Origin: Opitutales bacterium
Lineage (GTDB): Bacteria; Verrucomicrobiota; Verrucomicrobiia; Opitutales; Oceanipulchritudinaceae
DNA length: 55,760 nt
Direction: 5' to 3'
Assembly (NCBI GenBank): GCA_020831585.1
Contig: JAFIGE010000010.1
Location: 1 to 55,760 of the forward strand
Part shown: piece by piece, positions 1-55,760 of the stretch
Layout: each line of letters opens with the position of its first letter
Numbering within the stretch: the stretch's first letter is position 1
The notes under the pieces: generated by a model
Seen by the model: the letters and a program-made list of their open reading frames with translations, nothing else
Told to the model about the DNA's origin: nothing
Database searches by the model: none
Translations under genes and position numbers: made by a program

Positions 1-2
1 TG

Positions 3-197
3 GCGGAAGAATCCGGGCTTCTCTCGAAGATCCGCGCCTTCAGTGAGAGCTGGGTGGTGGGGACGGTTGCTTGGGTGGAGAGCTTCTGTGCGCCCAATGG
101 CTGGCTCGGCTTTCGAAGGGGAAGGAAGCCCCAACCGCTCGTGGAGGAAGGCGGTGCTGACTTCGCGACGGTCGCGACGGTGGTGAAACGCCCCTGA
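3..197 (+). CDS. C-terminal end of a REP-associated tyrosine transposase-like protein (5' end outside window)
   Basis: An open frame enters from the left edge and stops with TGA at 195-197, giving 64 residues. It reads ...FSESWVVGTVAWVESF followed by a basic GFRRGRKPQPL stretch. This resembles the C-terminal tail of Y1-type REP-associated transposases (a short G-x-x-x-x-x-x-F-V-E-like segment followed by basic residues); the full transposase at 19490-20488 has a comparable GAVIGSKAFVEEWARKRR tail. The catalytic HUH and tyrosine motifs would lie outside the window, so the assignment rests on the tail and on the two REP-like palindromes immediately downstream. It could instead be an unrelated protein end. 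No GTG or ATG start belongs to it here. Confidence 0.45.
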   Translation, partial: AEESGLLSKIRAFSESWVVGTVAWVESFCAPNGWLGFRRGRKPQPLVEEGGADFATVATVVKRP

Positions 198-306
198 AAA
201 AGGTGACAACCTTTGTGATTACACTCATTGGTTTGGGGGAGCGGTTATTGAGCAGACAACTCACATATCCGCAGAACAGGCTCTTCACCGCAAGGTGCGG
301 AGGGGC

Positions 307-369
307 GCACGCTTCCAGCGTGCCAGCATCCGTGAGGTTTTGCCCCGTGCTTTCACGCTGGAAGCGTGA
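307..369. repeat. Pair of REP-like palindromes in opposite orientation (BIME-like)
   Basis: Two short perfect palindromes lie 29 bases apart. The first, 307-323, has 7-base arms GCACGCT and AGCGTGC around TCC. The second, 353-369, has arms TCACGCT and AGCGTGA around GGA. The core of one (CACGCTTCCAGCGTG) is the exact reverse complement of the other, so they form a head-to-head pair as in bacterial interspersed mosaic elements. They lie between the end of a probable REP-associated transposase and the 3' end of the efflux pump gene, where such elements usually sit. I saw no further copy in this window. Confidence 0.6.
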
Positions 370-424
370 GCCGCTTTGCTTCTCCAAAAGCGTTTGTCTG
401 CATTGAATACGTTGGCCTCTTCCC

Positions 425-3400
425 TCACTTTTCTCCGCTGCGCCGGGAAACCCCCAGGAGCGACCGGAGGCCGCCCTTGAGATCTTCCAGGACAAGGTAG
501 AGTGCCGGAACGAGGAGCAGGGTGATAAAGCTTGCGAAGAGCACGCCGAAGGCGAGCGAGGTGGCCATGGGGATGAGGAACTGCGCCTGCAGGCTGCGCT
601 CCAGCAAAATTGGGGTGAGACCGGCGAAGGTTGTGAGGGAGGTGAGGACGATGGGGCGGAAGCGCGCCGCCCCGGCTTCCATCACGGCGGTGAGGCGGTC
701 CGCGCCCTCGCGGCGGTTTTGGTTGACGTAGTCCACCATCACGAGGCTTGCGTTCACGACCACACCAAAGGCCGCGATGAGGCCGAGGATGGAGAGAATG
801 CTGAGGTTTTGCATCGTCACCAGGTGTCCAAAGACCGCCCCGACGAGGGCAAAGGGGATGGCTGCCATGACAATGAGCGGTTGCATGTAGGAGCGGAAGG
901 GGATGGCCAGCAAGGCGTAGATGACGAAGAGCATGAGGAGCGTGCTGAGGAAGACGCTTTGCAGGGTTTCCCGCGTCTCGGCGGCCTCGCCCTCCAGCGT
1001 GCTGGTGACTCCGGGATGGTTGGCGAGGATTTCGGGCAACATGTTTTGCTGGATCTCGCGCACGAGGGCGGTGAAATCCGCAGCGTCGCGGTCAATGTCG
1101 GCGGTGATGTTGATGACCCGCTCGCGGTCGATGCGTTTGATCGTGGAGAAACCCTGCCCGAGGGAAAGCTCGGCCACCTCGGCGAGCGGAATGGCCGTGC
1201 TGTCGGGCAGGCGGATGCGCATTTCTTCGAGATTGGCCAGGCTCTCCCGTTCCTCCCGGGGGTAGCGCACCATCACGCGCACGTCGTTGCGACCGCGCTG
1301 GATGCGCTGGGCCTCCGCGCCGAAGAACGCCTGGCGCACCTGGCGACCGAGGTCGACCGTGGCGACTCCCAGATCCGCCGCCGCCGGGCGCGTTTGCAGG
1401 CGAACCTCCTGTTTGCCGCTGGAGACATTGTCGGCGATGTCGAAGACCGCCGGAAAGTCGCGCAGGCGCTCGCGGATATCGCGCGCGGCGGCCCTCATGG
1501 CCTCAAAGTCGCGCCCCGTGAGCTGGATATCGATGGCCTTTTCGGGCGTGGCTCCGGCTTCCGCTGTGAAGACGAGGCTGCGCGCGCCGGGCAACTCGCC
1601 CACGGCCTCCCGCCAGCGGCGCGCCAACTCGAACGCGGAGACATCGCGCGCCTCCGACTTGCTCATCTCGATGAGATAGGTGGCCGCGTGGGTGTCGCCC
1701 TGCATGAAGATGGCATCGTGATCGACGGCGTTGGTCTCGCCCTCGCGCCCAAGTTGTTCGACGACTTCAATGAGGGCCGCGCGCATGCGGTTGAGGCCGT
1801 CCCGTGTGACTTCGATGGGCGTGCCGATGGGGTATTCCAATTCCGCCACGATGTAGTCGCTCGGGACGGAAGGCTGTGGCACAAAGCGCACCCATCCCCC
1901 GGCGAGCACACCCACGGAAAACATAAATATACCGAGAAACGCGGCGAGGGTGAGGTAGCGCCTTTGCATGGACCAGGCGAGGAGCGGACGGTAGAAGCGT
2001 TCGATGCATGTCTCCAGGGCATCAGCGATACGGCGCTGCACGCGGTTGAAGGCATTCAGGCGGGAGCGGTCGTGCGTGCCCACGCGGAGCAGGGAAAGGT
2101 GGTAAGGGAGCACCAGTTTGCTCTGCACAAGGGACCAGGCGAGGGTGGCAATGACCACCACCGGGATCGGCGCGAGGAACTTTCCGAAAGTTCCCGGGAT
2201 GAAAAACACCGGCACGAAGGCCACCATCGTCGTGAGCACGGCAAACGTCACCGGCTTGGCCACGCGCAAGGACCCGCGGATGGCGGCGGCGGGGCCGGGC
2301 TTGCTCCGCTGGTATTCCGAGAACACACTCTCACCCACGACGATGGCATCGTCCACCACGATCCCCAGCACCAGAATGAAGGCGAAGAGCGAGATGAGGT
2401 TAATGGATACATCAAAATACGGGGCAACGAGAAACGCGCCGAGGAAGGAAACGGGAATGCCCAGCGCGACAAAAAAGGCGAGCAGGGGGCGTAGAAAGGC
2501 CGTGAGGATGGCCACCACGAGAATCAGCCCGATGAGCCCGTTCTTCACCAGCAGAGCGATGCGGTCGGCGAGGTAAAAGGAAACATCGGCAAACGGGTTG
2601 ATATAAATGCCCTCGGGAAAGCGCTCGTGCGTGGTTTCCAGATAGGCATCGATGGTGCGGGAAATGTTCAGCGGGCTTTCCGTGCTCACCTGGCGCACGA
2701 GGATGAAAGCAGCCGGGCGCCCATCGAAAGCGGCGATGCGGTCCTGGTCGACAAAGCCATCGACGACGCGGGCGATCTCCCCGAGGCGCACGCGCGCACC
2801 CGTGGTGGCGGAGCGCAGGGGAATGGCCGCGAACTCCTCGCCCGTGTAGGCCTGCCCGAGGGTGCGCAGGAGGATTTCCCCGCTCTCCGCGCGGATGGAT
2901 CCTGCCGGAAGGTCGATCGAGTGCCGGCGGATGGCTTCGGCCACTTCATCGAAGGTGAGCCCGTAGGCCCGCAGATCCGTTTCCGATACTTCAATCGCAA
3001 TCTCAAAACTGCGCACCCCGACGAGTTCGGCCTGGGAAATGCCTGGGAGGGCGACGATCTCATCGCGCACGCGTTCGGCGAGGAGGCGAAGGGTCTTTTC
3101 GTCGGTTTCCCCGGAGACGGCGAGGTAAACGACATCGCGGGGGAAAATGAGTTCTTCGATGATCGGGCGTTCGGCATTTACGGGAAAGGTGTCGATGGCA
3201 TCGACGCGCGTTTTCACGTCGTCTTTGAGTCGGCGCACATCATATCCCCGAATGGCTTCGAGGGCGACTGTGCCCACGCCCTCGGCAGCGTTTGAGGACA
3301 TCCGCCGGATGCCCTGCACGCCTTGCACGGCTTCTTCCACGCGGAGCAGGATGCCCTCCTCGATTTCTTTCGGCGTGGCTCCCGGATAGACCACGCGGAC

Positions 3401-3532
3401 GAGCACCTGATCGAGCGAGATTTCCGGAAACAGCTCCACTCTCAACTGCGGGAGGGCCACAAAACCGCCCACGGCGACGATCACCATGATGAGGTTGGCG
3501 GCCACGCCGTTGCGCACAAACCAGGCGATCAT
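425..3532 (-). CDS. RND-family efflux permease (AcrB/HAE1 type)
   Basis: Encodes 1035 residues, the usual length of inner-membrane RND drug/proton antiporters. The N-terminus MIAWFVRNGVAANLIM forms the first membrane helix, and the PGATPKEIE stretch near residue 50 is typical of the family. The transmembrane-4 proton-relay pair is present as VVDDAIVVGE with Asp394 and Asp395. Two large periplasmic loops separate 12 expected helices. It would pump amphiphilic compounds out through the adaptor and outer-membrane factor encoded just upstream in the same operon. Its ATG overlaps the adaptor stop in an ATGA (3529-3532), implying translational coupling. Substrate cannot be inferred; the basic heavy-metal (CusA-type) signatures are not evident. 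Transcription ends toward the REP pair at 307-369. Confidence 0.93.
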   Translation of the reverse strand: MIAWFVRNGVAANLIMVIVAVGGFVALPQLRVELFPEISLDQVLVRVVYPGATPKEIEEGILLRVEEAVQGVQGIRRMSSNAAEGVGTVALEAIRGYDVRRLKDDVKTRVDAIDTFPVNAERPIIEELIFPRDVVYLAVSGETDEKTLRLLAERVRDEIVALPGISQAELVGVRSFEIAIEVSETDLRAYGLTFDEVAEAIRRHSIDLPAGSIRAESGEILLRTLGQAYTGEEFAAIPLRSATTGARVRLGEIARVVDGFVDQDRIAAFDGRPAAFILVRQVSTESPLNISRTIDAYLETTHERFPEGIYINPFADVSFYLADRIALLVKNGLIGLILVVAILTAFLRPLLAFFVALGIPVSFLGAFLVAPYFDVSINLISLFAFILVLGIVVDDAIVVGESVFSEYQRSKPGPAAAIRGSLRVAKPVTFAVLTTMVAFVPVFFIPGTFGKFLAPIPVVVIATLAWSLVQSKLVLPYHLSLLRVGTHDRSRLNAFNRVQRRIADALETCIERFYRPLLAWSMQRRYLTLAAFLGIFMFSVGVLAGGWVRFVPQPSVPSDYIVAELEYPIGTPIEVTRDGLNRMRAALIEVVEQLGREGETNAVDHDAIFMQGDTHAATYLIEMSKSEARDVSAFELARRWREAVGELPGARSLVFTAEAGATPEKAIDIQLTGRDFEAMRAAARDIRERLRDFPAVFDIADNVSSGKQEVRLQTRPAAADLGVATVDLGRQVRQAFFGAEAQRIQRGRNDVRVMVRYPREERESLANLEEMRIRLPDSTAIPLAEVAELSLGQGFSTIKRIDRERVINITADIDRDAADFTALVREIQQNMLPEILANHPGVTSTLEGEAAETRETLQSVFLSTLLMLFVIYALLAIPFRSYMQPLIVMAAIPFALVGAVFGHLVTMQNLSILSILGLIAAFGVVVNASLVMVDYVNQNRREGADRLTAVMEAGAARFRPIVLTSLTTFAGLTPILLERSLQAQFLIPMATSLAFGVLFASFITLLLVPALYLVLEDLKGGLRSLLGVSRRSGEK

Positions 3533-4707
3533 GGGAGTTCCTCCGCAGTCCCGGCAGTGCCCCGTTCCGTTGGGCGGACAGACATGTTTTCAACAAAGAA
3601 TTCGATCGCCGATATGACCACGCGTTCGCCCGCTTCAAGCCCGTCGGTGATGATGAGATCCGTCGCCGTGCGGTGGCGAATGGTGACCGTGCGGGTCTCC
3701 ACACGGTCGTGGCCATCAATGATACGCACGTTGCTCTCTCCGGTGAGCGCGCTCCGGGGGATGCGATACGCCGAAGGCAGCCGCACACCCTCGATCTCGG
3801 CTTCGAGGAAACGGCCCGGTTCGAGGGGAGGGGAGTCCGCGCTTCGGGTGCGTCCGAACGGATCTTCAATCCGGGCGACAACGGAGAGGAGCCGCGTGCG
3901 CGGATCGATTGCGGCCTCCGTGCGCACGACCGTGCCGTTCCAGACGGCTCCGGAGGGATCGGAGCGGTCGCGGAAGCGGACGCGCGGCCCCTTGCCGTCG
4001 GGCGGCGTTGCGGGGGGCGGAAGGTCGAGAAGGGCGGCTTCGCGGAGGGTCAGGGGCAGCCGGATCTCGGCGGCGTCGGTAGCGAAAATGCGCCCGAGAG
4101 TGGTCGCGTTGGCCGTGACAACCTGACCAACATCGACGCGACGCTCGCGGGTGCGGCCCGCATAGGGCGCACGCACATGGGCACGTTCGAGGTTGCGCTC
4201 GGCGAGGAGAAGGCGTTTTTCCGCCGCTTCCACGTCTGCCCGCGCCTTTTCCTGCTGGGGCAGGCGCAGGACGAGCGGACCGGGTTCGCCCGCGCCGAGT
4301 TCCTCCCAATCCGCGCGCGCCTGTTCGCTCTGGGCAATTTCCTGAGCGAGGGCGAGACGGGCGGCCGCGAGGGTCGCGCGGGCCTCGCCGAGGGCTACTT
4401 CGAGGGGCACGGGGTCGAGTTCGAGGAGGAGGTCATCGGCTTGAAAGAAAGCCCCGTCTTCAAAGGCCGGAGCCACACGCAGGATGCGCCCGCCCACTTC
4501 CGGCGTGAGCTCGGTCTCGGTGCGCGGGGCCACCGGACCTTGCGAACGGATGCGCAGAGTGATGTCCTCCGGTTGCGCGCGGACGAACTCGACGATGGGC
4601 AGGAAGGGTTCGGGATCGACCGTGTCCGGCGGGCGGCGGGCCATCACAAGGAGCGCCGTGATGCCGGCGGCAAGGAGCAAAACAAGCGGGGGCCAAAGGT
4701 ATTTCAT
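3529..4707 (-). CDS. RND efflux periplasmic adaptor subunit (HlyD/AcrA family)
   Basis: Encodes 392 residues. An N-terminal hydrophobic helix (residues about 4-19, YLWPPLVLLLAAGITALLV) anchors or exports it. A barrel-sandwich (lipoyl-like) half follows at TPEVGGRILRVAPAFEDGAFF, then a helical hairpin rich in Ala, Glu and Gln, then the returning half-motif near VRAPYAGRTRERRVDVGQVV, and C-terminal beta domains. It bridges the pump at 425-3532 and the outer-membrane factor at 4704-6167. The open frame extends 49 residues further upstream, but the start at 4707 is preferred because it gives the membrane helix at the N-terminus and an ATGA overlap with the upstream gene stop, the same arrangement found at the next junction. 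Confidence 0.9.
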   Translation of the reverse strand: MKYLWPPLVLLLAAGITALLVMARRPPDTVDPEPFLPIVEFVRAQPEDITLRIRSQGPVAPRTETELTPEVGGRILRVAPAFEDGAFFQADDLLLELDPVPLEVALGEARATLAAARLALAQEIAQSEQARADWEELGAGEPGPLVLRLPQQEKARADVEAAEKRLLLAERNLERAHVRAPYAGRTRERRVDVGQVVTANATTLGRIFATDAAEIRLPLTLREAALLDLPPPATPPDGKGPRVRFRDRSDPSGAVWNGTVVRTEAAIDPRTRLLSVVARIEDPFGRTRSADSPPLEPGRFLEAEIEGVRLPSAYRIPRSALTGESNVRIIDGHDRVETRTVTIRHRTATDLIITDGLEAGERVVISAIEFFVENMSVRPTERGTAGTAEELP

Positions 4708-6167
4708 GGCTGGGGGGGGGAGGGGAAAAAGGGAACGGGAGCGGAGTTTCGCCGGGGTGGGACGGCGCTTTGCTCGGGAGAAAGGAAATTGCCGCCGAGG
4801 GCGAGGATGAGGTCGACCCGGGCGCGGTGTTGCTCGGCGCGGACGGTAAGCCATTGGCTCTCGCTTTCGAAGGCGCGGCGCTGGGCTTCGAGGACGGTTG
4901 TGAGGGGGGCGAGGCCGCGGGCGTAACGGTCGGCGGCGAGGTGCTGGGCTTCGCGGGCCTGGGTCACGGCGTCGTCGAGGGCGTTCTCCTGTTCGCGCAA
5001 AAGGCGTTCGGCGGCGAGGCTGGTTTCCACTTCGCGCAGGGCCGTCAGGACAGTCTCGGCGTAAGCGTGGGCGGCTTCCTCGACTTGGGCCCGTGCGCGG
5101 TCTTGTTCGGCGGAGAGGCGGCCACCGTCGAAGAGCGGGGCGGTGAGGCCCCCGACGAGATTCCAGAAAAATCCGTCGGAGCTGAGGACGTCGCTCAATT
5201 CCGGGCTCGCGAGACCGGATGCGGCGGTTAGGCGGATTTCCGGTAGGCGGGCTTTCTCCGCTGCGGACAGGCCGAAGACGGCGGCGGCATAGCGTGCCTC
5301 GGCGGCGCGCAGATCGGGGCGGCGGTTGAGCAGGTCGGCGGGGATGCCCGGGTGGACGGCCCCGGGCGCTTGGGTGAGGGGTTTCGTGGCAAACGTGCCG
5401 CCGGGGTAGCGGCCAAGGATGGTTTCGAGGGCGCGCTTGAGGGCATCGGCCTGGCGTTTGCGGGCTTCCACCGCGCTACGCGCCGCCGCCGAGTTGGCGC
5501 GGGCCAGACGAACGTCCACGGCATCGGCGACCCCGGCCTCGAAGCGGCGGCGAGTGAGGCGTTCGGTTTGCTCGAAGAGGGCCACGGTGCTTTCCGCAAG
5601 TTCGATCTGCGCGGTCGCTTCCGCTGTTTCCAACCAGAGACGCAAAGCCTGAGCGGCGAGGGAGAGCCGGGCTCCGGCAAAGTCTGCTTCCGATGCGCCG
5701 AGGGCGGCCCCGGCGGCTGACTGGCGATCGCGCAGACGGCCCCACAAATCGATTTCCCAGGAAAGGTTGCCGCTCACGGCATACCGGGTCTCCCGCACTC
5801 GGCCAAACCCCGCGATTTCCGCTTCCTGGCGGGCGGCCTCGCCGCCCACGCCGATTTGTGGACGCCGGAAGGCTCCGGCGATGCGGGCATCCGCCTCGGC
5901 TTGTGCCAGGCGCGCGGCCAGCCGCTGCAATCCGGGATTCGCCGACCAGGCCTCTTCGATGAGATCGGCCAGTTCGGGATGGGCGAGGGTTGCGACCCAC
6001 GCGGTATCGGCTCCATCCGCGGCTTCCACAAACGCATCCGCTCCTTTCAAGAAGGGCAGGGGTGGCGTTTCCGTCTCCGGTCGACTGGCACAGCCTCCGA
6101 GCAGCGCGGCGGCTATCGCCACCATCCATGTCCGCCTGCAATTGAATAGACGCGACTTCCCGGCCAT
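4704..6167 (-). CDS. Outer-membrane efflux lipoprotein (TolC/OprM-NodT type)
   Basis: Encodes 487 residues from the chosen start. The N-terminus is a lipoprotein signal with the lipobox LGGC and a basic n-region (MAGKSRLFNCRRTW), so the mature protein should be acylated on Cys. Two repeats of the outer-membrane-efflux-protein fold follow: SWEIDLWGRLRDRQSAAGAA lies in the first, and IPADLLNRRPDLRAAE, a hallmark of the OprM/NodT branch, introduces the second. Long Ala/Glu-rich helices form the periplasmic tunnel. The frame stays open to an ATG at 6377 that overlaps the tetR stop (ATGA), adding 70 residues without signal-peptide character. I chose 6167 because of the lipobox, but the 6377 start cannot be excluded and would bury the signal. 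Confidence 0.88.
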   Translation of the reverse strand: MAGKSRLFNCRRTWMVAIAAALLGGCASRPETETPPLPFLKGADAFVEAADGADTAWVATLAHPELADLIEEAWSANPGLQRLAARLAQAEADARIAGAFRRPQIGVGGEAARQEAEIAGFGRVRETRYAVSGNLSWEIDLWGRLRDRQSAAGAALGASEADFAGARLSLAAQALRLWLETAEATAQIELAESTVALFEQTERLTRRRFEAGVADAVDVRLARANSAAARSAVEARKRQADALKRALETILGRYPGGTFATKPLTQAPGAVHPGIPADLLNRRPDLRAAEARYAAAVFGLSAAEKARLPEIRLTAASGLASPELSDVLSSDGFFWNLVGGLTAPLFDGGRLSAEQDRARAQVEEAAHAYAETVLTALREVETSLAAERLLREQENALDDAVTQAREAQHLAADRYARGLAPLTTVLEAQRRAFESESQWLTVRAEQHRARVDLILALGGNFLSPEQSAVPPRRNSAPVPFFPSPPQP

Positions 6168-6373
6168 CGCACTCGAAGCCGACGACTGGCGCAGGTAGCG
6201 GGTCGTGGCGCGACCCCATCGTCGGGTCAGCGCGTTGCGCGTGCGGCTTTCCGAGGCCGTTGGCGAAGGCTTTGGCTCTCCGCCGATAGAAAAGTCGCGG
6301 ATCCGGGGGCCAGGATGGCCGCCCGGCCACGGTGCGCCGGGTTCACGTTTGAGTTTCGACGCGATCAGGAGCC

Positions 6374-7030
6374 TCATACGGCCAGACTCCCCTCTGTGAA
6401 AACAGCCCCTTCGACTGCGGCGGCGGACCGCGCCACGCAGGCGTCCAGAACCGCCCGAAAGCTCTCATCGGCGAAGAACGATTTCGCCACCACGAGGGTT
6501 TCCGCGTGAACCAGGAGCCCGACCATCGCGCTCGAAAGATAGAAGAGGCGCGCATAAATCTCCTTCACCGGCCTGCCCGGAAAGCACTCCTCCATCGCCT
6601 CCGCAAAGCGTTCCCGCGCGTCCGCGAAAAACTCCAGGTGATCCTCGCGAAAGAGCATCGGCGTCTCCACATGCAGGCGCACCATCAGGCGGATGCGGAA
6701 GGTGTCGGGAGCCCCGTCGGCATCGACCAGTTCATCAATGAGCGGGCATATGAGTGCATCAGTAAGCGCCTTTACGCAGAGGCGTTGGCCCATTTGCTGC
6801 GCTTGCGAACGGGCCGCGTCGAGTCGCCGGAAGCGCTCCCCGTCAATCGGGGCCGTCCGTCGGCGCAAAATTTCCAGCCAGAGGTTGAGCTTGGATTCAA
6901 AGTGATAGTTCACCGCCGCCGTGTTTGCACCCGCTGCCCGCGCGATTTCCCGGATACCCACCCCGGCAAAACCCCGCTCTGCAAATAGGCGCTCCGCCGC
7001 CGCCAACAATAGCTCCTTGGTCCCACTCAT
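6374..7030 (-). CDS. TetR/AcrR-family repressor with CecR-like C-terminal domain
   Basis: Encodes 218 residues. The N-terminal 50 residues form the TetR helix-turn-helix: AAERLFAERGFAGVGIREIARAAG, then the recognition-helix signature AAVNYHFESK. The remaining all-helical ligand-binding part (EDHLEFFADARERFAEAMEECF and the C-terminal dimerisation helices) fits the CerR/CecR branch, whose members control efflux pumps. It is the first gene of the efflux operon and probably represses its own promoter. Inverted and direct repeats of the type bound by such repressors lie directly upstream (7031-7062). The inducing ligand is unknown. Confidence 0.88.
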   Translation of the reverse strand: MSGTKELLLAAAERLFAERGFAGVGIREIARAAGANTAAVNYHFESKLNLWLEILRRRTAPIDGERFRRLDAARSQAQQMGQRLCVKALTDALICPLIDELVDADGAPDTFRIRLMVRLHVETPMLFREDHLEFFADARERFAEAMEECFPGRPVKEIYARLFYLSSAMVGLLVHAETLVVAKSFFADESFRAVLDACVARSAAAVEGAVFTEGSLAV

Positions 7031-7062
7031 TCAATCATTTGTTTGAAGCAATCGTTTGATTG
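7031..7062 (-). promoter_or_regulatory. Putative TetR-family operator at the efflux operon start
   Basis: Immediately before the tetR ATG the sequence contains a perfect inverted repeat CAATC-GTTT-GATTG (7049-7062). A GTTTGA word occurs twice, at 7041 and 7054, exactly 13 bases apart. The outer words CAATCA (7032-7037) and TGATTG (7057-7062) are also inverted repeats of each other. On the minus strand it reads as an AATCAAACGATTG-type site. Position and symmetry suggest autoregulation by the adjacent repressor. This is inference from symmetry only, and no promoter hexamers were assigned. Confidence 0.45.
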
Positions 7063-7251
7063 CAAGGAAAATGGAGGCCGGCGGTGAGGAATACGCGCGA
7101 AGGGCGGACGGTGGGCTTTCGCCCCAAGTCGACCGCTGAAGCCTGGCCGCCCCCGGAAGCTGTGGAAGGTGGAAGTTCGTGCCGCAAAATCTTCCTTTCA
7201 GTGAGATTTGGGCTGTCCGCCGGAGCGGATTTTTGCCATATACATGAAGAC

Positions 7252-9408
7252 ATGAGAATCTCTGTGTCCGTTCTACCGTGCCTATTGTCCCGGCGTCATT
7301 TGGCCGTTGGGGTGCTTTTTTTCTCAGTTGCCGGTTCAGGGAGTGCCTTGCCGGTGGCCGAGGAGCCCCTGGTGGCGGGGGGGCTGGGCGAGCCCGTGTT
7401 CTTGACGGAAACGGGTGTGGAAATGCGCACAAGCCATGCGCCCGAGTATGCGCCCCTGGGCAGTCTAACCTTTTACGACCACGGCGAGCCGACGGATTTC
7501 GAGCAGCTCATGCTCGAGCTGGTGAACCGGGCGCGGGCAAATCCGGGGGCGGAAGCGGATCGCCTGGGCATTGATTTGAATGAGGATTTGCATCCGGGAG
7601 AGATTGCGGACACGCCCAAGCAGCCGGTGGGGTCGCACCGCTTTCTCATTGATGCGGCCCGCGGGCACTCGCAGTGGATGCTCGACAACGACGTTTTTTC
7701 TCACACGGGCGCAGGTGGTTCAAGCCCCTCGCAGCGCGCTCAGGCGGCGGGCTATCCCTCCGGGGCGGGCGAGAACATCGCGTGGGTCGGGACCACGGGC
7801 GAGGTCGATCCGGAGGCTTTCACGCGGGATCACCACGATGGGCTCTTCATCAGTCCCGGGCACCGGCTGAATATCTGCAATGGTTCTTATCGGGAGATTG
7901 GCCTGGGGATTTTGCTCGGGGCATATTTGCACGACGGCACCCAGTTCAATTCGCTCATGACGACGCAGAAGTTCGGGAGCAGCCCGTCTACGCCGTGGCC
8001 GTTTGTCGTCGGCGTGGCCTTTTACGACTTCAACGGAAATGGTGTGTACGATCCGGGCGAGGGCATCGGGGGGATCGAGGTGCAGGTGGCGGGTGGATCT
8101 TATTACACGGCCACGGCTTCGGCGGGTGGCTATACGCTGCCGCGCCCATCGGCAGGAGGCGAACGGGTCGTGACGTTCAGCGGCCCCGGACTGGAGGAAA
8201 GCTTTCTCCTCAACATGGCGGCGGGGCAAAACCACAAAGTGGATCTCAAGTTGGATTACGAACCACCCGCATTCTCCGGACCGGCAGCACCCTTGGTGGG
8301 GCAAGTAAACGCTTATGCGATTTCCCCGGTGCCCGGCGCAACGGCCTTCGAGGTGGGGGCTTTTACTTTGGCACCGACGGCATTTGATGGAGCGGAGGAT
8401 CTCTCGCGGGTGATTGACGGGACGTCGGGGGCGTATTCAGCGATCTCGACGACGGTGAAATACGAGGGGAGCGGCGCCTACCGCTTCGCCCATCCGGAGT
8501 TTGCCGACCAGACGCTGGAGTATGAGGCGGAGTTTTTCGCGGGGGAGGGGGCTTCCCTCGCCTTCCGGAGTCGCCTGGGGTGGGCGACGGGGATGCAGGT
8601 GGCGCGGGTGGAGGTTTCTGTGGATGGCGGAAAAAGCTGGGTATCCGTTTTCAGCCAGCCGGGAACGGGGGGTGGGGGTGAGGGCTCTTTCCAGGCCCGC
8701 TCGGCTTCCTTGGCGGCCTTCGCGGGCGAGGTGGTGCGTATACGTTTCCGCTATGCCGTGGGTGGGGGCCACTTCCCCCAAACCAGTGATGGCGTTGGCT
8801 GGTATGTCGACGCGGTGGAATTTCACGGTATCGAAACGCTGACGCTGGAGGACGAGGCGACGGTCGATCCGGGCGCGGAGTATGTTTTCACGCCTTCGTC
8901 GGAAGGGGCGTCGATGTTGGTGGCACAACCGCGCAACTTCGACCGCCTCTGGCCGGCTGGACCGCCGCTGTTGGTGGAAGCAATGGCGGCACCGGGCGGC
9001 TATGCCGCATGGGCGCAGATGTGGGAAAGCAGCGGCGGCTTGGCGGCGGGAGCGCTGGCGGGCGCACCCACGGCGGACTTCAGCAAAGACGGGCTGCCCA
9101 ACATCGCAGCCTACGCGCTGGCCTTGAACCCCCTCGTCTCTTCGGTTGGGGAGGCTCCGCGCTGGCGTGAGGTGGACGGGGCGAGTGTGTTCGAATACAC
9201 GGTGGACACGACCGCCGAAGGGGTGGCCGTGGTGCCTGAACTATCCACCGACCTTGCTGACTGGCATCCGGTGGGGGCCGCGCCACTGGGTTTTGCCAGC
9301 GCTGATGCGCTTGTCTCCAGCGAAGATGGTATCGAGCGCCGTCGGGTTACCTTCACAAATGGATTCCCTTCTTCTGTTTATGCACGTGTGAGAATTTCCG
9401 TGCCCTGA
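7252..9408 (+). CDS. Secreted CAP (SCP/PR-1)-domain protein with SdrD-like and C-terminal beta domains
   Basis: Encodes 718 residues. The start at 7252 gives a signal peptide (MRISVSVLPCLLSRRHLAVG then a hydrophobic core ending near SALP); a TTG 64 codons upstream is unlikely. Residues about 82-245 form a CAP domain: FEQLMLELVNRARANP, a DNDVFSHTG loop, GENIAW and SPGHRLNI with conserved Glu and His positions. Residues about 252-310 resemble the SdrD B-like domain, with the acidic calcium-loop-like stretch YDFNGNGVYDPGE. A beta-rich region near 420-560 includes EVSVDGGKSWVSVF. The C-terminus carries the D-x-x-x-D-G-L-P-N stretch common at the ends of Verrucomicrobia exported proteins. Role unknown: the CAP fold is found in secreted binding or lytic proteins. 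It stands alone, divergent from tetR. Confidence 0.8.
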   Translation: MRISVSVLPCLLSRRHLAVGVLFFSVAGSGSALPVAEEPLVAGGLGEPVFLTETGVEMRTSHAPEYAPLGSLTFYDHGEPTDFEQLMLELVNRARANPGAEADRLGIDLNEDLHPGEIADTPKQPVGSHRFLIDAARGHSQWMLDNDVFSHTGAGGSSPSQRAQAAGYPSGAGENIAWVGTTGEVDPEAFTRDHHDGLFISPGHRLNICNGSYREIGLGILLGAYLHDGTQFNSLMTTQKFGSSPSTPWPFVVGVAFYDFNGNGVYDPGEGIGGIEVQVAGGSYYTATASAGGYTLPRPSAGGERVVTFSGPGLEESFLLNMAAGQNHKVDLKLDYEPPAFSGPAAPLVGQVNAYAISPVPGATAFEVGAFTLAPTAFDGAEDLSRVIDGTSGAYSAISTTVKYEGSGAYRFAHPEFADQTLEYEAEFFAGEGASLAFRSRLGWATGMQVARVEVSVDGGKSWVSVFSQPGTGGGGEGSFQARSASLAAFAGEVVRIRFRYAVGGGHFPQTSDGVGWYVDAVEFHGIETLTLEDEATVDPGAEYVFTPSSEGASMLVAQPRNFDRLWPAGPPLLVEAMAAPGGYAAWAQMWESSGGLAAGALAGAPTADFSKDGLPNIAAYALALNPLVSSVGEAPRWREVDGASVFEYTVDTTAEGVAVVPELSTDLADWHPVGAAPLGFASADALVSSEDGIERRRVTFTNGFPSSVYARVRISVP

Positions 9409-9530
9409 GCGCCGCATAGATTGAATCCGGAATCGCAACATCCGAACGCATGGAACCTCATCACAAATTTATACTTGCGATAATTATCAAGTGCGCTTTC
9501 GATATAACTTTAACCTAATCGAAAAGACAA

Positions 9531-9911
9531 ATGATCACCGACATCACCGAAGAACTTAAGCAACTGGAGAAAGAAGAAGCTCGTATTGCCAAGAAGAAAG
9601 AAGCGCTGGCCGCTCGCTTGGAAAAAGCACAGGAACAGGAAAAGTATCTTGATGAGCTAGTTGAAAAGAGTGGATTGGATCCCCGCTCGCTCGTCCAGGC
9701 ACTTATTGTGAAGTATGGTGTCAAGGTGCAAGCCACCCCCGGGCTGAAGGGGCTGAAGACTCGCACGCGCACGAGGATCACCCCTGAGCTGCGCGACCGA
9801 ATCAAGAGCGCGGTCCAGGAGAATGGTTCGAAGAACTCCGTGAGCAAGGAAATGAATATCAGCTACGCGGTCATTTCCAAAGTTGTGAACGGCGAATACG
9901 ACCACTTGTAA
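9531..9911 (+). CDS. Small coiled-coil plus helix-turn-helix DNA-binding protein, unrecognised family
   Basis: Encodes 126 residues. Residues 1-47 are almost pure charged heptads (TEELKQLEKEEARIAKKKEA...), predicting a coiled coil. A linker with a basic RTRTR patch (about residues 78-82) leads to a C-terminal section that looks like a resolvase/Hin-type helix-turn-helix: ITPELRDRIKSAVQEN, SKNSVSKEMN, SYAVISKVVNGEY. The layout (oligomerising coiled coil, basic linker, small DNA-binding end) recalls H-NS-type nucleoid proteins, though I see no sequence similarity to them. The upstream 120 bases are AT-rich, and a strong terminator follows, so it is probably monocistronic. No known family name can be given. 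Confidence 0.75.
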   Translation: MITDITEELKQLEKEEARIAKKKEALAARLEKAQEQEKYLDELVEKSGLDPRSLVQALIVKYGVKVQATPGLKGLKTRTRTRITPELRDRIKSAVQENGSKNSVSKEMNISYAVISKVVNGEYDHL

Positions 9912-9943
9912 TCGCCGAACGACCACCCGATTTTTCCCGGAAG

Positions 9944-9979
9944 GGCCCGCTGAACGTTGTTCGGCGGGCCTTTCTTTTT
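9944..9979 (+). terminator. Rho-independent terminator after the coiled-coil/HTH gene
   Basis: Stem arms GGCCCGC (9944-9950) and GCGGGCC (9964-9970), extended by an inner GAAC/GTTC pairing, are followed by TTTCTTTTT (9971-9979). It lies between convergent genes: its T-run covers the stop of the minus-strand lptE candidate at 9978. It may therefore also slow transcription arriving on the minus strand, though the T-tract serves the plus strand. Confidence 0.85.
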
Positions 9980-10496
9980 ACCAGCGATAAATGGCGTTAT
10001 CGCGAATGCGTTGGGCCAGATCCTGCGCCAACCTGGGGAGTCCCTGATACTCCGCGTCGGGGAGGGATGGGCTCAGATACGATACGGTATCCGCGGCAAC
10101 CCGGAAACGATGAGCCTCCCCGCCCTTGGTCACCGAGACGGCGGCCGAGACAGAGAGGTCGTAGGAGGCGGCGCGCACCGTGTCGGTGGGGAGGCGCGCG
10201 CGGGGCGCACGTTCGAGGTCGCGGAGGGTGATCTCGACAACCGCATCCGCCCGGGCGCGTGAGGGCGCAAGGGTGTAGCCTCCGTGTTCCAGAAAGGCTT
10301 CGCGCAGAGCGGCATTGAGGAGAGCGGCAACCTGGGGAAGTTCCGTCTCATTGCCCACCGGAGCGATAAAAATAGAGCGGGCGGCAAGTTCGGCGGGCCT
10401 TCCCCATTCGTAGGCGGCACAGCCGCAGAGGACCGCACTCAGGCAGACGATGAGGGTGAACTTGATCCGATGATGACAGCGGGTGAAGAGGGGCAT
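9978..10496 (-). CDS. lptE: LPS-assembly lipoprotein LptE-like
   Basis: Encodes 172 residues with a lipoprotein signal (MPLFTRCHHRIKF, hydrophobic core, lipobox LCGC). The mature part begins AAYEWGR and continues with ARSIFIAPVGNETELPQVAALLNAAL, ADAVVEITLRD and ASYDLSVSAAVSV, the alternating beta-alpha pattern of the LptE-like lipoprotein family that plugs the LptD barrel. It is the last gene of the rpmF-plsX-fabH-bamD operon, 7 bases after bamD. An ATG 45 bases upstream would overlap bamD and push the signal inward, so 10496 was chosen. The lptD partner candidate is about 11 kb away at 21934-24084. The family assignment rests on pattern and context because LptE sequences diverge widely. Confidence 0.6.
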   Translation of the reverse strand: MPLFTRCHHRIKFTLIVCLSAVLCGCAAYEWGRPAELAARSIFIAPVGNETELPQVAALLNAALREAFLEHGGYTLAPSRARADAVVEITLRDLERAPRARLPTDTVRAASYDLSVSAAVSVTKGGEAHRFRVAADTVSYLSPSLPDAEYQGLPRLAQDLAQRIRDNAIYRW

Positions 10497-10503
10497 GGCC
10501 GGA

Positions 10504-11631
10504 TCAATCGGGAGCCGATAGGGGGAGCGAGCCCGCTTCATCGATCCCGCCCGCGCCGGGATCGGTCACCGTATCATCTTCGATCCGGTCAAGGTTGATA
10601 TCCGTGGCGCGTGGCCGCCAGAAGAAGATGCGATCGCCCCAGGAGTTGACGGGCGGCCGGAAGTTGGGGTCCTCCAGTGCCTTACGGCGGAATTCCTCAA
10701 TTCGCTCAAGATAGAGCCTTGCCTCGCGGGCAGGCTCGGAGAGGGGGGCGATCGTGATGGTCTCGTTGAAGAAGATTTCTGCCGCGCGGTACCAGTTCCG
10801 GTGCCGGAAGTAATACTTCCCTATAACAAAACGGCTGCGTGCATAGATTTCGCGCATTCCTTCGAGACCTTCTTCAGCCCGGCCAACATTCTCGTCTTGG
10901 GGAAAGAGAATGAGGAAATCTTGAAAGTAGCTCATGGCCTCGCGGGTCGCTCCCTGATCATAGAGAGGTCCTCCCACCAGTTCGCTGAAGGTTTCGGCCA
11001 GCGCGAGGTAGGCATCGTTGGCCAGAAGGCTGGATGGATAGTTGTTGATGAGACGATCAAGCGCATCGATCGCCTCCGGGATATTCCCGCGGCGTTCGTG
11101 AATATGGGCGACATTCATGAGCGCGAGCGGGGCGAAATCACTGAATGGGGCGTTGCGCACAACGACTTCGAAGTATGCCGCAGAGCGATTGAAGGCACGG
11201 TAGGGAATAATGCCAAGCCAACGCACACCCGTTCCCTCGGCCAAGGCCAGCGCGATATCAAACTGGTAGGCGATGACCTCGTTAAAGCGGGGGAACTCGG
11301 GGTGCCGTGCGAGCAGTGTTTGGAATGCCTCGAAGGACCTTCGCCATTGGCGGCGTTGAAAGGTGAGACGTCCGTAGGTGTGAAGCGATTGAGCCGAATA
11401 GTCGGAAAGTGGATAGCGGCGATAAATGTGCCGGAACTTTCTCTCGGCCGCCCGGTTGCGCCCCCGCTCCACATCCTGCAAGGCCTGCCGGAAGGTCTCG
11501 GCGGTGCGTTCCGTTTGTTCGGCAGGCGGCAGCCGGCTTGGCCGTGTGACAAAGGGATTCCACCATTGCGCGGATAGCGATGAAGCCCCGAGAATGAACG
11601 TGAAAAGGATGAGCAGAGTTCGAAAAGCCAT
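10504..11631 (-). CDS. bamD: Outer-membrane assembly factor BamD-like TPR protein
   Basis: Encodes 375 residues. The N-terminus MAFRTLLILFTFILGASSLSAQ is a signal peptide, and no lipobox cysteine is visible, unlike classical BamD. Tetratricopeptide pairs follow: ALQDVERGRNRAAERKFRHIYRRYPLSDY, then GRLTFQRRQWRRSFEAFQTLLARHPEF, then EAIDALDRLINNYPSSLLANDAYLALAE, with a later REAMSYFQDFLILFPQDE unit. The x-YP-x-S spacing at repeat ends is characteristic of BamD/ComL. It is longer than E. coli BamD and has a Pro/Asp-rich tail. It lies between fabH and the lptE candidate, consistent with an outer-membrane biogenesis role. An ATG at 11649 overlapping fabH was not chosen because 11631 gives a clean signal peptide. 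Confidence 0.68.
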   Translation of the reverse strand: MAFRTLLILFTFILGASSLSAQWWNPFVTRPSRLPPAEQTERTAETFRQALQDVERGRNRAAERKFRHIYRRYPLSDYSAQSLHTYGRLTFQRRQWRRSFEAFQTLLARHPEFPRFNEVIAYQFDIALALAEGTGVRWLGIIPYRAFNRSAAYFEVVVRNAPFSDFAPLALMNVAHIHERRGNIPEAIDALDRLINNYPSSLLANDAYLALAETFSELVGGPLYDQGATREAMSYFQDFLILFPQDENVGRAEEGLEGMREIYARSRFVIGKYYFRHRNWYRAAEIFFNETITIAPLSEPAREARLYLERIEEFRRKALEDPNFRPPVNSWGDRIFFWRPRATDINLDRIEDDTVTDPGAGGIDEAGSLPLSAPD

Positions 11632-11639
11632 GGGAGAGG

Positions 11640-12641
11640 TCAGTGCCATTTAACAAGGGAGGCCGCCCAGGTTAGGCCGCCGCCGAAGGCCACAAAGAGA
11701 ACAAGATCGCCGGAGCGGATGCGTCCATTTCGCCAGGCTTCGTCAAGCGCAATGGGAATTGAGGCGGCGGACGTGTTGCCGTAGCGGTCCAGGTTGATTT
11801 TAAAGCGTTCCATGCCGATTCCAAGACGTTGGGCGAGGGCCTCGATGATGCGGTTGTTCGCCTGATGAGGAATCACAAGAGCCACATCTTCTGCGGCCAA
11901 CCCTGCTTTTTCAAGGATATCGAGGGCGCTCTGGCACATGACCCGCACGGCTATTTTGAAGACCTGATTCCCTTGCATGTGTATGTAATGCATGGAACGT
12001 TCGATCGTTTCGACCGTGGAGGGGCTGGCACTGCCGCCGCCCGGCACGCAGAGAATATTGGCCTCCGTTCCGTCCGCACCCATGATCGTGCGGATGATTC
12101 CGATGTCCGGCTCGTCCACGAGGGAGAGCACCACCGCCCCGGCCCCGTCTCCGAAGAGCACACAGGTTGTCCGGTCTTCCCAGTTGGTGATACTGGAGAG
12201 CTTCTCCGCTCCGATGACGAGCGCATGCTTGTACCCGTTCACTAACATGAGCGAACGCGCGATCTCCATCGTGTAGAGAAATCCGGAGCAAGCGGCCTCG
12301 ACATCGAAGGAGGGTATCTTGCCCAAGCCCAGCTTTTGTTGGACGAAACAGGCCGTGTTTGGAAAAGGCATGTCCGGCGTCACCGTGCCGATCACCAGCA
12401 AGCCGATATCCCCTGCCGTGAGTCCGGAATCCCGAAGGGCCTCCGCTGCCGCTTTGGCCGCGAGGTCCGAAGTGCTTTCCTCCGGCCCGGCAATGCGCCG
12501 CTCGCGAATACCGGTACGCGTGCGAATCCATTCGTCCGATGTTTCGACCATCTGCGAAAGCTCGACATTGGTGAGAATGCGCGGGGGGGCGTAAGAGCCC
12601 ACTCCGCTGATGATGACCGACTGATCGGTGGAAAAACTCAT
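11640..12641 (-). CDS. fabH: Beta-ketoacyl-ACP synthase III
   Basis: Encodes 333 residues, the standard length for FabH, which condenses acetyl-CoA with malonyl-ACP to start fatty-acid synthesis. The catalytic triad is complete: Cys118 in VEAACSGF, His259 in IPHQANNRI and Asn289 in DRYGNTSAAS. TRTGIRERRI near residue 42 is a family signature. The open frame runs 82 residues further upstream into plsX, but the start at 12641 aligns the N-terminus with the family and leaves 91 bases after plsX. Cytoplasmic. It stands in the widespread rpmF-plsX-fabH order. Confidence 0.96.
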   Translation of the reverse strand: MSFSTDQSVIISGVGSYAPPRILTNVELSQMVETSDEWIRTRTGIRERRIAGPEESTSDLAAKAAAEALRDSGLTAGDIGLLVIGTVTPDMPFPNTACFVQQKLGLGKIPSFDVEAACSGFLYTMEIARSLMLVNGYKHALVIGAEKLSSITNWEDRTTCVLFGDGAGAVVLSLVDEPDIGIIRTIMGADGTEANILCVPGGGSASPSTVETIERSMHYIHMQGNQVFKIAVRVMCQSALDILEKAGLAAEDVALVIPHQANNRIIEALAQRLGIGMERFKINLDRYGNTSAASIPIALDEAWRNGRIRSGDLVLFVAFGGGLTWAASLVKWH

Positions 12642-12732
12642 GCGTGTGGAAAACAGTGGAGCAAGTAAGTGCCCGCCGGACCTGTCAAGGCAGCGGTGGA
12701 CCATCCGGCGGAGGATAACCTTATCCGACCCC

Positions 12733-13803
12733 TCATTTTGCCGCTTCTTCGGGGTGAAGGGAGCGCGCGCGGATACTTTGATTTGCCCGCGAAATATCTG
12801 CGAGAATCTGGGCGTTGAGGTCTTGGCGGACCACTTTCGAGGCAATGCGGATGGCGTGGGCAATTGCTTCGCAGCCGCTCGAGCCATGTGCTTTCAAGAC
12901 GGTGCCCCGCAGCCCGAGCAGCGGTGCCCCCCCAAAAAGATCGGGATCGAGCCGCCGGCGCGCACTTTTGCCCGCACCGCGGAGAAGGAGCGCCCCCGTC
13001 AAACGCATGGGGTTTTTTTTCACTTCCTCCTTCACCAAGCCCTTGAGCATCTTCCAAAGGGACTCGCAGGTCTTCAGGACGACGTTACCGGTAAATCCAT
13101 CGGTCACCACCACGTCCACATCGTTTCCGAAGAGTTGGAAACCCTCAATCAGGCCGACATATTCGATTTGATCACCGAGGCCGCGAAGAAGGCGATGTGT
13201 CTCGTTCGTCAAATCCGTGCCTTTCCCCTCCTCAGTCCCGATCGAAAGCAAACCCACCCGCGGTTTGGACAAACCCAGCGCGGTCTTGGCGAAATTATGA
13301 CCGAGGACCGCATAGTGAACCAGGTTTTCCGGCTTACACTGAGGGTTCGCTCCCGAGTCCAGAACAACGAAATGGCGATCCTTGCTTGGCCAAACGCTTG
13401 CGAGAGCCGGCTTCGATACACCCTCCAGCGGACGCAGTCGAAGGGTGGATCCAGCCATAAGAGCTCCGGTGTTGCCGCAACTCACTGCCGCCGCGCAGGT
13501 CCCCAGCTTCACCATCTCCACCGCTCGGATAAGGGAAGAATCCTTCTTCTCCTTCAAACTCTGGATGGGTTTTTCGTCCATCCGGATAATCTGTGAGGCG
13601 TGAAAGGTGTTCACGCGGGCATCACTGGACAACCCCGCCTTTACCAGAAGCGGTTGCAAAATATCTTCCAAGCCAACAAGAACGACGCCCTCCGGAACGA
13701 ACCCTTGGTCCAGCGCAAAACGAACCCCGGCGATGACTTCCTCCGGTCCCTTGTCTGCTCCCATGGCGTCAATCGCGATGGGTTTTTTGCCTTCGGGGCT
13801 CAT
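12733..13803 (-). CDS. plsX: Phosphate acyltransferase PlsX
   Basis: Encodes 356 residues. PlsX makes acyl-phosphate from acyl-ACP, the donor for glycerolipid acylation by PlsY. The N-terminal IAIDAMGADKGPEEVIAG is the PlsX signature; AAVSCGNTGALMAGSTL, FVVLDSGANPQCKPENLVHYAVLG and VVVTDGFTGNVVLKTCE are further conserved blocks. The start at 13803 is preferred over the extended frame to 13905 because it places the signature at the N-terminus. It lies 58 bases after rpmF and upstream of fabH, coupling membrane-lipid supply to ribosome protein expression as in many bacteria. Confidence 0.96.
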   Translation of the reverse strand: MSPEGKKPIAIDAMGADKGPEEVIAGVRFALDQGFVPEGVVLVGLEDILQPLLVKAGLSSDARVNTFHASQIIRMDEKPIQSLKEKKDSSLIRAVEMVKLGTCAAAVSCGNTGALMAGSTLRLRPLEGVSKPALASVWPSKDRHFVVLDSGANPQCKPENLVHYAVLGHNFAKTALGLSKPRVGLLSIGTEEGKGTDLTNETHRLLRGLGDQIEYVGLIEGFQLFGNDVDVVVTDGFTGNVVLKTCESLWKMLKGLVKEEVKKNPMRLTGALLLRGAGKSARRRLDPDLFGGAPLLGLRGTVLKAHGSSGCEAIAHAIRIASKVVRQDLNAQILADISRANQSIRARSLHPEEAAK

Positions 13804-13861
13804 AAAAAGGCGAAAAAAAACGGCCCGCTGGGGGCCGCCGGAAAATAACGTAGCCGCGCGA

Positions 13862-14041
13862 TCAGACCTCGACGTCGACCACTTGCCGCCCCCGGTACAT
13901 CCCATTGGCCGGATTTACCCGGTGAGGGCGAAAATAGGTGCCGTCAGTCGGATCTTTGGCCAACTGGGGGGCTTTGAATTGGTTCGCGCCCCGGCGCTTG
14001 GCGGAACGTTGCTTGGACTGTTTGCGTTTCGGCTGACCCAT
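13862..14041 (-). CDS. rpmF: Large ribosomal subunit protein bL32 (zinc-free form)
   Basis: A 59-codon frame reads MGQPKRKQSKQRSAKRRGAN..., closes with GMYRGRQVVDVEV and stops at 13862. The basic N-terminus and the G-x-Y-R-G-R-x-V motif near the C-terminus identify bL32. The zinc-binding cysteines of the C+ form are absent: the TYFRPHRVNPANG region keeps one histidine but has no Cys, as in E. coli bL32. It heads the plsX-fabH cluster, the usual genomic position. The customary DUF177 (YceD) gene upstream of rpmF is not recognisable here. No clear Shine-Dalgarno sequence precedes the ATG. Confidence 0.92.
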   Translation of the reverse strand: MGQPKRKQSKQRSAKRRGANQFKAPQLAKDPTDGTYFRPHRVNPANGMYRGRQVVDVEV

Positions 14042-14442
14042 TGGATTGCTCGGTAAAAGATTGAGTTCGAAGAAAACCGCCGAGAGAAGGGGATCCCGCG
14101 ACCGGGGTCAAGCCCCGAAATTCGAACTTTTCCATCAGGCCCACCGGAAACAAGCAACGCAGCCAAACGCCGCAACATCTTCTCACCGCCTCCCCACCCC
14201 CCGGCAATTCCGAAAATTTTTCTATGCATACCTCTCTGCCAGGAGAAAAACGCATCCCCTGGCAATAAAATAAACCGGTTTAATAGGAAAAAGCACTCTC
14301 GCTTCTTGTGTGTGGATTTCACAGGACTCGCTTTACGGACGCGGGAAAAATGCCAAGAATATTTACCGCACAATATAACTTACATCCAGCTTACATCGGA
14401 ATTGGGTTGAGCATTGGAGAATTCCGGAGATGGTGAAGGGCT
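14042..14442. other. Divergent intergenic region rpmF/lipA with palindromes and a short direct repeat
   Basis: No convincing gene is present. Three structures stand out. An inverted repeat TGCCAGG (14237-14243) and CCTGGCA (14258-14264) has a 14-base loop. A perfect 12-base palindrome TAAACCGGTTTA lies at 14271-14282. CTTACATC is repeated at 14379-14386 and 14390-14397, 11 bases apart, just after a TATAAC-like word at about 14374. The first two could act on rpmF, whose transcript starts toward the left, and the last on lipA. All are sequence observations without proven function. Confidence 0.45.
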
Positions 14443-15321
14443 ATGGATGGGCGTAAACCCGACTGGCTGAGAGCCAAACTACCGACGAGTCCGCAGTATC
14501 GCAATGTGCGCAACATTGTGGAGGAACACGATTTGCACACGGTTTGCCAAAGTGCCCGCTGCCCGAATATGGGCGAGTGCTGGTCGAGGCGGACGGCCAC
14601 CCTCATGATCTTGGGCAACACCTGCACGCGCAGTTGCACGTTTTGCGCGATCCAGACTGGTCGGCCAACGGAACTCGATTTAGGCGAACCCGCCCGCGTC
14701 GGTGCCGCCGTGCAGAAGATGGGGTTGCGGCACGCCGTCCTCACCTCCGTGGCACGGGACGACCTGCGCGATGGCGGGGCCGGGGTCTGGGCGGCGACGA
14801 TTCGCGCGGTGCGCTATCGCAATCCGGAAACGGCCATCGAGGTCCTCATCCCCGACTTTCGCGGAAATACCGATCAGTTGGACACCGTTCTCGACGCAAA
14901 GCCGGACATCCTGAACCACAATATGGAAACCGTCCGCCGCCTCCAGCGTCCGGTGCGCAAGACGGCTTCGTGGGAAATCACAAGCAAAGTGCTGGCGCAC
15001 GCGAAGAGCCGCGGGTTCACGACCAAATCCGGCATCATGCTGGGGATCGGCGAGGAAGCGGCGGAAATCGAAGAGTGCATCCGGCATCTTCGCTCAATCG
15101 GGGTTGATATTCTCACGATCGGCCAGTACCTTCAACCCACCAAGGAGCATCGGAAAATGCACCGCTGGGTAACGCCCGCCGAGTTCGAACATTGGAAGGC
15201 TTTTGCGCTGGAGCTCGGATTCGGGGCGGTTGAAAGCGGAGCGCTTGTTCGCTCCAGTTACCACGCCGATGAACAAAGCGCCCATCTGCGGAGGCCGGTC
15301 CAAGAGGCCGTTTCGGCTTAG
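14443..15321 (+). CDS. lipA: Lipoyl synthase
   Basis: Encodes 292 residues of a radical-SAM enzyme that inserts sulfur at C6 and C8 of protein-bound octanoyl groups. The auxiliary iron-sulfur cluster cysteines are C35, C40 and C46 (CQSARCPNMGEC). The radical-SAM triad C61, C65 and C68 is in CTRSCTFC. The C-terminal RSSYHA motif supplies the serine ligand of the auxiliary cluster. VEHD-like and NHNMETV segments are conserved. Cytoplasmic. No lipB lies beside it. A barrel-protein gene follows after 18 bases, but its function looks unrelated. Confidence 0.97.
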   Translation: MDGRKPDWLRAKLPTSPQYRNVRNIVEEHDLHTVCQSARCPNMGECWSRRTATLMILGNTCTRSCTFCAIQTGRPTELDLGEPARVGAAVQKMGLRHAVLTSVARDDLRDGGAGVWAATIRAVRYRNPETAIEVLIPDFRGNTDQLDTVLDAKPDILNHNMETVRRLQRPVRKTASWEITSKVLAHAKSRGFTTKSGIMLGIGEEAAEIEECIRHLRSIGVDILTIGQYLQPTKEHRKMHRWVTPAEFEHWKAFALELGFGAVESGALVRSSYHADEQSAHLRRPVQEAVSA

Positions 15322-15339
15322 GCCATTTTGATCAAGAAC

Positions 15340-16233
15340 ATGAAAAACCCCATCCTTCCTTCTCCGTGCCCCCGTCGATGGGGGGCCTTCCTATATTTCG
15401 CGTTTGCATTTTCACCGGTGCTCTCCGCCCAACCGGTTCCGCCCGGCGGCCAGTGGGAGCTGTCGGCGACGGTAGCCCACAGCCCTTCAGCCTCGTTCAA
15501 GGGAAGCGACGACCGCATTCGCTCGACGCGCTACAGCGTGGGCTCCAGCGGACGTTTTGCCTTGGGTGAACAAGGTTTTCTCGGATTGGCTTTGCGGGGC
15601 AGCACCGTGCAAAACCGCTGGTCGCCCGAGGCCGCGCGCTTTGGCGATTTCCGCGAGTTGGATTTCGGCGCTCGGTGGATTCGCCCGGTCAATGATGATT
15701 GGACCTTCGTTGGTTTGGCGGGGATGCAAATGGCGGCAGAGCGCGGCACCTCGATTTCCAGCGGCGACACCTACGGCCTTGGGGGCATCGTGCAATACCG
15801 GGTGAGTCCCGTGCTCAATGTCGGTCTTGGGGCGCTTTACAATACCCGCCTCGACCGCAGCAATCGCATCCTCCCCCTGGCATCCGTCGAATGGCGCATC
15901 TCCGATCATTGGCAACTCGCCTCGGCCAACGGAATCATTCTCCGTTACGATGTGGCGGCCGATGGGCGGCACCAGTTCGAAGGTTCGGTCCTCTGGTCAT
16001 CTGTGCAATTCCGCGCCACCGATGCGGACGGGCAACGCTTCAGTGTGGAGGAAAAGGGTTGGCGCTTTTCCCTTGCCTACCATTTCCGTCACGCCTCCGG
16101 ATTGCACCTTCGCCCCTACGTGGCCCTCAATGAGCGCCGGGATTTTGAGATGCGCTCGCAAGGCCAACGTATCGACCGCTTCCGCACCGGGGTGGCTCCT
16201 TCCTTCGGCCTCACCGCTGCCTGGCGATTTTGA
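15340..16233 (+). CDS. Outer-membrane beta-barrel protein (DUF6268-like), function unknown
   Basis: Encodes 297 residues from ATG 15340 (a TTG four codons upstream is also in frame). A signal peptide ends near LSAQPVPPGG. The mature part is a run of alternating hydrophobic/polar strands ending in the aromatic C-terminus LTAAWRF, the recognition signal for Bam-dependent barrel insertion. Segments such as YGLGGIVQYRVSPVLNVGLGALYNTRLDRS and ILPLASVEWRISDHWQL recall the DUF6268 group of barrel proteins common in Verrucomicrobia and Planctomycetes. No enzyme motif was seen. It is placed between lipA and ribH with short gaps, but a functional tie is not evident. Confidence 0.72.
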   Translation: MKNPILPSPCPRRWGAFLYFAFAFSPVLSAQPVPPGGQWELSATVAHSPSASFKGSDDRIRSTRYSVGSSGRFALGEQGFLGLALRGSTVQNRWSPEAARFGDFRELDFGARWIRPVNDDWTFVGLAGMQMAAERGTSISSGDTYGLGGIVQYRVSPVLNVGLGALYNTRLDRSNRILPLASVEWRISDHWQLASANGIILRYDVAADGRHQFEGSVLWSSVQFRATDADGQRFSVEEKGWRFSLAYHFRHASGLHLRPYVALNERRDFEMRSQGQRIDRFRTGVAPSFGLTAAWRF

Positions 16234-16320
16234 TGTCACCAAGGCCGGCCCGCCCAATCGCCCAAGCCTGACCGGCGAGGCTCTTGACTTGCCGAAAGGG
16301 CCGCCGCATCGTCGCGCCCA

Positions 16321-16893
16321 ATGAGTGAAGATTCTCCCCAACCGACCGACTTTGAGGGTCACGGTTACCGCTTCGGCATCGTCGCCGCGCGGTTCAACCA
16401 GAGCCTCGTCGACGATCTCCTCGACCGCTGCCTGCGCACCCTCGATTCTGCGGGTGTGCGAGAGGAGGACATCGAAACGGTGCGGGTTCCCGGTGCCCAT
16501 GAGATTCCTTACGCCGCCGCCATGATGGCCAAGGGCTGGGAGTTTGATGCCGTCATCACGCTGGGAGTGGTCATCGCCGGCGACACCCATCACCATGAGA
16601 TGATCGCATCCGCCACAAGCAACGCCCTACAGCGGGTTGGGCTGGATTGGGAAATCCCCGTGATCAACGGCATCATCACCGTCAACAACCGTGCCCAGGC
16701 CGACGACCGTTGCTCCGGGGCGATGAACCGCGGGCGCGAATTTGCCCTCGCCGCTCTCGAAATGGCCGAGCTCAAGCGCCGCCTCATCCAGCGTCTCGAT
16801 GATCTGGAAGCGGCCCAACGCGAGAGCGACATTCTCCCCTTTGAAGACAACGATGACTTCGCCGACGACGAAGAAGAACCTTGGAAATTTTAA
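16321..16893 (+). CDS. ribH: 6,7-dimethyl-8-ribityllumazine synthase
   Basis: Encodes 190 residues. The enzyme condenses 5-amino-6-ribitylaminouracil with dihydroxybutanone phosphate, the penultimate riboflavin step, as an icosahedral or pentameric assembly. GIVAARFNQSLVDDLLD, VPGAHEIPYAA and GVVIAGDTHHHEMIA (with the catalytic His region) are diagnostic. NGIITVNNRAQADDR closes the active site. The C-terminal tail is unusually long and acidic (DILPFEDNDDFADDEEEPWKF) compared with the ~155-residue norm. It is followed after one base by nusB, the common ribH-nusB pairing. Confidence 0.96.
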   Translation: MSEDSPQPTDFEGHGYRFGIVAARFNQSLVDDLLDRCLRTLDSAGVREEDIETVRVPGAHEIPYAAAMMAKGWEFDAVITLGVVIAGDTHHHEMIASATSNALQRVGLDWEIPVINGIITVNNRAQADDRCSGAMNRGREFALAALEMAELKRRLIQRLDDLEAAQRESDILPFEDNDDFADDEEEPWKF

Positions 16894-16894
16894 G

Positions 16895-17332
16895 ATGAGT
16901 ATCCGCCGGGAAAACCGCGTCGCCGCGATGCAATATCTCTACCAGTGGTCCATTAACCGACCAGCTGATCTGGAGGCGGATCTGCGTGCCTTCTTTGCCA
17001 ACCTCGAGCGTCCGCGCGATGCCTATGCCTTCGCCGAAGAGCTCATTCGCGGCACACTCGAAAAAGTCGATGAGGTCGACGCCGTCATCCGTGAATACAC
17101 GCGCAACTGGGACTTTGAACGGGTCGCGCGGGTGGACCTCGCCATCTTGCGCCTCGCCATCTACGAAATGCTCTTTCGCAAAGACATTCCGCCGATCGTC
17201 TCGATCAACGAAGCCATCGACCTGTCCAAGGAATTCTCCATTCCCGATGCGAAGCGCTTCATTAACGGCATCCTCGATCAGTTTAAGCTGACGCTCAACC
17301 GCCCCCTCCGGACCAGTGACCTCGCCCTATAG
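16895..17332 (+). CDS. nusB: Transcription antitermination factor NusB
   Basis: Encodes 145 residues, the family length. NusB with NusE (S10) binds boxA RNA in rRNA leaders. The all-helical sequence starts MSIRRENRVAAMQYLYQW and contains VDLAILRLAIYEMLF and VSINEAIDLSKEF, both diagnostic. An open frame upstream overlaps ribH and is ignored; the ATG at 16895 follows the ribH TAA by one base, so the two are co-translated. The 40-base spacer to ftsY contains a small GC-rich hairpin. Confidence 0.96.
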   Translation: MSIRRENRVAAMQYLYQWSINRPADLEADLRAFFANLERPRDAYAFAEELIRGTLEKVDEVDAVIREYTRNWDFERVARVDLAILRLAIYEMLFRKDIPPIVSINEAIDLSKEFSIPDAKRFINGILDQFKLTLNRPLRTSDLAL

Positions 17333-17372
17333 GGGGTAGGGTGCCCGCTGCTGCCTTCGGGAACGCTCTGCC

Positions 17373-18317
17373 ATGCGATCGTTTTTTGCCAAATTCAAAG
17401 AGGGGCTGAAGAAGACCACCCCCACCTTTTTCAAAGCCTTTAGTGCCATCGGCGGCATTTTCGGGAGTCGCGTGCTCGATGCCGCCGCTCTCGACGAGCT
17501 GGAAGAGGCGCTCTATGGGGCCGATTTTGGTGTCGAGACCACCGACGATATCCTCTCCGAGATCCGCAAAGCTTTCAAGACCAACAAACAGTTGCGCGGA
17601 CTGGACGCTGCCCGCATCGGTGCCCAAGTCCTCAAAGATGTCCTCGCCGAGGCCGAAGGGCGGCTCGACACATTCACGCACAAACCGGAAATCATCGTCC
17701 TCATTGGCGTCAACGGTAGTGGAAAAACCACGACAACGGCCAAGCTGGCCAAACTCTACCGTGATGCCGGTCACCGCCCCCTCGTCGGGGCTTGCGACAC
17801 CTTCCGCGCCGCCGCCAACGAGCAGATCCGCACCTGGTGCGAGCGCCTCGCCATTCCCCTCGTTGCCAGCCAGCATGGCGCCGATGCCGCCGCCGTCGCC
17901 TACGATGCCTTTGAGGCCGCGCGGAAGCGGGAGGCGGATGTGTTGCTTTTGGATACCGCCGGGCGCCTCCACAACAAGGAGAACCTCATGCGGGAACTCT
18001 CCAAAATCCGGCGTGTCTTGCAAAAGCACGATGAGCGCGCCCCCCATCACGCCTGGCTCGTCGTCGATGGGAGCATCGGCTCCAACTCCATCGAACAGGC
18101 GCGCGTCTTTCACCGCGAGTTCGGGCTCACCGGGCTCGTCGTCACCAAGCTCGACGGAACCAGCCGTGGCGGTGCGCTGGTGGGCATCTTCCGCGAACTC
18201 AAGCTCCCTATCTACTTCGTTGGATTGGGCGAGCAACCCGATGACCTGCAACCCTTTCGCGTGGATCACTACGCCGACGCGCTCTTCGGGCTCGATAATC
18301 AAAAGGAGCAAGCATGA
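17373..18317 (+). CDS. ftsY: Signal recognition particle receptor FtsY
   Basis: Encodes 314 residues of the SRP-type GTPase that docks ribosome-nascent chain complexes at the membrane. It has a short amphipathic basic N-terminus (MRSFFAKFKEGLKKTTPTFF) in place of the long acidic A domain, then the N domain. The GTPase G1 motif is GVNGSGKTTT (residues 112-121), with DTFRAAANEQ, DTAGRLHN and TKLDGTSRGG following. The stop overlaps the aroB start as ATGA. Short FtsY proteins of this kind use the N-terminal amphipathic helix for membrane targeting. Confidence 0.96.
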   Translation: MRSFFAKFKEGLKKTTPTFFKAFSAIGGIFGSRVLDAAALDELEEALYGADFGVETTDDILSEIRKAFKTNKQLRGLDAARIGAQVLKDVLAEAEGRLDTFTHKPEIIVLIGVNGSGKTTTTAKLAKLYRDAGHRPLVGACDTFRAAANEQIRTWCERLAIPLVASQHGADAAAVAYDAFEAARKREADVLLLDTAGRLHNKENLMRELSKIRRVLQKHDERAPHHAWLVVDGSIGSNSIEQARVFHREFGLTGLVVTKLDGTSRGGALVGIFRELKLPIYFVGLGEQPDDLQPFRVDHYADALFGLDNQKEQA

Positions 18318-19414
18318 GCGAGATTCTGCCCAGCCTCACCGTTTCCCTTGGCGAGCGAAGTTACCCGATTTTCGTCGGCCCCTCTGCCGCCTCGGCTCTG
18401 CGCGCCCGGATTGAAAGCCTGCGGGCAAAGGGGCGGCGCGTTCTCGTCGTCGTCGATGAAGCCCTCGCTCTGGCCCAGGGAACGGCCCTTGACGACCTCT
18501 TTGGCGACCTTCCCCGCGCGCTCGTGCCCTCCGGCGAGACCTCCAAGAACTTCCACATGCTTGAACATGTGTGCCGGGCCGCAGCGCAGGCTCGCATTGA
18601 CCGGAAAGGAGCCCTCTTTGCGGTCGGCGGCGGGGTCACCGGTGATCTCGCGGGATTTGCCGCCGCTTCCTATCTGCGGGGCATTCCCTTTTTCCAGGTG
18701 CCGACCACGCTCCTGGCGATGGTCGACAGTTCCGTGGGCGGCAAGACCGGCATAAACCTGCCCGAGGGGAAAAACCTCGTGGGTGCCTTTCATCAGCCCG
18801 CCGCCGTTTTCGCCTGCACCGGGTTACTCGAAACACTCCCGCCGCGGGAGTTCTCCGCCGGGATGGCCGAAGTCATAAAGCATGCCCTCATCGCCGACGC
18901 TGAACTCTTCGACTTGCTCGAAAAGCAACCGCTCCAGACTCCCACTGATCCCCGTCTGCCCGGGATTGTCACCCGCAACTGCGCCATCAAAGCCGCCGTC
19001 GTTCAGTCCGACGAACGGGAGCAAGCCGTTGAAGGGGGAAGGGCGCTGCTCAACCTCGGTCACACCTTCGGTCACGCGATCGAAGCCGTTGCCGGCTATG
19101 GCACCTATCTTCACGGCGAAGCCATCGGCGTCGGTCTGGTCCTCGCCGGACGCCTCTCCGCCGCTCTCGAACTCATTGACCAGGACACCGTCCGGCGCAT
19201 CGAGACCGTCGTCGCCAGTGCCAACCTCCCCACCCGTTTACGCACCCCCCTCCCGACTGACCAATTGTGGGAAGCCATGACCCGCGACAAAAAAGTCGAT
19301 GCCGGCGAGATCCGTTTCGTTGTCCTCAAGGACATCGGCTCCGCCCGCACCACCCGCTCCATCCCCCCCCCCCTCATCCACCAGCTTTGGCTCACAACCG
19401 GTGCCCACCCCTGA
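18314..19414 (+). CDS. aroB: 3-dehydroquinate synthase
   Basis: Encodes 366 residues. It converts DAHP to 3-dehydroquinate, the second shikimate-pathway step, using NAD and a metal ion. VGGGVTGDLAGFAAASYLRG is the NAD-binding signature. VPTTLLAMVDSSVGGKTGIN follows, and the metal ligands lie in EVIKHALI, LNLGHTFGHAIE and HGEAIGVG. Translationally coupled to ftsY by ATGA. A weak inverted repeat with a T-run (19421-19449) follows, where the ribH-nusB-ftsY-aroB series may end. Confidence 0.97.
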   Translation: MSEILPSLTVSLGERSYPIFVGPSAASALRARIESLRAKGRRVLVVVDEALALAQGTALDDLFGDLPRALVPSGETSKNFHMLEHVCRAAAQARIDRKGALFAVGGGVTGDLAGFAAASYLRGIPFFQVPTTLLAMVDSSVGGKTGINLPEGKNLVGAFHQPAAVFACTGLLETLPPREFSAGMAEVIKHALIADAELFDLLEKQPLQTPTDPRLPGIVTRNCAIKAAVVQSDEREQAVEGGRALLNLGHTFGHAIEAVAGYGTYLHGEAIGVGLVLAGRLSAALELIDQDTVRRIETVVASANLPTRLRTPLPTDQLWEAMTRDKKVDAGEIRFVVLKDIGSARTTRSIPPPLIHQLWLTTGAHP

Positions 19415-19420
19415 CCTTCC

Positions 19421-19449
19421 CCCGGCAAAATATAGTTACCGGGAAAATT
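19421..19449 (+). terminator. Weak candidate terminator after aroB
   Basis: Arms CCCGG (19421-19425) and CCGGG (19439-19443) enclose a 13-base AT-rich loop and are followed by AAAATTTTT. The stem is only five pairs and the loop is long, so it is a weak candidate. It sits between the aroB stop and the transposase gene, where transcription of the housekeeping series would be expected to end. Confidence 0.25.
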
Positions 19450-19489
19450 TTTCTGGTATTTTGGATGGTTTTGTGGTGGGGTGGGGGGG

Positions 19490-20488
19490 ATGAAATACTT
19501 GATCCCAAAGAAGAGTCGGCGGCTGCCCCGTGCGGGGGTGGGCCGGGGTGTGCGGACGGTGCATCATGTTGTCAGCCGGGTGTGCGGGCAGGATTTCCTG
19601 CTCACGGATGTGGAGAAGGAGACGTTTCGGAAACTGTTGTTTCGGGTGGCGGGGTTTTGCGGAGTGGAGGTGATCACGTATGCTCTGCTGGACAACCACT
19701 TCCATTTGCTGATCGAGGTGCCGGGTGGGCCGGGGGAGCTTCGTGACGAGGTTTTGCTGGAGCGGGCCCGGTTGCTCTATGGGAATGAACGGAAGGGTCA
19801 GCCCCTGTCGATGGCGCGGATTGAAGCGGCCTTGCGCGCGGGAGGGGAGGTCGGGGTGGCGATGCGGGCGCTTTTGATGGGGCGGATGGCGTCGCTGCCG
19901 ATGTTCATGAAGATTCTCAAGCAGCGCTACTCGATCGTTTTCAACCGGAAATATGATCGCGTGGGGACGCTGTGGGAGGGGCGTTTCCGCAGCGTGCTCG
20001 TAGAGAGTACGCGGGTCGCGCTGAGAGCGGTGGCGGCGTATATTGATCTGAATCCGGTGCGGGCGGGAGTGGTGGACGATCCGAAAGATTATCGGTGGAG
20101 CGGCTACGGGGCGGCTGCGGGCGGGGGAACGTTGACTGCGTATCCGCTCTGGACGCGGATCAGCGAAAACCGCGCGGATTCTCCGAAGGTGGTGGCGGCG
20201 CGCTACCGCGAGTATCTTTTTGTGAGTGCGGTCGATCCGCGCAAGGGCCAAACCGTGAGTGCCGAAGCGGTCGCGCAGGTGAGGGCGGCCGGGGGGCACC
20301 TGTCCGCAGGGCAACTGCTGGGGTGTCGGTTGCGTTACATGACCCAGGGGGCCGTGATCGGGTCAAAGGCTTTTGTCGAGGAGTGGGCGCGGAAACGGCG
20401 CGAAAACGTGGATAGCCGGGGCCACCCGCCAGCCGTTGTTGCCGAGTTCAGCGGGGATGGGCTCTATGCGGCCAGCGGACGGCGTTGA
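19490..20488 (+). CDS. REP-associated tyrosine transposase (Y1 / IS200-like fold)
   Basis: Encodes 332 residues of an HUH single-strand nuclease. The start region is basic; YALLDNHFHLLIEVP supplies the HUH pair (His70 and His72). The region around RYSIVFNRKY holds the catalytic tyrosine (probably Tyr147 in KILKQRYSIVFN). WEGRFRSVLVES and YIDLNPVRAGVVDDPKDYRWSGY are typical of the group. The C-terminal QLLGCRLRYMTQGAVIGSKAFVEEW tail is shared with the fragment at the left edge. No terminal repeats or target duplication were seen, which fits domesticated, solitary members. It interrupts the run of housekeeping genes. An in-frame GTG 9 bases upstream is an alternative start. Confidence 0.88.
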   Translation: MKYLIPKKSRRLPRAGVGRGVRTVHHVVSRVCGQDFLLTDVEKETFRKLLFRVAGFCGVEVITYALLDNHFHLLIEVPGGPGELRDEVLLERARLLYGNERKGQPLSMARIEAALRAGGEVGVAMRALLMGRMASLPMFMKILKQRYSIVFNRKYDRVGTLWEGRFRSVLVESTRVALRAVAAYIDLNPVRAGVVDDPKDYRWSGYGAAAGGGTLTAYPLWTRISENRADSPKVVAARYREYLFVSAVDPRKGQTVSAEAVAQVRAAGGHLSAGQLLGCRLRYMTQGAVIGSKAFVEEWARKRRENVDSRGHPPAVVAEFSGDGLYAASGRR

Positions 20489-20571
20489 AGAAGGGACCGG
20501 CTGGCGCTTTCCGCTATTTTTCTTCGGGTCTTCGGGTTGAAGTCGTGCGGTTCATGGATACGGGTCTCCTC

Positions 20572-21177
20572 ATGGATACCTTGCAAACCATCGCTTCCCG
20601 TCGTTCCGTTAAGCACTACGATCCCGACCACCGGATGCCGGAGGCGGATCTTGGCAAGCTGCTCAAACTGGCCATGCTTTCGCCAACCGCCTTCAATATC
20701 CAGCATTGGCGTTTCGTGGTCGTTAAAGATCCTTCTTTGCGGAAGGACATTCGGGCGGTTGCCTGGGATCAGGCGCAGGTGACGGATGCCTCCGCGCTGA
20801 TCATTTTGTGCGGCGATGCGGGTGCCTGGAAGAAGGACCCGGCCCGCTACTGGAAAGATGCGCCGGAGGCCGTGCAAAGTTTCCTCGTTCCGGCGATCGG
20901 CCAGTATTACGAGGGGCGTCCGGAGGCACAACGCGATGAGGTCATGCGGTCCGCCGGTATTGCCGGGCAGACTCTCATGTTGGCCGCCAAAGCCATGGGT
21001 TACGACTCTTGTCCGATGGATGGCTTTGATTTTGATAAGGTGGCCAAGCTCATTCGCCTGCCGGAGGATCACATCATCGCTTTCATGGTGGCGATTGGGA
21101 AAAAGACGCAGGATCCCTGGCCGCGTCCGGGTCAGCTTCCTTACGAAGAAGTCGTGGTCACGGACCGTTTCCCGTGA
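20572..21177 (+). CDS. Nitroreductase-family FMN oxidoreductase
   Basis: Encodes 201 residues. The N-terminus DTLQTIASRRSVKHYDPDHRM carries the R-R-S-x-x-x-F/Y motif that binds FMN phosphate. AMLSPTAFNIQHWRFVVVKD continues the cofactor site, and SAGIAGQTLMLAAKAMGYDSCPMDGFD and HIIAFMVAIGKK complete the dimeric fold. Family members reduce quinones, nitroaromatics or flavins with NAD(P)H; the substrate here cannot be told. Starts at 20554 or 20572 are both possible; the latter matches the family N-terminus. It is convergent with a small PEP-CTERM gene. Confidence 0.85.
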   Translation: MDTLQTIASRRSVKHYDPDHRMPEADLGKLLKLAMLSPTAFNIQHWRFVVVKDPSLRKDIRAVAWDQAQVTDASALIILCGDAGAWKKDPARYWKDAPEAVQSFLVPAIGQYYEGRPEAQRDEVMRSAGIAGQTLMLAAKAMGYDSCPMDGFDFDKVAKLIRLPEDHIIAFMVAIGKKTQDPWPRPGQLPYEEVVVTDRFP

Positions 21178-21210
21178 TTACCGAGCGACTTTTCCGCATC
21201 GAATCAAAAT

Positions 21211-21612
21211 TCAAAGAGCCCAGTTTCGGCGACGGCGCAGTGCGAGCAGAACACTTCCGGCAACAAGGGCCACCACAACGGCCAAGAAACGTGGTTCCGG
21301 AATAACTCCCATTTGGAGACTCTCACGGCTCCAAAACGCATCATCCGTCTCGGGGATGGCATTGCCACCCGGTAACGAGAGTGAATTGATCTTGGATTCG
21401 AGGAGGCTTGGCCAGCCAATGGAGAGGGTCACGGATTGGTAGTTCGGAAGAGGCTCCTCGAAGCCGGTGTTGATTTCGGCCGTCTTCGCGAGTTCCCCCT
21501 CCCCGGCAACGCCATCGGCCAGCAGATTCCCGCAAAACACAAAACACCCGAGGGCCAGAGTCAGGACTTTGGAGAATTGAATCAGGATGGAGTTGGAAGA
21601 TGGCTTGAGCAT
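21211..21612 (-). CDS. Small PEP-CTERM sorting-domain protein
   Basis: Encodes 133 residues. It has an N-terminal signal peptide (ILIQFSKVLTLALGCFVFCGNLLADG), a short middle with no recognised domain, and a C-terminal PEP-CTERM tag: PEP motif at residues 105-107 (VIPEPRF), hydrophobic helix AVVVALVAGSVLLAL and the basic end RRRRNW. Such tags direct proteins to exosortase-dependent processing at the cell envelope. The mature part would be only about 70 residues. No exosortase gene is in the window. Function unknown; a structural or surface peptide is possible. Confidence 0.78.
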   Translation of the reverse strand: MLKPSSNSILIQFSKVLTLALGCFVFCGNLLADGVAGEGELAKTAEINTGFEEPLPNYQSVTLSIGWPSLLESKINSLSLPGGNAIPETDDAFWSRESLQMGVIPEPRFLAVVVALVAGSVLLALRRRRNWAL

Positions 21613-21933
21613 CAGATGGAGAGTTGACTTGAGCTAACTTGGGGAGACTACGGCTTTTCTCTTTTGCCTGTCAATCGGAAACCCCCTAATCGGAATTGAA
21701 AGCTTTTCTTCTTGCGTTGCGGTTGTTCTCCTTGCCGCGTATACGTAATTTACGCAGCGCGTTGAGGTTCAGCTGTCAAAGAAGGTGCTTTTTTTGTTAG
21801 CGAATTCTCAATGGGCGATTGAGGGATTCCAATTTAGTGGGGAAAAATCCCGGTGACTTTTTCTTTCGTCCGAAGATTCCCGGGTCGAAGGAAAACCTTG
21901 TCTGTGTGTAGCTGAGCGGCATGATGCGGCGGG
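21613..21933. other. Divergent promoter region between the PEP-CTERM gene and lptD
   Basis: No gene was recognised. AATCGGAA is repeated at 21673-21680 and 21688-21695, 15 bases apart. GCGTA (21737-21741) and TACGC (21751-21755) are inverted repeats that include the palindrome CGTATACG (21738-21745). The region is AT-richer than its flanks and must carry promoters for both directions. No sigma-type hexamers were assigned with confidence. Confidence 0.4.
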
Positions 21934-24084
21934 GTGTGGCGATTACTTTTTGCATTGTGGATCGGGTGCGTTTGTCCGCTTGCGGCCTTCGGAGTAACTC
22001 CGGAGCTAAGTGCGGAGGAGCCCATTGAGTTTAATGCGGAGACCCAAGTGCTGACGGCGCGGGGCAACGCGGTTTTTGTTGATCGCGATGTGACGGTCCG
22101 GGCAGACCGCATCGACTTTTTCCGAAGGGAAAACCGCATCGTGGCGGAAGGGCGGGTGCAGGTGGATCAGCCGGGGTTTCGGTTGATAACGAGTCGCTTG
22201 GAATATGCCGTGGACACGCGGGCGTTTTCTTCGGGGCCTTTTCGTGCGGGGATGCCTCCGCTGTTTGTGGAGGGATTGTCTTTCGAGGGCACGCGCGAGG
22301 AAATTGATTTTTCTGAGGTGCGTCTGCATTTTCAGGAGCCGGATTTATACTCGCCGGGTGCGCAAGCCCGGGCACTTCGGGTTCGACCGGAGGAGAGCTT
22401 TGCGGTGAGCGGCCTTCGCTTGGGCTTGACTCGTGGATGGAGCATCCCGGCCCCGTCGTTGCAGCGGTCGTTCGAGATTCCGCGTGCGACCGTGCGGGGA
22501 GATGTGGGTTTTCGCAAAAATTTGGGAGTTTATGGACGTTCCCGAGTGCTCCTTCCAGCGGGTGAAGCTCTTTCGCTTGGGGCCAATTTGGACGTCTATT
22601 CTGCGCGGGGCGTCCTTGCGGGGCCGGCAGTTCGATTTGAAGAGAGGTCGGATAAAGGTGGGCGGCGTTTTGTGGAAGGCTCTTCCGGGGTCATTCGCGA
22701 TGGTTCAAGCCGTTTCCGGGGAGTGGATTTCCTCGGTGCCCCGGTCCCGCGGGACCGTTGGTTTGTGGAGGGGATTTGGCGGGAGGAACACGGGCCCTGG
22801 CAGCTCTCCGGGGCGGCCACGCTCATGCGCGACTCCGAAATGATGCGTGACTTCCGCCCGGATGCCTACGATTTTGCGCAGCAACCGGATGTGTTTCTCG
22901 AAGGGCGCTATGTCGCCGACAACTGGGAGGTGGGGCTGTTTACCCGCATTAACGCGAACGACTTCCACCCGATGGTGGAGCGTTATCCGGAGCTGCGCCT
23001 GGACTTTTTGCCGCAGCCGGTGGGGGCGAGCGGTTTCGTGCATTCGGCGGGAGTGGCCTTGGTCAACTACCGCCAGTCTTTCCTCGATCCGCTGGCTGCG
23101 GGGAATCCCTTGTTGCCGTTTTTCGCGCTTCCGGATTCCCCGCTGGGCGGCTGGGCGCTAACAAATGCGCCTTCGGTCTTTCGCGCCACGGCTTTTTATC
23201 GCTTGGAGCATCCCCTGGAACTGACTCCGTGGCTGAGCTTTCGTCCGCTGGCGGGCTTTCGCCAGACCTATTACGACGAAGGGGTAGGGGCGCGGGTCGG
23301 CCGCTCGGCTGACTATTGGCGGGGTGAGGTGGGTTTCGACCTAATTGGCCATGCCTTCGCCACCTGGGATGTGAGCAGCCGCGCGTGGCGTATCGACGGC
23401 TTGCGCCATATCTTGCGTCCGGTCGTGCGCTACCGCTGGCAGCCTACGGGTGGGGACCCGACGGCGGATTTGCCTGGCTACGAGATCGACGCTTTTTCGC
23501 CCGTTCTGCCCGTACTGGATTTGCCGTTTGCCCGCAATCTGGACAACGCCGACGAGCGCCATGTGATCCGCCTGGGTATGGAAAATCTCCTTCAGACTCA
23601 GCGCGACGGGGGAGTGGCGGAGCTGCTGCGCCTCAATCTCTATCAGGACATCAACCTCGCCGCACCTTCGGGAGCCCCGGCTTGGGAAGCTTTTTATGTG
23701 CAAGCGGGCCTGCGCCCGGCGCATTGGATCGAAGTGCAGCTGGCCCAACGCTTCCGCACGGAGGATGTTGCGCTGAATGAGACCCGTTTACGCGTGAGCC
23801 TGCGCAGTGCCGAGCGCTGGACGCTCGATTTCACGGCCGATTATCTCGAAGGCTTTATCAGCCAGTATGGTTTGGCCGGCTTCTACCGTGTTAATCCCCG
23901 GCTCGGTCTCTTCGCCCAAGCCCGCTACGATGATCGCCTGAGCACGGTCACTCGCCACGGCTACGGGCTGCGCCAGCGTATCGGCCGGGCTTGGGAGGTC
24001 GACTACGGGCTGGTCTTCAATCGCGGAACGACCCGTGAAGACGACATCCAAGTGAGCCTCGCCGTCCGCTTTCTTGCCTTTTGA
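21934..24084 (+). CDS. lptD: LPS-assembly protein LptD (OstA)
   Basis: Encodes 716 residues from a GTG start; an in-frame stop lies just upstream, so the start is firm. A signal peptide (WRLLFALWIGCVCPLAAFG) is followed by an LptA/OstA-like jellyroll, EPIEFNAETQVLTARGNAVFVDRDVTVRADRIDFFRRENRIVAEG, and then a large beta-barrel with strands such as RHILRPVVRYRWQPTGGD, ending in VSLAVRFLAF. It inserts LPS into the outer leaflet together with LptE. The mid-protein DERHVIRLGMENLLQTQRDG matches the LptD barrel family in Verrucomicrobia and Planctomycetes. The disulfide cysteines of E. coli LptD are not seen. scpA follows after 27 bases. Confidence 0.85.
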   Translation: MWRLLFALWIGCVCPLAAFGVTPELSAEEPIEFNAETQVLTARGNAVFVDRDVTVRADRIDFFRRENRIVAEGRVQVDQPGFRLITSRLEYAVDTRAFSSGPFRAGMPPLFVEGLSFEGTREEIDFSEVRLHFQEPDLYSPGAQARALRVRPEESFAVSGLRLGLTRGWSIPAPSLQRSFEIPRATVRGDVGFRKNLGVYGRSRVLLPAGEALSLGANLDVYSARGVLAGPAVRFEERSDKGGRRFVEGSSGVIRDGSSRFRGVDFLGAPVPRDRWFVEGIWREEHGPWQLSGAATLMRDSEMMRDFRPDAYDFAQQPDVFLEGRYVADNWEVGLFTRINANDFHPMVERYPELRLDFLPQPVGASGFVHSAGVALVNYRQSFLDPLAAGNPLLPFFALPDSPLGGWALTNAPSVFRATAFYRLEHPLELTPWLSFRPLAGFRQTYYDEGVGARVGRSADYWRGEVGFDLIGHAFATWDVSSRAWRIDGLRHILRPVVRYRWQPTGGDPTADLPGYEIDAFSPVLPVLDLPFARNLDNADERHVIRLGMENLLQTQRDGGVAELLRLNLYQDINLAAPSGAPAWEAFYVQAGLRPAHWIEVQLAQRFRTEDVALNETRLRVSLRSAERWTLDFTADYLEGFISQYGLAGFYRVNPRLGLFAQARYDDRLSTVTRHGYGLRQRIGRAWEVDYGLVFNRGTTREDDIQVSLAVRFLAF

Positions 24085-24111
24085 AGGGTTTTGCGCCGTG
24101 CCTTCCCCGTG

Positions 24112-24936
24112 ATGACCGAACCGGAAACCGCTGCCTCCCCGACGGATCCCGACTCTCAGGGCCTCGTGCGCAGTTTCGATCACGCGATCTCATTGCCGGT
24201 TTTTGAGGGGCCGCTTGATTTGCTCCTCTTTCTGATTCGGCGTAACGAGATCGATATCTACGACATCCCGATTGAGACCGTCACGCGCCAATACCTCACG
24301 GTTCTGCGGGGGATGGAGAAGATGCAGCTGGAGGTGGCCGGGGAATTTTTTGTCATGGCCGCGACGCTCATGCAGATCAAGTCGCGCCTGCTTTTGCCCA
24401 AGCATGAGCAAAAGGAGGACGAGGGGGAGGGCGAGGATGAGGTCGATCCGCGGTGGGAACTGGTGCAGCAACTGGTCGAATACAAGCGCTTCAAGGAGGC
24501 GGCTACCGGACTGGAGGCCCTCATTGAGCGCGCGCGCGATTTGGTCTTTCGTGAATACATCCCGGGCCCGGAGGATTTACCCGAGCGCGAATTGCGCCCG
24601 ACTGATCGCATTGAGCTTTGGAACGTTTTCAACCAAGTCCTTCGACGGCTTGCGGAGAAGGTCGTGGTGGGCGAAATCGAAGAAGACAGCGTGACCGTGG
24701 CCGACCGTATGGAGTTCCTGTTGGCCAAATTGCGCGAGACCCCGGCCTTCCTGTTCACGGAAGTTTTTGCTGGTGGCCGGGCTTCCGTGCCCCAGATCGT
24801 TTGCACCTTTCTGGCCATCCTCGAACTTACCCGGCTCAAGCGGATGACGATTGAGCAAGCCACGGCGTTTGCGGACATTCGGTGCACAGTCTTCGTGGGG
24901 GAGGAGGGCACCGCCGCGCCCGATGGCCTTCTTTGA
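24112..24936 (+). CDS. scpA: Segregation and condensation protein A
   Basis: Encodes 274 residues, the kleisin subunit of the SMC-ScpAB condensin. The N-terminal FEGPLDLLLFLIRRNEIDIYDIPIETVTRQYL block is diagnostic, followed by AGEFFVMAATLMQIKSRLLLP, an acidic linker (EDEGEGEDEVD), and a C-terminal winged helix, VCTFLAILELTRLKRMTIEQ. ATG 24112 was chosen over a TTG at 24091. scpB, which often follows directly, is absent here; the next gene is a GYF-domain membrane protein, so the partner must be elsewhere. Confidence 0.95.
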   Translation: MTEPETAASPTDPDSQGLVRSFDHAISLPVFEGPLDLLLFLIRRNEIDIYDIPIETVTRQYLTVLRGMEKMQLEVAGEFFVMAATLMQIKSRLLLPKHEQKEDEGEGEDEVDPRWELVQQLVEYKRFKEAATGLEALIERARDLVFREYIPGPEDLPERELRPTDRIELWNVFNQVLRRLAEKVVVGEIEEDSVTVADRMEFLLAKLRETPAFLFTEVFAGGRASVPQIVCTFLAILELTRLKRMTIEQATAFADIRCTVFVGEEGTAAPDGLL

Positions 24937-25041
24937 AATTCGCGTAAATCCGAATCCTCAGCGCAAAAGCCGTCGGTGCTGGCGTGCTTTTTCCTTGCCG
25001 ATCAAAGTTTTGGGCGGGAACGTTGGAAAACACGCTATCCC

Positions 25042-25842
25042 ATGGTCGAAGAATACTACATTCGTTCGGCGGAGTCGGAAACGGCCCGCGGGCCTTACAC
25101 GATTGAAAAGCTCGTGACCCTTGCCGAGTCGGGTCAGATCTCCCCGCAAACACTTTATTACGATGACAACCTGGAGTCCTGGGCGGCCATCGGCTCCAGC
25201 CACGCGCTTCGGGATCAAGTTTTTCCGCAGAGAAAGACCCTTTCGCTCCGCAAGGTCCGGGACAGCAAAAAGGAGAAGTTAAACGAAGACGCCACCTCGG
25301 AGCCGGTAAAGGTGGATGAGTTGCTGGCGGCTGCGGAGGGCACCACGGAAGAGACCCGATTTATCCGCGAGAAGCGGCGCTGGGAGGAGCGGTCGGCAGC
25401 GATCTCCATTCCGGCCATCGGAACCCTTCTTTTGCTCTCGGCCCTCAGTTTGGTTTATCCAAGTTACGAGATTGTCGCGAGTGCTTTGGAGGAGGGCATC
25501 AGCGGACTCCCCCAACTCCTTCAGACGCCTCTGGTTCTTTTCGGTATCTTCGATTTGATTGGCGGGGTCATTATTCTCCTGGGGGCCACGGAGTTTTTCC
25601 CCGCGTTGCGATTGCGCGCCATGTTGGGAGCCGGGTTTCTTGGCTTCATGTTTATGGCCCAGTTTCTCAATGGGTATGGTGATGGGGCCTTTCTTGCCAT
25701 CTCCAGCATGCTTTTTGGTCTCGGCCTTTTTGTCTCGACGCTTACCCTTCATTTCCGGCTGTTGCTTGCGTCGATCATCACCGCAGGCTTGGGCGTCGCC
25801 GGGTTCATTTATTTCGCGAACATCGCGGCGCTTCTTTTTTGA
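25042..25842 (+). CDS. GYF-like-domain membrane protein, function unknown
   Basis: Encodes 266 residues. Residues 1-50 resemble the GYF_2 domain (EYYIRSAESETARGPYTIEKL, followed by GQISPQTLYYDD and W), a small peptide-binding module. A charged linker follows (residues about 60-125). The C-terminal half has four or five hydrophobic helices: IPAIGTLLLLSALSLVYP, LVLFGIFDLIGGVIILLGA, AMLGAGFLGFMFMAQFL, ISSMLFGLGLFVSTLTL and SIITAGLGVAGFIYF. The N-terminal domain should face the cytoplasm. The start at 25042 puts the GYF motif at the N-terminus. A role cannot be assigned. Confidence 0.7.
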   Translation: MVEEYYIRSAESETARGPYTIEKLVTLAESGQISPQTLYYDDNLESWAAIGSSHALRDQVFPQRKTLSLRKVRDSKKEKLNEDATSEPVKVDELLAAAEGTTEETRFIREKRRWEERSAAISIPAIGTLLLLSALSLVYPSYEIVASALEEGISGLPQLLQTPLVLFGIFDLIGGVIILLGATEFFPALRLRAMLGAGFLGFMFMAQFLNGYGDGAFLAISSMLFGLGLFVSTLTLHFRLLLASIITAGLGVAGFIYFANIAALLF

Positions 25843-26048
25843 GTTGGGGATTGCCGGCCAGAAGACAGCCTTATCTCTCAGTCCAGATAAGCTCTTTTTG
25901 CGCGTAAAATTATAGCAGTCTCTGGAATTTTCTTGATTTTAGAGGTTTGCTCTCTTTATTGGCCAAAATTGAAGCTCTGGTTTAACCGCCGTGCTTTGAT
26001 TCCCGGTTAATCTCTCTCGCCGAAAATTCTCTTAAGCGACTACTTGCT
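25843..26048 (+). promoter_or_regulatory. AT-rich leader of the RRM gene with a candidate promoter
   Basis: The 206 bases before the RNA-binding protein gene are AT-rich relative to their flanks and hold no gene. A possible promoter has TTGATT at 25933-25938 and TTTATT at 25955-25960 with a 16-base spacer. That would leave a leader of about 80 bases, a length seen for cold-regulated or autoregulated RNA-binding protein genes. The hexamers are imperfect and unproven. Confidence 0.3.
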
Positions 26049-26309
26049 ATGGACTGCTCTCTTTATGTTGGGAACCTGCCTTTTGGGGCAATGGAAAGCG
26101 AAGTTAATGAACTATTCAGCCGTTTTGGGAAAGTTCAGGAGGTTCGTTTTATGATGGATTGGCAACGCGGACGTTTTCGCGGCTATGGTTTTGTCATCAT
26201 GCCGGAAGAAGCCGCCACTCGCGCCGTTCGCGAACTGGACGGTGCCGAATTTCAGGGGCGCCCCCTGCGGGTATCTCTTGCCCGCCAGCGCGAAAGGGCT
26301 TCGGCGTAG
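26049..26309 (+). CDS. Small RRM-type RNA-binding protein
   Basis: Encodes 86 residues, almost exactly one RNA recognition motif. RNP2 is LYVGNL (residues 5-10), and RNP1 is RGYGFVIM in the third strand with its aromatic residues intact. DGAEFQGRPLRVSLAR completes the fold, followed by a short basic tail. Single-RRM proteins of this kind occur in cyanobacteria and several Gram-negative phyla, often cold- or stress-induced, and act as RNA chaperones or localisation factors. It stands alone, with an AT-rich leader upstream and 259 gene-free bases downstream. Confidence 0.9.
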   Translation: MDCSLYVGNLPFGAMESEVNELFSRFGKVQEVRFMMDWQRGRFRGYGFVIMPEEAATRAVRELDGAEFQGRPLRVSLARQRERASA

Positions 26310-26568
26310 GAAGGCGGGATACCTTCCGCGCGCGGTGTTTGCCTGCTGACTGTTGCCGGACGGTCGGACCTTTTCGGCCTAGCGGGAGCCCCTTGCGGGG
26401 TGGAAGGAGGCGGACGGGGGCCGATCCCGAACCGGACCGGTGGACGGGTATGGGTTGGTTTTTGTTTGAGTTTTCTGTTTCAAGAGCTTTTTGCTTTGAA
26501 TATGGCCATCGGCACCCTCTCCCCGTGGGGGCGCTTTTGCCGTTTCCTTTCTCATCTTGCCAGCCACC

Positions 26569-27474
26569 ATGTCGTTTTCGGTTGCCATCGCTACGCACAA
26601 TCGGGCGAGTGATCTGGAGCACACGCTTGCTCAACTGCGGCGTTTGGATCCTTGGCCGACGGAGATTCTTGTCTGTGCGGACGGGTGTTCGGATCGCACG
26701 GTGGAGCTTGTTCGGGAGGGATTCCCGGAGTGCCGCCTGATCGAAAATGAAACCACCCTCGGCTCCGTAGCCTCGCGTGATCGCCTCATGCGGGAGGCGG
26801 AGGGCGAATTGGTTCTGCTGATCGATGATGACAGCTACCCCATGGAGGAGAATTTTGTGGCGCTTGCCCGGAGCGTGATGCGCGATGCGCCGGAGGTCGC
26901 TGTATTGAGCTTCCCTCAGCGCACGGATGAATTTCCGGAGACGCTTGACCAAAGTAACTTTGGCCCTTCGCAGCAGGTGGCTTCCTTTGCCAACTCCGGG
27001 GCGCTCCTGCGGCGATCCGTGTATGAGCAGCTTCCGGGTTTTGCGAAGATCTTTTTCCATCGTTACGCGGAGCCCGATTACGTGTTGCAGTGCATGGAAG
27101 CGGGCTACGAGGTTTGCCTATACACCGGCCTTACGATTCGGCATCACACGGTTCCGGCCATGAGGGATGAGCTGCTCACGCACCATTTTCACGCGCGGAA
27201 TGAGTGTTGGAGTGTGCTTCTGCGGGCTCCCTGGTGGCTCGTTCCGCCAATGATCTTTTGCAGGGCGTGCAGGCAGATGACAGTTGCCCGTCGCCGTGGC
27301 CGGCTGTGGATACGCCGCGAACCCTTGTGGTGGCGAGAGTTCGTGCGGGGAATCGGGCCCCTGCTCCGACTTCGGCAACCGGTCTCTTTTGCCACCTACC
27401 GCGCGTGGTTGGGGTTGCTCCGGCAACCGAAGGAACGCCTCACTCTGGGGCCCACCTATGCGCGGGATTCTTGA
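26569..27474 (+). CDS. Glycosyltransferase family 2
   Basis: Encodes 301 residues. The GT-A fold N-terminus reads SFSVAIATHNRASDLEHTL, the nucleotide-sugar-binding acidic motif is VLLIDDDSYPMEEN, and GSVASRDRLMREAEGE precedes it. SGALLRRSVYEQLPGF and the acceptor-side acidic residues AEPDYVLQC follow. The C-terminal part is basic and aromatic (WWLVPPMIFCRACRQMTVARRRGR), which fits association with the membrane surface. Acceptor and donor are unknown; cell-surface polysaccharide or LPS decoration is likely. It is not embedded in a polysaccharide locus. ATG 26569 was chosen over a TTG at 26557. Confidence 0.85.
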   Translation: MSFSVAIATHNRASDLEHTLAQLRRLDPWPTEILVCADGCSDRTVELVREGFPECRLIENETTLGSVASRDRLMREAEGELVLLIDDDSYPMEENFVALARSVMRDAPEVAVLSFPQRTDEFPETLDQSNFGPSQQVASFANSGALLRRSVYEQLPGFAKIFFHRYAEPDYVLQCMEAGYEVCLYTGLTIRHHTVPAMRDELLTHHFHARNECWSVLLRAPWWLVPPMIFCRACRQMTVARRRGRLWIRREPLWWREFVRGIGPLLRLRQPVSFATYRAWLGLLRQPKERLTLGPTYARDS

Positions 27475-27694
27475 GATGGGGTAACGTCGCTTGATCTCGC
27501 CGATCTCCGGAGAATCTTCGACGGGAGATTTTGATCGGAATTGATGTGGCGGCGGACAGATCGCGGGAATACCGGACGAGCCGCAGCCGGAAAAGGCTGG
27601 GATTGCCTTGACCACAACGAAGCCCTTCTTTTCGTTCCGGTTTCCGCCGTAGCTCGCCATTCTTGCAGCGCTCCGGCAACCCTTCTTTCTTTTT

Positions 27695-30600
27695 ATGCAC
27701 ACCAACGACCTCCTTCGCCACATCGGATTCGATCCGGAAACCCGCACTTCCGTTGCGCCCGACAAATCGATTCTGGAACTCATCAATTTGCGCCTGGCCA
27801 TGATGGGCCAGCCCATCGCCGGGGACGAGCGTGACTTCACGCTCCTTTCCATGGGTAAGTCGCTCGTTTCCCAATATCGCTCGCGGGCTCGCCTCATCGA
27901 GGATGTGCGCGCCCCGGTCGACCAGCGGATCGAATCCTTTTTGGCCGCGTTTCTCGGCGATCTTTTGGAGGATGGGGAAGCGGCCCCCCGCCTGCCCGGC
28001 CAGACTTTTGGCCTCACCCAGCACGGCATGGCCCGGTTGCTTTCCCTGCCCGCCACGGGCGACGAATTCAAGTCGTCCCTAATCAGCTCCTATCGCCTTG
28101 CCAACGGGGTGCTTCACAATCCCGCGAGCGACCGCCGAACGACCAAGGGCGTCTTCCATATCTGCGAGGATGGGCTGCCCGTGCCGGCGGACAAGAAATC
28201 GGTTCCCCGCATCACCTATCTTCATTTGCTCCGGGCGGCCCTCCAACCCCCGGCGGATCTCATGGAGCTGCCCATCACGGCCAATCAGGATGAGAAAGCG
28301 CGCGCCTGGATTTCGCTCCTTCTGCGCCCGGTGGTCTGCCCCGCGATTCCGGGGTATATTGAGGAAAAACGCATGGAGGTGCGCTTCTTCGCCCCCGGCA
28401 ATCTCGTGAGCAACCTCGACTTTGTGGAGTCCATTTTCGGCAACGGGGGCGATCCCTACCTCCCTGAAAACGATGCGGGTGTGGATGTGCGCCATTGGTC
28501 CGGCCACACAGGTTGCATCATCCTCGCTCCTCATCTCATCCGCCTTCGGAAAAAAGACGTCGGTCTGCCCCACGTCTCCGAAGCGACCGACCGCCAGAAG
28601 CGCGACGGCATGTGCTGGGAAAAGGCGGACGAGCTCTACAACGACGGCGGCGCCTTCAAGATCACCGCGCGCGACGAGCGCGGCGTGGTCGTGACCCTCA
28701 TCGCCGACAATTACTTCGGCTACTGCAAAAAAGAGGTGAAGACGCAGATCGGTTTCGCCGTGAACCTCATGGGCATTGCCGAAGAAGAGCACGCCGGGGG
28801 GGCCATGGCCTTCGCCAGTTATGACCTCGGGGAGGATTTCCGCCTGGGCGATGTGATGTCTGAAGAGGGTTACACCTTCGCCGGACTCATCGAGCGGGAA
28901 GGGGATCACATCGACGTGCAACCGGAAGGTTATGGTATTGATAAGGCGTTCCCGGAAATTGTCTACATCCCGGAGAAGGCGCGCTTTTCCCTGAATGAGG
29001 CGCGCATCATCTGGAGCAATGCCGGGGGAGAGCAGAAAATCAAACTCCTCGCGGAAAAGGTCTACATTCTCCCCACGGGCTACAAAGTGCGCCTCATCAA
29101 ACCGGCCGAAGGCCGCCGCTGGCGCCTTATCGGCACCGTGCCCGAAGCGACCCTTTGTCACAAGCCCTGCACGGTCTCGGGTGGGGGTAAGTCCGAGATA
29201 TCAAAATCAATTGCAGATGCGATCATCCACGCCCCCTTTTATGTCTCCGACATCCGCGCGGATTTCGAGGAGGTGGACCGCTTGCTCAAGCGGGAGTATG
29301 GCGACCGTTTCCAGGACAGCTCGCGCCGCCGCCATCCCGGCCGCCCGATTCTCAGCCCCGAGCGCACCCTGGGTTCGGTCATCAAGCTCCTTACGCCAAG
29401 CGACGAGTTCACCGACGAATACAACGCCTTTCTTGACTCCATTCCGCCCCACATCAAGGAGCTTATCCTTCTCGTAAAGCGCTTCTACAAGACGGACTGG
29501 GGCGATGACTGGAAGAGCCGCTTCAGCGTGAATGTGATCAACGGCCAGCCGGGCCACGAGCTCAAATACCGCGACCGCGAAGCCATTGCCAGTTACCTCC
29601 GCGTGGGCTACGAAGCGGACGGGTCCTGGCGCGTTTTCTCCCTGCGCAAAGATTTCGCTCCGGCCGTGAAAATCCAAACGGAGGACGATATCACGGCCTC
29701 GGTGACCGTTCCCGCCGCAGCCCTTCCCGGTGCGAAAGCAGGGGAGGCCGACAAATCCGTGAAGGTCATCTACAACTGTGAGTTCCGCCTCTTCCAGCGC
29801 CCCGACGACGCCATCGTGCGCGGCTACGACAAGAAGACGGAATTCGACATCAGCCGGCGCAGCGCCTTCCTCTCCAATTACGAGCCTCTGGATCAGGCGG
29901 CGGTGCGGGAGATCGTGGAGGACGCCGTGCGCTTCGACTATTTTACCGAACCCATGAAGGAGCTTTTGCGCGATTTCGTGGAGAACCCGGAGAAGCACCC
30001 GAAGTACCTTGTATGCTCGGCCTACCCACGGATTTTCGAGGGCAAGCCTTCAAAGAATCCGCGCTACCTGCAGACGCGCCTGAATCTTGAATCACCCCGC
30101 GCCAGCTATGTTGCCGATCTGGGCATGCGCCTGCGCAACAAGCTGCCGGAGAGCACGCCCATTGTTTACCCGGTGAATGCGGTCCTGCCGGGCCGCCGGA
30201 ACAACCCGCCCGACGGTCCCATCCGCAACCTCGCCGTGTTCAACCCGATTCACTACATGCCCCTGCCCGAGGCCTTCATGGAGTTTATTTCCTCCATGAC
30301 CGGGAAAAGCCCGTCGACCACCGGAGCCGGTTCGGAAGGAGCTCTCACGAAGGGGCCCTTCAACATGCTCCTCCCCATCACGGATTTGAACAACGCGCTC
30401 CTTTCCACCATCCTCGGGGGCTACGAGCCCTTCATTACGGCGGCGGGCTATGTGGGGCCGAAGTTCCGCGTGGATCACGACATCAGCCTCCTTGTGCCCG
30501 AAGTTTGGAGCCGTATGCGTTCCTACGAACGCAGGGCCTCCTGGCTCATCGAAAACGGCTACCTGGAGGCCGTGCCCGACCTCGAACACAAGGGCGAGAC

Positions 30601-31135
30601 GGTGCCATCGAGTCTCCTCGGCTACCGCATCAACCAAGTCTTCGTGACCCACTTTATGGGGCGTATCTTTGGCAACCCGAGTATTCTCTTCGACGAGGCC
30701 ATGCTTAAACCCGAGCTTCAGGGTATGGATGACTTCGTCGACGGTATGAAGAACATGGTCGAGACTCACCGCCGCGTCGCCTTGCACTACTTCGAAGACG
30801 GCAGCATCGACCTTGCCTGTCCGCCCCTTCGCGCGATTTTGCACTATATGGCGCACGGAGAGTGGGAAGGTCACACCATTCGCGACACCGCCCTGCGCGA
30901 TCTCTTTGATCGCGATCAGGTGCTCGCAAGCGCCTGGTATCGCGAGCGCCTGGAGCGCCAGGCCGTCTACGACCGCTCCTTCTGGGAAGCCCGCGCGGCC
31001 TACCTCGAATCACTGGAAGATGGACCCCTTAATCAAGCCGCCCGCGCTTACGTCGCAGAGCAGATCCGCAATTCCGCCGAAGGGGATCCCGCCAAGGTTT
31101 TCGCGGGTACAATCGGCCGTGACCGATTGGCCTGA
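27695..31135 (+). CDS. Probable pyrophosphate-type phosphoenolpyruvate carboxykinase
   Basis: Encodes 1146 residues with no signal peptide or membrane helix, so a large cytoplasmic enzyme. Length and several blocks fit the PPi-dependent PEP carboxykinase family known from Entamoeba and Propionibacterium (about 1100-1150 residues), which interconverts oxaloacetate plus PPi with PEP, phosphate and CO2. HSGHTGCIILAPHLIRLRKK-like, WEKADELYNDGG and CHKPCTVSGGGKSEISKSI (near residues 487-505; a P-loop-like GGGKSE) are the striking stretches. SYVADLGMRLRNKLPE and LLPITDLNNALL lie in the C-terminal half. The call rests on recalled family features rather than a search, and databases often label such proteins hypothetical. 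It is a single gene with its own strong terminator. Confidence 0.58.
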   Translation: MHTNDLLRHIGFDPETRTSVAPDKSILELINLRLAMMGQPIAGDERDFTLLSMGKSLVSQYRSRARLIEDVRAPVDQRIESFLAAFLGDLLEDGEAAPRLPGQTFGLTQHGMARLLSLPATGDEFKSSLISSYRLANGVLHNPASDRRTTKGVFHICEDGLPVPADKKSVPRITYLHLLRAALQPPADLMELPITANQDEKARAWISLLLRPVVCPAIPGYIEEKRMEVRFFAPGNLVSNLDFVESIFGNGGDPYLPENDAGVDVRHWSGHTGCIILAPHLIRLRKKDVGLPHVSEATDRQKRDGMCWEKADELYNDGGAFKITARDERGVVVTLIADNYFGYCKKEVKTQIGFAVNLMGIAEEEHAGGAMAFASYDLGEDFRLGDVMSEEGYTFAGLIEREGDHIDVQPEGYGIDKAFPEIVYIPEKARFSLNEARIIWSNAGGEQKIKLLAEKVYILPTGYKVRLIKPAEGRRWRLIGTVPEATLCHKPCTVSGGGKSEISKSIADAIIHAPFYVSDIRADFEEVDRLLKREYGDRFQDSSRRRHPGRPILSPERTLGSVIKLLTPSDEFTDEYNAFLDSIPPHIKELILLVKRFYKTDWGDDWKSRFSVNVINGQPGHELKYRDREAIASYLRVGYEADGSWRVFSLRKDFAPAVKIQTEDDITASVTVPAAALPGAKAGEADKSVKVIYNCEFRLFQRPDDAIVRGYDKKTEFDISRRSAFLSNYEPLDQAAVREIVEDAVRFDYFTEPMKELLRDFVENPEKHPKYLVCSAYPRIFEGKPSKNPRYLQTRLNLESPRASYVADLGMRLRNKLPESTPIVYPVNAVLPGRRNNPPDGPIRNLAVFNPIHYMPLPEAFMEFISSMTGKSPSTTGAGSEGALTKGPFNMLLPITDLNNALLSTILGGYEPFITAAGYVGPKFRVDHDISLLVPEVWSRMRSYERRASWLIENGYLEAVPDLEHKGETVPSSLLGYRINQVFVTHFMGRIFGNPSILFDEAMLKPELQGMDDFVDGMKNMVETHRRVALHYFEDGSIDLACPPLRAILHYMAHGEWEGHTIRDTALRDLFDRDQVLASAWYRERLERQAVYDRSFWEARAAYLESLEDGPLNQAARAYVAEQIRNSAEGDPAKVFAGTIGRDRLA

Positions 31136-31162
31136 AGCACTCACCCTTGCCTTCTAATTTGC

Positions 31163-31202
31163 GAGGTCCCGCGCCCGTTAGGGTGCGGGACCTCTTTTTT
31201 TT
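31163..31202 (+). terminator. Strong Rho-independent terminator after the PEPCK-like gene
   Basis: A perfect 10-base stem, GAGGTCCCGC (31163-31172) with GCGGGACCTC (31185-31194), encloses a 12-base loop and is followed by eight T residues. It starts 27 bases after the stop codon. Confidence 0.95.
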
Positions 31203-31584
31203 GCACATGGATTCAATCCCCAAAGACCCTTTCGATTTCCTTCAGTTTTTTTGAACACGGCCTCTTGAATCGGTCGGTTTACAGAACTGGCGGATTGGAT
31301 TTGCGGGTTTGCTGCGTCAGGAAAATGTCAAATTTACAAATGGATAAACCCCCCATATCGCCCGCAAACCCGCATAAACAAAGGGATTTCTTCGGTTTGT
31401 TTGAAATGGATTTTACAAGTAGCGTTGGTTGCGGATGCGCTGGTCATTTCGGGCCGGTTTTTGTCTTGTAAACGCTGGACGGGCAGGATTGTTTTTACAT
31501 TTACATTCAGGTGCGGTTTTTATGTGCGGAGACGTTCACAAATCCGTCTGCGAAGAACGCTATATCACAGGTTGAAATCACGGC
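31203..31584 (+). other. Intergenic region upstream of the pilM-like operon with an 11-base inverted repeat
   Basis: No gene was recognised in 382 bases; the frames here are short and without family features. TGCGGGTTTGC (31302-31312) is perfectly inverted as GCAAACCCGCA (31364-31374) with 51 bases between. TTTACATTTACATT near 31496 gives repeated TTTACA words of -35 character close to the operon start. The region probably holds the promoter of the secretin/giant-protein operon. Confidence 0.45.
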
Positions 31585-32637
31585 ATGTTGTCCAAAAAAC
31601 AATCCGGTTTGTTTGTCGAGGTAGGGGATTTTTCAATCCTTGTCGCTCAGGTGAATTCACTGGACGGGCCCTTGGTGATCGAATCACTCAAATCTTTTCC
31701 GCGCTCTGAGGATCTCTCGCATTTGCAGGCTTTCGCGGCACCCTTGGTGGAGCGGAAGACTCCGCGTTTTCTCATGGCCCACTGCGGAATTCTGCCGCCC
31801 TCCCGTTTTATCCGCCGTCATTCCATTGAGTCCGCCGCCAAGGCAAAGGATCCGAAGTATCTGGAGGAGGTGGTTACCCAACAGTTCCGCATTGATGCGA
31901 GACAGAACAAGACGGCCGTTATCAATGCCGTGGATGGAGCGGAGTTTTCCCTCGATCGCCCGATTACGGCGCAGAAGGAGCTTCTCTTCGCGGGTGCGAA
32001 AACGGTCGAAATCAGCGGGTTACAGAGCCTCTTGGTGAAGTCGCACATCTACCCGCGTTCGCTCCAACTAGCACCGGTTTGCAGTCTCGGGGCCATGCAA
32101 GACTACCTGCGCTGGAAGAAATACGAAGAGCCGGTCCTGATTGTCGACTTGGGGCGGAAGAACGGGCACGCATACATCGCCTCCCGCAATCAAGTCGATT
32201 TCACCCGCCCGCTTGAGGTCGGAGTCGATTCGGTCGTTCCCCAAATTCAAGCGGAACTGGGTCTAAAGGATGAGGAATCCGCCCGAAAGCTGCTGAACTC
32301 CAATACTTTCGATTTTACCGAAATGGGATCTGCGCTTTTGCGCAAGGTTCTCAAGGAGTTGCAAGCTGCCATCGGGTTCTTTGAGGTGCAAACCGGCCTT
32401 GGCCTTACTCACATCCACGTGCTCAACGTGCCGGACAACCTGCGATGGGTGCCAAATACCCTGGCCAAGAGCCTCGGGCACCAACCGCTTCCCATGGAGC
32501 TGGTGCCTTGGTTGAACGCACGCGATATTCGCCTGGCTCCCGAAGTGGCCGCCATTGGAGCGGAGTCGCGTTGGTTTGGGCTGTATTCTCTAATGGGCAA
32601 TTTTTCCAATAAAGGCGATGGCGCAAAAGAAAAATAG
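31585..32637 (+). CDS. PilM-like actin-fold protein of a type IV pilus/secretion assembly operon
   Basis: Encodes 350 residues. The sequence follows the PilM/FtsA layout in degenerate form: SGLFVEVGDFSILVAQV replaces the first phosphate motif, and EPVLIVDLGRKNGHAYIA (near residue 180) the second. FTRPLEVGVDSVVPQIQAELGLKDEESARKLL is the typical PilM stretch. It would sit on the cytoplasmic side of the inner membrane and bind the N-terminus of the PilN-like protein. The next gene overlaps by 20 bases, and gene order matches pilMNOPQ. The motif decay suggests it may not hydrolyse ATP. Confidence 0.72.
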   Translation: MLSKKQSGLFVEVGDFSILVAQVNSLDGPLVIESLKSFPRSEDLSHLQAFAAPLVERKTPRFLMAHCGILPPSRFIRRHSIESAAKAKDPKYLEEVVTQQFRIDARQNKTAVINAVDGAEFSLDRPITAQKELLFAGAKTVEISGLQSLLVKSHIYPRSLQLAPVCSLGAMQDYLRWKKYEEPVLIVDLGRKNGHAYIASRNQVDFTRPLEVGVDSVVPQIQAELGLKDEESARKLLNSNTFDFTEMGSALLRKVLKELQAAIGFFEVQTGLGLTHIHVLNVPDNLRWVPNTLAKSLGHQPLPMELVPWLNARDIRLAPEVAAIGAESRWFGLYSLMGNFSNKGDGAKEK

Positions 32638-33271
32638 ATCAGCCAGCCACCCCCCGTGGCGCCCGAATTACCTCGAGCCCGGGGCTCTCCCGGATGTGAA
32701 GGTCGTGCGAACAAACTTCATCGTGAATTTTGTTTCGCTTTCTCTGTGCATCGGGCTTCTCGTCTTTCTTGGCTTCCGTGAATACAATGCTTCGATTCTG
32801 GAGCAGGATCTGGAAGCCCTCCAGCAAAGAATCTCGGCCAGCCGGGCGGCCAATGATCGGGCCGTGCGGCTTTCCACCGAGTTTCAGAGAGAGGCCCGCC
32901 ATCTCGAACAGGTGGTGGCTTTCATGGACAAGCCTATTCTTGCCCATGAGATCTTCTTGTCCGTGGCCGCAGCCCGCCCCCGCCCAGTCCTCGTAACTTC
33001 GTTTTCCTTGACACCTTTCAGGGAGGGACGGGCTCCACGCGCCGTCACAAAGTTTCGCATCACGGTCCAGGGTACGGTTTCTGAGACCCCTGATCGCGCG
33101 GCCGCTGAGGTCATCAATGACTTTCGCTCAGCTCTCGCAGCGGCCCCGGAGTTGGCTGTCATGATCGAGGAAAATCGCCTCTCGAACTTCGTTCGGACGG
33201 ATAACCCGTCCGTTTTTACCTTCAACATTCAGGTGGTGCTGGATCCGCAAAAGCAAGGGAGTAACCGGTGA
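32618..33271 (+). CDS. PilN-like bitopic inner-membrane protein
   Basis: Encodes 217 residues. A short cytoplasmic N-terminus rich in Asn, Pro and basic residues (RPNYLEPG, comparable to the PilM-binding INLLP-type motif) precedes one membrane helix (residues about 35-52, FVSLSLCIGLLVFLGF). A periplasmic coiled coil (EQDLEALQQRISASRAANDRA) and a ferredoxin-like alpha/beta domain follow. The assignment rests on topology and on position between PilM-like and PilO-like genes. It overlaps pilM by 20 bases and the next gene by GTGA. Confidence 0.65.
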   Translation: MAQKKNRSASHPPWRPNYLEPGALPDVKVVRTNFIVNFVSLSLCIGLLVFLGFREYNASILEQDLEALQQRISASRAANDRAVRLSTEFQREARHLEQVVAFMDKPILAHEIFLSVAAARPRPVLVTSFSLTPFREGRAPRAVTKFRITVQGTVSETPDRAAAEVINDFRSALAAAPELAVMIEENRLSNFVRTDNPSVFTFNIQVVLDPQKQGSNR

Positions 33272-33834
33272 GCGCTGTCGCTATCAATCGAATAAAGGAA
33301 TATCCGCTCGCTGTTTGCGCGTTTTTGATCGTGGTGGCCGCGGGTGTCCTGCTCTTCCTTCGGGCCGACCGCGTTACCCTCCTCGAAGCCGAGTTAAGTA
33401 CGGCGCGGACAACGATTAACCGGATGGAGGCGAATTTGCGGGAGTCAGCGGACTTGGAGGAGGACAAGGAACGTCTTCTCCGCCTGCGCGATCAAATTGA
33501 CTCGCGGCTTATGGCGCGCGAGGAAGTTGCCTTCAATCTCGACTATTTTTACCGGCTCGAGGCGACTCACACCGTGCGCATTGAGAACCTCCGGCCCCTT
33601 GGCGGCAGAGCCGGCCCCAGTGACGTGGTGCCACCGGTGGATCTTTTTGACGTCCTTGGCTTCGATCTGACCGTCCGTGGAGAATTTGCCAACGTAAACG
33701 AGTTCATCCGCACACTGGAGTCGGATCACTACTTTGGACGCGTGGAGTCTCTGAGTATCACGCGGCCCGCCGGAGCTGGCTCAAATACTGTCACTGCACA
33801 GATCGCCCTGAACCTTTTAGGAAGAAAGCCATGA
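33268..33834 (+). CDS. PilO-like bitopic inner-membrane protein
   Basis: Encodes 188 residues from a GTG that overlaps the previous stop (GTGA). One membrane helix (YPLAVCAFLIVVAAGVLLFL) follows a 12-residue cytoplasmic start. A coiled coil (LLEAELSTARTTINRMEANL...) and a periplasmic domain with GFDLTVRGEFANVNEFIRTLES follow; the last stretch is typical of PilO/GspM-type proteins. It would pair with the PilN-like protein to form the alignment ring below the secretin. Confidence 0.68.
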   Translation: MSAVAINRIKEYPLAVCAFLIVVAAGVLLFLRADRVTLLEAELSTARTTINRMEANLRESADLEEDKERLLRLRDQIDSRLMAREEVAFNLDYFYRLEATHTVRIENLRPLGGRAGPSDVVPPVDLFDVLGFDLTVRGEFANVNEFIRTLESDHYFGRVESLSITRPAGAGSNTVTAQIALNLLGRKP

Positions 33835-34361
33835 TTCGAAAGATCGCTCCTCTTTTTATTCTCGCGATTTTCGTGGTCTCCGAACTGAGCGGCCAAGTCG
33901 TTCGGCCCCGTGCAGCGCGGACGGCCGCGCTGGATAGCGCTGAGCGTGCTCTGGATATCAACCGCGAGGTGCGTGCACGCACCCTGGCGATGCCGGACAA
34001 TCCATTTGTTGTGTGGGTCGATCCGGCGACTTTGTTGCCGCCGCCAACCCGTGCGGAGCCGACACCCGTCGTGGCTGCGCGCCTATCCGACCGCGCCGCG
34101 CTGGAAACGATTGCCGCAGAACTGCGGCCCACCGGCAGCCTCATCATGCGGGACCGGGCCATTCTCAATCTCGCGGGCAACCGCACCCTCGAACGCGGCC
34201 AGCAATTTGATGTCCGCATCGGTGCGGAAGATTACACGGTGATTGTCGAAGAGGTGAGTGCGGATGCCTTCACTCTTCGTCTCGGGGAGGCCCGCCTTAC
34301 CCGTAACTTCGCCGAAGAACGCGCGGGCGCGGGCCGAATCACGCGCCCAGGCGGCCCCTGA
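33831..34361 (+). CDS. Small periplasmic protein in PilP position
   Basis: Encodes 176 residues with a signal peptide (MIRKIAPLFILAIFVVSELSGQ). The remainder has no recognised domain except a possible small beta domain at ERGQQFDVRIGAEDYTVIVEEVSADAFTLRLGE, which ends in a strand pattern compatible with PilP/GspC-type homology regions that dock on a secretin. Position between the PilO-like gene and the secretin supports that role; sequence alone does not prove it. Its start overlaps the preceding stop (ATGA). An AAACC repeat tract lies between it and the secretin. Confidence 0.5.
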   Translation: MIRKIAPLFILAIFVVSELSGQVVRPRAARTAALDSAERALDINREVRARTLAMPDNPFVVWVDPATLLPPPTRAEPTPVVAARLSDRAALETIAAELRPTGSLIMRDRAILNLAGNRTLERGQQFDVRIGAEDYTVIVEEVSADAFTLRLGEARLTRNFAEERAGAGRITRPGGP

Positions 34362-34394
34362 ATCTCTCTGTCCTTATCCTTTCCATTCCTTTAC

Positions 34395-34414
34395 AAACCA
34401 AACCAAACCAATCC
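34395..34414 (+). repeat. Short AAACC tandem repeat before the secretin gene
   Basis: Three AAACC units (34395-34409) plus a near copy AATCC (34410-34414) lie 17 bases before the secretin ATG. A slipped-strand change here would alter the spacing to the start codon. The tract is short, so instability would be modest. Confidence 0.55.
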
Positions 34415-34431
34415 ATCACCCGGAAACCATT

Positions 34432-36303
34432 ATGAAACGTCAGACCATCCTCCTTGTCAGCGGCCTCGGCTTGGCCTTACCCCTCTTCGCCCAAACCACA
34501 GCCCCGACGGGAGTCGGTTCCCGCCCCGCCGCCGCCATTGAGCGGGCGGAACAGGCGCGTGAGGATTCGGATGCGCGATCCCGTGCGGTCATGGAAGCGC
34601 TTGCCCGCAGTGAGCCGCCTCCCCCGTTCGAAGCCGCGCCGACGGCTGCTCCTGCCGTGGATGTTTCCGGCCAGCCCGCCGCAGGCGCTGTGGAGCAACC
34701 CCGTGTCACTCCCCCCCCGGGCAATGGTGCGGATGTCTTCATCCAAGTCCCCGACCCCATTGAAGTCCCGGCTGAGCGCTCGGAGACGGCGGACACCATT
34801 TCCGTGGATTTTCCCGACGAAGATGTCCGCGTGATCATCCGGAATGTGGCGGATTTGTTTGGCCTCAACGTCGTGATTCCGCAGGAACTGACCGGGCGGG
34901 TGAGCCTCAAGCTCCGCGATGTGACTTGGCCCCAGCTCTTCCAAGTCATTCTCGAGCCGCTGAACTATACCTATATCACTGACCGCAACATCATCCTCAT
35001 TCGCAATCGGAATGAGCTATTGCAGGAGCCTGTGGATACGCGTGTTTTTGTCGTGAATTTTTCGCAGGCGGCGGAGATCCGCGATTCCATTGCACCGCTG
35101 GTGGATGCGGCTGCAGGCGGCCGGATTCAAGTCGACCGTCGGAGCAACGCCCTGGTGATCACCGAACGGCCGTCCCGTTTCAACGGCATTCAGCAGATCA
35201 TTGAGACCCTTGACCGGCCCACCGAGCAGGTGATGATTGAGTCGAAGTTTATCGAGATCTCGAACCGGGATGTGCGGAATCTCGGCGTGGATTGGCAATC
35301 CCTCGCTGGCTTCGGTGTGCGCGCCGGTCCGATCCAACGGGACTGGGAGCGTCTGCGCACACCCGGTGAAAGCACGGAAACCATCACCCAAGGGACCACC
35401 CTCAACCCCGATGGCACGGTCAACGTCACCAGTTCGCGCACCCGCACTCAGGAGAACCCGCTCGTTCGTGCAATCAATACAGAGGATACGGCTGTCTTCA
35501 GTGCCGATGCCTTCCAGGTTTTGCTCTCGGCTCTCGAAAACAAAAACGAAAGCCGCCTCGTCTCCAACCCGACGATTGTCACGATGAACAACACCCCCGC
35601 ACAGATTAATATTGGCGAGGAGTATCCGATCCCCGCCTACACGTTCAATGCGGAACGGGGAACTTTTGAAGTGAGCGGTTTTGAGTATAAGCCAATCGGT
35701 ATTCTTCTCAATGTTACGCCCCAGGTGAATAGCGCCGGTTTCATCAACATGCGGATAAACCCGGAAATCAGCAGCCGCACCGGGGAGGTAAACTTCGGCG
35801 GTGCCTCCGGGGCTGTTATCCCGATCGTCACGACGCGGCGCACCGAGAGCAGCGTCACCATCAAGAGTGGGTTTACCCTGGCCATTGGTGGCCTTATCGA
35901 GCAGGTTCAGTCGGATGGAACCTCGCAGGTTCCCGTCCTCGGAAACATTCCGGTGCTCGGTCGCCTTTTCAGTTCCGAGTCGCGCGACGAAACCCGCCGC
36001 AATCTCGTTATTTTCATTACGGCCCGGATTCTCAGTGCCACGGGTGCCTCTTACCAAGACGTCTTCTCCCAGCGCACCTTGTATCGCATGGGCGTGAGCA
36101 CCCGCGACATCCCGGGTCAGGACATCTCTGTTGAAGAGTCTCGCCTTTATGAGGATATGCGCTCCGCCCGCGGGGATTATGAACGCCTGATGGAGGAGAC
36201 CCGCCTGCGTCGTCAGCTCGAAGCTCTGCAACAGCAGACTGAACTAAAGGAAGACGTTTTTGAGCGCGAAGAGCAGCGCCAAATTCGCCGCCGCAATCAA
36301 TAA
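34432..36303 (+). CDS. Secretin (PilQ/GspD superfamily outer-membrane channel)
   Basis: Encodes 623 residues. A signal peptide ends near LPLFAQ and is followed by a Pro/Ala-rich linker. An N0/STN-type domain (ISVDFPDEDVRVIIRNVADLFGLNVVIPQELTGRVSLKL) comes at about residue 121. An N1 region has TRVFVVNFSQAAEI and SNALVITERP. The secretin core has SRLVSNPTIVTMNNTPAQINIGEEYPI and the gate/hinge stretch SGFTLAIGGLIEQ, VPVLGNIPVLGRLFSS and RRNLVIFITARIL. A charged C-terminal extension (EERRLR-like, after residue 560) may bind a pilotin. ATG 34432 gives the signal peptide. It completes the pilMNOPQ-like set and is followed after 63 bases by the giant protein. Confidence 0.9.
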   Translation: MKRQTILLVSGLGLALPLFAQTTAPTGVGSRPAAAIERAEQAREDSDARSRAVMEALARSEPPPPFEAAPTAAPAVDVSGQPAAGAVEQPRVTPPPGNGADVFIQVPDPIEVPAERSETADTISVDFPDEDVRVIIRNVADLFGLNVVIPQELTGRVSLKLRDVTWPQLFQVILEPLNYTYITDRNIILIRNRNELLQEPVDTRVFVVNFSQAAEIRDSIAPLVDAAAGGRIQVDRRSNALVITERPSRFNGIQQIIETLDRPTEQVMIESKFIEISNRDVRNLGVDWQSLAGFGVRAGPIQRDWERLRTPGESTETITQGTTLNPDGTVNVTSSRTRTQENPLVRAINTEDTAVFSADAFQVLLSALENKNESRLVSNPTIVTMNNTPAQINIGEEYPIPAYTFNAERGTFEVSGFEYKPIGILLNVTPQVNSAGFINMRINPEISSRTGEVNFGGASGAVIPIVTTRRTESSVTIKSGFTLAIGGLIEQVQSDGTSQVPVLGNIPVLGRLFSSESRDETRRNLVIFITARILSATGASYQDVFSQRTLYRMGVSTRDIPGQDISVEESRLYEDMRSARGDYERLMEETRLRRQLEALQQQTELKEDVFEREEQRQIRRRNQ

Positions 36304-36366
36304 GTTAGGCCACCATTCGTTATTCCGCATGGTACCTTTTTCCCTTCCCCCACCACACTTTGCAAA

Positions 36367-39300
36367 ATGAGAACACTTTTCAAAAGTCTATCGCTGCTTC
36401 TTTTGGGATCCCTCGCCGGATCCACCCTCACCGCCCAGACAACCGCCACCGGCCCCGGCTACCTCGATTCGTGGAACTGGCAGGCACCGACCCCCGCCGA
36501 TGCCGCCAATCTGATTGGGATTGCCGCTAATGGATCCACCGTTCTGGCCGTAGGAGAGGACGGGCAGGTGCAGCGCTCCACCGATGGCGGAGATTCCTGG
36601 ACGATCGTCAGCGATCCCCTCTTTGTCGGCACGACCTTTAGCGGTATTGCCAATAGTGGAGCCACCTTTGTGATCGTTGGCTCAGGAGGTAGCGCCCTCC
36701 GCTCCTCTGACAATGGCCTCACCTGGACAACTGTCGATGCGGATACAACAGAGGATTTGCTCGATCTTGCCTTCGACGGTCTTTCGGCAACCTGGATTGC
36801 GGTGGGCGCGAACGGCACGATCCGCCGATCCGTTGACGGTGGCCTTACTTGGAGTTCGGTGGCAAACCCCTCCACGCGAGACCTTCGGGCAGTGGCTGCT
36901 TTTGGCGGGAATTTTTACGCGGGCGGTGAGGCGGGCACGCTCATCCGTTTTGCTCCGGGGGCGGCGTCTGCATCCATCCTTCAGGGTGGTTCCGGGGGAT
37001 TCACCTATGACATCCGTGACTTTGCCTCCGATGGCGATCATCTCTTCGCAGTCGGAACAAACGGTCACATCCTGCGCTCGGCCAACGGGAGCAACTGGAG
37101 TGTGGTCTATTCAAATTCGGCATATGATTTGCACAGCATCAGCCATCACCCGTTTGGTTTCTTTCTCGCTGCCGGTGAGGATGGGCGCTTCCTTTATTCG
37201 TTAAATGGGACCAATTGGTTGGAGGGTTCCAACCGGACTCCCTTTGCCACCAATGCCTTGCTGCCGGTGCTTGACGGTTTTCTGGCGGCCGGTTCACAGC
37301 ACAGTGTCTTTTCGGTTCAACCGCGGGATGTCGCGGATGCCAATCTCTCCATGGAGGGGCTTTTCTGGACGCAAATTAACTCCTCTGACGGAGGCAGTGC
37401 CTACCAGGGGGCTGTCCACGCAGATGGCTCTTTTGTCGTGGTGGGTGAAAATGGCAATATCCGCCTTTCCACCGATGGCTCCTTGTGGTCAGAGCCTACA
37501 ATGCCGGCACCTCTTGCTGGGGCCAACTGGAGAAGTGTGGTCTATGGCGGCGGGCGCTTTGTTGCCGTTGGTGATTCCGGTGTGGTGGCTCATGCCGACA
37601 GCGCTATGCCCAATACCTGGACGGAAGGCTCTTTGGCCGCCGGGGCAACGCCGGATCTCCACGGTGCGGCCTTTGGCAATGGTCGTTTCGTTGCCATTGG
37701 CAGTGGTGCCAACGTTTACATTTCAGATGACCTGGGAGCCACATGGAGTCCCGTCCTCGTGGGAGCCCTCCCGTCCAGCAATCTGCGCGGAGTCGCCCAC
37801 GGCAACGGTCGTTTTGTCGTCGTTGGCGAAGGTGGTTTGGTCTTAACCTCGGAAAACGGATTGTCGTGGACTCCGCGCTTCACTCCAATCGATGCGGATT
37901 TGACCGATGTTCTTCATGGCCCCCACGGATTCGTTGCCGTTGGGGCTGGAGGGACCATTATCAAGTCCGAGTTTGGCGCGACCTGGCAAAAGCAGATTGC
38001 CGGATCCGGCATTTCAGCGGCCGAGATCGACTTGGAGGCCATAACCTACGCCGATGGTATCTATGTGGCCGTCGGATCTGGCCGGAGCATCCTCACTTCT
38101 TTGGATGCGGTTGCTTGGACCGCGCAGGAGGTGCTTACACGCAATCGGTTTTTTGCCGTCGCCGGCGGCGGTGGCGTCTTTATCGTTGCAGGCGACTTTG
38201 GTTCGATTCTCTCAAGTTCGAGTCCATTGCCTTCAGACCTCGACCGCTGGTCTCTGCGCCGACCCGGGGAGACAGGTCCGAATCTCAACGATGTTCTTTT
38301 TGCCAATGGTGTCTATGTCATCGGTGGGGCCAATGGTGGTCTCTGGACTTCGCTGGATGGTGAAAACTGGACCCCGCGCAACAGCAACACATCGAATGAT
38401 ATTACCGGCATCGCTTACGGCAATGGGCGCTGGGTCGCTGTCGCCGGAAGGGATCGCCTTGTCTCGACTGATGGTCTCAACTGGAATGCTACGCAAACGT
38501 GGTCCCACAACATGTTGAGGGTCAAGTTTGCCAATGGGGTCTTCGTCACCGTTGGGGAAGAGTCCGAAATCTATTCCTCGCCCGATGGGTTGGTTTGGAA
38601 TGGAGGAATTTGGCGTGGCGATGCCGGATCCGGCCCAGCCAACATCAACTCAGCGGTCTTTTTTGAGCCCCTCATGCGTTGGGTGGCCGTGGGCGAGCAG
38701 CTTCCGGGAACTGTTAACCAAGTCTACTATTCCGATGACAATGCCCGATCCTGGACCCTCGGCGACACATCCACCACGAATACGGGTGACAACCTCCGCG
38801 CTGTCTACATTGACCCGGATGTTTTTGGGACACCTGTGCTCTTCGCAATCGGAGGAACGAATTTTTACAGCTTCGATGGCATCTCATGGGATCCGATCGG
38901 GGGATATCCTCACGCTCTGGATGCCACTTTCGGAGATGGTGCTGGTTTTCCCACCGGGGTAATCGTTGGGGAGGGAGGGGCCATCACGCTTTTCCCCTCT
39001 TTCGATAACGCTTATCCGGGGATTTTCGACGATCTCAATGCGGTAACCTATGCCAACGGTCAGTTCATTGCTGTGGGTGACAATGGGCGCATCCTCACTT
39101 CGCCGCAGGGAAAATTTTGGCAGGTGCGGGGTGTGCAGACAATTCCCGCCATCTTGTCGGTCGTTCGCGGAGCCTCCGCATACGTGGCGGTGGGAGAGGA
39201 TGGGCGCATTTACCGTTCATCCACAGGGCTGAACTGGGAGCCAAAGCCGCCACCTGCCGACGTCGGAGCCGTCACGATGCGGCACGTCTTTTGGACCGGT

Positions 39301-42300
39301 AGTCAGTTTGTTGCCGCAGGCGACCTGGGAAATATTTGGACCTCTTCTAATGGCGAAGTGTGGACGCGGCGGACTTGGAACGGCTTGTCCCATCTCAGGG
39401 GCGGCGCGTCCAGCGGATCCCACTCCGTTCTGGTCGGTGAGGGCGGTCGGATACTGCGGGCGGGATCCGGGTTGATTGATTGGCAGCCCCGCAGCTCGGG
39501 CACAAGTGTGCGTCTCCACGGAGCTATCTATGATTCCTTCAACAGTCAGTATGTGGTCGTCGGTGATCAAGGTACAGTTCTAACCTCGCCCGATGGCATG
39601 GATTGGACGACGATCCCCTCGCTGGACAACCTGCCGCTGAGAGACTTGGCTCAAACGAGTGATGGCCTTCTCGTTGCAGTCGGTGAGGAGGGGCGTATTT
39701 TCACCTCCATGGATGGGGTTAACTGGACCCCGTCCCCCTCTTCGGGCACAATCAAAAATTTGCGCACGGTATCTTTCGGAGATGGAATCCTGGTGGCCAT
39801 GGGTGACCGCGGCCTTGTCATCTCCTCAAGCAATCAAGGGGCAACCTGGTTCAGTCGCCCTTCAAACACTGCCTACACACTTTATGGGAGCGCTTTCTTC
39901 GAGGGCGTCTTTGTTGGTGTTGGTGGTTTTGGCACCATTATTCATTCAGGCACCATTTTTGAAAAGCAAAGCCAGAGCATACTGTTTCCGGAAATCGGGG
40001 AGCAGACTTTGGCAGCCTCCCCTCTGCAGCTGAGCGCTTTTGCCTCTAGCGGCTTGCCCGTTGGGTTCAGGGTCATTTCAGGCCCGGCAGTGGTTTCCGG
40101 CAATCAGCTCACGCTTACGGGAGAAGGCACCGTCCTGGTGCGGGCCGAGCAACCGGGCAATCGCTTCTTTCTTTCGGCCCCTGCCATTACCCGCTCCTTT
40201 CAAGTGGTGGACAGTATTCGGCTTCCGCAGACCATTTTGTTCGATGGCATTGAAGACCAGTCCTTTGGGGTGTCTGTAAATTTAAATGATCTCGCGACAG
40301 CCACGAGCGGACTTCCTTTGTCCTTCGAGCTTCTTTCCGGGCCTGCCTTGCTCGTCGAGGGAGTCCTCTCGACTGGCTTTGAGGAAGGCACCGTATTGGT
40401 TCGCGTTTCTCAAAACGGCAATCAGGAATTTGCCCCGGCAGCCCCCTTGGAGATTTCCTTTGGCGTTCGAGCCAAGGAAGACCAGATCGTTGTCATACAG
40501 CCGTTCGCGCCCCCGTCGCTGGGGGATCCTGCCATCACGCTCCGCGCTGTTGCCAGCAGCGGCCTGACCGATTTCCGCTTTGAAGTGATCAGCGGACCGG
40601 CCTTTGTCTCGGGTAATAGCTTGGCGGTTTACGGTGTGGGGGTCGTCACCATTGAAGCCGTGCAGCCTGGCGATAGCGAGTTCAACCGCGGGGTCGGGCG
40701 CACCTCTTTCAGTGTCGGGGGCAGTGAAAACTTTGAGCCCGGACCGAGCTTCCTTGATCTTTGGACATGGCGTTCGCCGGAAATTGTTGATTCCGGATAC
40801 AATGCGCTTGCTTCGGATGGTGCCTGGACAATCGCCGTGGGCGATGATGGACGGATTGCCCGTTCCTCCAATGGAGGGCTGACCTGGAGTTCAGTGGATT
40901 CAGGAACAACTGAAGATCTCTATGACATCGTTTTTGTCGCCGCTTCCAATCGCTTTGTGGCACTGGGTGATAACGGCCTGGTGCTCGTTTCCCTTACGGA
41001 AGGGACTACGTGGACTCAATCGTCCGTGAGCGGAAATCCGTCCCTGCGCGGGCTTGCCGTCAATAGGGAGGGCAATCGCTTTGTCGCCGTAGGCCTCGGT
41101 GGCCGGATTTTCTCTTCGCCGGATGCGCTCAACTGGGTGGATGCCACCCCACCGGGCTTCAGCCGCGATCTCGCCGACGTTGTCTGGGTTCCCGGCTTGG
41201 GCGACGGGCGCTTTGTCGCCGTCGGGGCCACAGGTGCGGTCTTGCGTTCCAGTGATTCTGCCGGAGCCAGTTTTGAAGTCCTCAGGGAAGGTCTCGGGTT
41301 TAATCTTCATGCTGTTCACGCCCCGTCTTCGCCATTTGGTGCCTGGAGAGTTTTTGCCGTCGGCGACGATGGCATTGTTATGGCCTCCAAGGATGGGGTG
41401 ATCTGGTCCAACCGTTTCTCCGGTTCCTCCTATCAACTGCGGGCGATCCACTCGGGGAATGGGTTTTTGCTCGCCGCCGGCGAGAATGGCCGCGTTCTTT
41501 ACTCGCAGAATGGGGACGTCTGGACGGAGTCCTTCACGCGCTTTAATGTGGGGATCCGGGGGCTGACCTTCATCAACGGTCTTTTCCTTGCCGGGGGCGA
41601 CAACTATTCCATTTTCTCCACCCCGCAGGGGCTCACCTGGACCATTCGGGAGACGACCACGCGGACAACTTACCACGACTCAGCCGCGAATGCCGATGGA
41701 ACGGTCCGGATCGTTGTCGGCGACAACGGGCGCATTGTTCGTTCGGTGGATGGGGTCAACTGGGACCCCGCTGTCAGCGTTCCTGTGACAGAGAATCTGC
41801 GCGGAGCGACCTTTGGCTTTGGGCGATTCTATGCGGTAGGCCAGAATGGTACAATTCTTCACTCGAGCGACGGCGACACTTGGACGACCGTCCCCGCTGT
41901 GACAACACGCCATTTGAATTCCATCGCGTTTGCCAACGGGCGTTTGGTTGCGGTCGGGGATGGGTTCACGACCCTCCTCTCGATTGATGGGGATGCCTGG
42001 ACTTCAATCACATCCGGTTCCAGCAACAATCTTCATGCGGTTGCCTTTGGCAACGGCACTTGGACTGCTGTCGGTTCGGACGGTCTGATTATTACCTCCC
42101 TGAATGGGGAGACCTGGCGCACCCAGTTCAGCGGAACGACGCGGGGTCTCAACTCGGTGACCTTTGGCGACGGTCGGTTCGTCGCGGTGGGACAGGGGGG
42201 GAGTATCTTCACGTCCACTTTTGGGGATGTCTGGACCCTGCGCGCGTCCGGCACAACCTTCGATCTCCACGGCGTAGCTCTTGCCGATGGCGTCTATGTT

Positions 42301-45300
42301 GCGGTGGGCCAGGGCTTCACCTTCCTTACCTCACGCGACGGCGTGGATTGGTCCGCGCAGAAGAGCGGAACACTCAATAGCCTCCGCAATGTAAGCTATG
42401 CCGGAGAGCTTTTTGTGGCCGTCGGTGACTTTGAGACCATCCTTACGGCAACGGCGGTCCTGCCTCCGGGGCTTGACCAATGGACGTTGCGCAATCCGCT
42501 GCCGGAGGGCCCTAATTTGAACGAGATCATCTACGGGAATGGAATCTATGTCGCCGTTGGTGGCCAGGGAACCATCCTCGTTTCAACCGATGGCCTGAAC
42601 TGGTCTGAGAGGGATTCCGGTATTTCCGATCCCATCACGGGGGTTGCGTTTGGGAATGGCCGCTTTGTGGCCGTAGGGGGGCAAAATATTCTCGTATCGG
42701 AAGATACCCTCAACTGGCGTGTCCAAACAACCTGGCTCGTCCCGCTCTACAAGGTCAGTTTCGGCGGAAATATATTTGTCGCTGTTGGTGCGAGTTCGCA
42801 CATCCTGCACTCTGCCGACGGTTTGATCTGGGCCGGTGGTCAACAGAACCAAGACGGGCAGGACATAAATGATGTCCGTTACGAGCCGAGCAAGAATCGA
42901 TTCGTCGCTGTGGGGGCCGCTGCCGAAAAGACAGCTACTTATGTTTGGCTCGATCCCGACCTCATCCACTCTCCCTTCGAACGGCTCGAGTTCGTCTATG
43001 AGCGGGAGCTGGTTACCCAAGTTTACATCTCACCAAACGGCATCGATTGGGAGCGCGTTCATCCACCCCTTAGGATCACACCAACAAGGTTGATTTTGAC
43101 CCCAGTTGGATATGTGCCCGATCCGCGGCCGCGCTGGTATGATGAGACCCTGAACACGGTTGCTTTTGGTCGCGGTTACTTTCTCGCCGCTGGCGACGGG
43201 CTTATGATCAATTCATTCACCGCGGACAACGATGAATGGTCTGTTGTGAGCCTTGGCGGGCGCTCCATCCGTGGCTCTGATTTTGGAGAAGGGCAGGGTC
43301 GTTCACGCTTCGTCCATGTCGGGGTCAACGGCTCGATCAGTTCCCACGATCCGCAGAGCATCAGTTTTCCGGGAATTCAGGAAAATCTCAACAGTGTGGT
43401 ATGGGGAGGCGATCAATTCGTCGCGGTGGGGGATAACTCCCGCATCCTTACCTCTCCCACCGGTCAGTTCTGGCAGGTTCGGTCGACCCAGGTTCTTCCG
43501 GCTTTTCGCTCGGTTACTTCCCGCCCCGGGGAGTATGTTGCCGTCGGCGAACGGGGGCTGATTTACCGTTCGACAGATTCCATAAACTGGGAGGCGATCG
43601 CGAGTCCCTCCCTCCTGAACTTGAACTCGGTGATCACGAGCGCAGCCCGTTATATTGCCGTGGGCAACTCCGGCGTGATCCTGACCTCAGGCAATAGCCA
43701 GGATTGGTCCCTCAGGGTCTCCGGCGTTCTGGACAATCTCAACCAAGTGACCCGCAGTGCCGGTGGTGTGATTGTGGCGGTCGGCAATGCCGGGCAAGTC
43801 ACGCGCTCCTCCGATGAAAGCATCAGTCTTTGGACACCTGTGGCCACAGGTGTGACCGAAAACCTCACGGCGGTGGTCCATAATCCGGTTTTGGATACGT
43901 TCTTTGCCTTCGGTGTGAACGGTCGATTGCTGACTTCCATCGATGACGGGTTGTCGTGGACCGCATCGGTCGTGCCGAATTTCGGAACTTTGCCTATTCA
44001 TGATGTCTATGTCTTCGGAGACGGTCGAATGGTCGCCGTTGGCGAGCAGGGCCGGGTTTTCACCAGCCCCGACGGGTTGGCTTGGACAAGACGTTTTTCG
44101 GGCACGACCAACGCCCTCCACTCCATCGTGTTTGGCGATAATCTCCTCTTTGCCACAGGTGCTGCTGGCACGGCGCTTTCCTCCAGTGATGGAGGTTTAA
44201 GCTGGTTCCGTCGCCACACAAACACGGGCTACACGCTCTATGGATGCGATTTCCGGGACGGTGCTTTCCTTGCCGTCGGCGGATTCTCCACGATTATCAC
44301 CTCGGGGGCTGTGGAATCAAAGTTTGATCAAAGCATCCAGTTTGTCCCGATTTCGCCCAAGGTGATCACCGATTCAGATTTCGCGGTCTTTGCCCAAGCG
44401 ACAAGCGGTTTGCCCATTGAGTTTGAAATTGTTTCCGGTCCGGCGACGGTTATTGGGAACATTGTCAGCCTGACCGGCTCCGTCGGTGATGTCGTCATCC
44501 GTGCCCTCCAGAACGGAAATGCCAACTTCAGGCCAGCCGATCCGGTGGAGCAGATCTTCCGCGTAACATTGGCCAATCAGGTGATTACTTTTAATCCCTT
44601 GCCGGACCGCACATTTGGCGATGAGCCCTTTACGCTCACAGCGACCACGAGCGCCCCTGGTTTAGACGTTGTTTTTGGAGTTGAGTCCGGCCCGGCGGTC
44701 TTGGACGGGAATCTTTTGAGAATTACCGGAACGGGTACTGTCACCGTTGTCGCGAGCCAGCCGGGAACGGATCAGTTCAATGCGGCAACCCCCGTCAGCC
44801 GATCTTTTCAGGTAGGCCCGGCCGCGCAGACGATCGATTTTTCGCTGCCCCCTTCAGCCACTCTGGGAGACCCGCCGATTCTTTTGACCGCCGAGGCTTC
44901 CTCGGACCTGCCAGTCTCTTTTCGTGTTGTTTCCGGACCGGCTTCCATCTCGGGCGGAAATCTTATCCTTGATGGTGTCGGCACCGTTGTTGTTGAAGCA
45001 ACCCAGGCCGGCAACGAACTCTACCTTGCGGCTGCTGCGGTTCGCTCGGAGATTGCCGTTGCGCCTGCTTTGCCGGGCAATTTCTGGCGCCCCGTTACGC
45101 TCCCTGCAGCCGTCGCCCAAACAGATTTCCGCGATGTCATCTGGTCGGGCCAGGACGGTCGCTTTGTTGCCGTTGGCTCCGGACAGGCGGTCATCACCTC
45201 CAGCACCGGCCTTAACTGGAGCCGCCGGTCTTCCAATGGAAGCGCGGAACTCACTTCAGTGAGCCGTGGTTTCGACGGTTTCCTCGCCTCCAGTGCCTCC

Positions 45301-48300
45301 GGAATGCGCCTTCGCTCACCGGACGGCCTCAACTGGGCGGCGCTTTCCGATGCTCTCGTGGCCCCGGTTTCCGATATGGCCTACGGTAACGGTTTGTTTG
45401 TTGCCGTTGGCGCAGAAGGTTTCATTGCCACCGCGCCAATCGGGCGTGCTGCGGAAGATTGGACCCTTCGCACCAGCGCTGCCTCCGGGCTCCTTACCTC
45501 CGTCATATTTAGCAATGGCGAGTTTCTCGCCGCTGGCGACGGTGTCATCCTGCGCTCTGCAGACGGGCGCACGTGGGAAACCGTGTTCAACTCTCCCGGG
45601 GATCTATTCCGCGATATTACCCGCAATGGGGGTAATATCGTAGTCGTGGGCGAAGGCGGCGTGGCTTGGTTTTCAACTGACAACGGCGACAGTTGGTTCC
45701 TCGGCGTTGGGGTTTCAGGCAATCTCACTGCCGTGACTTATGGCGCGGGACGGTTTGTTGCTGTCGGCCAAGGTGGGGTCATCTACACCTCCTCAAACGG
45801 TTCGGAATGGACACCCCGTGTTTCCAATGTCGTACCGGATCTTCGAGCCATTGCCTTTACGGAGGAAACCTTCGTCATTGTTGGGGATAACGGGACCGTT
45901 CTCACGACCGGCGACGCGCAGGATAATGTGCTTCCCAAGTATCCTCAATCAATCACCTTTGGAGCCCCTGCCGACGTATCCTTTGACGCGGGTGCGGTTG
46001 CGCTCTCGGCGAGTGCGGACAGCGGTCTGCCGGTGAGCTTTGGCGTCTCCTCCGGACCGGCGGTGCTGGAAGCCGACGGAACGACCCTGACCCTGACGGG
46101 CTTGGGCGAAGTGGTTGTGCGCGCTTCGCAGAGCGGAGACGCGACCTTCGCCCCCGCCGCCGAAGTGGAGCGCCGCTTCACGGTCACAGCAGGCGCGAAC
46201 GTGATCACCTTCGCGGCGCTGGCCGACGCGACCTTCGGCGACGGCCCGGTGACGCTCAGTGCGAGCGCCTCGAGCGGTCTGGCGGTGAGCTTTGAGCTGG
46301 TCTCGGGACCGGCGGAGCTGGACGGCGACGAGCTGACGCTTACGGGAGCGGGCACCGTAACGGTGCGCGCGTTGCAGGCGGGCGATGCCATCTATGCGGA
46401 AGCCGCGCCGGTGGAGCAAAGCTTCACGGTGGCCCCGGCCCCGCAGACGATTACCTTTGATGCGCCGGCGACGGTGACCCTCGGGGTGGCACCCCTGGAG
46501 CTGGAGGCAACGGCCTCGAGCGGCCTGCCGGTGAGCCTCGCGCTGATCAGCGGCCCGGCGCAACTGGAGGGCAACGTGCTCACGATCACGGGTTCGGGCA
46601 GCGTGGTCGTGGAAGCGACGCAGGCGGGCGATGCCAACTGGCTTGTCGCTCCTGCGGTGACGCGCACGATCACGGTGACGTCCGTGGCGGTGGGCGAGTT
46701 CTGGCGTCCGCTGGAAGTGCCCTCGGTTGTCGCCGAAACGGATTTCCGCGATGTCATCTGGTCGGGCACGGACGAGCGTTTTGTCGCAGTGGGTTCCGGG
46801 CAAGCTGTCATCACATCGGGCACCGGTTTGTCGTGGGTGCTGCGCTCAACGGGAGCAGCCGAGTTGACTTCGGTAACACAGGGTTTTGGTGGCTATTTGG
46901 CCTCCAGTTCTACGGGTATTCGTTTGCGCTCCACTTCGGGCTTGGCCTGGGGACCGCTTTCAAATGCTTTGGTGGCACCTGTTTCCTCCATGGCTTACGG
47001 AAATGGGCTCTATGTGGCCGTGGGTGCGGGCGGATATGTCGCTACCTCTCCGAACGGACTGGTGGCTGCCGATTGGACGGTGCGTTCGATTGGCGCCACC
47101 GGATTGCTGACTTCCGTTATTTTTGCCGAGGGCGAATTTTTGGCCGCTGGCGATGGTGTCCTTTTGCGTTCTTCCAATGGACGTGAGTGGGAGACTGTCT
47201 TCAACTCTCCAGGCGATTTGTTCAGAGGCATCGCCCGGTATGGTGAAAACGTTGTGGCTGTTGGAGAAGACGGTGTGGCTTGGTCTTCGCCTGACAATGG
47301 AGAGAACTGGTTTCTTGGCCTTGGTGCGACAGGAGATTTGGCGGCTGTAACCTACGGCGCAGGGCTCTTCGTTGCCGTTGGTCAAGGTGGAGCAATTTTC
47401 ACTTCGCCGAATGGTCTGGAATGGACGGCCCGTATTTCCGGCGTCACCGCTGATCTGCGCGCGATAGCTTTCACGGAAAACACTTTTGTCGTCGTCGGGG
47501 CCAATGGGACCGTGCTCACGACAGGAGATACTCAGGAGAATGTGTTGACCAAGACTGCCCAAACGATCTCTTTCGCGGAATTGGCTAATATTTCCTTCGC
47601 CGAGGGCGAGAAAGTCTTGAGCGCCACTTCGACCAGCGGTCTTCCGGTGCGCTTTGGCGTTTCCTCGGGCCCGGCGGTGCTGGAGGCTGACGGGGTTACG
47701 CTGACCTTGACGGGACTGGGCGAAGTGGTCGTGCGGGCCTCACAGTCCGGCGATGCGACCTTCGCTCCGGCCGCCGAAGTGGAGCGCCGCTTCACCGTTA
47801 CGGGTATCGAGCAGACCATCAACTTTGCCACGATCCCCTCAAAGGTCTTTGGCGATCCGCCCTTCCAGCCGGTCGCGACGGTCCTTCCAAGCGGGCTTCC
47901 AGCCCAGTTTGAAATCGTCAGCGGGCCCGCTGTAATCCGTGATGGCCTCATTGAGATTACGGGCGTGGGAACTGTCGTGGTGCGCGCCAAGCAACCAGGT
48001 GACGCCACGCACATGGCTGCACCGGCTGTCGAACAGTCGTTCGTCGTGGCCCGCGCTCCTCAGGTCATTACCTTCGGGGTCTTGTCTCCCATGGAAGAGG
48101 TGGATCCGCCTCGCACGCTGGTTGCCACGTCTTCCAGCGGACTTCCCGTCTCCTTCGAGATCGTGAGCGGCCCGGCGACCATTTCCGATGGCAATCGCCT
48201 TACGCCCACCGGTGTGGGGCAGGTGACTGTCCGGGCCACGCAACCGGGCAACCAACTGTATCTGCCCGCCGCCCCGCGCGAGCGCACTTTCGAGGTTCGT

Positions 48301-50331
48301 CCGTCCTCCACCGGAAGCGTCTGGACGCCGGTGCCGGATCGGCCTGTCGAAACCGATTTGGTGGGTGTGTCCTTTGCCGGTTTCCGCTTCTTCGCCACGG
48401 GTGCGCGTTCCGCCATTCTCCGTGCAAACAGTGATGCTTCCGATTGGACGGCCGTGTCGACGGGTTCGGGCGTTCTTAACAAGGTCGCTTTTGGCAACAA
48501 CGTCTACGTGGCTGTGGGTGAAGCGGGTATTGTCCTGCAATCCCCGTCCGGCACGAGCTGGAATTTCTTCAGCAGCGGTGTGGATGTGCCGATGAACGAT
48601 ATCGTTTATGGCAACGGTCGCTTCGTCGCCGTTGGCAGTGGCGGTGCTATCTTCACTTCGACTTCCGGCACCGACTGGACCCTTGTCCAGTCCGGGGTGA
48701 GTGATGACTTGCGCTCGGTTATCTACGGCGGAGGTCGGTTTGTCGCCGTGGGTGGACGGGGCATCACCGTATCCATGGACGGTCTCAACTGGACGGCCCT
48801 CGAAACAGCGGAAGCCGCAGGCTTCAACGCAATCACCTACGGAGGCGGCCGCTATCTTATTGTGGGCGATGATTTCACGGTGTGGACTTCCTCCAATACG
48901 AATTCCTGGACCATCGGAAGCCAAACCGGCCCGGACTTGTTTGGGGTGGCTTATGGAGGCGGGCGGTTCATCGCCGTCGGATCCGAAGGGGCCATCTTTA
49001 CATCGGCTTCCGGGCTCGGTGGTTGGCTTCAGCGCTCTTCCGGAACAACCGCTAATCTACGCGATGTGGCTTACATCGAAGACAAGTTCGTCATCGTCGG
49101 CGATGGCGGCACGATTCTTCACGATGGCGTCATCAACATTCGCTCGCCCCAGACGATCACCTTCGGGGAAATTCCCGACCGTGGCCTCATGGAAGGGCTT
49201 CTCACGCTCAGTCCAAGCGCAAGCAGCGGACTGCCCGTGACGCTCACGGTGATTAGCGGTCCTGCTACTTTCATGGTGGACGGGCGGACCCTCATCTTCG
49301 CCAGCGGTGGAATGGTTACCGTTCGCGCCTCTCAGGAGGGTAACGGCGATTTCCTCCCGGCGCCCGAGGTGACCCGCACCTTCTCTGTTCGCGGCCCGTC
49401 TGATCCCACAGACTTTGCTCTTCTCTCTAACCGGGACTTGCTCCTCGGGGAGTTGAGCGGTAACGAACTGGAGGCCGCCGCAGTCATTATTGAGAACACA
49501 GGGCGCGCAGCCTATATCGATTCCCGTATGCGCTCCACGGGCTTCTTGAGTGTCCGGCGGGTTCTCATGGTGAACGCCTTCATGCGAGGAACTTGGGGCG
49601 GGCCCCAATCCATGAAAAGAAACAAGGATACCATCGACACCTTCGGTTTAGCCTTTCTGGTTGAGTCTTTGATCCCCGATTTCCGCAGGGTCTATTTTGA
49701 GAATCGCGCGGTTCCCGGAATTATGGCACCGGCGAGCGAGGTCGATCCGTTCCTCCGGGCTGTCTGGCGGGCCAAATATGGTGCCGAAGCGCCTGAGCCG
49801 ACCTCCGCTCAATTGGCTCCCTTGCGCGAAGGCTTCCGCAGTTTCCCGGTGGAGATGTTCCTCTCCCAAGTTATCCAGGAGGTGTCGGGCTTTGATGGGC
49901 GCTCTATGATCTTCGGCATTCCCAATCCGCCGCCAAACCGTTTGCGTGATGAAGCCGATGCAGCCGCCCTCATCATCGGGCTGATGCGTTTGCCCGCAAG
50001 TAATGCCGAGGTCGCCCGGTTGGCTCGTCAGCCTCTTCTCGCGCAGATTGAACAGGTCCTTGCGGACGAGCGCTACTTTGATCGTCTGGCCCTTTGGGCC
50101 GGGTCGGCGGAGTTTAGCGACGACATCCGCTTCTCCCCCTGGCTCGGCGTGCATTGGGTCACCGGTGACGGGTGGACCTATTCGCCGGAGTTGGGATGGA
50201 TCTACATCTTCGCCGATGACATGATGGGGTTGTGGATCTATTCCGTCGATCTCGGCTGGATGTGGACGTCGCCCGGGTATTACTCGGCGGGCCTCTATTA
50301 TCGGGTCAACGGCGGTTGGTCCTCGCGGTAA
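36367..50331 (+). CDS. Giant secreted BNR/beta-propeller-like repeat protein, 4654 residues
   Basis: One unbroken 14 kb frame. A signal peptide (MRTLFKSLSLLLLGSLAGSTLTAQ) starts it. Then come five blocks: four are a run of blades of the form F-V-A-V-G-x-x-G-x-I-x-x-S-x-D-G-x-x-W followed by three immunoglobulin-like repeats (Q-T-I-T-F...SGLPVSFEVVSGPA...V-x-V-x-A-x-Q-x-G), and the last has one such repeat. Approximate residue limits are 33-1455, 1457-2900, 2902-3440, 3442-3980 and 3982-4345. A unique segment and a Trp-rich C-terminus follow. The blades resemble Ycf48/sortilin-type BNR repeats, and the repeats resemble MBG-type adhesin domains. It sits directly after the secretin. A surface or extracellular adhesive role is inferred; nothing shows an enzyme. 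Confidence 0.85.
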   Translation: MRTLFKSLSLLLLGSLAGSTLTAQTTATGPGYLDSWNWQAPTPADAANLIGIAANGSTVLAVGEDGQVQRSTDGGDSWTIVSDPLFVGTTFSGIANSGATFVIVGSGGSALRSSDNGLTWTTVDADTTEDLLDLAFDGLSATWIAVGANGTIRRSVDGGLTWSSVANPSTRDLRAVAAFGGNFYAGGEAGTLIRFAPGAASASILQGGSGGFTYDIRDFASDGDHLFAVGTNGHILRSANGSNWSVVYSNSAYDLHSISHHPFGFFLAAGEDGRFLYSLNGTNWLEGSNRTPFATNALLPVLDGFLAAGSQHSVFSVQPRDVADANLSMEGLFWTQINSSDGGSAYQGAVHADGSFVVVGENGNIRLSTDGSLWSEPTMPAPLAGANWRSVVYGGGRFVAVGDSGVVAHADSAMPNTWTEGSLAAGATPDLHGAAFGNGRFVAIGSGANVYISDDLGATWSPVLVGALPSSNLRGVAHGNGRFVVVGEGGLVLTSENGLSWTPRFTPIDADLTDVLHGPHGFVAVGAGGTIIKSEFGATWQKQIAGSGISAAEIDLEAITYADGIYVAVGSGRSILTSLDAVAWTAQEVLTRNRFFAVAGGGGVFIVAGDFGSILSSSSPLPSDLDRWSLRRPGETGPNLNDVLFANGVYVIGGANGGLWTSLDGENWTPRNSNTSNDITGIAYGNGRWVAVAGRDRLVSTDGLNWNATQTWSHNMLRVKFANGVFVTVGEESEIYSSPDGLVWNGGIWRGDAGSGPANINSAVFFEPLMRWVAVGEQLPGTVNQVYYSDDNARSWTLGDTSTTNTGDNLRAVYIDPDVFGTPVLFAIGGTNFYSFDGISWDPIGGYPHALDATFGDGAGFPTGVIVGEGGAITLFPSFDNAYPGIFDDLNAVTYANGQFIAVGDNGRILTSPQGKFWQVRGVQTIPAILSVVRGASAYVAVGEDGRIYRSSTGLNWEPKPPPADVGAVTMRHVFWTGSQFVAAGDLGNIWTSSNGEVWTRRTWNGLSHLRGGASSGSHSVLVGEGGRILRAGSGLIDWQPRSSGTSVRLHGAIYDSFNSQYVVVGDQGTVLTSPDGMDWTTIPSLDNLPLRDLAQTSDGLLVAVGEEGRIFTSMDGVNWTPSPSSGTIKNLRTVSFGDGILVAMGDRGLVISSSNQGATWFSRPSNTAYTLYGSAFFEGVFVGVGGFGTIIHSGTIFEKQSQSILFPEIGEQTLAASPLQLSAFASSGLPVGFRVISGPAVVSGNQLTLTGEGTVLVRAEQPGNRFFLSAPAITRSFQVVDSIRLPQTILFDGIEDQSFGVSVNLNDLATATSGLPLSFELLSGPALLVEGVLSTGFEEGTVLVRVSQNGNQEFAPAAPLEISFGVRAKEDQIVVIQPFAPPSLGDPAITLRAVASSGLTDFRFEVISGPAFVSGNSLAVYGVGVVTIEAVQPGDSEFNRGVGRTSFSVGGSENFEPGPSFLDLWTWRSPEIVDSGYNALASDGAWTIAVGDDGRIARSSNGGLTWSSVDSGTTEDLYDIVFVAASNRFVALGDNGLVLVSLTEGTTWTQSSVSGNPSLRGLAVNREGNRFVAVGLGGRIFSSPDALNWVDATPPGFSRDLADVVWVPGLGDGRFVAVGATGAVLRSSDSAGASFEVLREGLGFNLHAVHAPSSPFGAWRVFAVGDDGIVMASKDGVIWSNRFSGSSYQLRAIHSGNGFLLAAGENGRVLYSQNGDVWTESFTRFNVGIRGLTFINGLFLAGGDNYSIFSTPQGLTWTIRETTTRTTYHDSAANADGTVRIVVGDNGRIVRSVDGVNWDPAVSVPVTENLRGATFGFGRFYAVGQNGTILHSSDGDTWTTVPAVTTRHLNSIAFANGRLVAVGDGFTTLLSIDGDAWTSITSGSSNNLHAVAFGNGTWTAVGSDGLIITSLNGETWRTQFSGTTRGLNSVTFGDGRFVAVGQGGSIFTSTFGDVWTLRASGTTFDLHGVALADGVYVAVGQGFTFLTSRDGVDWSAQKSGTLNSLRNVSYAGELFVAVGDFETILTATAVLPPGLDQWTLRNPLPEGPNLNEIIYGNGIYVAVGGQGTILVSTDGLNWSERDSGISDPITGVAFGNGRFVAVGGQNILVSEDTLNWRVQTTWLVPLYKVSFGGNIFVAVGASSHILHSADGLIWAGGQQNQDGQDINDVRYEPSKNRFVAVGAAAEKTATYVWLDPDLIHSPFERLEFVYERELVTQVYISPNGIDWERVHPPLRITPTRLILTPVGYVPDPRPRWYDETLNTVAFGRGYFLAAGDGLMINSFTADNDEWSVVSLGGRSIRGSDFGEGQGRSRFVHVGVNGSISSHDPQSISFPGIQENLNSVVWGGDQFVAVGDNSRILTSPTGQFWQVRSTQVLPAFRSVTSRPGEYVAVGERGLIYRSTDSINWEAIASPSLLNLNSVITSAARYIAVGNSGVILTSGNSQDWSLRVSGVLDNLNQVTRSAGGVIVAVGNAGQVTRSSDESISLWTPVATGVTENLTAVVHNPVLDTFFAFGVNGRLLTSIDDGLSWTASVVPNFGTLPIHDVYVFGDGRMVAVGEQGRVFTSPDGLAWTRRFSGTTNALHSIVFGDNLLFATGAAGTALSSSDGGLSWFRRHTNTGYTLYGCDFRDGAFLAVGGFSTIITSGAVESKFDQSIQFVPISPKVITDSDFAVFAQATSGLPIEFEIVSGPATVIGNIVSLTGSVGDVVIRALQNGNANFRPADPVEQIFRVTLANQVITFNPLPDRTFGDEPFTLTATTSAPGLDVVFGVESGPAVLDGNLLRITGTGTVTVVASQPGTDQFNAATPVSRSFQVGPAAQTIDFSLPPSATLGDPPILLTAEASSDLPVSFRVVSGPASISGGNLILDGVGTVVVEATQAGNELYLAAAAVRSEIAVAPALPGNFWRPVTLPAAVAQTDFRDVIWSGQDGRFVAVGSGQAVITSSTGLNWSRRSSNGSAELTSVSRGFDGFLASSASGMRLRSPDGLNWAALSDALVAPVSDMAYGNGLFVAVGAEGFIATAPIGRAAEDWTLRTSAASGLLTSVIFSNGEFLAAGDGVILRSADGRTWETVFNSPGDLFRDITRNGGNIVVVGEGGVAWFSTDNGDSWFLGVGVSGNLTAVTYGAGRFVAVGQGGVIYTSSNGSEWTPRVSNVVPDLRAIAFTEETFVIVGDNGTVLTTGDAQDNVLPKYPQSITFGAPADVSFDAGAVALSASADSGLPVSFGVSSGPAVLEADGTTLTLTGLGEVVVRASQSGDATFAPAAEVERRFTVTAGANVITFAALADATFGDGPVTLSASASSGLAVSFELVSGPAELDGDELTLTGAGTVTVRALQAGDAIYAEAAPVEQSFTVAPAPQTITFDAPATVTLGVAPLELEATASSGLPVSLALISGPAQLEGNVLTITGSGSVVVEATQAGDANWLVAPAVTRTITVTSVAVGEFWRPLEVPSVVAETDFRDVIWSGTDERFVAVGSGQAVITSGTGLSWVLRSTGAAELTSVTQGFGGYLASSSTGIRLRSTSGLAWGPLSNALVAPVSSMAYGNGLYVAVGAGGYVATSPNGLVAADWTVRSIGATGLLTSVIFAEGEFLAAGDGVLLRSSNGREWETVFNSPGDLFRGIARYGENVVAVGEDGVAWSSPDNGENWFLGLGATGDLAAVTYGAGLFVAVGQGGAIFTSPNGLEWTARISGVTADLRAIAFTENTFVVVGANGTVLTTGDTQENVLTKTAQTISFAELANISFAEGEKVLSATSTSGLPVRFGVSSGPAVLEADGVTLTLTGLGEVVVRASQSGDATFAPAAEVERRFTVTGIEQTINFATIPSKVFGDPPFQPVATVLPSGLPAQFEIVSGPAVIRDGLIEITGVGTVVVRAKQPGDATHMAAPAVEQSFVVARAPQVITFGVLSPMEEVDPPRTLVATSSSGLPVSFEIVSGPATISDGNRLTPTGVGQVTVRATQPGNQLYLPAAPRERTFEVRPSSTGSVWTPVPDRPVETDLVGVSFAGFRFFATGARSAILRANSDASDWTAVSTGSGVLNKVAFGNNVYVAVGEAGIVLQSPSGTSWNFFSSGVDVPMNDIVYGNGRFVAVGSGGAIFTSTSGTDWTLVQSGVSDDLRSVIYGGGRFVAVGGRGITVSMDGLNWTALETAEAAGFNAITYGGGRYLIVGDDFTVWTSSNTNSWTIGSQTGPDLFGVAYGGGRFIAVGSEGAIFTSASGLGGWLQRSSGTTANLRDVAYIEDKFVIVGDGGTILHDGVINIRSPQTITFGEIPDRGLMEGLLTLSPSASSGLPVTLTVISGPATFMVDGRTLIFASGGMVTVRASQEGNGDFLPAPEVTRTFSVRGPSDPTDFALLSNRDLLLGELSGNELEAAAVIIENTGRAAYIDSRMRSTGFLSVRRVLMVNAFMRGTWGGPQSMKRNKDTIDTFGLAFLVESLIPDFRRVYFENRAVPGIMAPASEVDPFLRAVWRAKYGAEAPEPTSAQLAPLREGFRSFPVEMFLSQVIQEVSGFDGRSMIFGIPNPPPNRLRDEADAAALIIGLMRLPASNAEVARLARQPLLAQIEQVLADERYFDRLALWAGSAEFSDDIRFSPWLGVHWVTGDGWTYSPELGWIYIFADDMMGLWIYSVDLGWMWTSPGYYSAGLYYRVNGGWSSR
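36460..40730 (+). repeat. Block A of the giant protein: blades plus three Ig-like repeats
   Basis: Begins YLDSWNWQAPTPADAAN and continues with roughly 40-45-residue units carrying F-V-A-V-G and D-G-x-x-W. It closes with three repeats of about 80 residues (from about 39970). It pairs in layout and length with block B, whose first unit is FLDLWTWRSPEIVDSGYN, so the two arose by one large duplication followed by divergence. Confidence 0.7.
40735..45060 (+). repeat. Block B of the giant protein: second long blade run plus three Ig-like repeats
   Basis: Mirrors block A in its opening tryptophan pattern, blade count and the closing trio of repeats (from about 44320). One blade region near 42840-43140 carries a longer insertion with YVWLDPDLIHS and charged residues that has no counterpart in block A. 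Confidence 0.7.
45070..46690 (+). repeat. Block C of the giant protein, first copy of a 1.6 kb tandem duplication
   Basis: Starts NFWRPVTLPAAV and runs to the third repeat at about 46680. Aligned with block D it is offset by 1617 bases at 45124/46741, where a stretch of 27 bases is identical, and by 1614 bases at 46162/47776, where another stretch of about 20 bases is identical. Proteins agree closely through the blades and the first repeat. Confidence 0.85.
46690..48300 (+). repeat. Block D of the giant protein, second copy of the tandem duplication
   Basis: Starts EFWRPLEVPSVV and repeats block C blade for blade (FRDVIWSG, RFVAVGSGQAVITS, NSPGDLFRGIARY). DNA identity is strongest at the two ends named for block C and lower in the middle, so silent changes have accumulated. 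The second and third Ig-like repeats differ more from those of block C. Confidence 0.85.
48310..49400 (+). repeat. Block E of the giant protein: short blade run plus one Ig-like repeat
   Basis: A shorter run of blades (VWTPVPDRPVETDLVG to GGTILHDG) ends with a single repeat (QTITFGEIPDRGLMEGLLTL...). It is the last repeat block before the non-repetitive C-terminal segment. Confidence 0.7.
49400..50331 (+). other. C-terminal region of the giant protein with a Trp/Gly-rich end module
   Basis: About 310 residues without blades. A helical part (NTGRAAYIDSRMRSTGFLSV to LPASNAEVARLARQPLL) includes AELVDPFLRAVWRAKYG-like segments resembling DUF4214-type helices. The last 55 residues repeat an aromatic pattern: W-x-x-G-D-G-W-T-Y-S-P-E-L-G-W-I-Y, then LWIYSVDLGWMWTSPGYY, then a final LYYRVNGGW. 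Endings of this type occur on many large Verrucomicrobia exported proteins and may be an anchoring or sorting module. That last point is from memory and unproven. Confidence 0.55.
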
Positions 50332-50341
50332 ATCGGCTTTG

Positions 50342-50380
50342 CGCGGAGCCGTCGGCCTGCGGGTTGGCGGCTCCGCGTTT
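50342..50380 (+). terminator. Candidate terminator after the giant gene
   Basis: A perfect 10-base stem, CGCGGAGCCG (50342-50351) with CGGCTCCGCG (50368-50377), has a 16-base loop and begins 11 bases after the stop. Only three T residues follow before a C-run, so termination may be partial. The convergent GNAT gene ends at 50419. Confidence 0.6.
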
Positions 50381-50418
50381 CCCCCCGGATCCTTTGGCCG
50401 GATTTCTCTTTTGAAGAT

Positions 50419-50865
50419 CTACAAGTCCACCCGGTAACGGCATTTTTGGTGGTCCCCGCGCGCATAGAGGGCGGTGTTTCGGGGGACGTCGACGATCTCC
50501 ACCAACACGCCACCCAACCGTTCGCAGGTTCGCCTGGACGCGGGATTGTCCGGGTTACATGTGATCCAAAGTGGATTCAGACCGAGTCGGCGGGCGACCG
50601 GAAAGAGGAGTCGGCTGGCGCGTTCGGCGTAGTGTTTCCCGCGGAATGCCGGGTAGACCTCGTATCCGATGTGCCCGCTGTAGAGCAGGATGCCCCGGTA
50701 GTTGCCGCCCCGGAGTTCGATTTCCCCCATGATTTCGTCCGTGAATCTGTTTTGCATATTGAAGAAATAGGAGGGCGCTCTTTCCAAAGCCTCATCGCCT
50801 GAGCGACGGCTGAGAAAGACGAGCCGGAGTTCACCATCGGCAAGTTCGGAAAAAGCGGCATCCAC
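50419..50865 (-). CDS. GNAT-family N-acetyltransferase
   Basis: Encodes 148 residues from a GTG start. The acetyl-CoA-binding region reads IGYEVYPAFRGKHYAERASRLLFPVARRLGL, where R-G-K-x-Y replaces the usual Q/R-x-x-G-x-G/A loop. WITCNPDNPASRRTCERLGG is the typical RimJ/RimL-like block: Asn-Pro-x-Asn-x-x-S followed by the C-terminal Leu-Gly-Gly. The substrate is unknown. It is short compared with RimJ (about 190) and starts close to the symporter gene, whose stop lies 21 bases upstream on the same strand, so the two are likely cotranscribed. Confidence 0.8.
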   Translation of the reverse strand: MDAAFSELADGELRLVFLSRRSGDEALERAPSYFFNMQNRFTDEIMGEIELRGGNYRGILLYSGHIGYEVYPAFRGKHYAERASRLLFPVARRLGLNPLWITCNPDNPASRRTCERLGGVLVEIVDVPRNTALYARGDHQKCRYRVDL

Positions 50866-50886
50866 AGGAATTCAGTGTTGGGGTGT

Positions 50887-51873
50887 TCAGGCCGGTTCGG
50901 CCCGCAATCGTTCGATAAGAAAGACCCCGATGACTAGCTGCAGCGGGTGGTAAATGAGGAGAGGAATGAGTAACAGGGCGACCTCTCCGCCAGGGTCGCT
51001 TCCGAAGATCACTGCGGCCATCGGCACGCCGGCTGCAATCGTCTTCTGGGAGCCGCAAAAGACCGCCGCAATGCGCACATCTTTGTTGAAACGCAGCCAA
51101 CCCAACCGACTTGTCCAGACGCATAGGGACGTCGCCAAGAGTAACAGCGCGGTCGTTCCGAGAAGGGCCTCGATCGTCAGCGCCCAACCCATATCGTCCC
51201 AGATTGATTGAGCAAAGCTGTTGGCAAAGGCCGTAAAGACGGCGAAGCAAATGATGCCGTTGCTGATGTGCTTGAACGAAGGCTGCGCGAAGGCTCGGAA
51301 ACGAACCGAGAAGGGACGCAGCGCCTGCCCGAGCAAGGTTGGCAAGAGAATCAACAGCGACAGCTCGGCCAGGAGGGGCCGGACTGGGGGGAGGGAAACG
51401 CCGTCGGTGGCAAAGAGAAAAAGGCACCAGAGGGGAACGAAAAACACGCCAAGCATGTTCGAAAGAGCCGTGTTAAAGAGGGCTCCGGACGTATCCCCGC
51501 CAGCCGATTCCGTGAAAATGATCGCAGACGATACGGTCGTCGGCAGGATCGCCAGAAAGAGAAGGCCTCCCCGAAGTTCCGCCTCCAGGAAGGGGCCAAA
51601 GATCGAGAGCAATCCCAGGACCATGAACGGAAAGAGAAGAAAGTTCCAACCTTGGCAAAAGACATGGAGCTGCCAGCGGAAAAGGCCTGCGCGCAGTTTT
51701 TCTGAAGGAAGCGACAGACCTTGCATGAGAAAGATCAAAAAGACTCCGGCTTTTACGGTGATTTCGGGGCGGAAAAAACCGCCGGTGGAGCCAGCCTCGG
51801 AGAGCAGGGCTCCCAAGGGGATCATGAGAACCAGGGCAATGAGAAAGCCATTTTGACGAACGGGAAAACGCAT
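50887..51873 (-). CDS. Bile-acid:sodium symporter family transporter (SLC10A7/YfeH-like)
   Basis: Encodes 328 residues from ATG 51873, preceded by a strong Shine-Dalgarno GAGGTG. About ten hydrophobic helices are visible: NGFLIALVLMIPLGALL, TVKAGVFLIFLMQGLSLP, FPFMVLGLLSIFGPF, GGLLFLAILPTTVSSAIIFTESAGGDTSGALFN and others. PTTVSSAIIFTESAGGD matches the conserved sodium-binding region of the SLC10A7-like group, and RIAAVFCGSQKTIAAGVPMA is the second signature, in the crossed helix. It would move an organic anion with sodium across the inner membrane. The substrate is unknown. Confidence 0.88.
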   Translation of the reverse strand: MRFPVRQNGFLIALVLMIPLGALLSEAGSTGGFFRPEITVKAGVFLIFLMQGLSLPSEKLRAGLFRWQLHVFCQGWNFLLFPFMVLGLLSIFGPFLEAELRGGLLFLAILPTTVSSAIIFTESAGGDTSGALFNTALSNMLGVFFVPLWCLFLFATDGVSLPPVRPLLAELSLLILLPTLLGQALRPFSVRFRAFAQPSFKHISNGIICFAVFTAFANSFAQSIWDDMGWALTIEALLGTTALLLLATSLCVWTSRLGWLRFNKDVRIAAVFCGSQKTIAAGVPMAAVIFGSDPGGEVALLLIPLLIYHPLQLVIGVFLIERLRAEPA

Positions 51874-52097
51874 CTTCACCTCTCGTTGTGCGGAATCAGA
51901 CGCGATCTGCAAGCGGAGTTCCGAAAAGAGCGTTTGCTTTCACTCTTCCGCAAGCTACCGCAGCCGCGTTGGTCTTTATGGGGCCGCCGATTCGCGATCA
52001 ACTCGCCGACCCACGGGCTTGGTCGATTTTTCTCGCAATGCGCAGAGGAAGGGTTTTTCTTTCACGGTTTTTCCCATTACCTGAGGAGATTCATTTT

Positions 52098-52280
52098 ATG
52101 TCTGGTCGTAACAGTTCCCTGGCTGGCAAGCGCCGCCCAAAGAATAAGAAGCCGGGTGCCAAGCCCAATGCCACACGTCAGCGTCAGCTCGCTTTGCGCA
52201 AGAAGAAGTATCGCAACAGTGCGCTCTTTGCCCGCCGCGAGGCCGAGAAGGCCGCCGCCAAGGCCGCCGCCTCGGAGTAA
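52098..52280 (+). CDS. Very basic 60-residue protein, unrecognised
   Basis: Encodes 60 residues with an ideal Shine-Dalgarno (GAGGAGA, 52084-52090) before ATG 52098. It is mostly Lys, Arg, Ala and Asn: SGRNSSLAGKRRPKNKKPG, then ATRQRQLALRKKKYRN, then a helical EAEKAAAKAAAS end. The composition resembles small ribosomal or nucleoid proteins such as bS21 or H1-like tails, but no family motif is clear. The lone Tyr and the two-part layout (disordered basic half, helical half) are notable. It is expressed divergently from the symporter gene and convergent with the VWA operon. I expect high expression from the Shine-Dalgarno. Confidence 0.75.
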   Translation: MSGRNSSLAGKRRPKNKKPGAKPNATRQRQLALRKKKYRNSALFARREAEKAAAKAAASE

Positions 52281-52320
52281 GGCCATGGTGTGTGGGTGAT
52301 GGGCCGCTCAAATCCGGCTC

Positions 52321-53322
52321 TCATCGAATGTAGAAGATCACGGCCCCGTCGTGGGCGTTCGCCACTTCGCGCATGAGGTCTGCGTAACGCAGGGCAGTGA
52401 TGCCGGGGAAGGCTGGTGTGGGGAAAGCAAGACCGTTTATGGAGACCGTCCGTTCGCCATTGGCTCCACGTGGATTGATGCGTTCGAGGCGGTTGAGGAC
52501 CGTCTGCACGTTTCCGCCGAATTCGTCGCCCACCACGAAGATGGCAATGCGCTTATCGGGATCGCGGTAGCGCTGGATGGCTGTCTGGATGCCGGGCACG
52601 GGGTTGCTTTGGCTGAACCGCTGGTAGCGGTTGACCGCTTCCATGTAGATGCGCCTTTGCGCCGGGGAGTCGGGGAGCCATTCGCCGGCTGAGCTTTCGA
52701 TGATGTGGCGGCCGTCGGCATCCAGAAATTGCAAGCCCTGCACTGCGGGGTAGGCGCGCAGAGCGGCGTCCATCTGGCGGATCGCCTCGGGCCAGAGTCC
52801 GCGACGCCCGGTGAGGTCGAAGAAATTGGGCAGCGCGCGCATGCTCCCGGAGGTATCGATAACGAAGATCAGGTAATTGCGGTCCAGCGGAATCCCCACG
52901 GCGGATGGGGTGTCGGCGCGACCGGGTGGGGTGCGGCGGGCTTCCTCGCGATCGGCGAGTTCGCGGCGACGATCAGCGCGGATGGTTTCCAGTTCGGAAA
53001 TTTCCTCTGCGAGGGTCTCCTCTTCGGCGGAGGCGCTCGAGGCGGCTCTCTCCAGGGACTGGGCGAGGGCTTCGAGTTCCGCGAGGCGGGCGGTGGCGGT
53101 TGATCGCTGACGGACGAGCTCGGCGGTTTCCTTTTCGGTGGCCGTTAGTTCGGCGTTGAGCGCACGGAAACGGGCCTCCACTGCTTCCTGCATGCCTTCG
53201 ATGATCCGGCTTTCCGCGCCGAGAGAGATCACGAAGAGCAGAATGACCGCCCCGAAACCGCAGCAAATGCAGTCGAGGAAGGAGAGGCTGAAAGTCTCGG
53301 TCTCGCGGCGTTGACGTTTCAT
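52321..53322 (-). CDS. Membrane-anchored von Willebrand A protein with intact MIDAS and ExbD-like N-terminus
   Basis: Encodes 333 residues. A basic start (MKRQRRE) precedes the single helix TFSLSFLDCICCGFGAVILLFVIS, with Asp17 at its beginning. That layout recalls ExbD/MotB stator subunits with their single helix and conserved Asp. Residues about 40-125 form a coiled coil, with a Pro-rich joint near 131. The VWA domain begins at NYLIFVIDTSGSM, where D-x-S-x-S (156-160) gives a proper metal site, and includes IAIFVVGDEFGGNV. It is the last gene of a three-gene operon, joined to the preceding one by ATGA. The periplasmic partner is unknown. Confidence 0.78.
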   Translation of the reverse strand: MKRQRRETETFSLSFLDCICCGFGAVILLFVISLGAESRIIEGMQEAVEARFRALNAELTATEKETAELVRQRSTATARLAELEALAQSLERAASSASAEEETLAEEISELETIRADRRRELADREEARRTPPGRADTPSAVGIPLDRNYLIFVIDTSGSMRALPNFFDLTGRRGLWPEAIRQMDAALRAYPAVQGLQFLDADGRHIIESSAGEWLPDSPAQRRIYMEAVNRYQRFSQSNPVPGIQTAIQRYRDPDKRIAIFVVGDEFGGNVQTVLNRLERINPRGANGERTVSINGLAFPTPAFPGITALRYADLMREVANAHDGAVIFYIR

Positions 53323-54395
53323 CGGGTGGGCGCGGGGGGGCGGGGGCCAAGCGGCCAGTCCGGTGCGGGGGCGACGAGGCTGCCCCGCGAGCGGATGGCG
53401 AGATTCCAGAAGTCGAGGGCGGCATGGGGGTCGCCGTCGTGCGGGAAGAGGATCATATTCACGGGCACGCCTGGGGGCAATTGGCGCACGGCGGATTGGA
53501 GCAGTCGGCGGCGGTCGGCTTCGGTGATCTCCATGCCGGGGGCGACTGCCGGACCTTGCGTGGGGAGGCCGTCGATAACGAGGATTATATTGTCCGGCGC
53601 GGGCCGTAATTGGGCGGCGGCGGCAAAGGCTGTTTCGAAGTTGGCCCCGCCACGCGGCATCCAGTCATCGAGATTGCGCAGAGCCTGGTTGATGGAGCTG
53701 TCGCTGAAGCGCGCCCAGCCGCCGCTGTCCTCCGGGGCGAGCGCTCGGGGGGATTGGTTGAAGACAAGGAGCTGGAAGTGCGTGGCCTCGCTCAGATGGT
53801 CGGTCAGCCAGCGAATGGAGGCGCGGGCGCGTCGCCACTTGGGTGCGTTGCGTTGTTCGTCTTCGCTTCGTTGGGAGAGGATCATGGCTTCCGCAAGCGT
53901 ATTGGCCATCATGCCGCCGGAGCCCTCCAGAATAAGCAAGACGCGTTGCCCGGTGAGCTGAAATTCTGTGAAATACTCGCGGGCGGTCACGGTGCGTCCG
54001 GGGCGGGGCGGCGGATCGGGTATCGCGGCGATCGCGGCTTCGGTCTCGCGGATGGCATCGGCGAGAGCGGACCTTTGGGCGCGGAGGGCTTCCAGGCGCT
54101 CTTCCAGGTCGCCGGCCGCTCCCTGGCCGCGCGCGATATCGGCCTCCAGTTCGGCGATCCCGGATTCGATCTCTGCCAATTGCTCGGTTTGCCGCAGAAG
54201 ACTTGCTGTCGCCGATGCCACCTCCTCGCTGATCGAGCGCAGGGAGAGATCGAGCGTTGCGGAGGTATCCGAAACAGTGGCCGCCCGTTGTCCGGCCGTG
54301 AGCACGAAAAGCAGGATCACCGCTCCAAAACCGCAGCACACGCAGTCCAGGAAGGACAAAGTGAATGTTTGGATGGGGCGGCGTCGGCGGCGCAT
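53319..54395 (-). CDS. Paralogous VWA-like membrane protein with degenerate MIDAS
   Basis: Encodes 358 residues and begins like its neighbour: a basic start (MRRRRRPIQ), then TFTLSFLDCVCCGFGAVILLFVL with Asp17, then a coiled coil (residues about 45-125), then a Pro-rich joint. The VWA-like domain starts at RVLLILEGSGGMM, where the metal-site D-x-S-x-S has become E-G-S-G-G (157-161), so metal binding is doubtful. LLVFNQSPRAL and IILVIDGLPTQGPA continue the fold. The two VWA genes probably come from one duplication, and the partner kept the active site. It follows the Hsp70-like gene by 3 bases. Confidence 0.75.
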   Translation of the reverse strand: MRRRRRPIQTFTLSFLDCVCCGFGAVILLFVLTAGQRAATVSDTSATLDLSLRSISEEVASATASLLRQTEQLAEIESGIAELEADIARGQGAAGDLEERLEALRAQRSALADAIRETEAAIAAIPDPPPRPGRTVTAREYFTEFQLTGQRVLLILEGSGGMMANTLAEAMILSQRSEDEQRNAPKWRRARASIRWLTDHLSEATHFQLLVFNQSPRALAPEDSGGWARFSDSSINQALRNLDDWMPRGGANFETAFAAAAQLRPAPDNIILVIDGLPTQGPAVAPGMEITEADRRRLLQSAVRQLPPGVPVNMILFPHDGDPHAALDFWNLAIRSRGSLVAPAPDWPLGPRPPAPTR

Positions 54396-54398
54396 GGC

Positions 54399-55619
54399 TC
54401 AAGTTTCGAGAACCCGGATAGCTTTGCCCCGACCGAGAGGGGTGTCGACTATATCACCCGGAAGCGGTGTAGGTTCTTTGTTCGCATCGGGAAGAGAGGC
54501 AAGCGGATGCGCCTGGTCGCCGATGAGGACATGCGTGGCCGCTTCGGAGTGGGGGTGTCCGGCAGGTTTGGCAGGTTTGCCCGGCAGGGGTGTTTGCGAA
54601 GGGTGGGGGAGGCGGTTGATCTCCGGCACATTCAGCAAGTCGTGTGTCGGGGGCCATGCTTCGGCCATGCGGGCGAGGGTTTTTGCGGTCGCTCCTGTTT
54701 CAACTTCGTACACCGTCTCCCATCCTTCGGCAATCAATGCACTCTTGAGTCCCGGAAGGTGGCGCGCGCGGTCGGTGAGAATCAACGCACCCGTCCAGTC
54801 GCTCAGTTGACTAGTGATCCGGCGGGCGACAGCCGTGGCCATTTCGCGAAATAGGTCGGATGCCGTGGCCGGGCTGATCGTCAGCCGTCGTTCCCGGCGT
54901 CCGCGAATAATCAGTTCGGCATCGAGGCCTTTGCTGAGGGCCTCCAGGCCGAGGGCCACGCTTTCCCGAAAGGCGCGTTCGGTATCCTCCGCGTGGTGAA
55001 TATCGAAGGCATGATCGCTCAGAAATCGCGACGCCCAAGCCCGAAAAGCAAAATCTTCGATCACGCGAGAACCGAGTTCCGGAAGATAATGGTGGGCGGT
55101 GATGCTCCAAAACGCCTCGGCGTCCGTCGTCAACCGCGCAAGTGACCATCCTCCCGGCTCGAGCTCGACAACGGTCACTGGCTTGGATGCATCGCTTCGT
55201 TCGGTCGCACCAAGAACGGCACACAACGGTCCGGGAACGAGTGCGCGTAAAGCGATGCCGAGGCTCTTCGCCATGCCCAGAACGAGTCCCAGCTTTTCCT
55301 CATTCTCCAGGATGTCCACAGGAAGCACCAATGCAAAGTCATCCGCCTTTGGCATCTGTTGGAGGAGCTCTCGCAAGTGATGGTAGGCGATCATTGACCG
55401 CGCCAACGAGGTCTTCTCGCCCCACCCGCTAACCGGTTCAACCGACAGGGCCTCCCAGAAATCATCCAGGGTCCCGCCACCGACCCGCAGGGCCGCATGG
55501 CCAAACACCCATGCATTCCCCCGCCGCGCGGCCCGCCCCGGTAGACTCACCCCCGACTCTCCCTCATCTCCCCCAGCTAAAAAAAGCCCCCCCGCCGCGA
55601 TCTCCAATGCAAATGCCAT
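54399..55619 (-). CDS. Hsp70/actin-like protein with degenerate nucleotide-binding motifs
   Basis: Encodes 406 residues. The layout follows the Hsp70 nucleotide-binding domain: a first beta-alpha unit (FALEIAAGGLFLAG), VTVVELEPGGWSLARL (residues 148-163) in place of the phosphate-2 D-L-G-G-G-T, and then LPELGSRVIEDFAFRAWAS and ERAFRESVALGLEALSKGL, which parallel LGGEDFDNRLV and the R-x-x-x-x-x-x-E-x-x-K-x-x-L-S stretch of Hsp70. Missing acidic and Gly residues suggest weakened or lost ATPase activity. The C-terminus is Pro-rich, ending in a small GDIVDTPLGRGKAIRV beta unit. The start at 55619 was chosen. It is first in the operon with two VWA proteins. Confidence 0.6.
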   Translation of the reverse strand: MAFALEIAAGGLFLAGGDEGESGVSLPGRAARRGNAWVFGHAALRVGGGTLDDFWEALSVEPVSGWGEKTSLARSMIAYHHLRELLQQMPKADDFALVLPVDILENEEKLGLVLGMAKSLGIALRALVPGPLCAVLGATERSDASKPVTVVELEPGGWSLARLTTDAEAFWSITAHHYLPELGSRVIEDFAFRAWASRFLSDHAFDIHHAEDTERAFRESVALGLEALSKGLDAELIIRGRRERRLTISPATASDLFREMATAVARRITSQLSDWTGALILTDRARHLPGLKSALIAEGWETVYEVETGATAKTLARMAEAWPPTHDLLNVPEINRLPHPSQTPLPGKPAKPAGHPHSEAATHVLIGDQAHPLASLPDANKEPTPLPGDIVDTPLGRGKAIRVLET

Positions 55620-55719
55620 ACTCCGATTCCACAAAATCACTCAAAAGCTACAACCAAGAAAAAATTAGTTTCAGAAATTTATTTATCGACAGATTCGCTG
55701 AATTTGTGAGATTGGCGAA

Positions 55720-55760
55720 ATGGGAAAATACACGAGACGACCGGTTTTGGATGAGGAGGT
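55720..55760 (+). CDS. Possible start of a gene running out of the window
   Basis: ATG at 55720 opens a frame MGKYTRRPVLDEEV that is still open at the edge. No strong Shine-Dalgarno precedes it. It is divergent from the Hsp70-like gene with 100 bases between, a normal promoter gap. Alternatively the GAGGAGG at the window edge is a Shine-Dalgarno for a start just outside. The product cannot be named. Confidence 0.3.
   Translation, partial: MGKYTRRPVLDEE

Follow-up and report, generated by a model that had tools for sequence, protein, structure and literature searches.

The closest described counterpart of the locus studied here is the TPH-vWA family, a heterologous vWA pair with a TolQ-like partner that was predicted in 2025 (PMC12204202; Mol Biol Evol 2025, section 8 and Fig. 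4c,d). In that work, the TolR-like helix of the pair was proposed to form an axle inside a pentamer, and AF3 models of the same architecture placed an Asp pair inside a Thr ring (PMC12204202). The text of that paper makes no mention of Hsp70, chaperones, kinases, or PEGA, and vWA is not mentioned in a 2026 review of Ton and Tol motors. A second point of comparison is AglRQS, the gliding motor of Myxococcus xanthus, which combines AglR with AglQ and AglS (PMC3169522, PMC9389320). Like the system described below, AglRQS has one ExbB/TolQ-like protein and two different axle proteins, which in AglRQS are ExbD/TolR-like: AglQ and AglS carry the ExbD/TolR Pfam domain, whereas the proteins of our locus have a coiled coil plus a VWA domain and no ExbD/TolR match. 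TolQR, ExbBD, and MotAB share with our system the channel family (PF01618), the equivalents of TolQ T145 and T178, and an Asp heading the axle helix, but their periplasmic part is an ExbD/TolR or OmpA-like domain and not a long coiled coil with a VWA head.

The proteins analyzed here fit the features stated for TPH-vWA (one Asp-bearing transmembrane [TM] helix with a VWA fold, a heterologous pair, and co-occurrence with a tolQ-like gene). Our assignment to that likeness follows these stated features of PMC12204202, which uses an Idiomarina reference cluster. Two things differ from the published system: the exbB gene of the present genome is off-locus, and one clade has lost the VWA1 metal site and lacks a lipoprotein/PEGA-FGE module. 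The initial annotation had called the system a candidate undescribed one, which no longer holds for the channel and the heterologous VWA pair. The core thus appears to have been published already as a prediction, and the additions appear to be an Hsp70-like subunit, split loci, and the metal-site/module pattern. Our search of freely accessible article text returned no Hsp70/FHA/VWA membrane system, no report of an Hsp70/FHA-like subunit or of a TPR/kinase, PEGA-FGE, and lipoprotein module, and no report of VWA1 metal-site loss exactly in module-lacking lineages.

The locus and its genomic context

The window (the whole 55,760-nucleotide stretch analyzed) is an entire contig (C110) of a 5.28-Mb genome in 262 contigs. 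Three minus-strand open reading frames (ORFs), which lie where the initial annotation had placed them, are tightly packed at its right end and overlap or nearly do so. P0001 (52321..53322) is a VWA2-type axle protein of 333 amino acids (aa) with a positively charged N terminus and one TM helix. P0002 (53319..54395; 358 aa) is of the VWA1 type and has the TM motif of P0001 followed by a coiled coil and a VWA domain. P0003 (54399..55619; 406 aa) resembles an Hsp70 nucleotide-binding domain with degenerate ATP motifs; an alternative GTG start 21 bases upstream would lengthen it to 413 aa and move the gene start to 55640. Upstream of this Hsp70-like gene, about 120 bases remain before the end of the window. 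A promoter and terminator scan was uninformative, and an NCBIfam scan returned coiled-coil noise only. We also considered Zorya (ZorAB) and other listed defense systems and rejected them, as PADLOC gave coiled-coil noise and no Zor match for P0001 to P0003.

Elsewhere in the window, a single 4,654-aa ORF on the plus strand (36367-50331) consists of repeated GNGRFVAVGxxGxIxxSxDGxxW units and ASSGLPVxFxVxSGPA repeats and is probably a giant surface protein. A small, highly basic plus-strand ORF (52099-52280; MSGRNSSLAGKRRPKNKKPGAKPNATRQRQ...) is convergent with the VWA genes.

Paired VWA proteins with an invariant aspartate

P0001 and P0002 both start with the sequence F-x-L-S-F-L-D-C-x-C-C-G-F-G-A-V-I-L-L-F, in which the Asp is residue 17 and stands at the head of a single hydrophobic helix. 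The corresponding minus-strand codons are at 53272..53274 in P0001 (codon 17 from the start at 53322) and at 54345..54347 in P0002 (codon 17 from the start at 54395). The residue was Asp in all 128 homologues, 65 of the VWA1 type and 63 of the VWA2 type. In the structural model of P0001, one helix spans residues 12 to 130 and is followed by the VWA domain. When the VWA alignments were run as profiles against the PDB, most matches were coiled coils, so a fold search was used for VWA2; it matched the modeled domain of P0001 with Z scores up to 15.8 over ∼160 residues. P0002 scored above the Pfam VWA_3 cutoff (30.6 bits versus 27). The near-identical start, the ExbD/MotB-like helix with its Asp, the coiled coil, and the VWA domain were all read correctly in the initial annotation. 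That the TM motif resembles ExbD/TolR is judged from this short segment and from the partner gene, and neither protein matched the ExbD/TolR Pfam profile (PF02472) at E values up to 1. The VWA domains are predicted to be periplasmic because an Arg/Lys-rich N terminus precedes the helix (the positive-inside rule).

The two heads differ at the metal site, as had been noticed earlier. P0001 keeps an intact DTSGS motif and an invariant GDE; in P0002, DxSxS has become EGSGG and the loop-2 Thr has become Ala (E157, G161, and A251), with D275 retained.

An ExbB-like partner encoded elsewhere in the genome

The initial annotation observed that the three-gene operon contains no ExbB/MotA-like gene and suggested that a partner might be supplied elsewhere or not be needed. 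The gene is indeed absent there, a reflection of the contig end and of a lineage-specific split, and the system does have one. In relatives, the neighbor directly upstream of the Hsp70-like gene encodes a MotA_ExbB-family protein of 265 to 309 aa. The ExbB-like proteins of three relatives passed the Pfam MotA_ExbB profile (PF01618; 48.6 to 54.8 bits, with a cutoff of 22.9), and two threonines were invariant in 17 ExbB-like sequences, corresponding on the alignment to TolQ T145 and T178. The orthologue in the present genome (C173:26269-27087) is 69% identical to one of the Pfam-passing proteins. It lies mid-contig (26269-27087 of 37500) among unrelated neighbors; we therefore rejected the idea that the window end and this contig are merely separated by an assembly break, and the split is real as assembled. 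Because exbB is on a separate contig, we infer its pairing with the VWA proteins of this genome. A second genome, G008, is split at another point, with exbB-hsp on one contig and the VWA pair on another. The VWA pair was kept together in both split genomes.

Among 177 genomes of the order, 22 carry the VWA genes; both genes were detected in 20, and a single gene, at contig ends, in two. The specific ExbB-like gene was found in all 22 VWA-positive genomes (at least 330 bits), which contradicts the idea that it is not needed. One genome alone had the ExbB-like gene, at a contig edge, without a VWA match, and all other matches scored at most 122 bits. The tolQ-like gene adjoins the VWA loci in most relatives, with no tolR or exbD beside it. 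Matches extended to 21 of 337 genomes in a sample of the phylum and to 28 of 321 in the class of a gammaproteobacterial genome (G479). The operon order exbB-hsp-vwa1-vwa2 is that of most Verrucomicrobiota loci and many gammaproteobacterial ones, with hsp missing in some families. Two loci (L140 and L145) have a variant order in which exbB is downstream of vwa2 rather than upstream of hsp. Genes for a glycine-zipper lipoprotein (19 loci) and a CNTTYEM-type lipoprotein (16 loci) are often divergent from exbB in the Opitutales clade (e.g., L033, L056, L057, and L154); it is possible that these lipoproteins are outer-membrane partners replacing the missing module.

VWA1 and VWA2 are ancient paralogues

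In a tree of 126 rows, VWA1 and VWA2 each formed one clade with similar inner order and a support of 100, as obtained by a quick method with SH-aLRT values only, which left some forks open and some branches long. Both clades set the Opitutales group apart from the remaining rows. Judged by their sequences, VWA1 and VWA2 are ancient paralogues, and both Verrucomicrobiota and Gammaproteobacteria have them. Nearly all genomes have one copy of each, adjacent to each other. Linkage between the two genes and Asp17 are both conserved; the initial annotation had named the lack of either as evidence against its reading.

The deep separation of the two paralogues, together with the different fates of their metal sites, would also suit separate homodimeric axles, VWA1 or VWA2, each in its own ExbB-like ring, so that two motors with different targets share one channel protein. 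ExbD, TolR, and MotB form homodimers, which lends this arrangement precedent. Nevertheless, vwa1 and vwa2 stay adjacent even where exbB (in the present genome) or exbB-hsp (in G008) has moved, and nearly all genomes have a single copy of each with matching trees. We regard two homodimeric motors as unlikely and favor a heterodimeric axle.

A degenerate Hsp70-like protein

The presence of an Hsp70-like partner was borne out. The family profile of P0003 matched Hsp70s in the PDB (E value of 1.7e-8), and its model (pLDDT of 84) has the Hsp70 nucleotide-binding fold, with Ssz1 among the best structural matches (Z of 28.6; root mean square deviation of 3.8 over 334 residues). P0003 shares this fold with Ssz1 (RAC) and other Hsp70s and differs from them in that the glycine-rich ATP motifs are replaced, no substrate-binding domain is recognized, and the tail of relatives is FHA-like. 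Across 20 aligned members of the family, the DxGTT-, DxGGGT-, and GG-type (phosphate and adenosine) motifs are not retained. The phosphate motif reported as lost in P0003 is therefore degenerate, but as a trait of the family rather than of this protein. No membrane segment was noted. The tail (residues 345 to 406) is short and predicted with low confidence; relatives have a longer, FHA-like tail, and in a gammaproteobacterial member, the C terminus is an FHA domain (E value of 1.8e-12). Pkinase domains are present in loci of relatives. Several families (f11, G011, and several Gammaproteobacteria) have clusters that lack the Hsp70-like gene, and we therefore consider it accessory and not essential to the core.

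Two other readings turn on this subunit. With the motor core unchanged, the Hsp70-like protein could be an assembly factor outside the working machine, as its loss in some lineages and the match to Ssz1 would allow; Ssz1 is an Hsp70 that functions independently of its own ATP hydrolysis. Against this, neither a substrate-binding domain nor ATP motifs can be recognized, and the VWA domains, predicted to be periplasmic, would be beyond its reach. A role limited to assembly is a credible minority view, short of an even chance. Alternatively, the complex might be a sensor or adhesion device that does no work outside the cell, in which ion flow or a VWA ligand signals to the cytoplasm through the Hsp70/FHA-like protein and a Ser/Thr kinase. 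Ligand binding is a classic role of VWA domains, and FHA tails and kinase domains do occur in relatives; however, kinase domains are found at few loci, many loci lack the Hsp70-like gene, and the invariant channel Thr and axle Asp point to a working ion flow. A signaling device thus seems rather improbable, and the mechanosensing role raised in the initial annotation found no support.

Loss of the VWA1 metal site and absence of a gene module

The initial annotation had taken active and inactive copies as the basis of an asymmetric complex. The pairing is that of the ancient paralogues, and nearly all Gammaproteobacteria, like other Verrucomicrobiota, have kept the VWA1 metal site, which is lost only in the Opitutales clade of the window. 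No VWA2 row has lost DxSxS or the loop-3 Asp, and a Ser lies near the place of the loop-2 Thr. In VWA1, 33 of the 34 rows from outside the Opitutales clade have the first Asp. The 30 readable rows from within the clade all carry Glu or Arg at this position, and Ala replaces the loop-2 Thr there in 29 of 29.

Loci of Gammaproteobacteria and some other Verrucomicrobiota add genes for a lipoprotein, for a TPR protein that in some cases includes a Ser/Thr kinase domain, and for a PEGA plus FGE-sulfatase protein. Of the genomes tested for the lipoprotein, all 12 whose VWA1 site is intact had it and none of the 17 whose site is lost did, and the PEGA-FGE profile gave the same division by score. We rejected the presence of the module elsewhere in genomes of the Opitutales clade, where the lipoprotein was absent and the FGE or PEGA matches were all partial and weaker (at most 217 bits). 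Because the association follows a single split in the tree, it amounts to roughly one event and is no more than a correlation; we suggest that the VWA1 metal site may contact the lipoprotein/PEGA-FGE module.

Three further observations concern the module genes. The present genome has 14 FGE-sulfatase/PEGA-type matches over many contigs, none of which is the operon-type protein by score. Two loci from family f8 of the same order (L062 and L066) have an intact VWA1 metal site, group with non-Opitutales rows, and carry the lipoprotein/PEGA-FGE genes, possibly through horizontal transfer of the entire gene set. At 10 loci (e.g., L133, L136, and L130), a gene family ending in REAAxxExDPELREKLWEEYRKYK lies upstream of the lipoprotein gene.

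A proposed heterodimeric stator motor

We propose that the three genes supply the axle pair, a VWA heterodimer, and a cytoplasmic regulator, a pseudo-ATPase, to what is probably a proton-driven envelope motor of the rotary, 5:2 type. From the sequence-based support, i.e., gene linkage, conservation of Asp and Thr, folds, paralogy, and co-occurrence, we infer the heterodimer, proton flow, rotation, force at the outer membrane, and the regulator role of the Hsp70-like protein. The MotA/TolQ/ExbB-like channel would form the ring, and one VWA1 and one VWA2 TM helix would form the axle within it. Protons would pass by way of the invariant Asp17 of both axle proteins and the two ring threonines matching TolQ T145 and T178. 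The periplasmic stalks, ∼95 residues past the membrane and ∼14 nm long if each is one straight helix, would bring the VWA heads to outer-membrane or wall-bound lipoproteins and PEGA/FGE proteins, where mechanical work may be done. In the cytoplasm, the Hsp70-like pseudo-ATPase may assemble, plug, or gate the motor, perhaps under the control of a Ser/Thr kinase in some lineages. A more specific version, in which the VWA heterodimer is obligate, the dead Hsp70-fold controller has a phosphothreonine-reading tail, and VWA1 grips the module through its metal site, with both site and module lost once, is put forward tentatively and is doubtful in all its parts together.

Only a few kinds of 5:2-type motor are known, and those that have been studied well have homodimeric axles. 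If a motor has unlike axle heads and an internal Hsp70-like part, it would offer a natural test of asymmetric working. A lineage that has lost the metal site of one head together with its proposed partner would provide a direct and testable guess at the binding target of that head.
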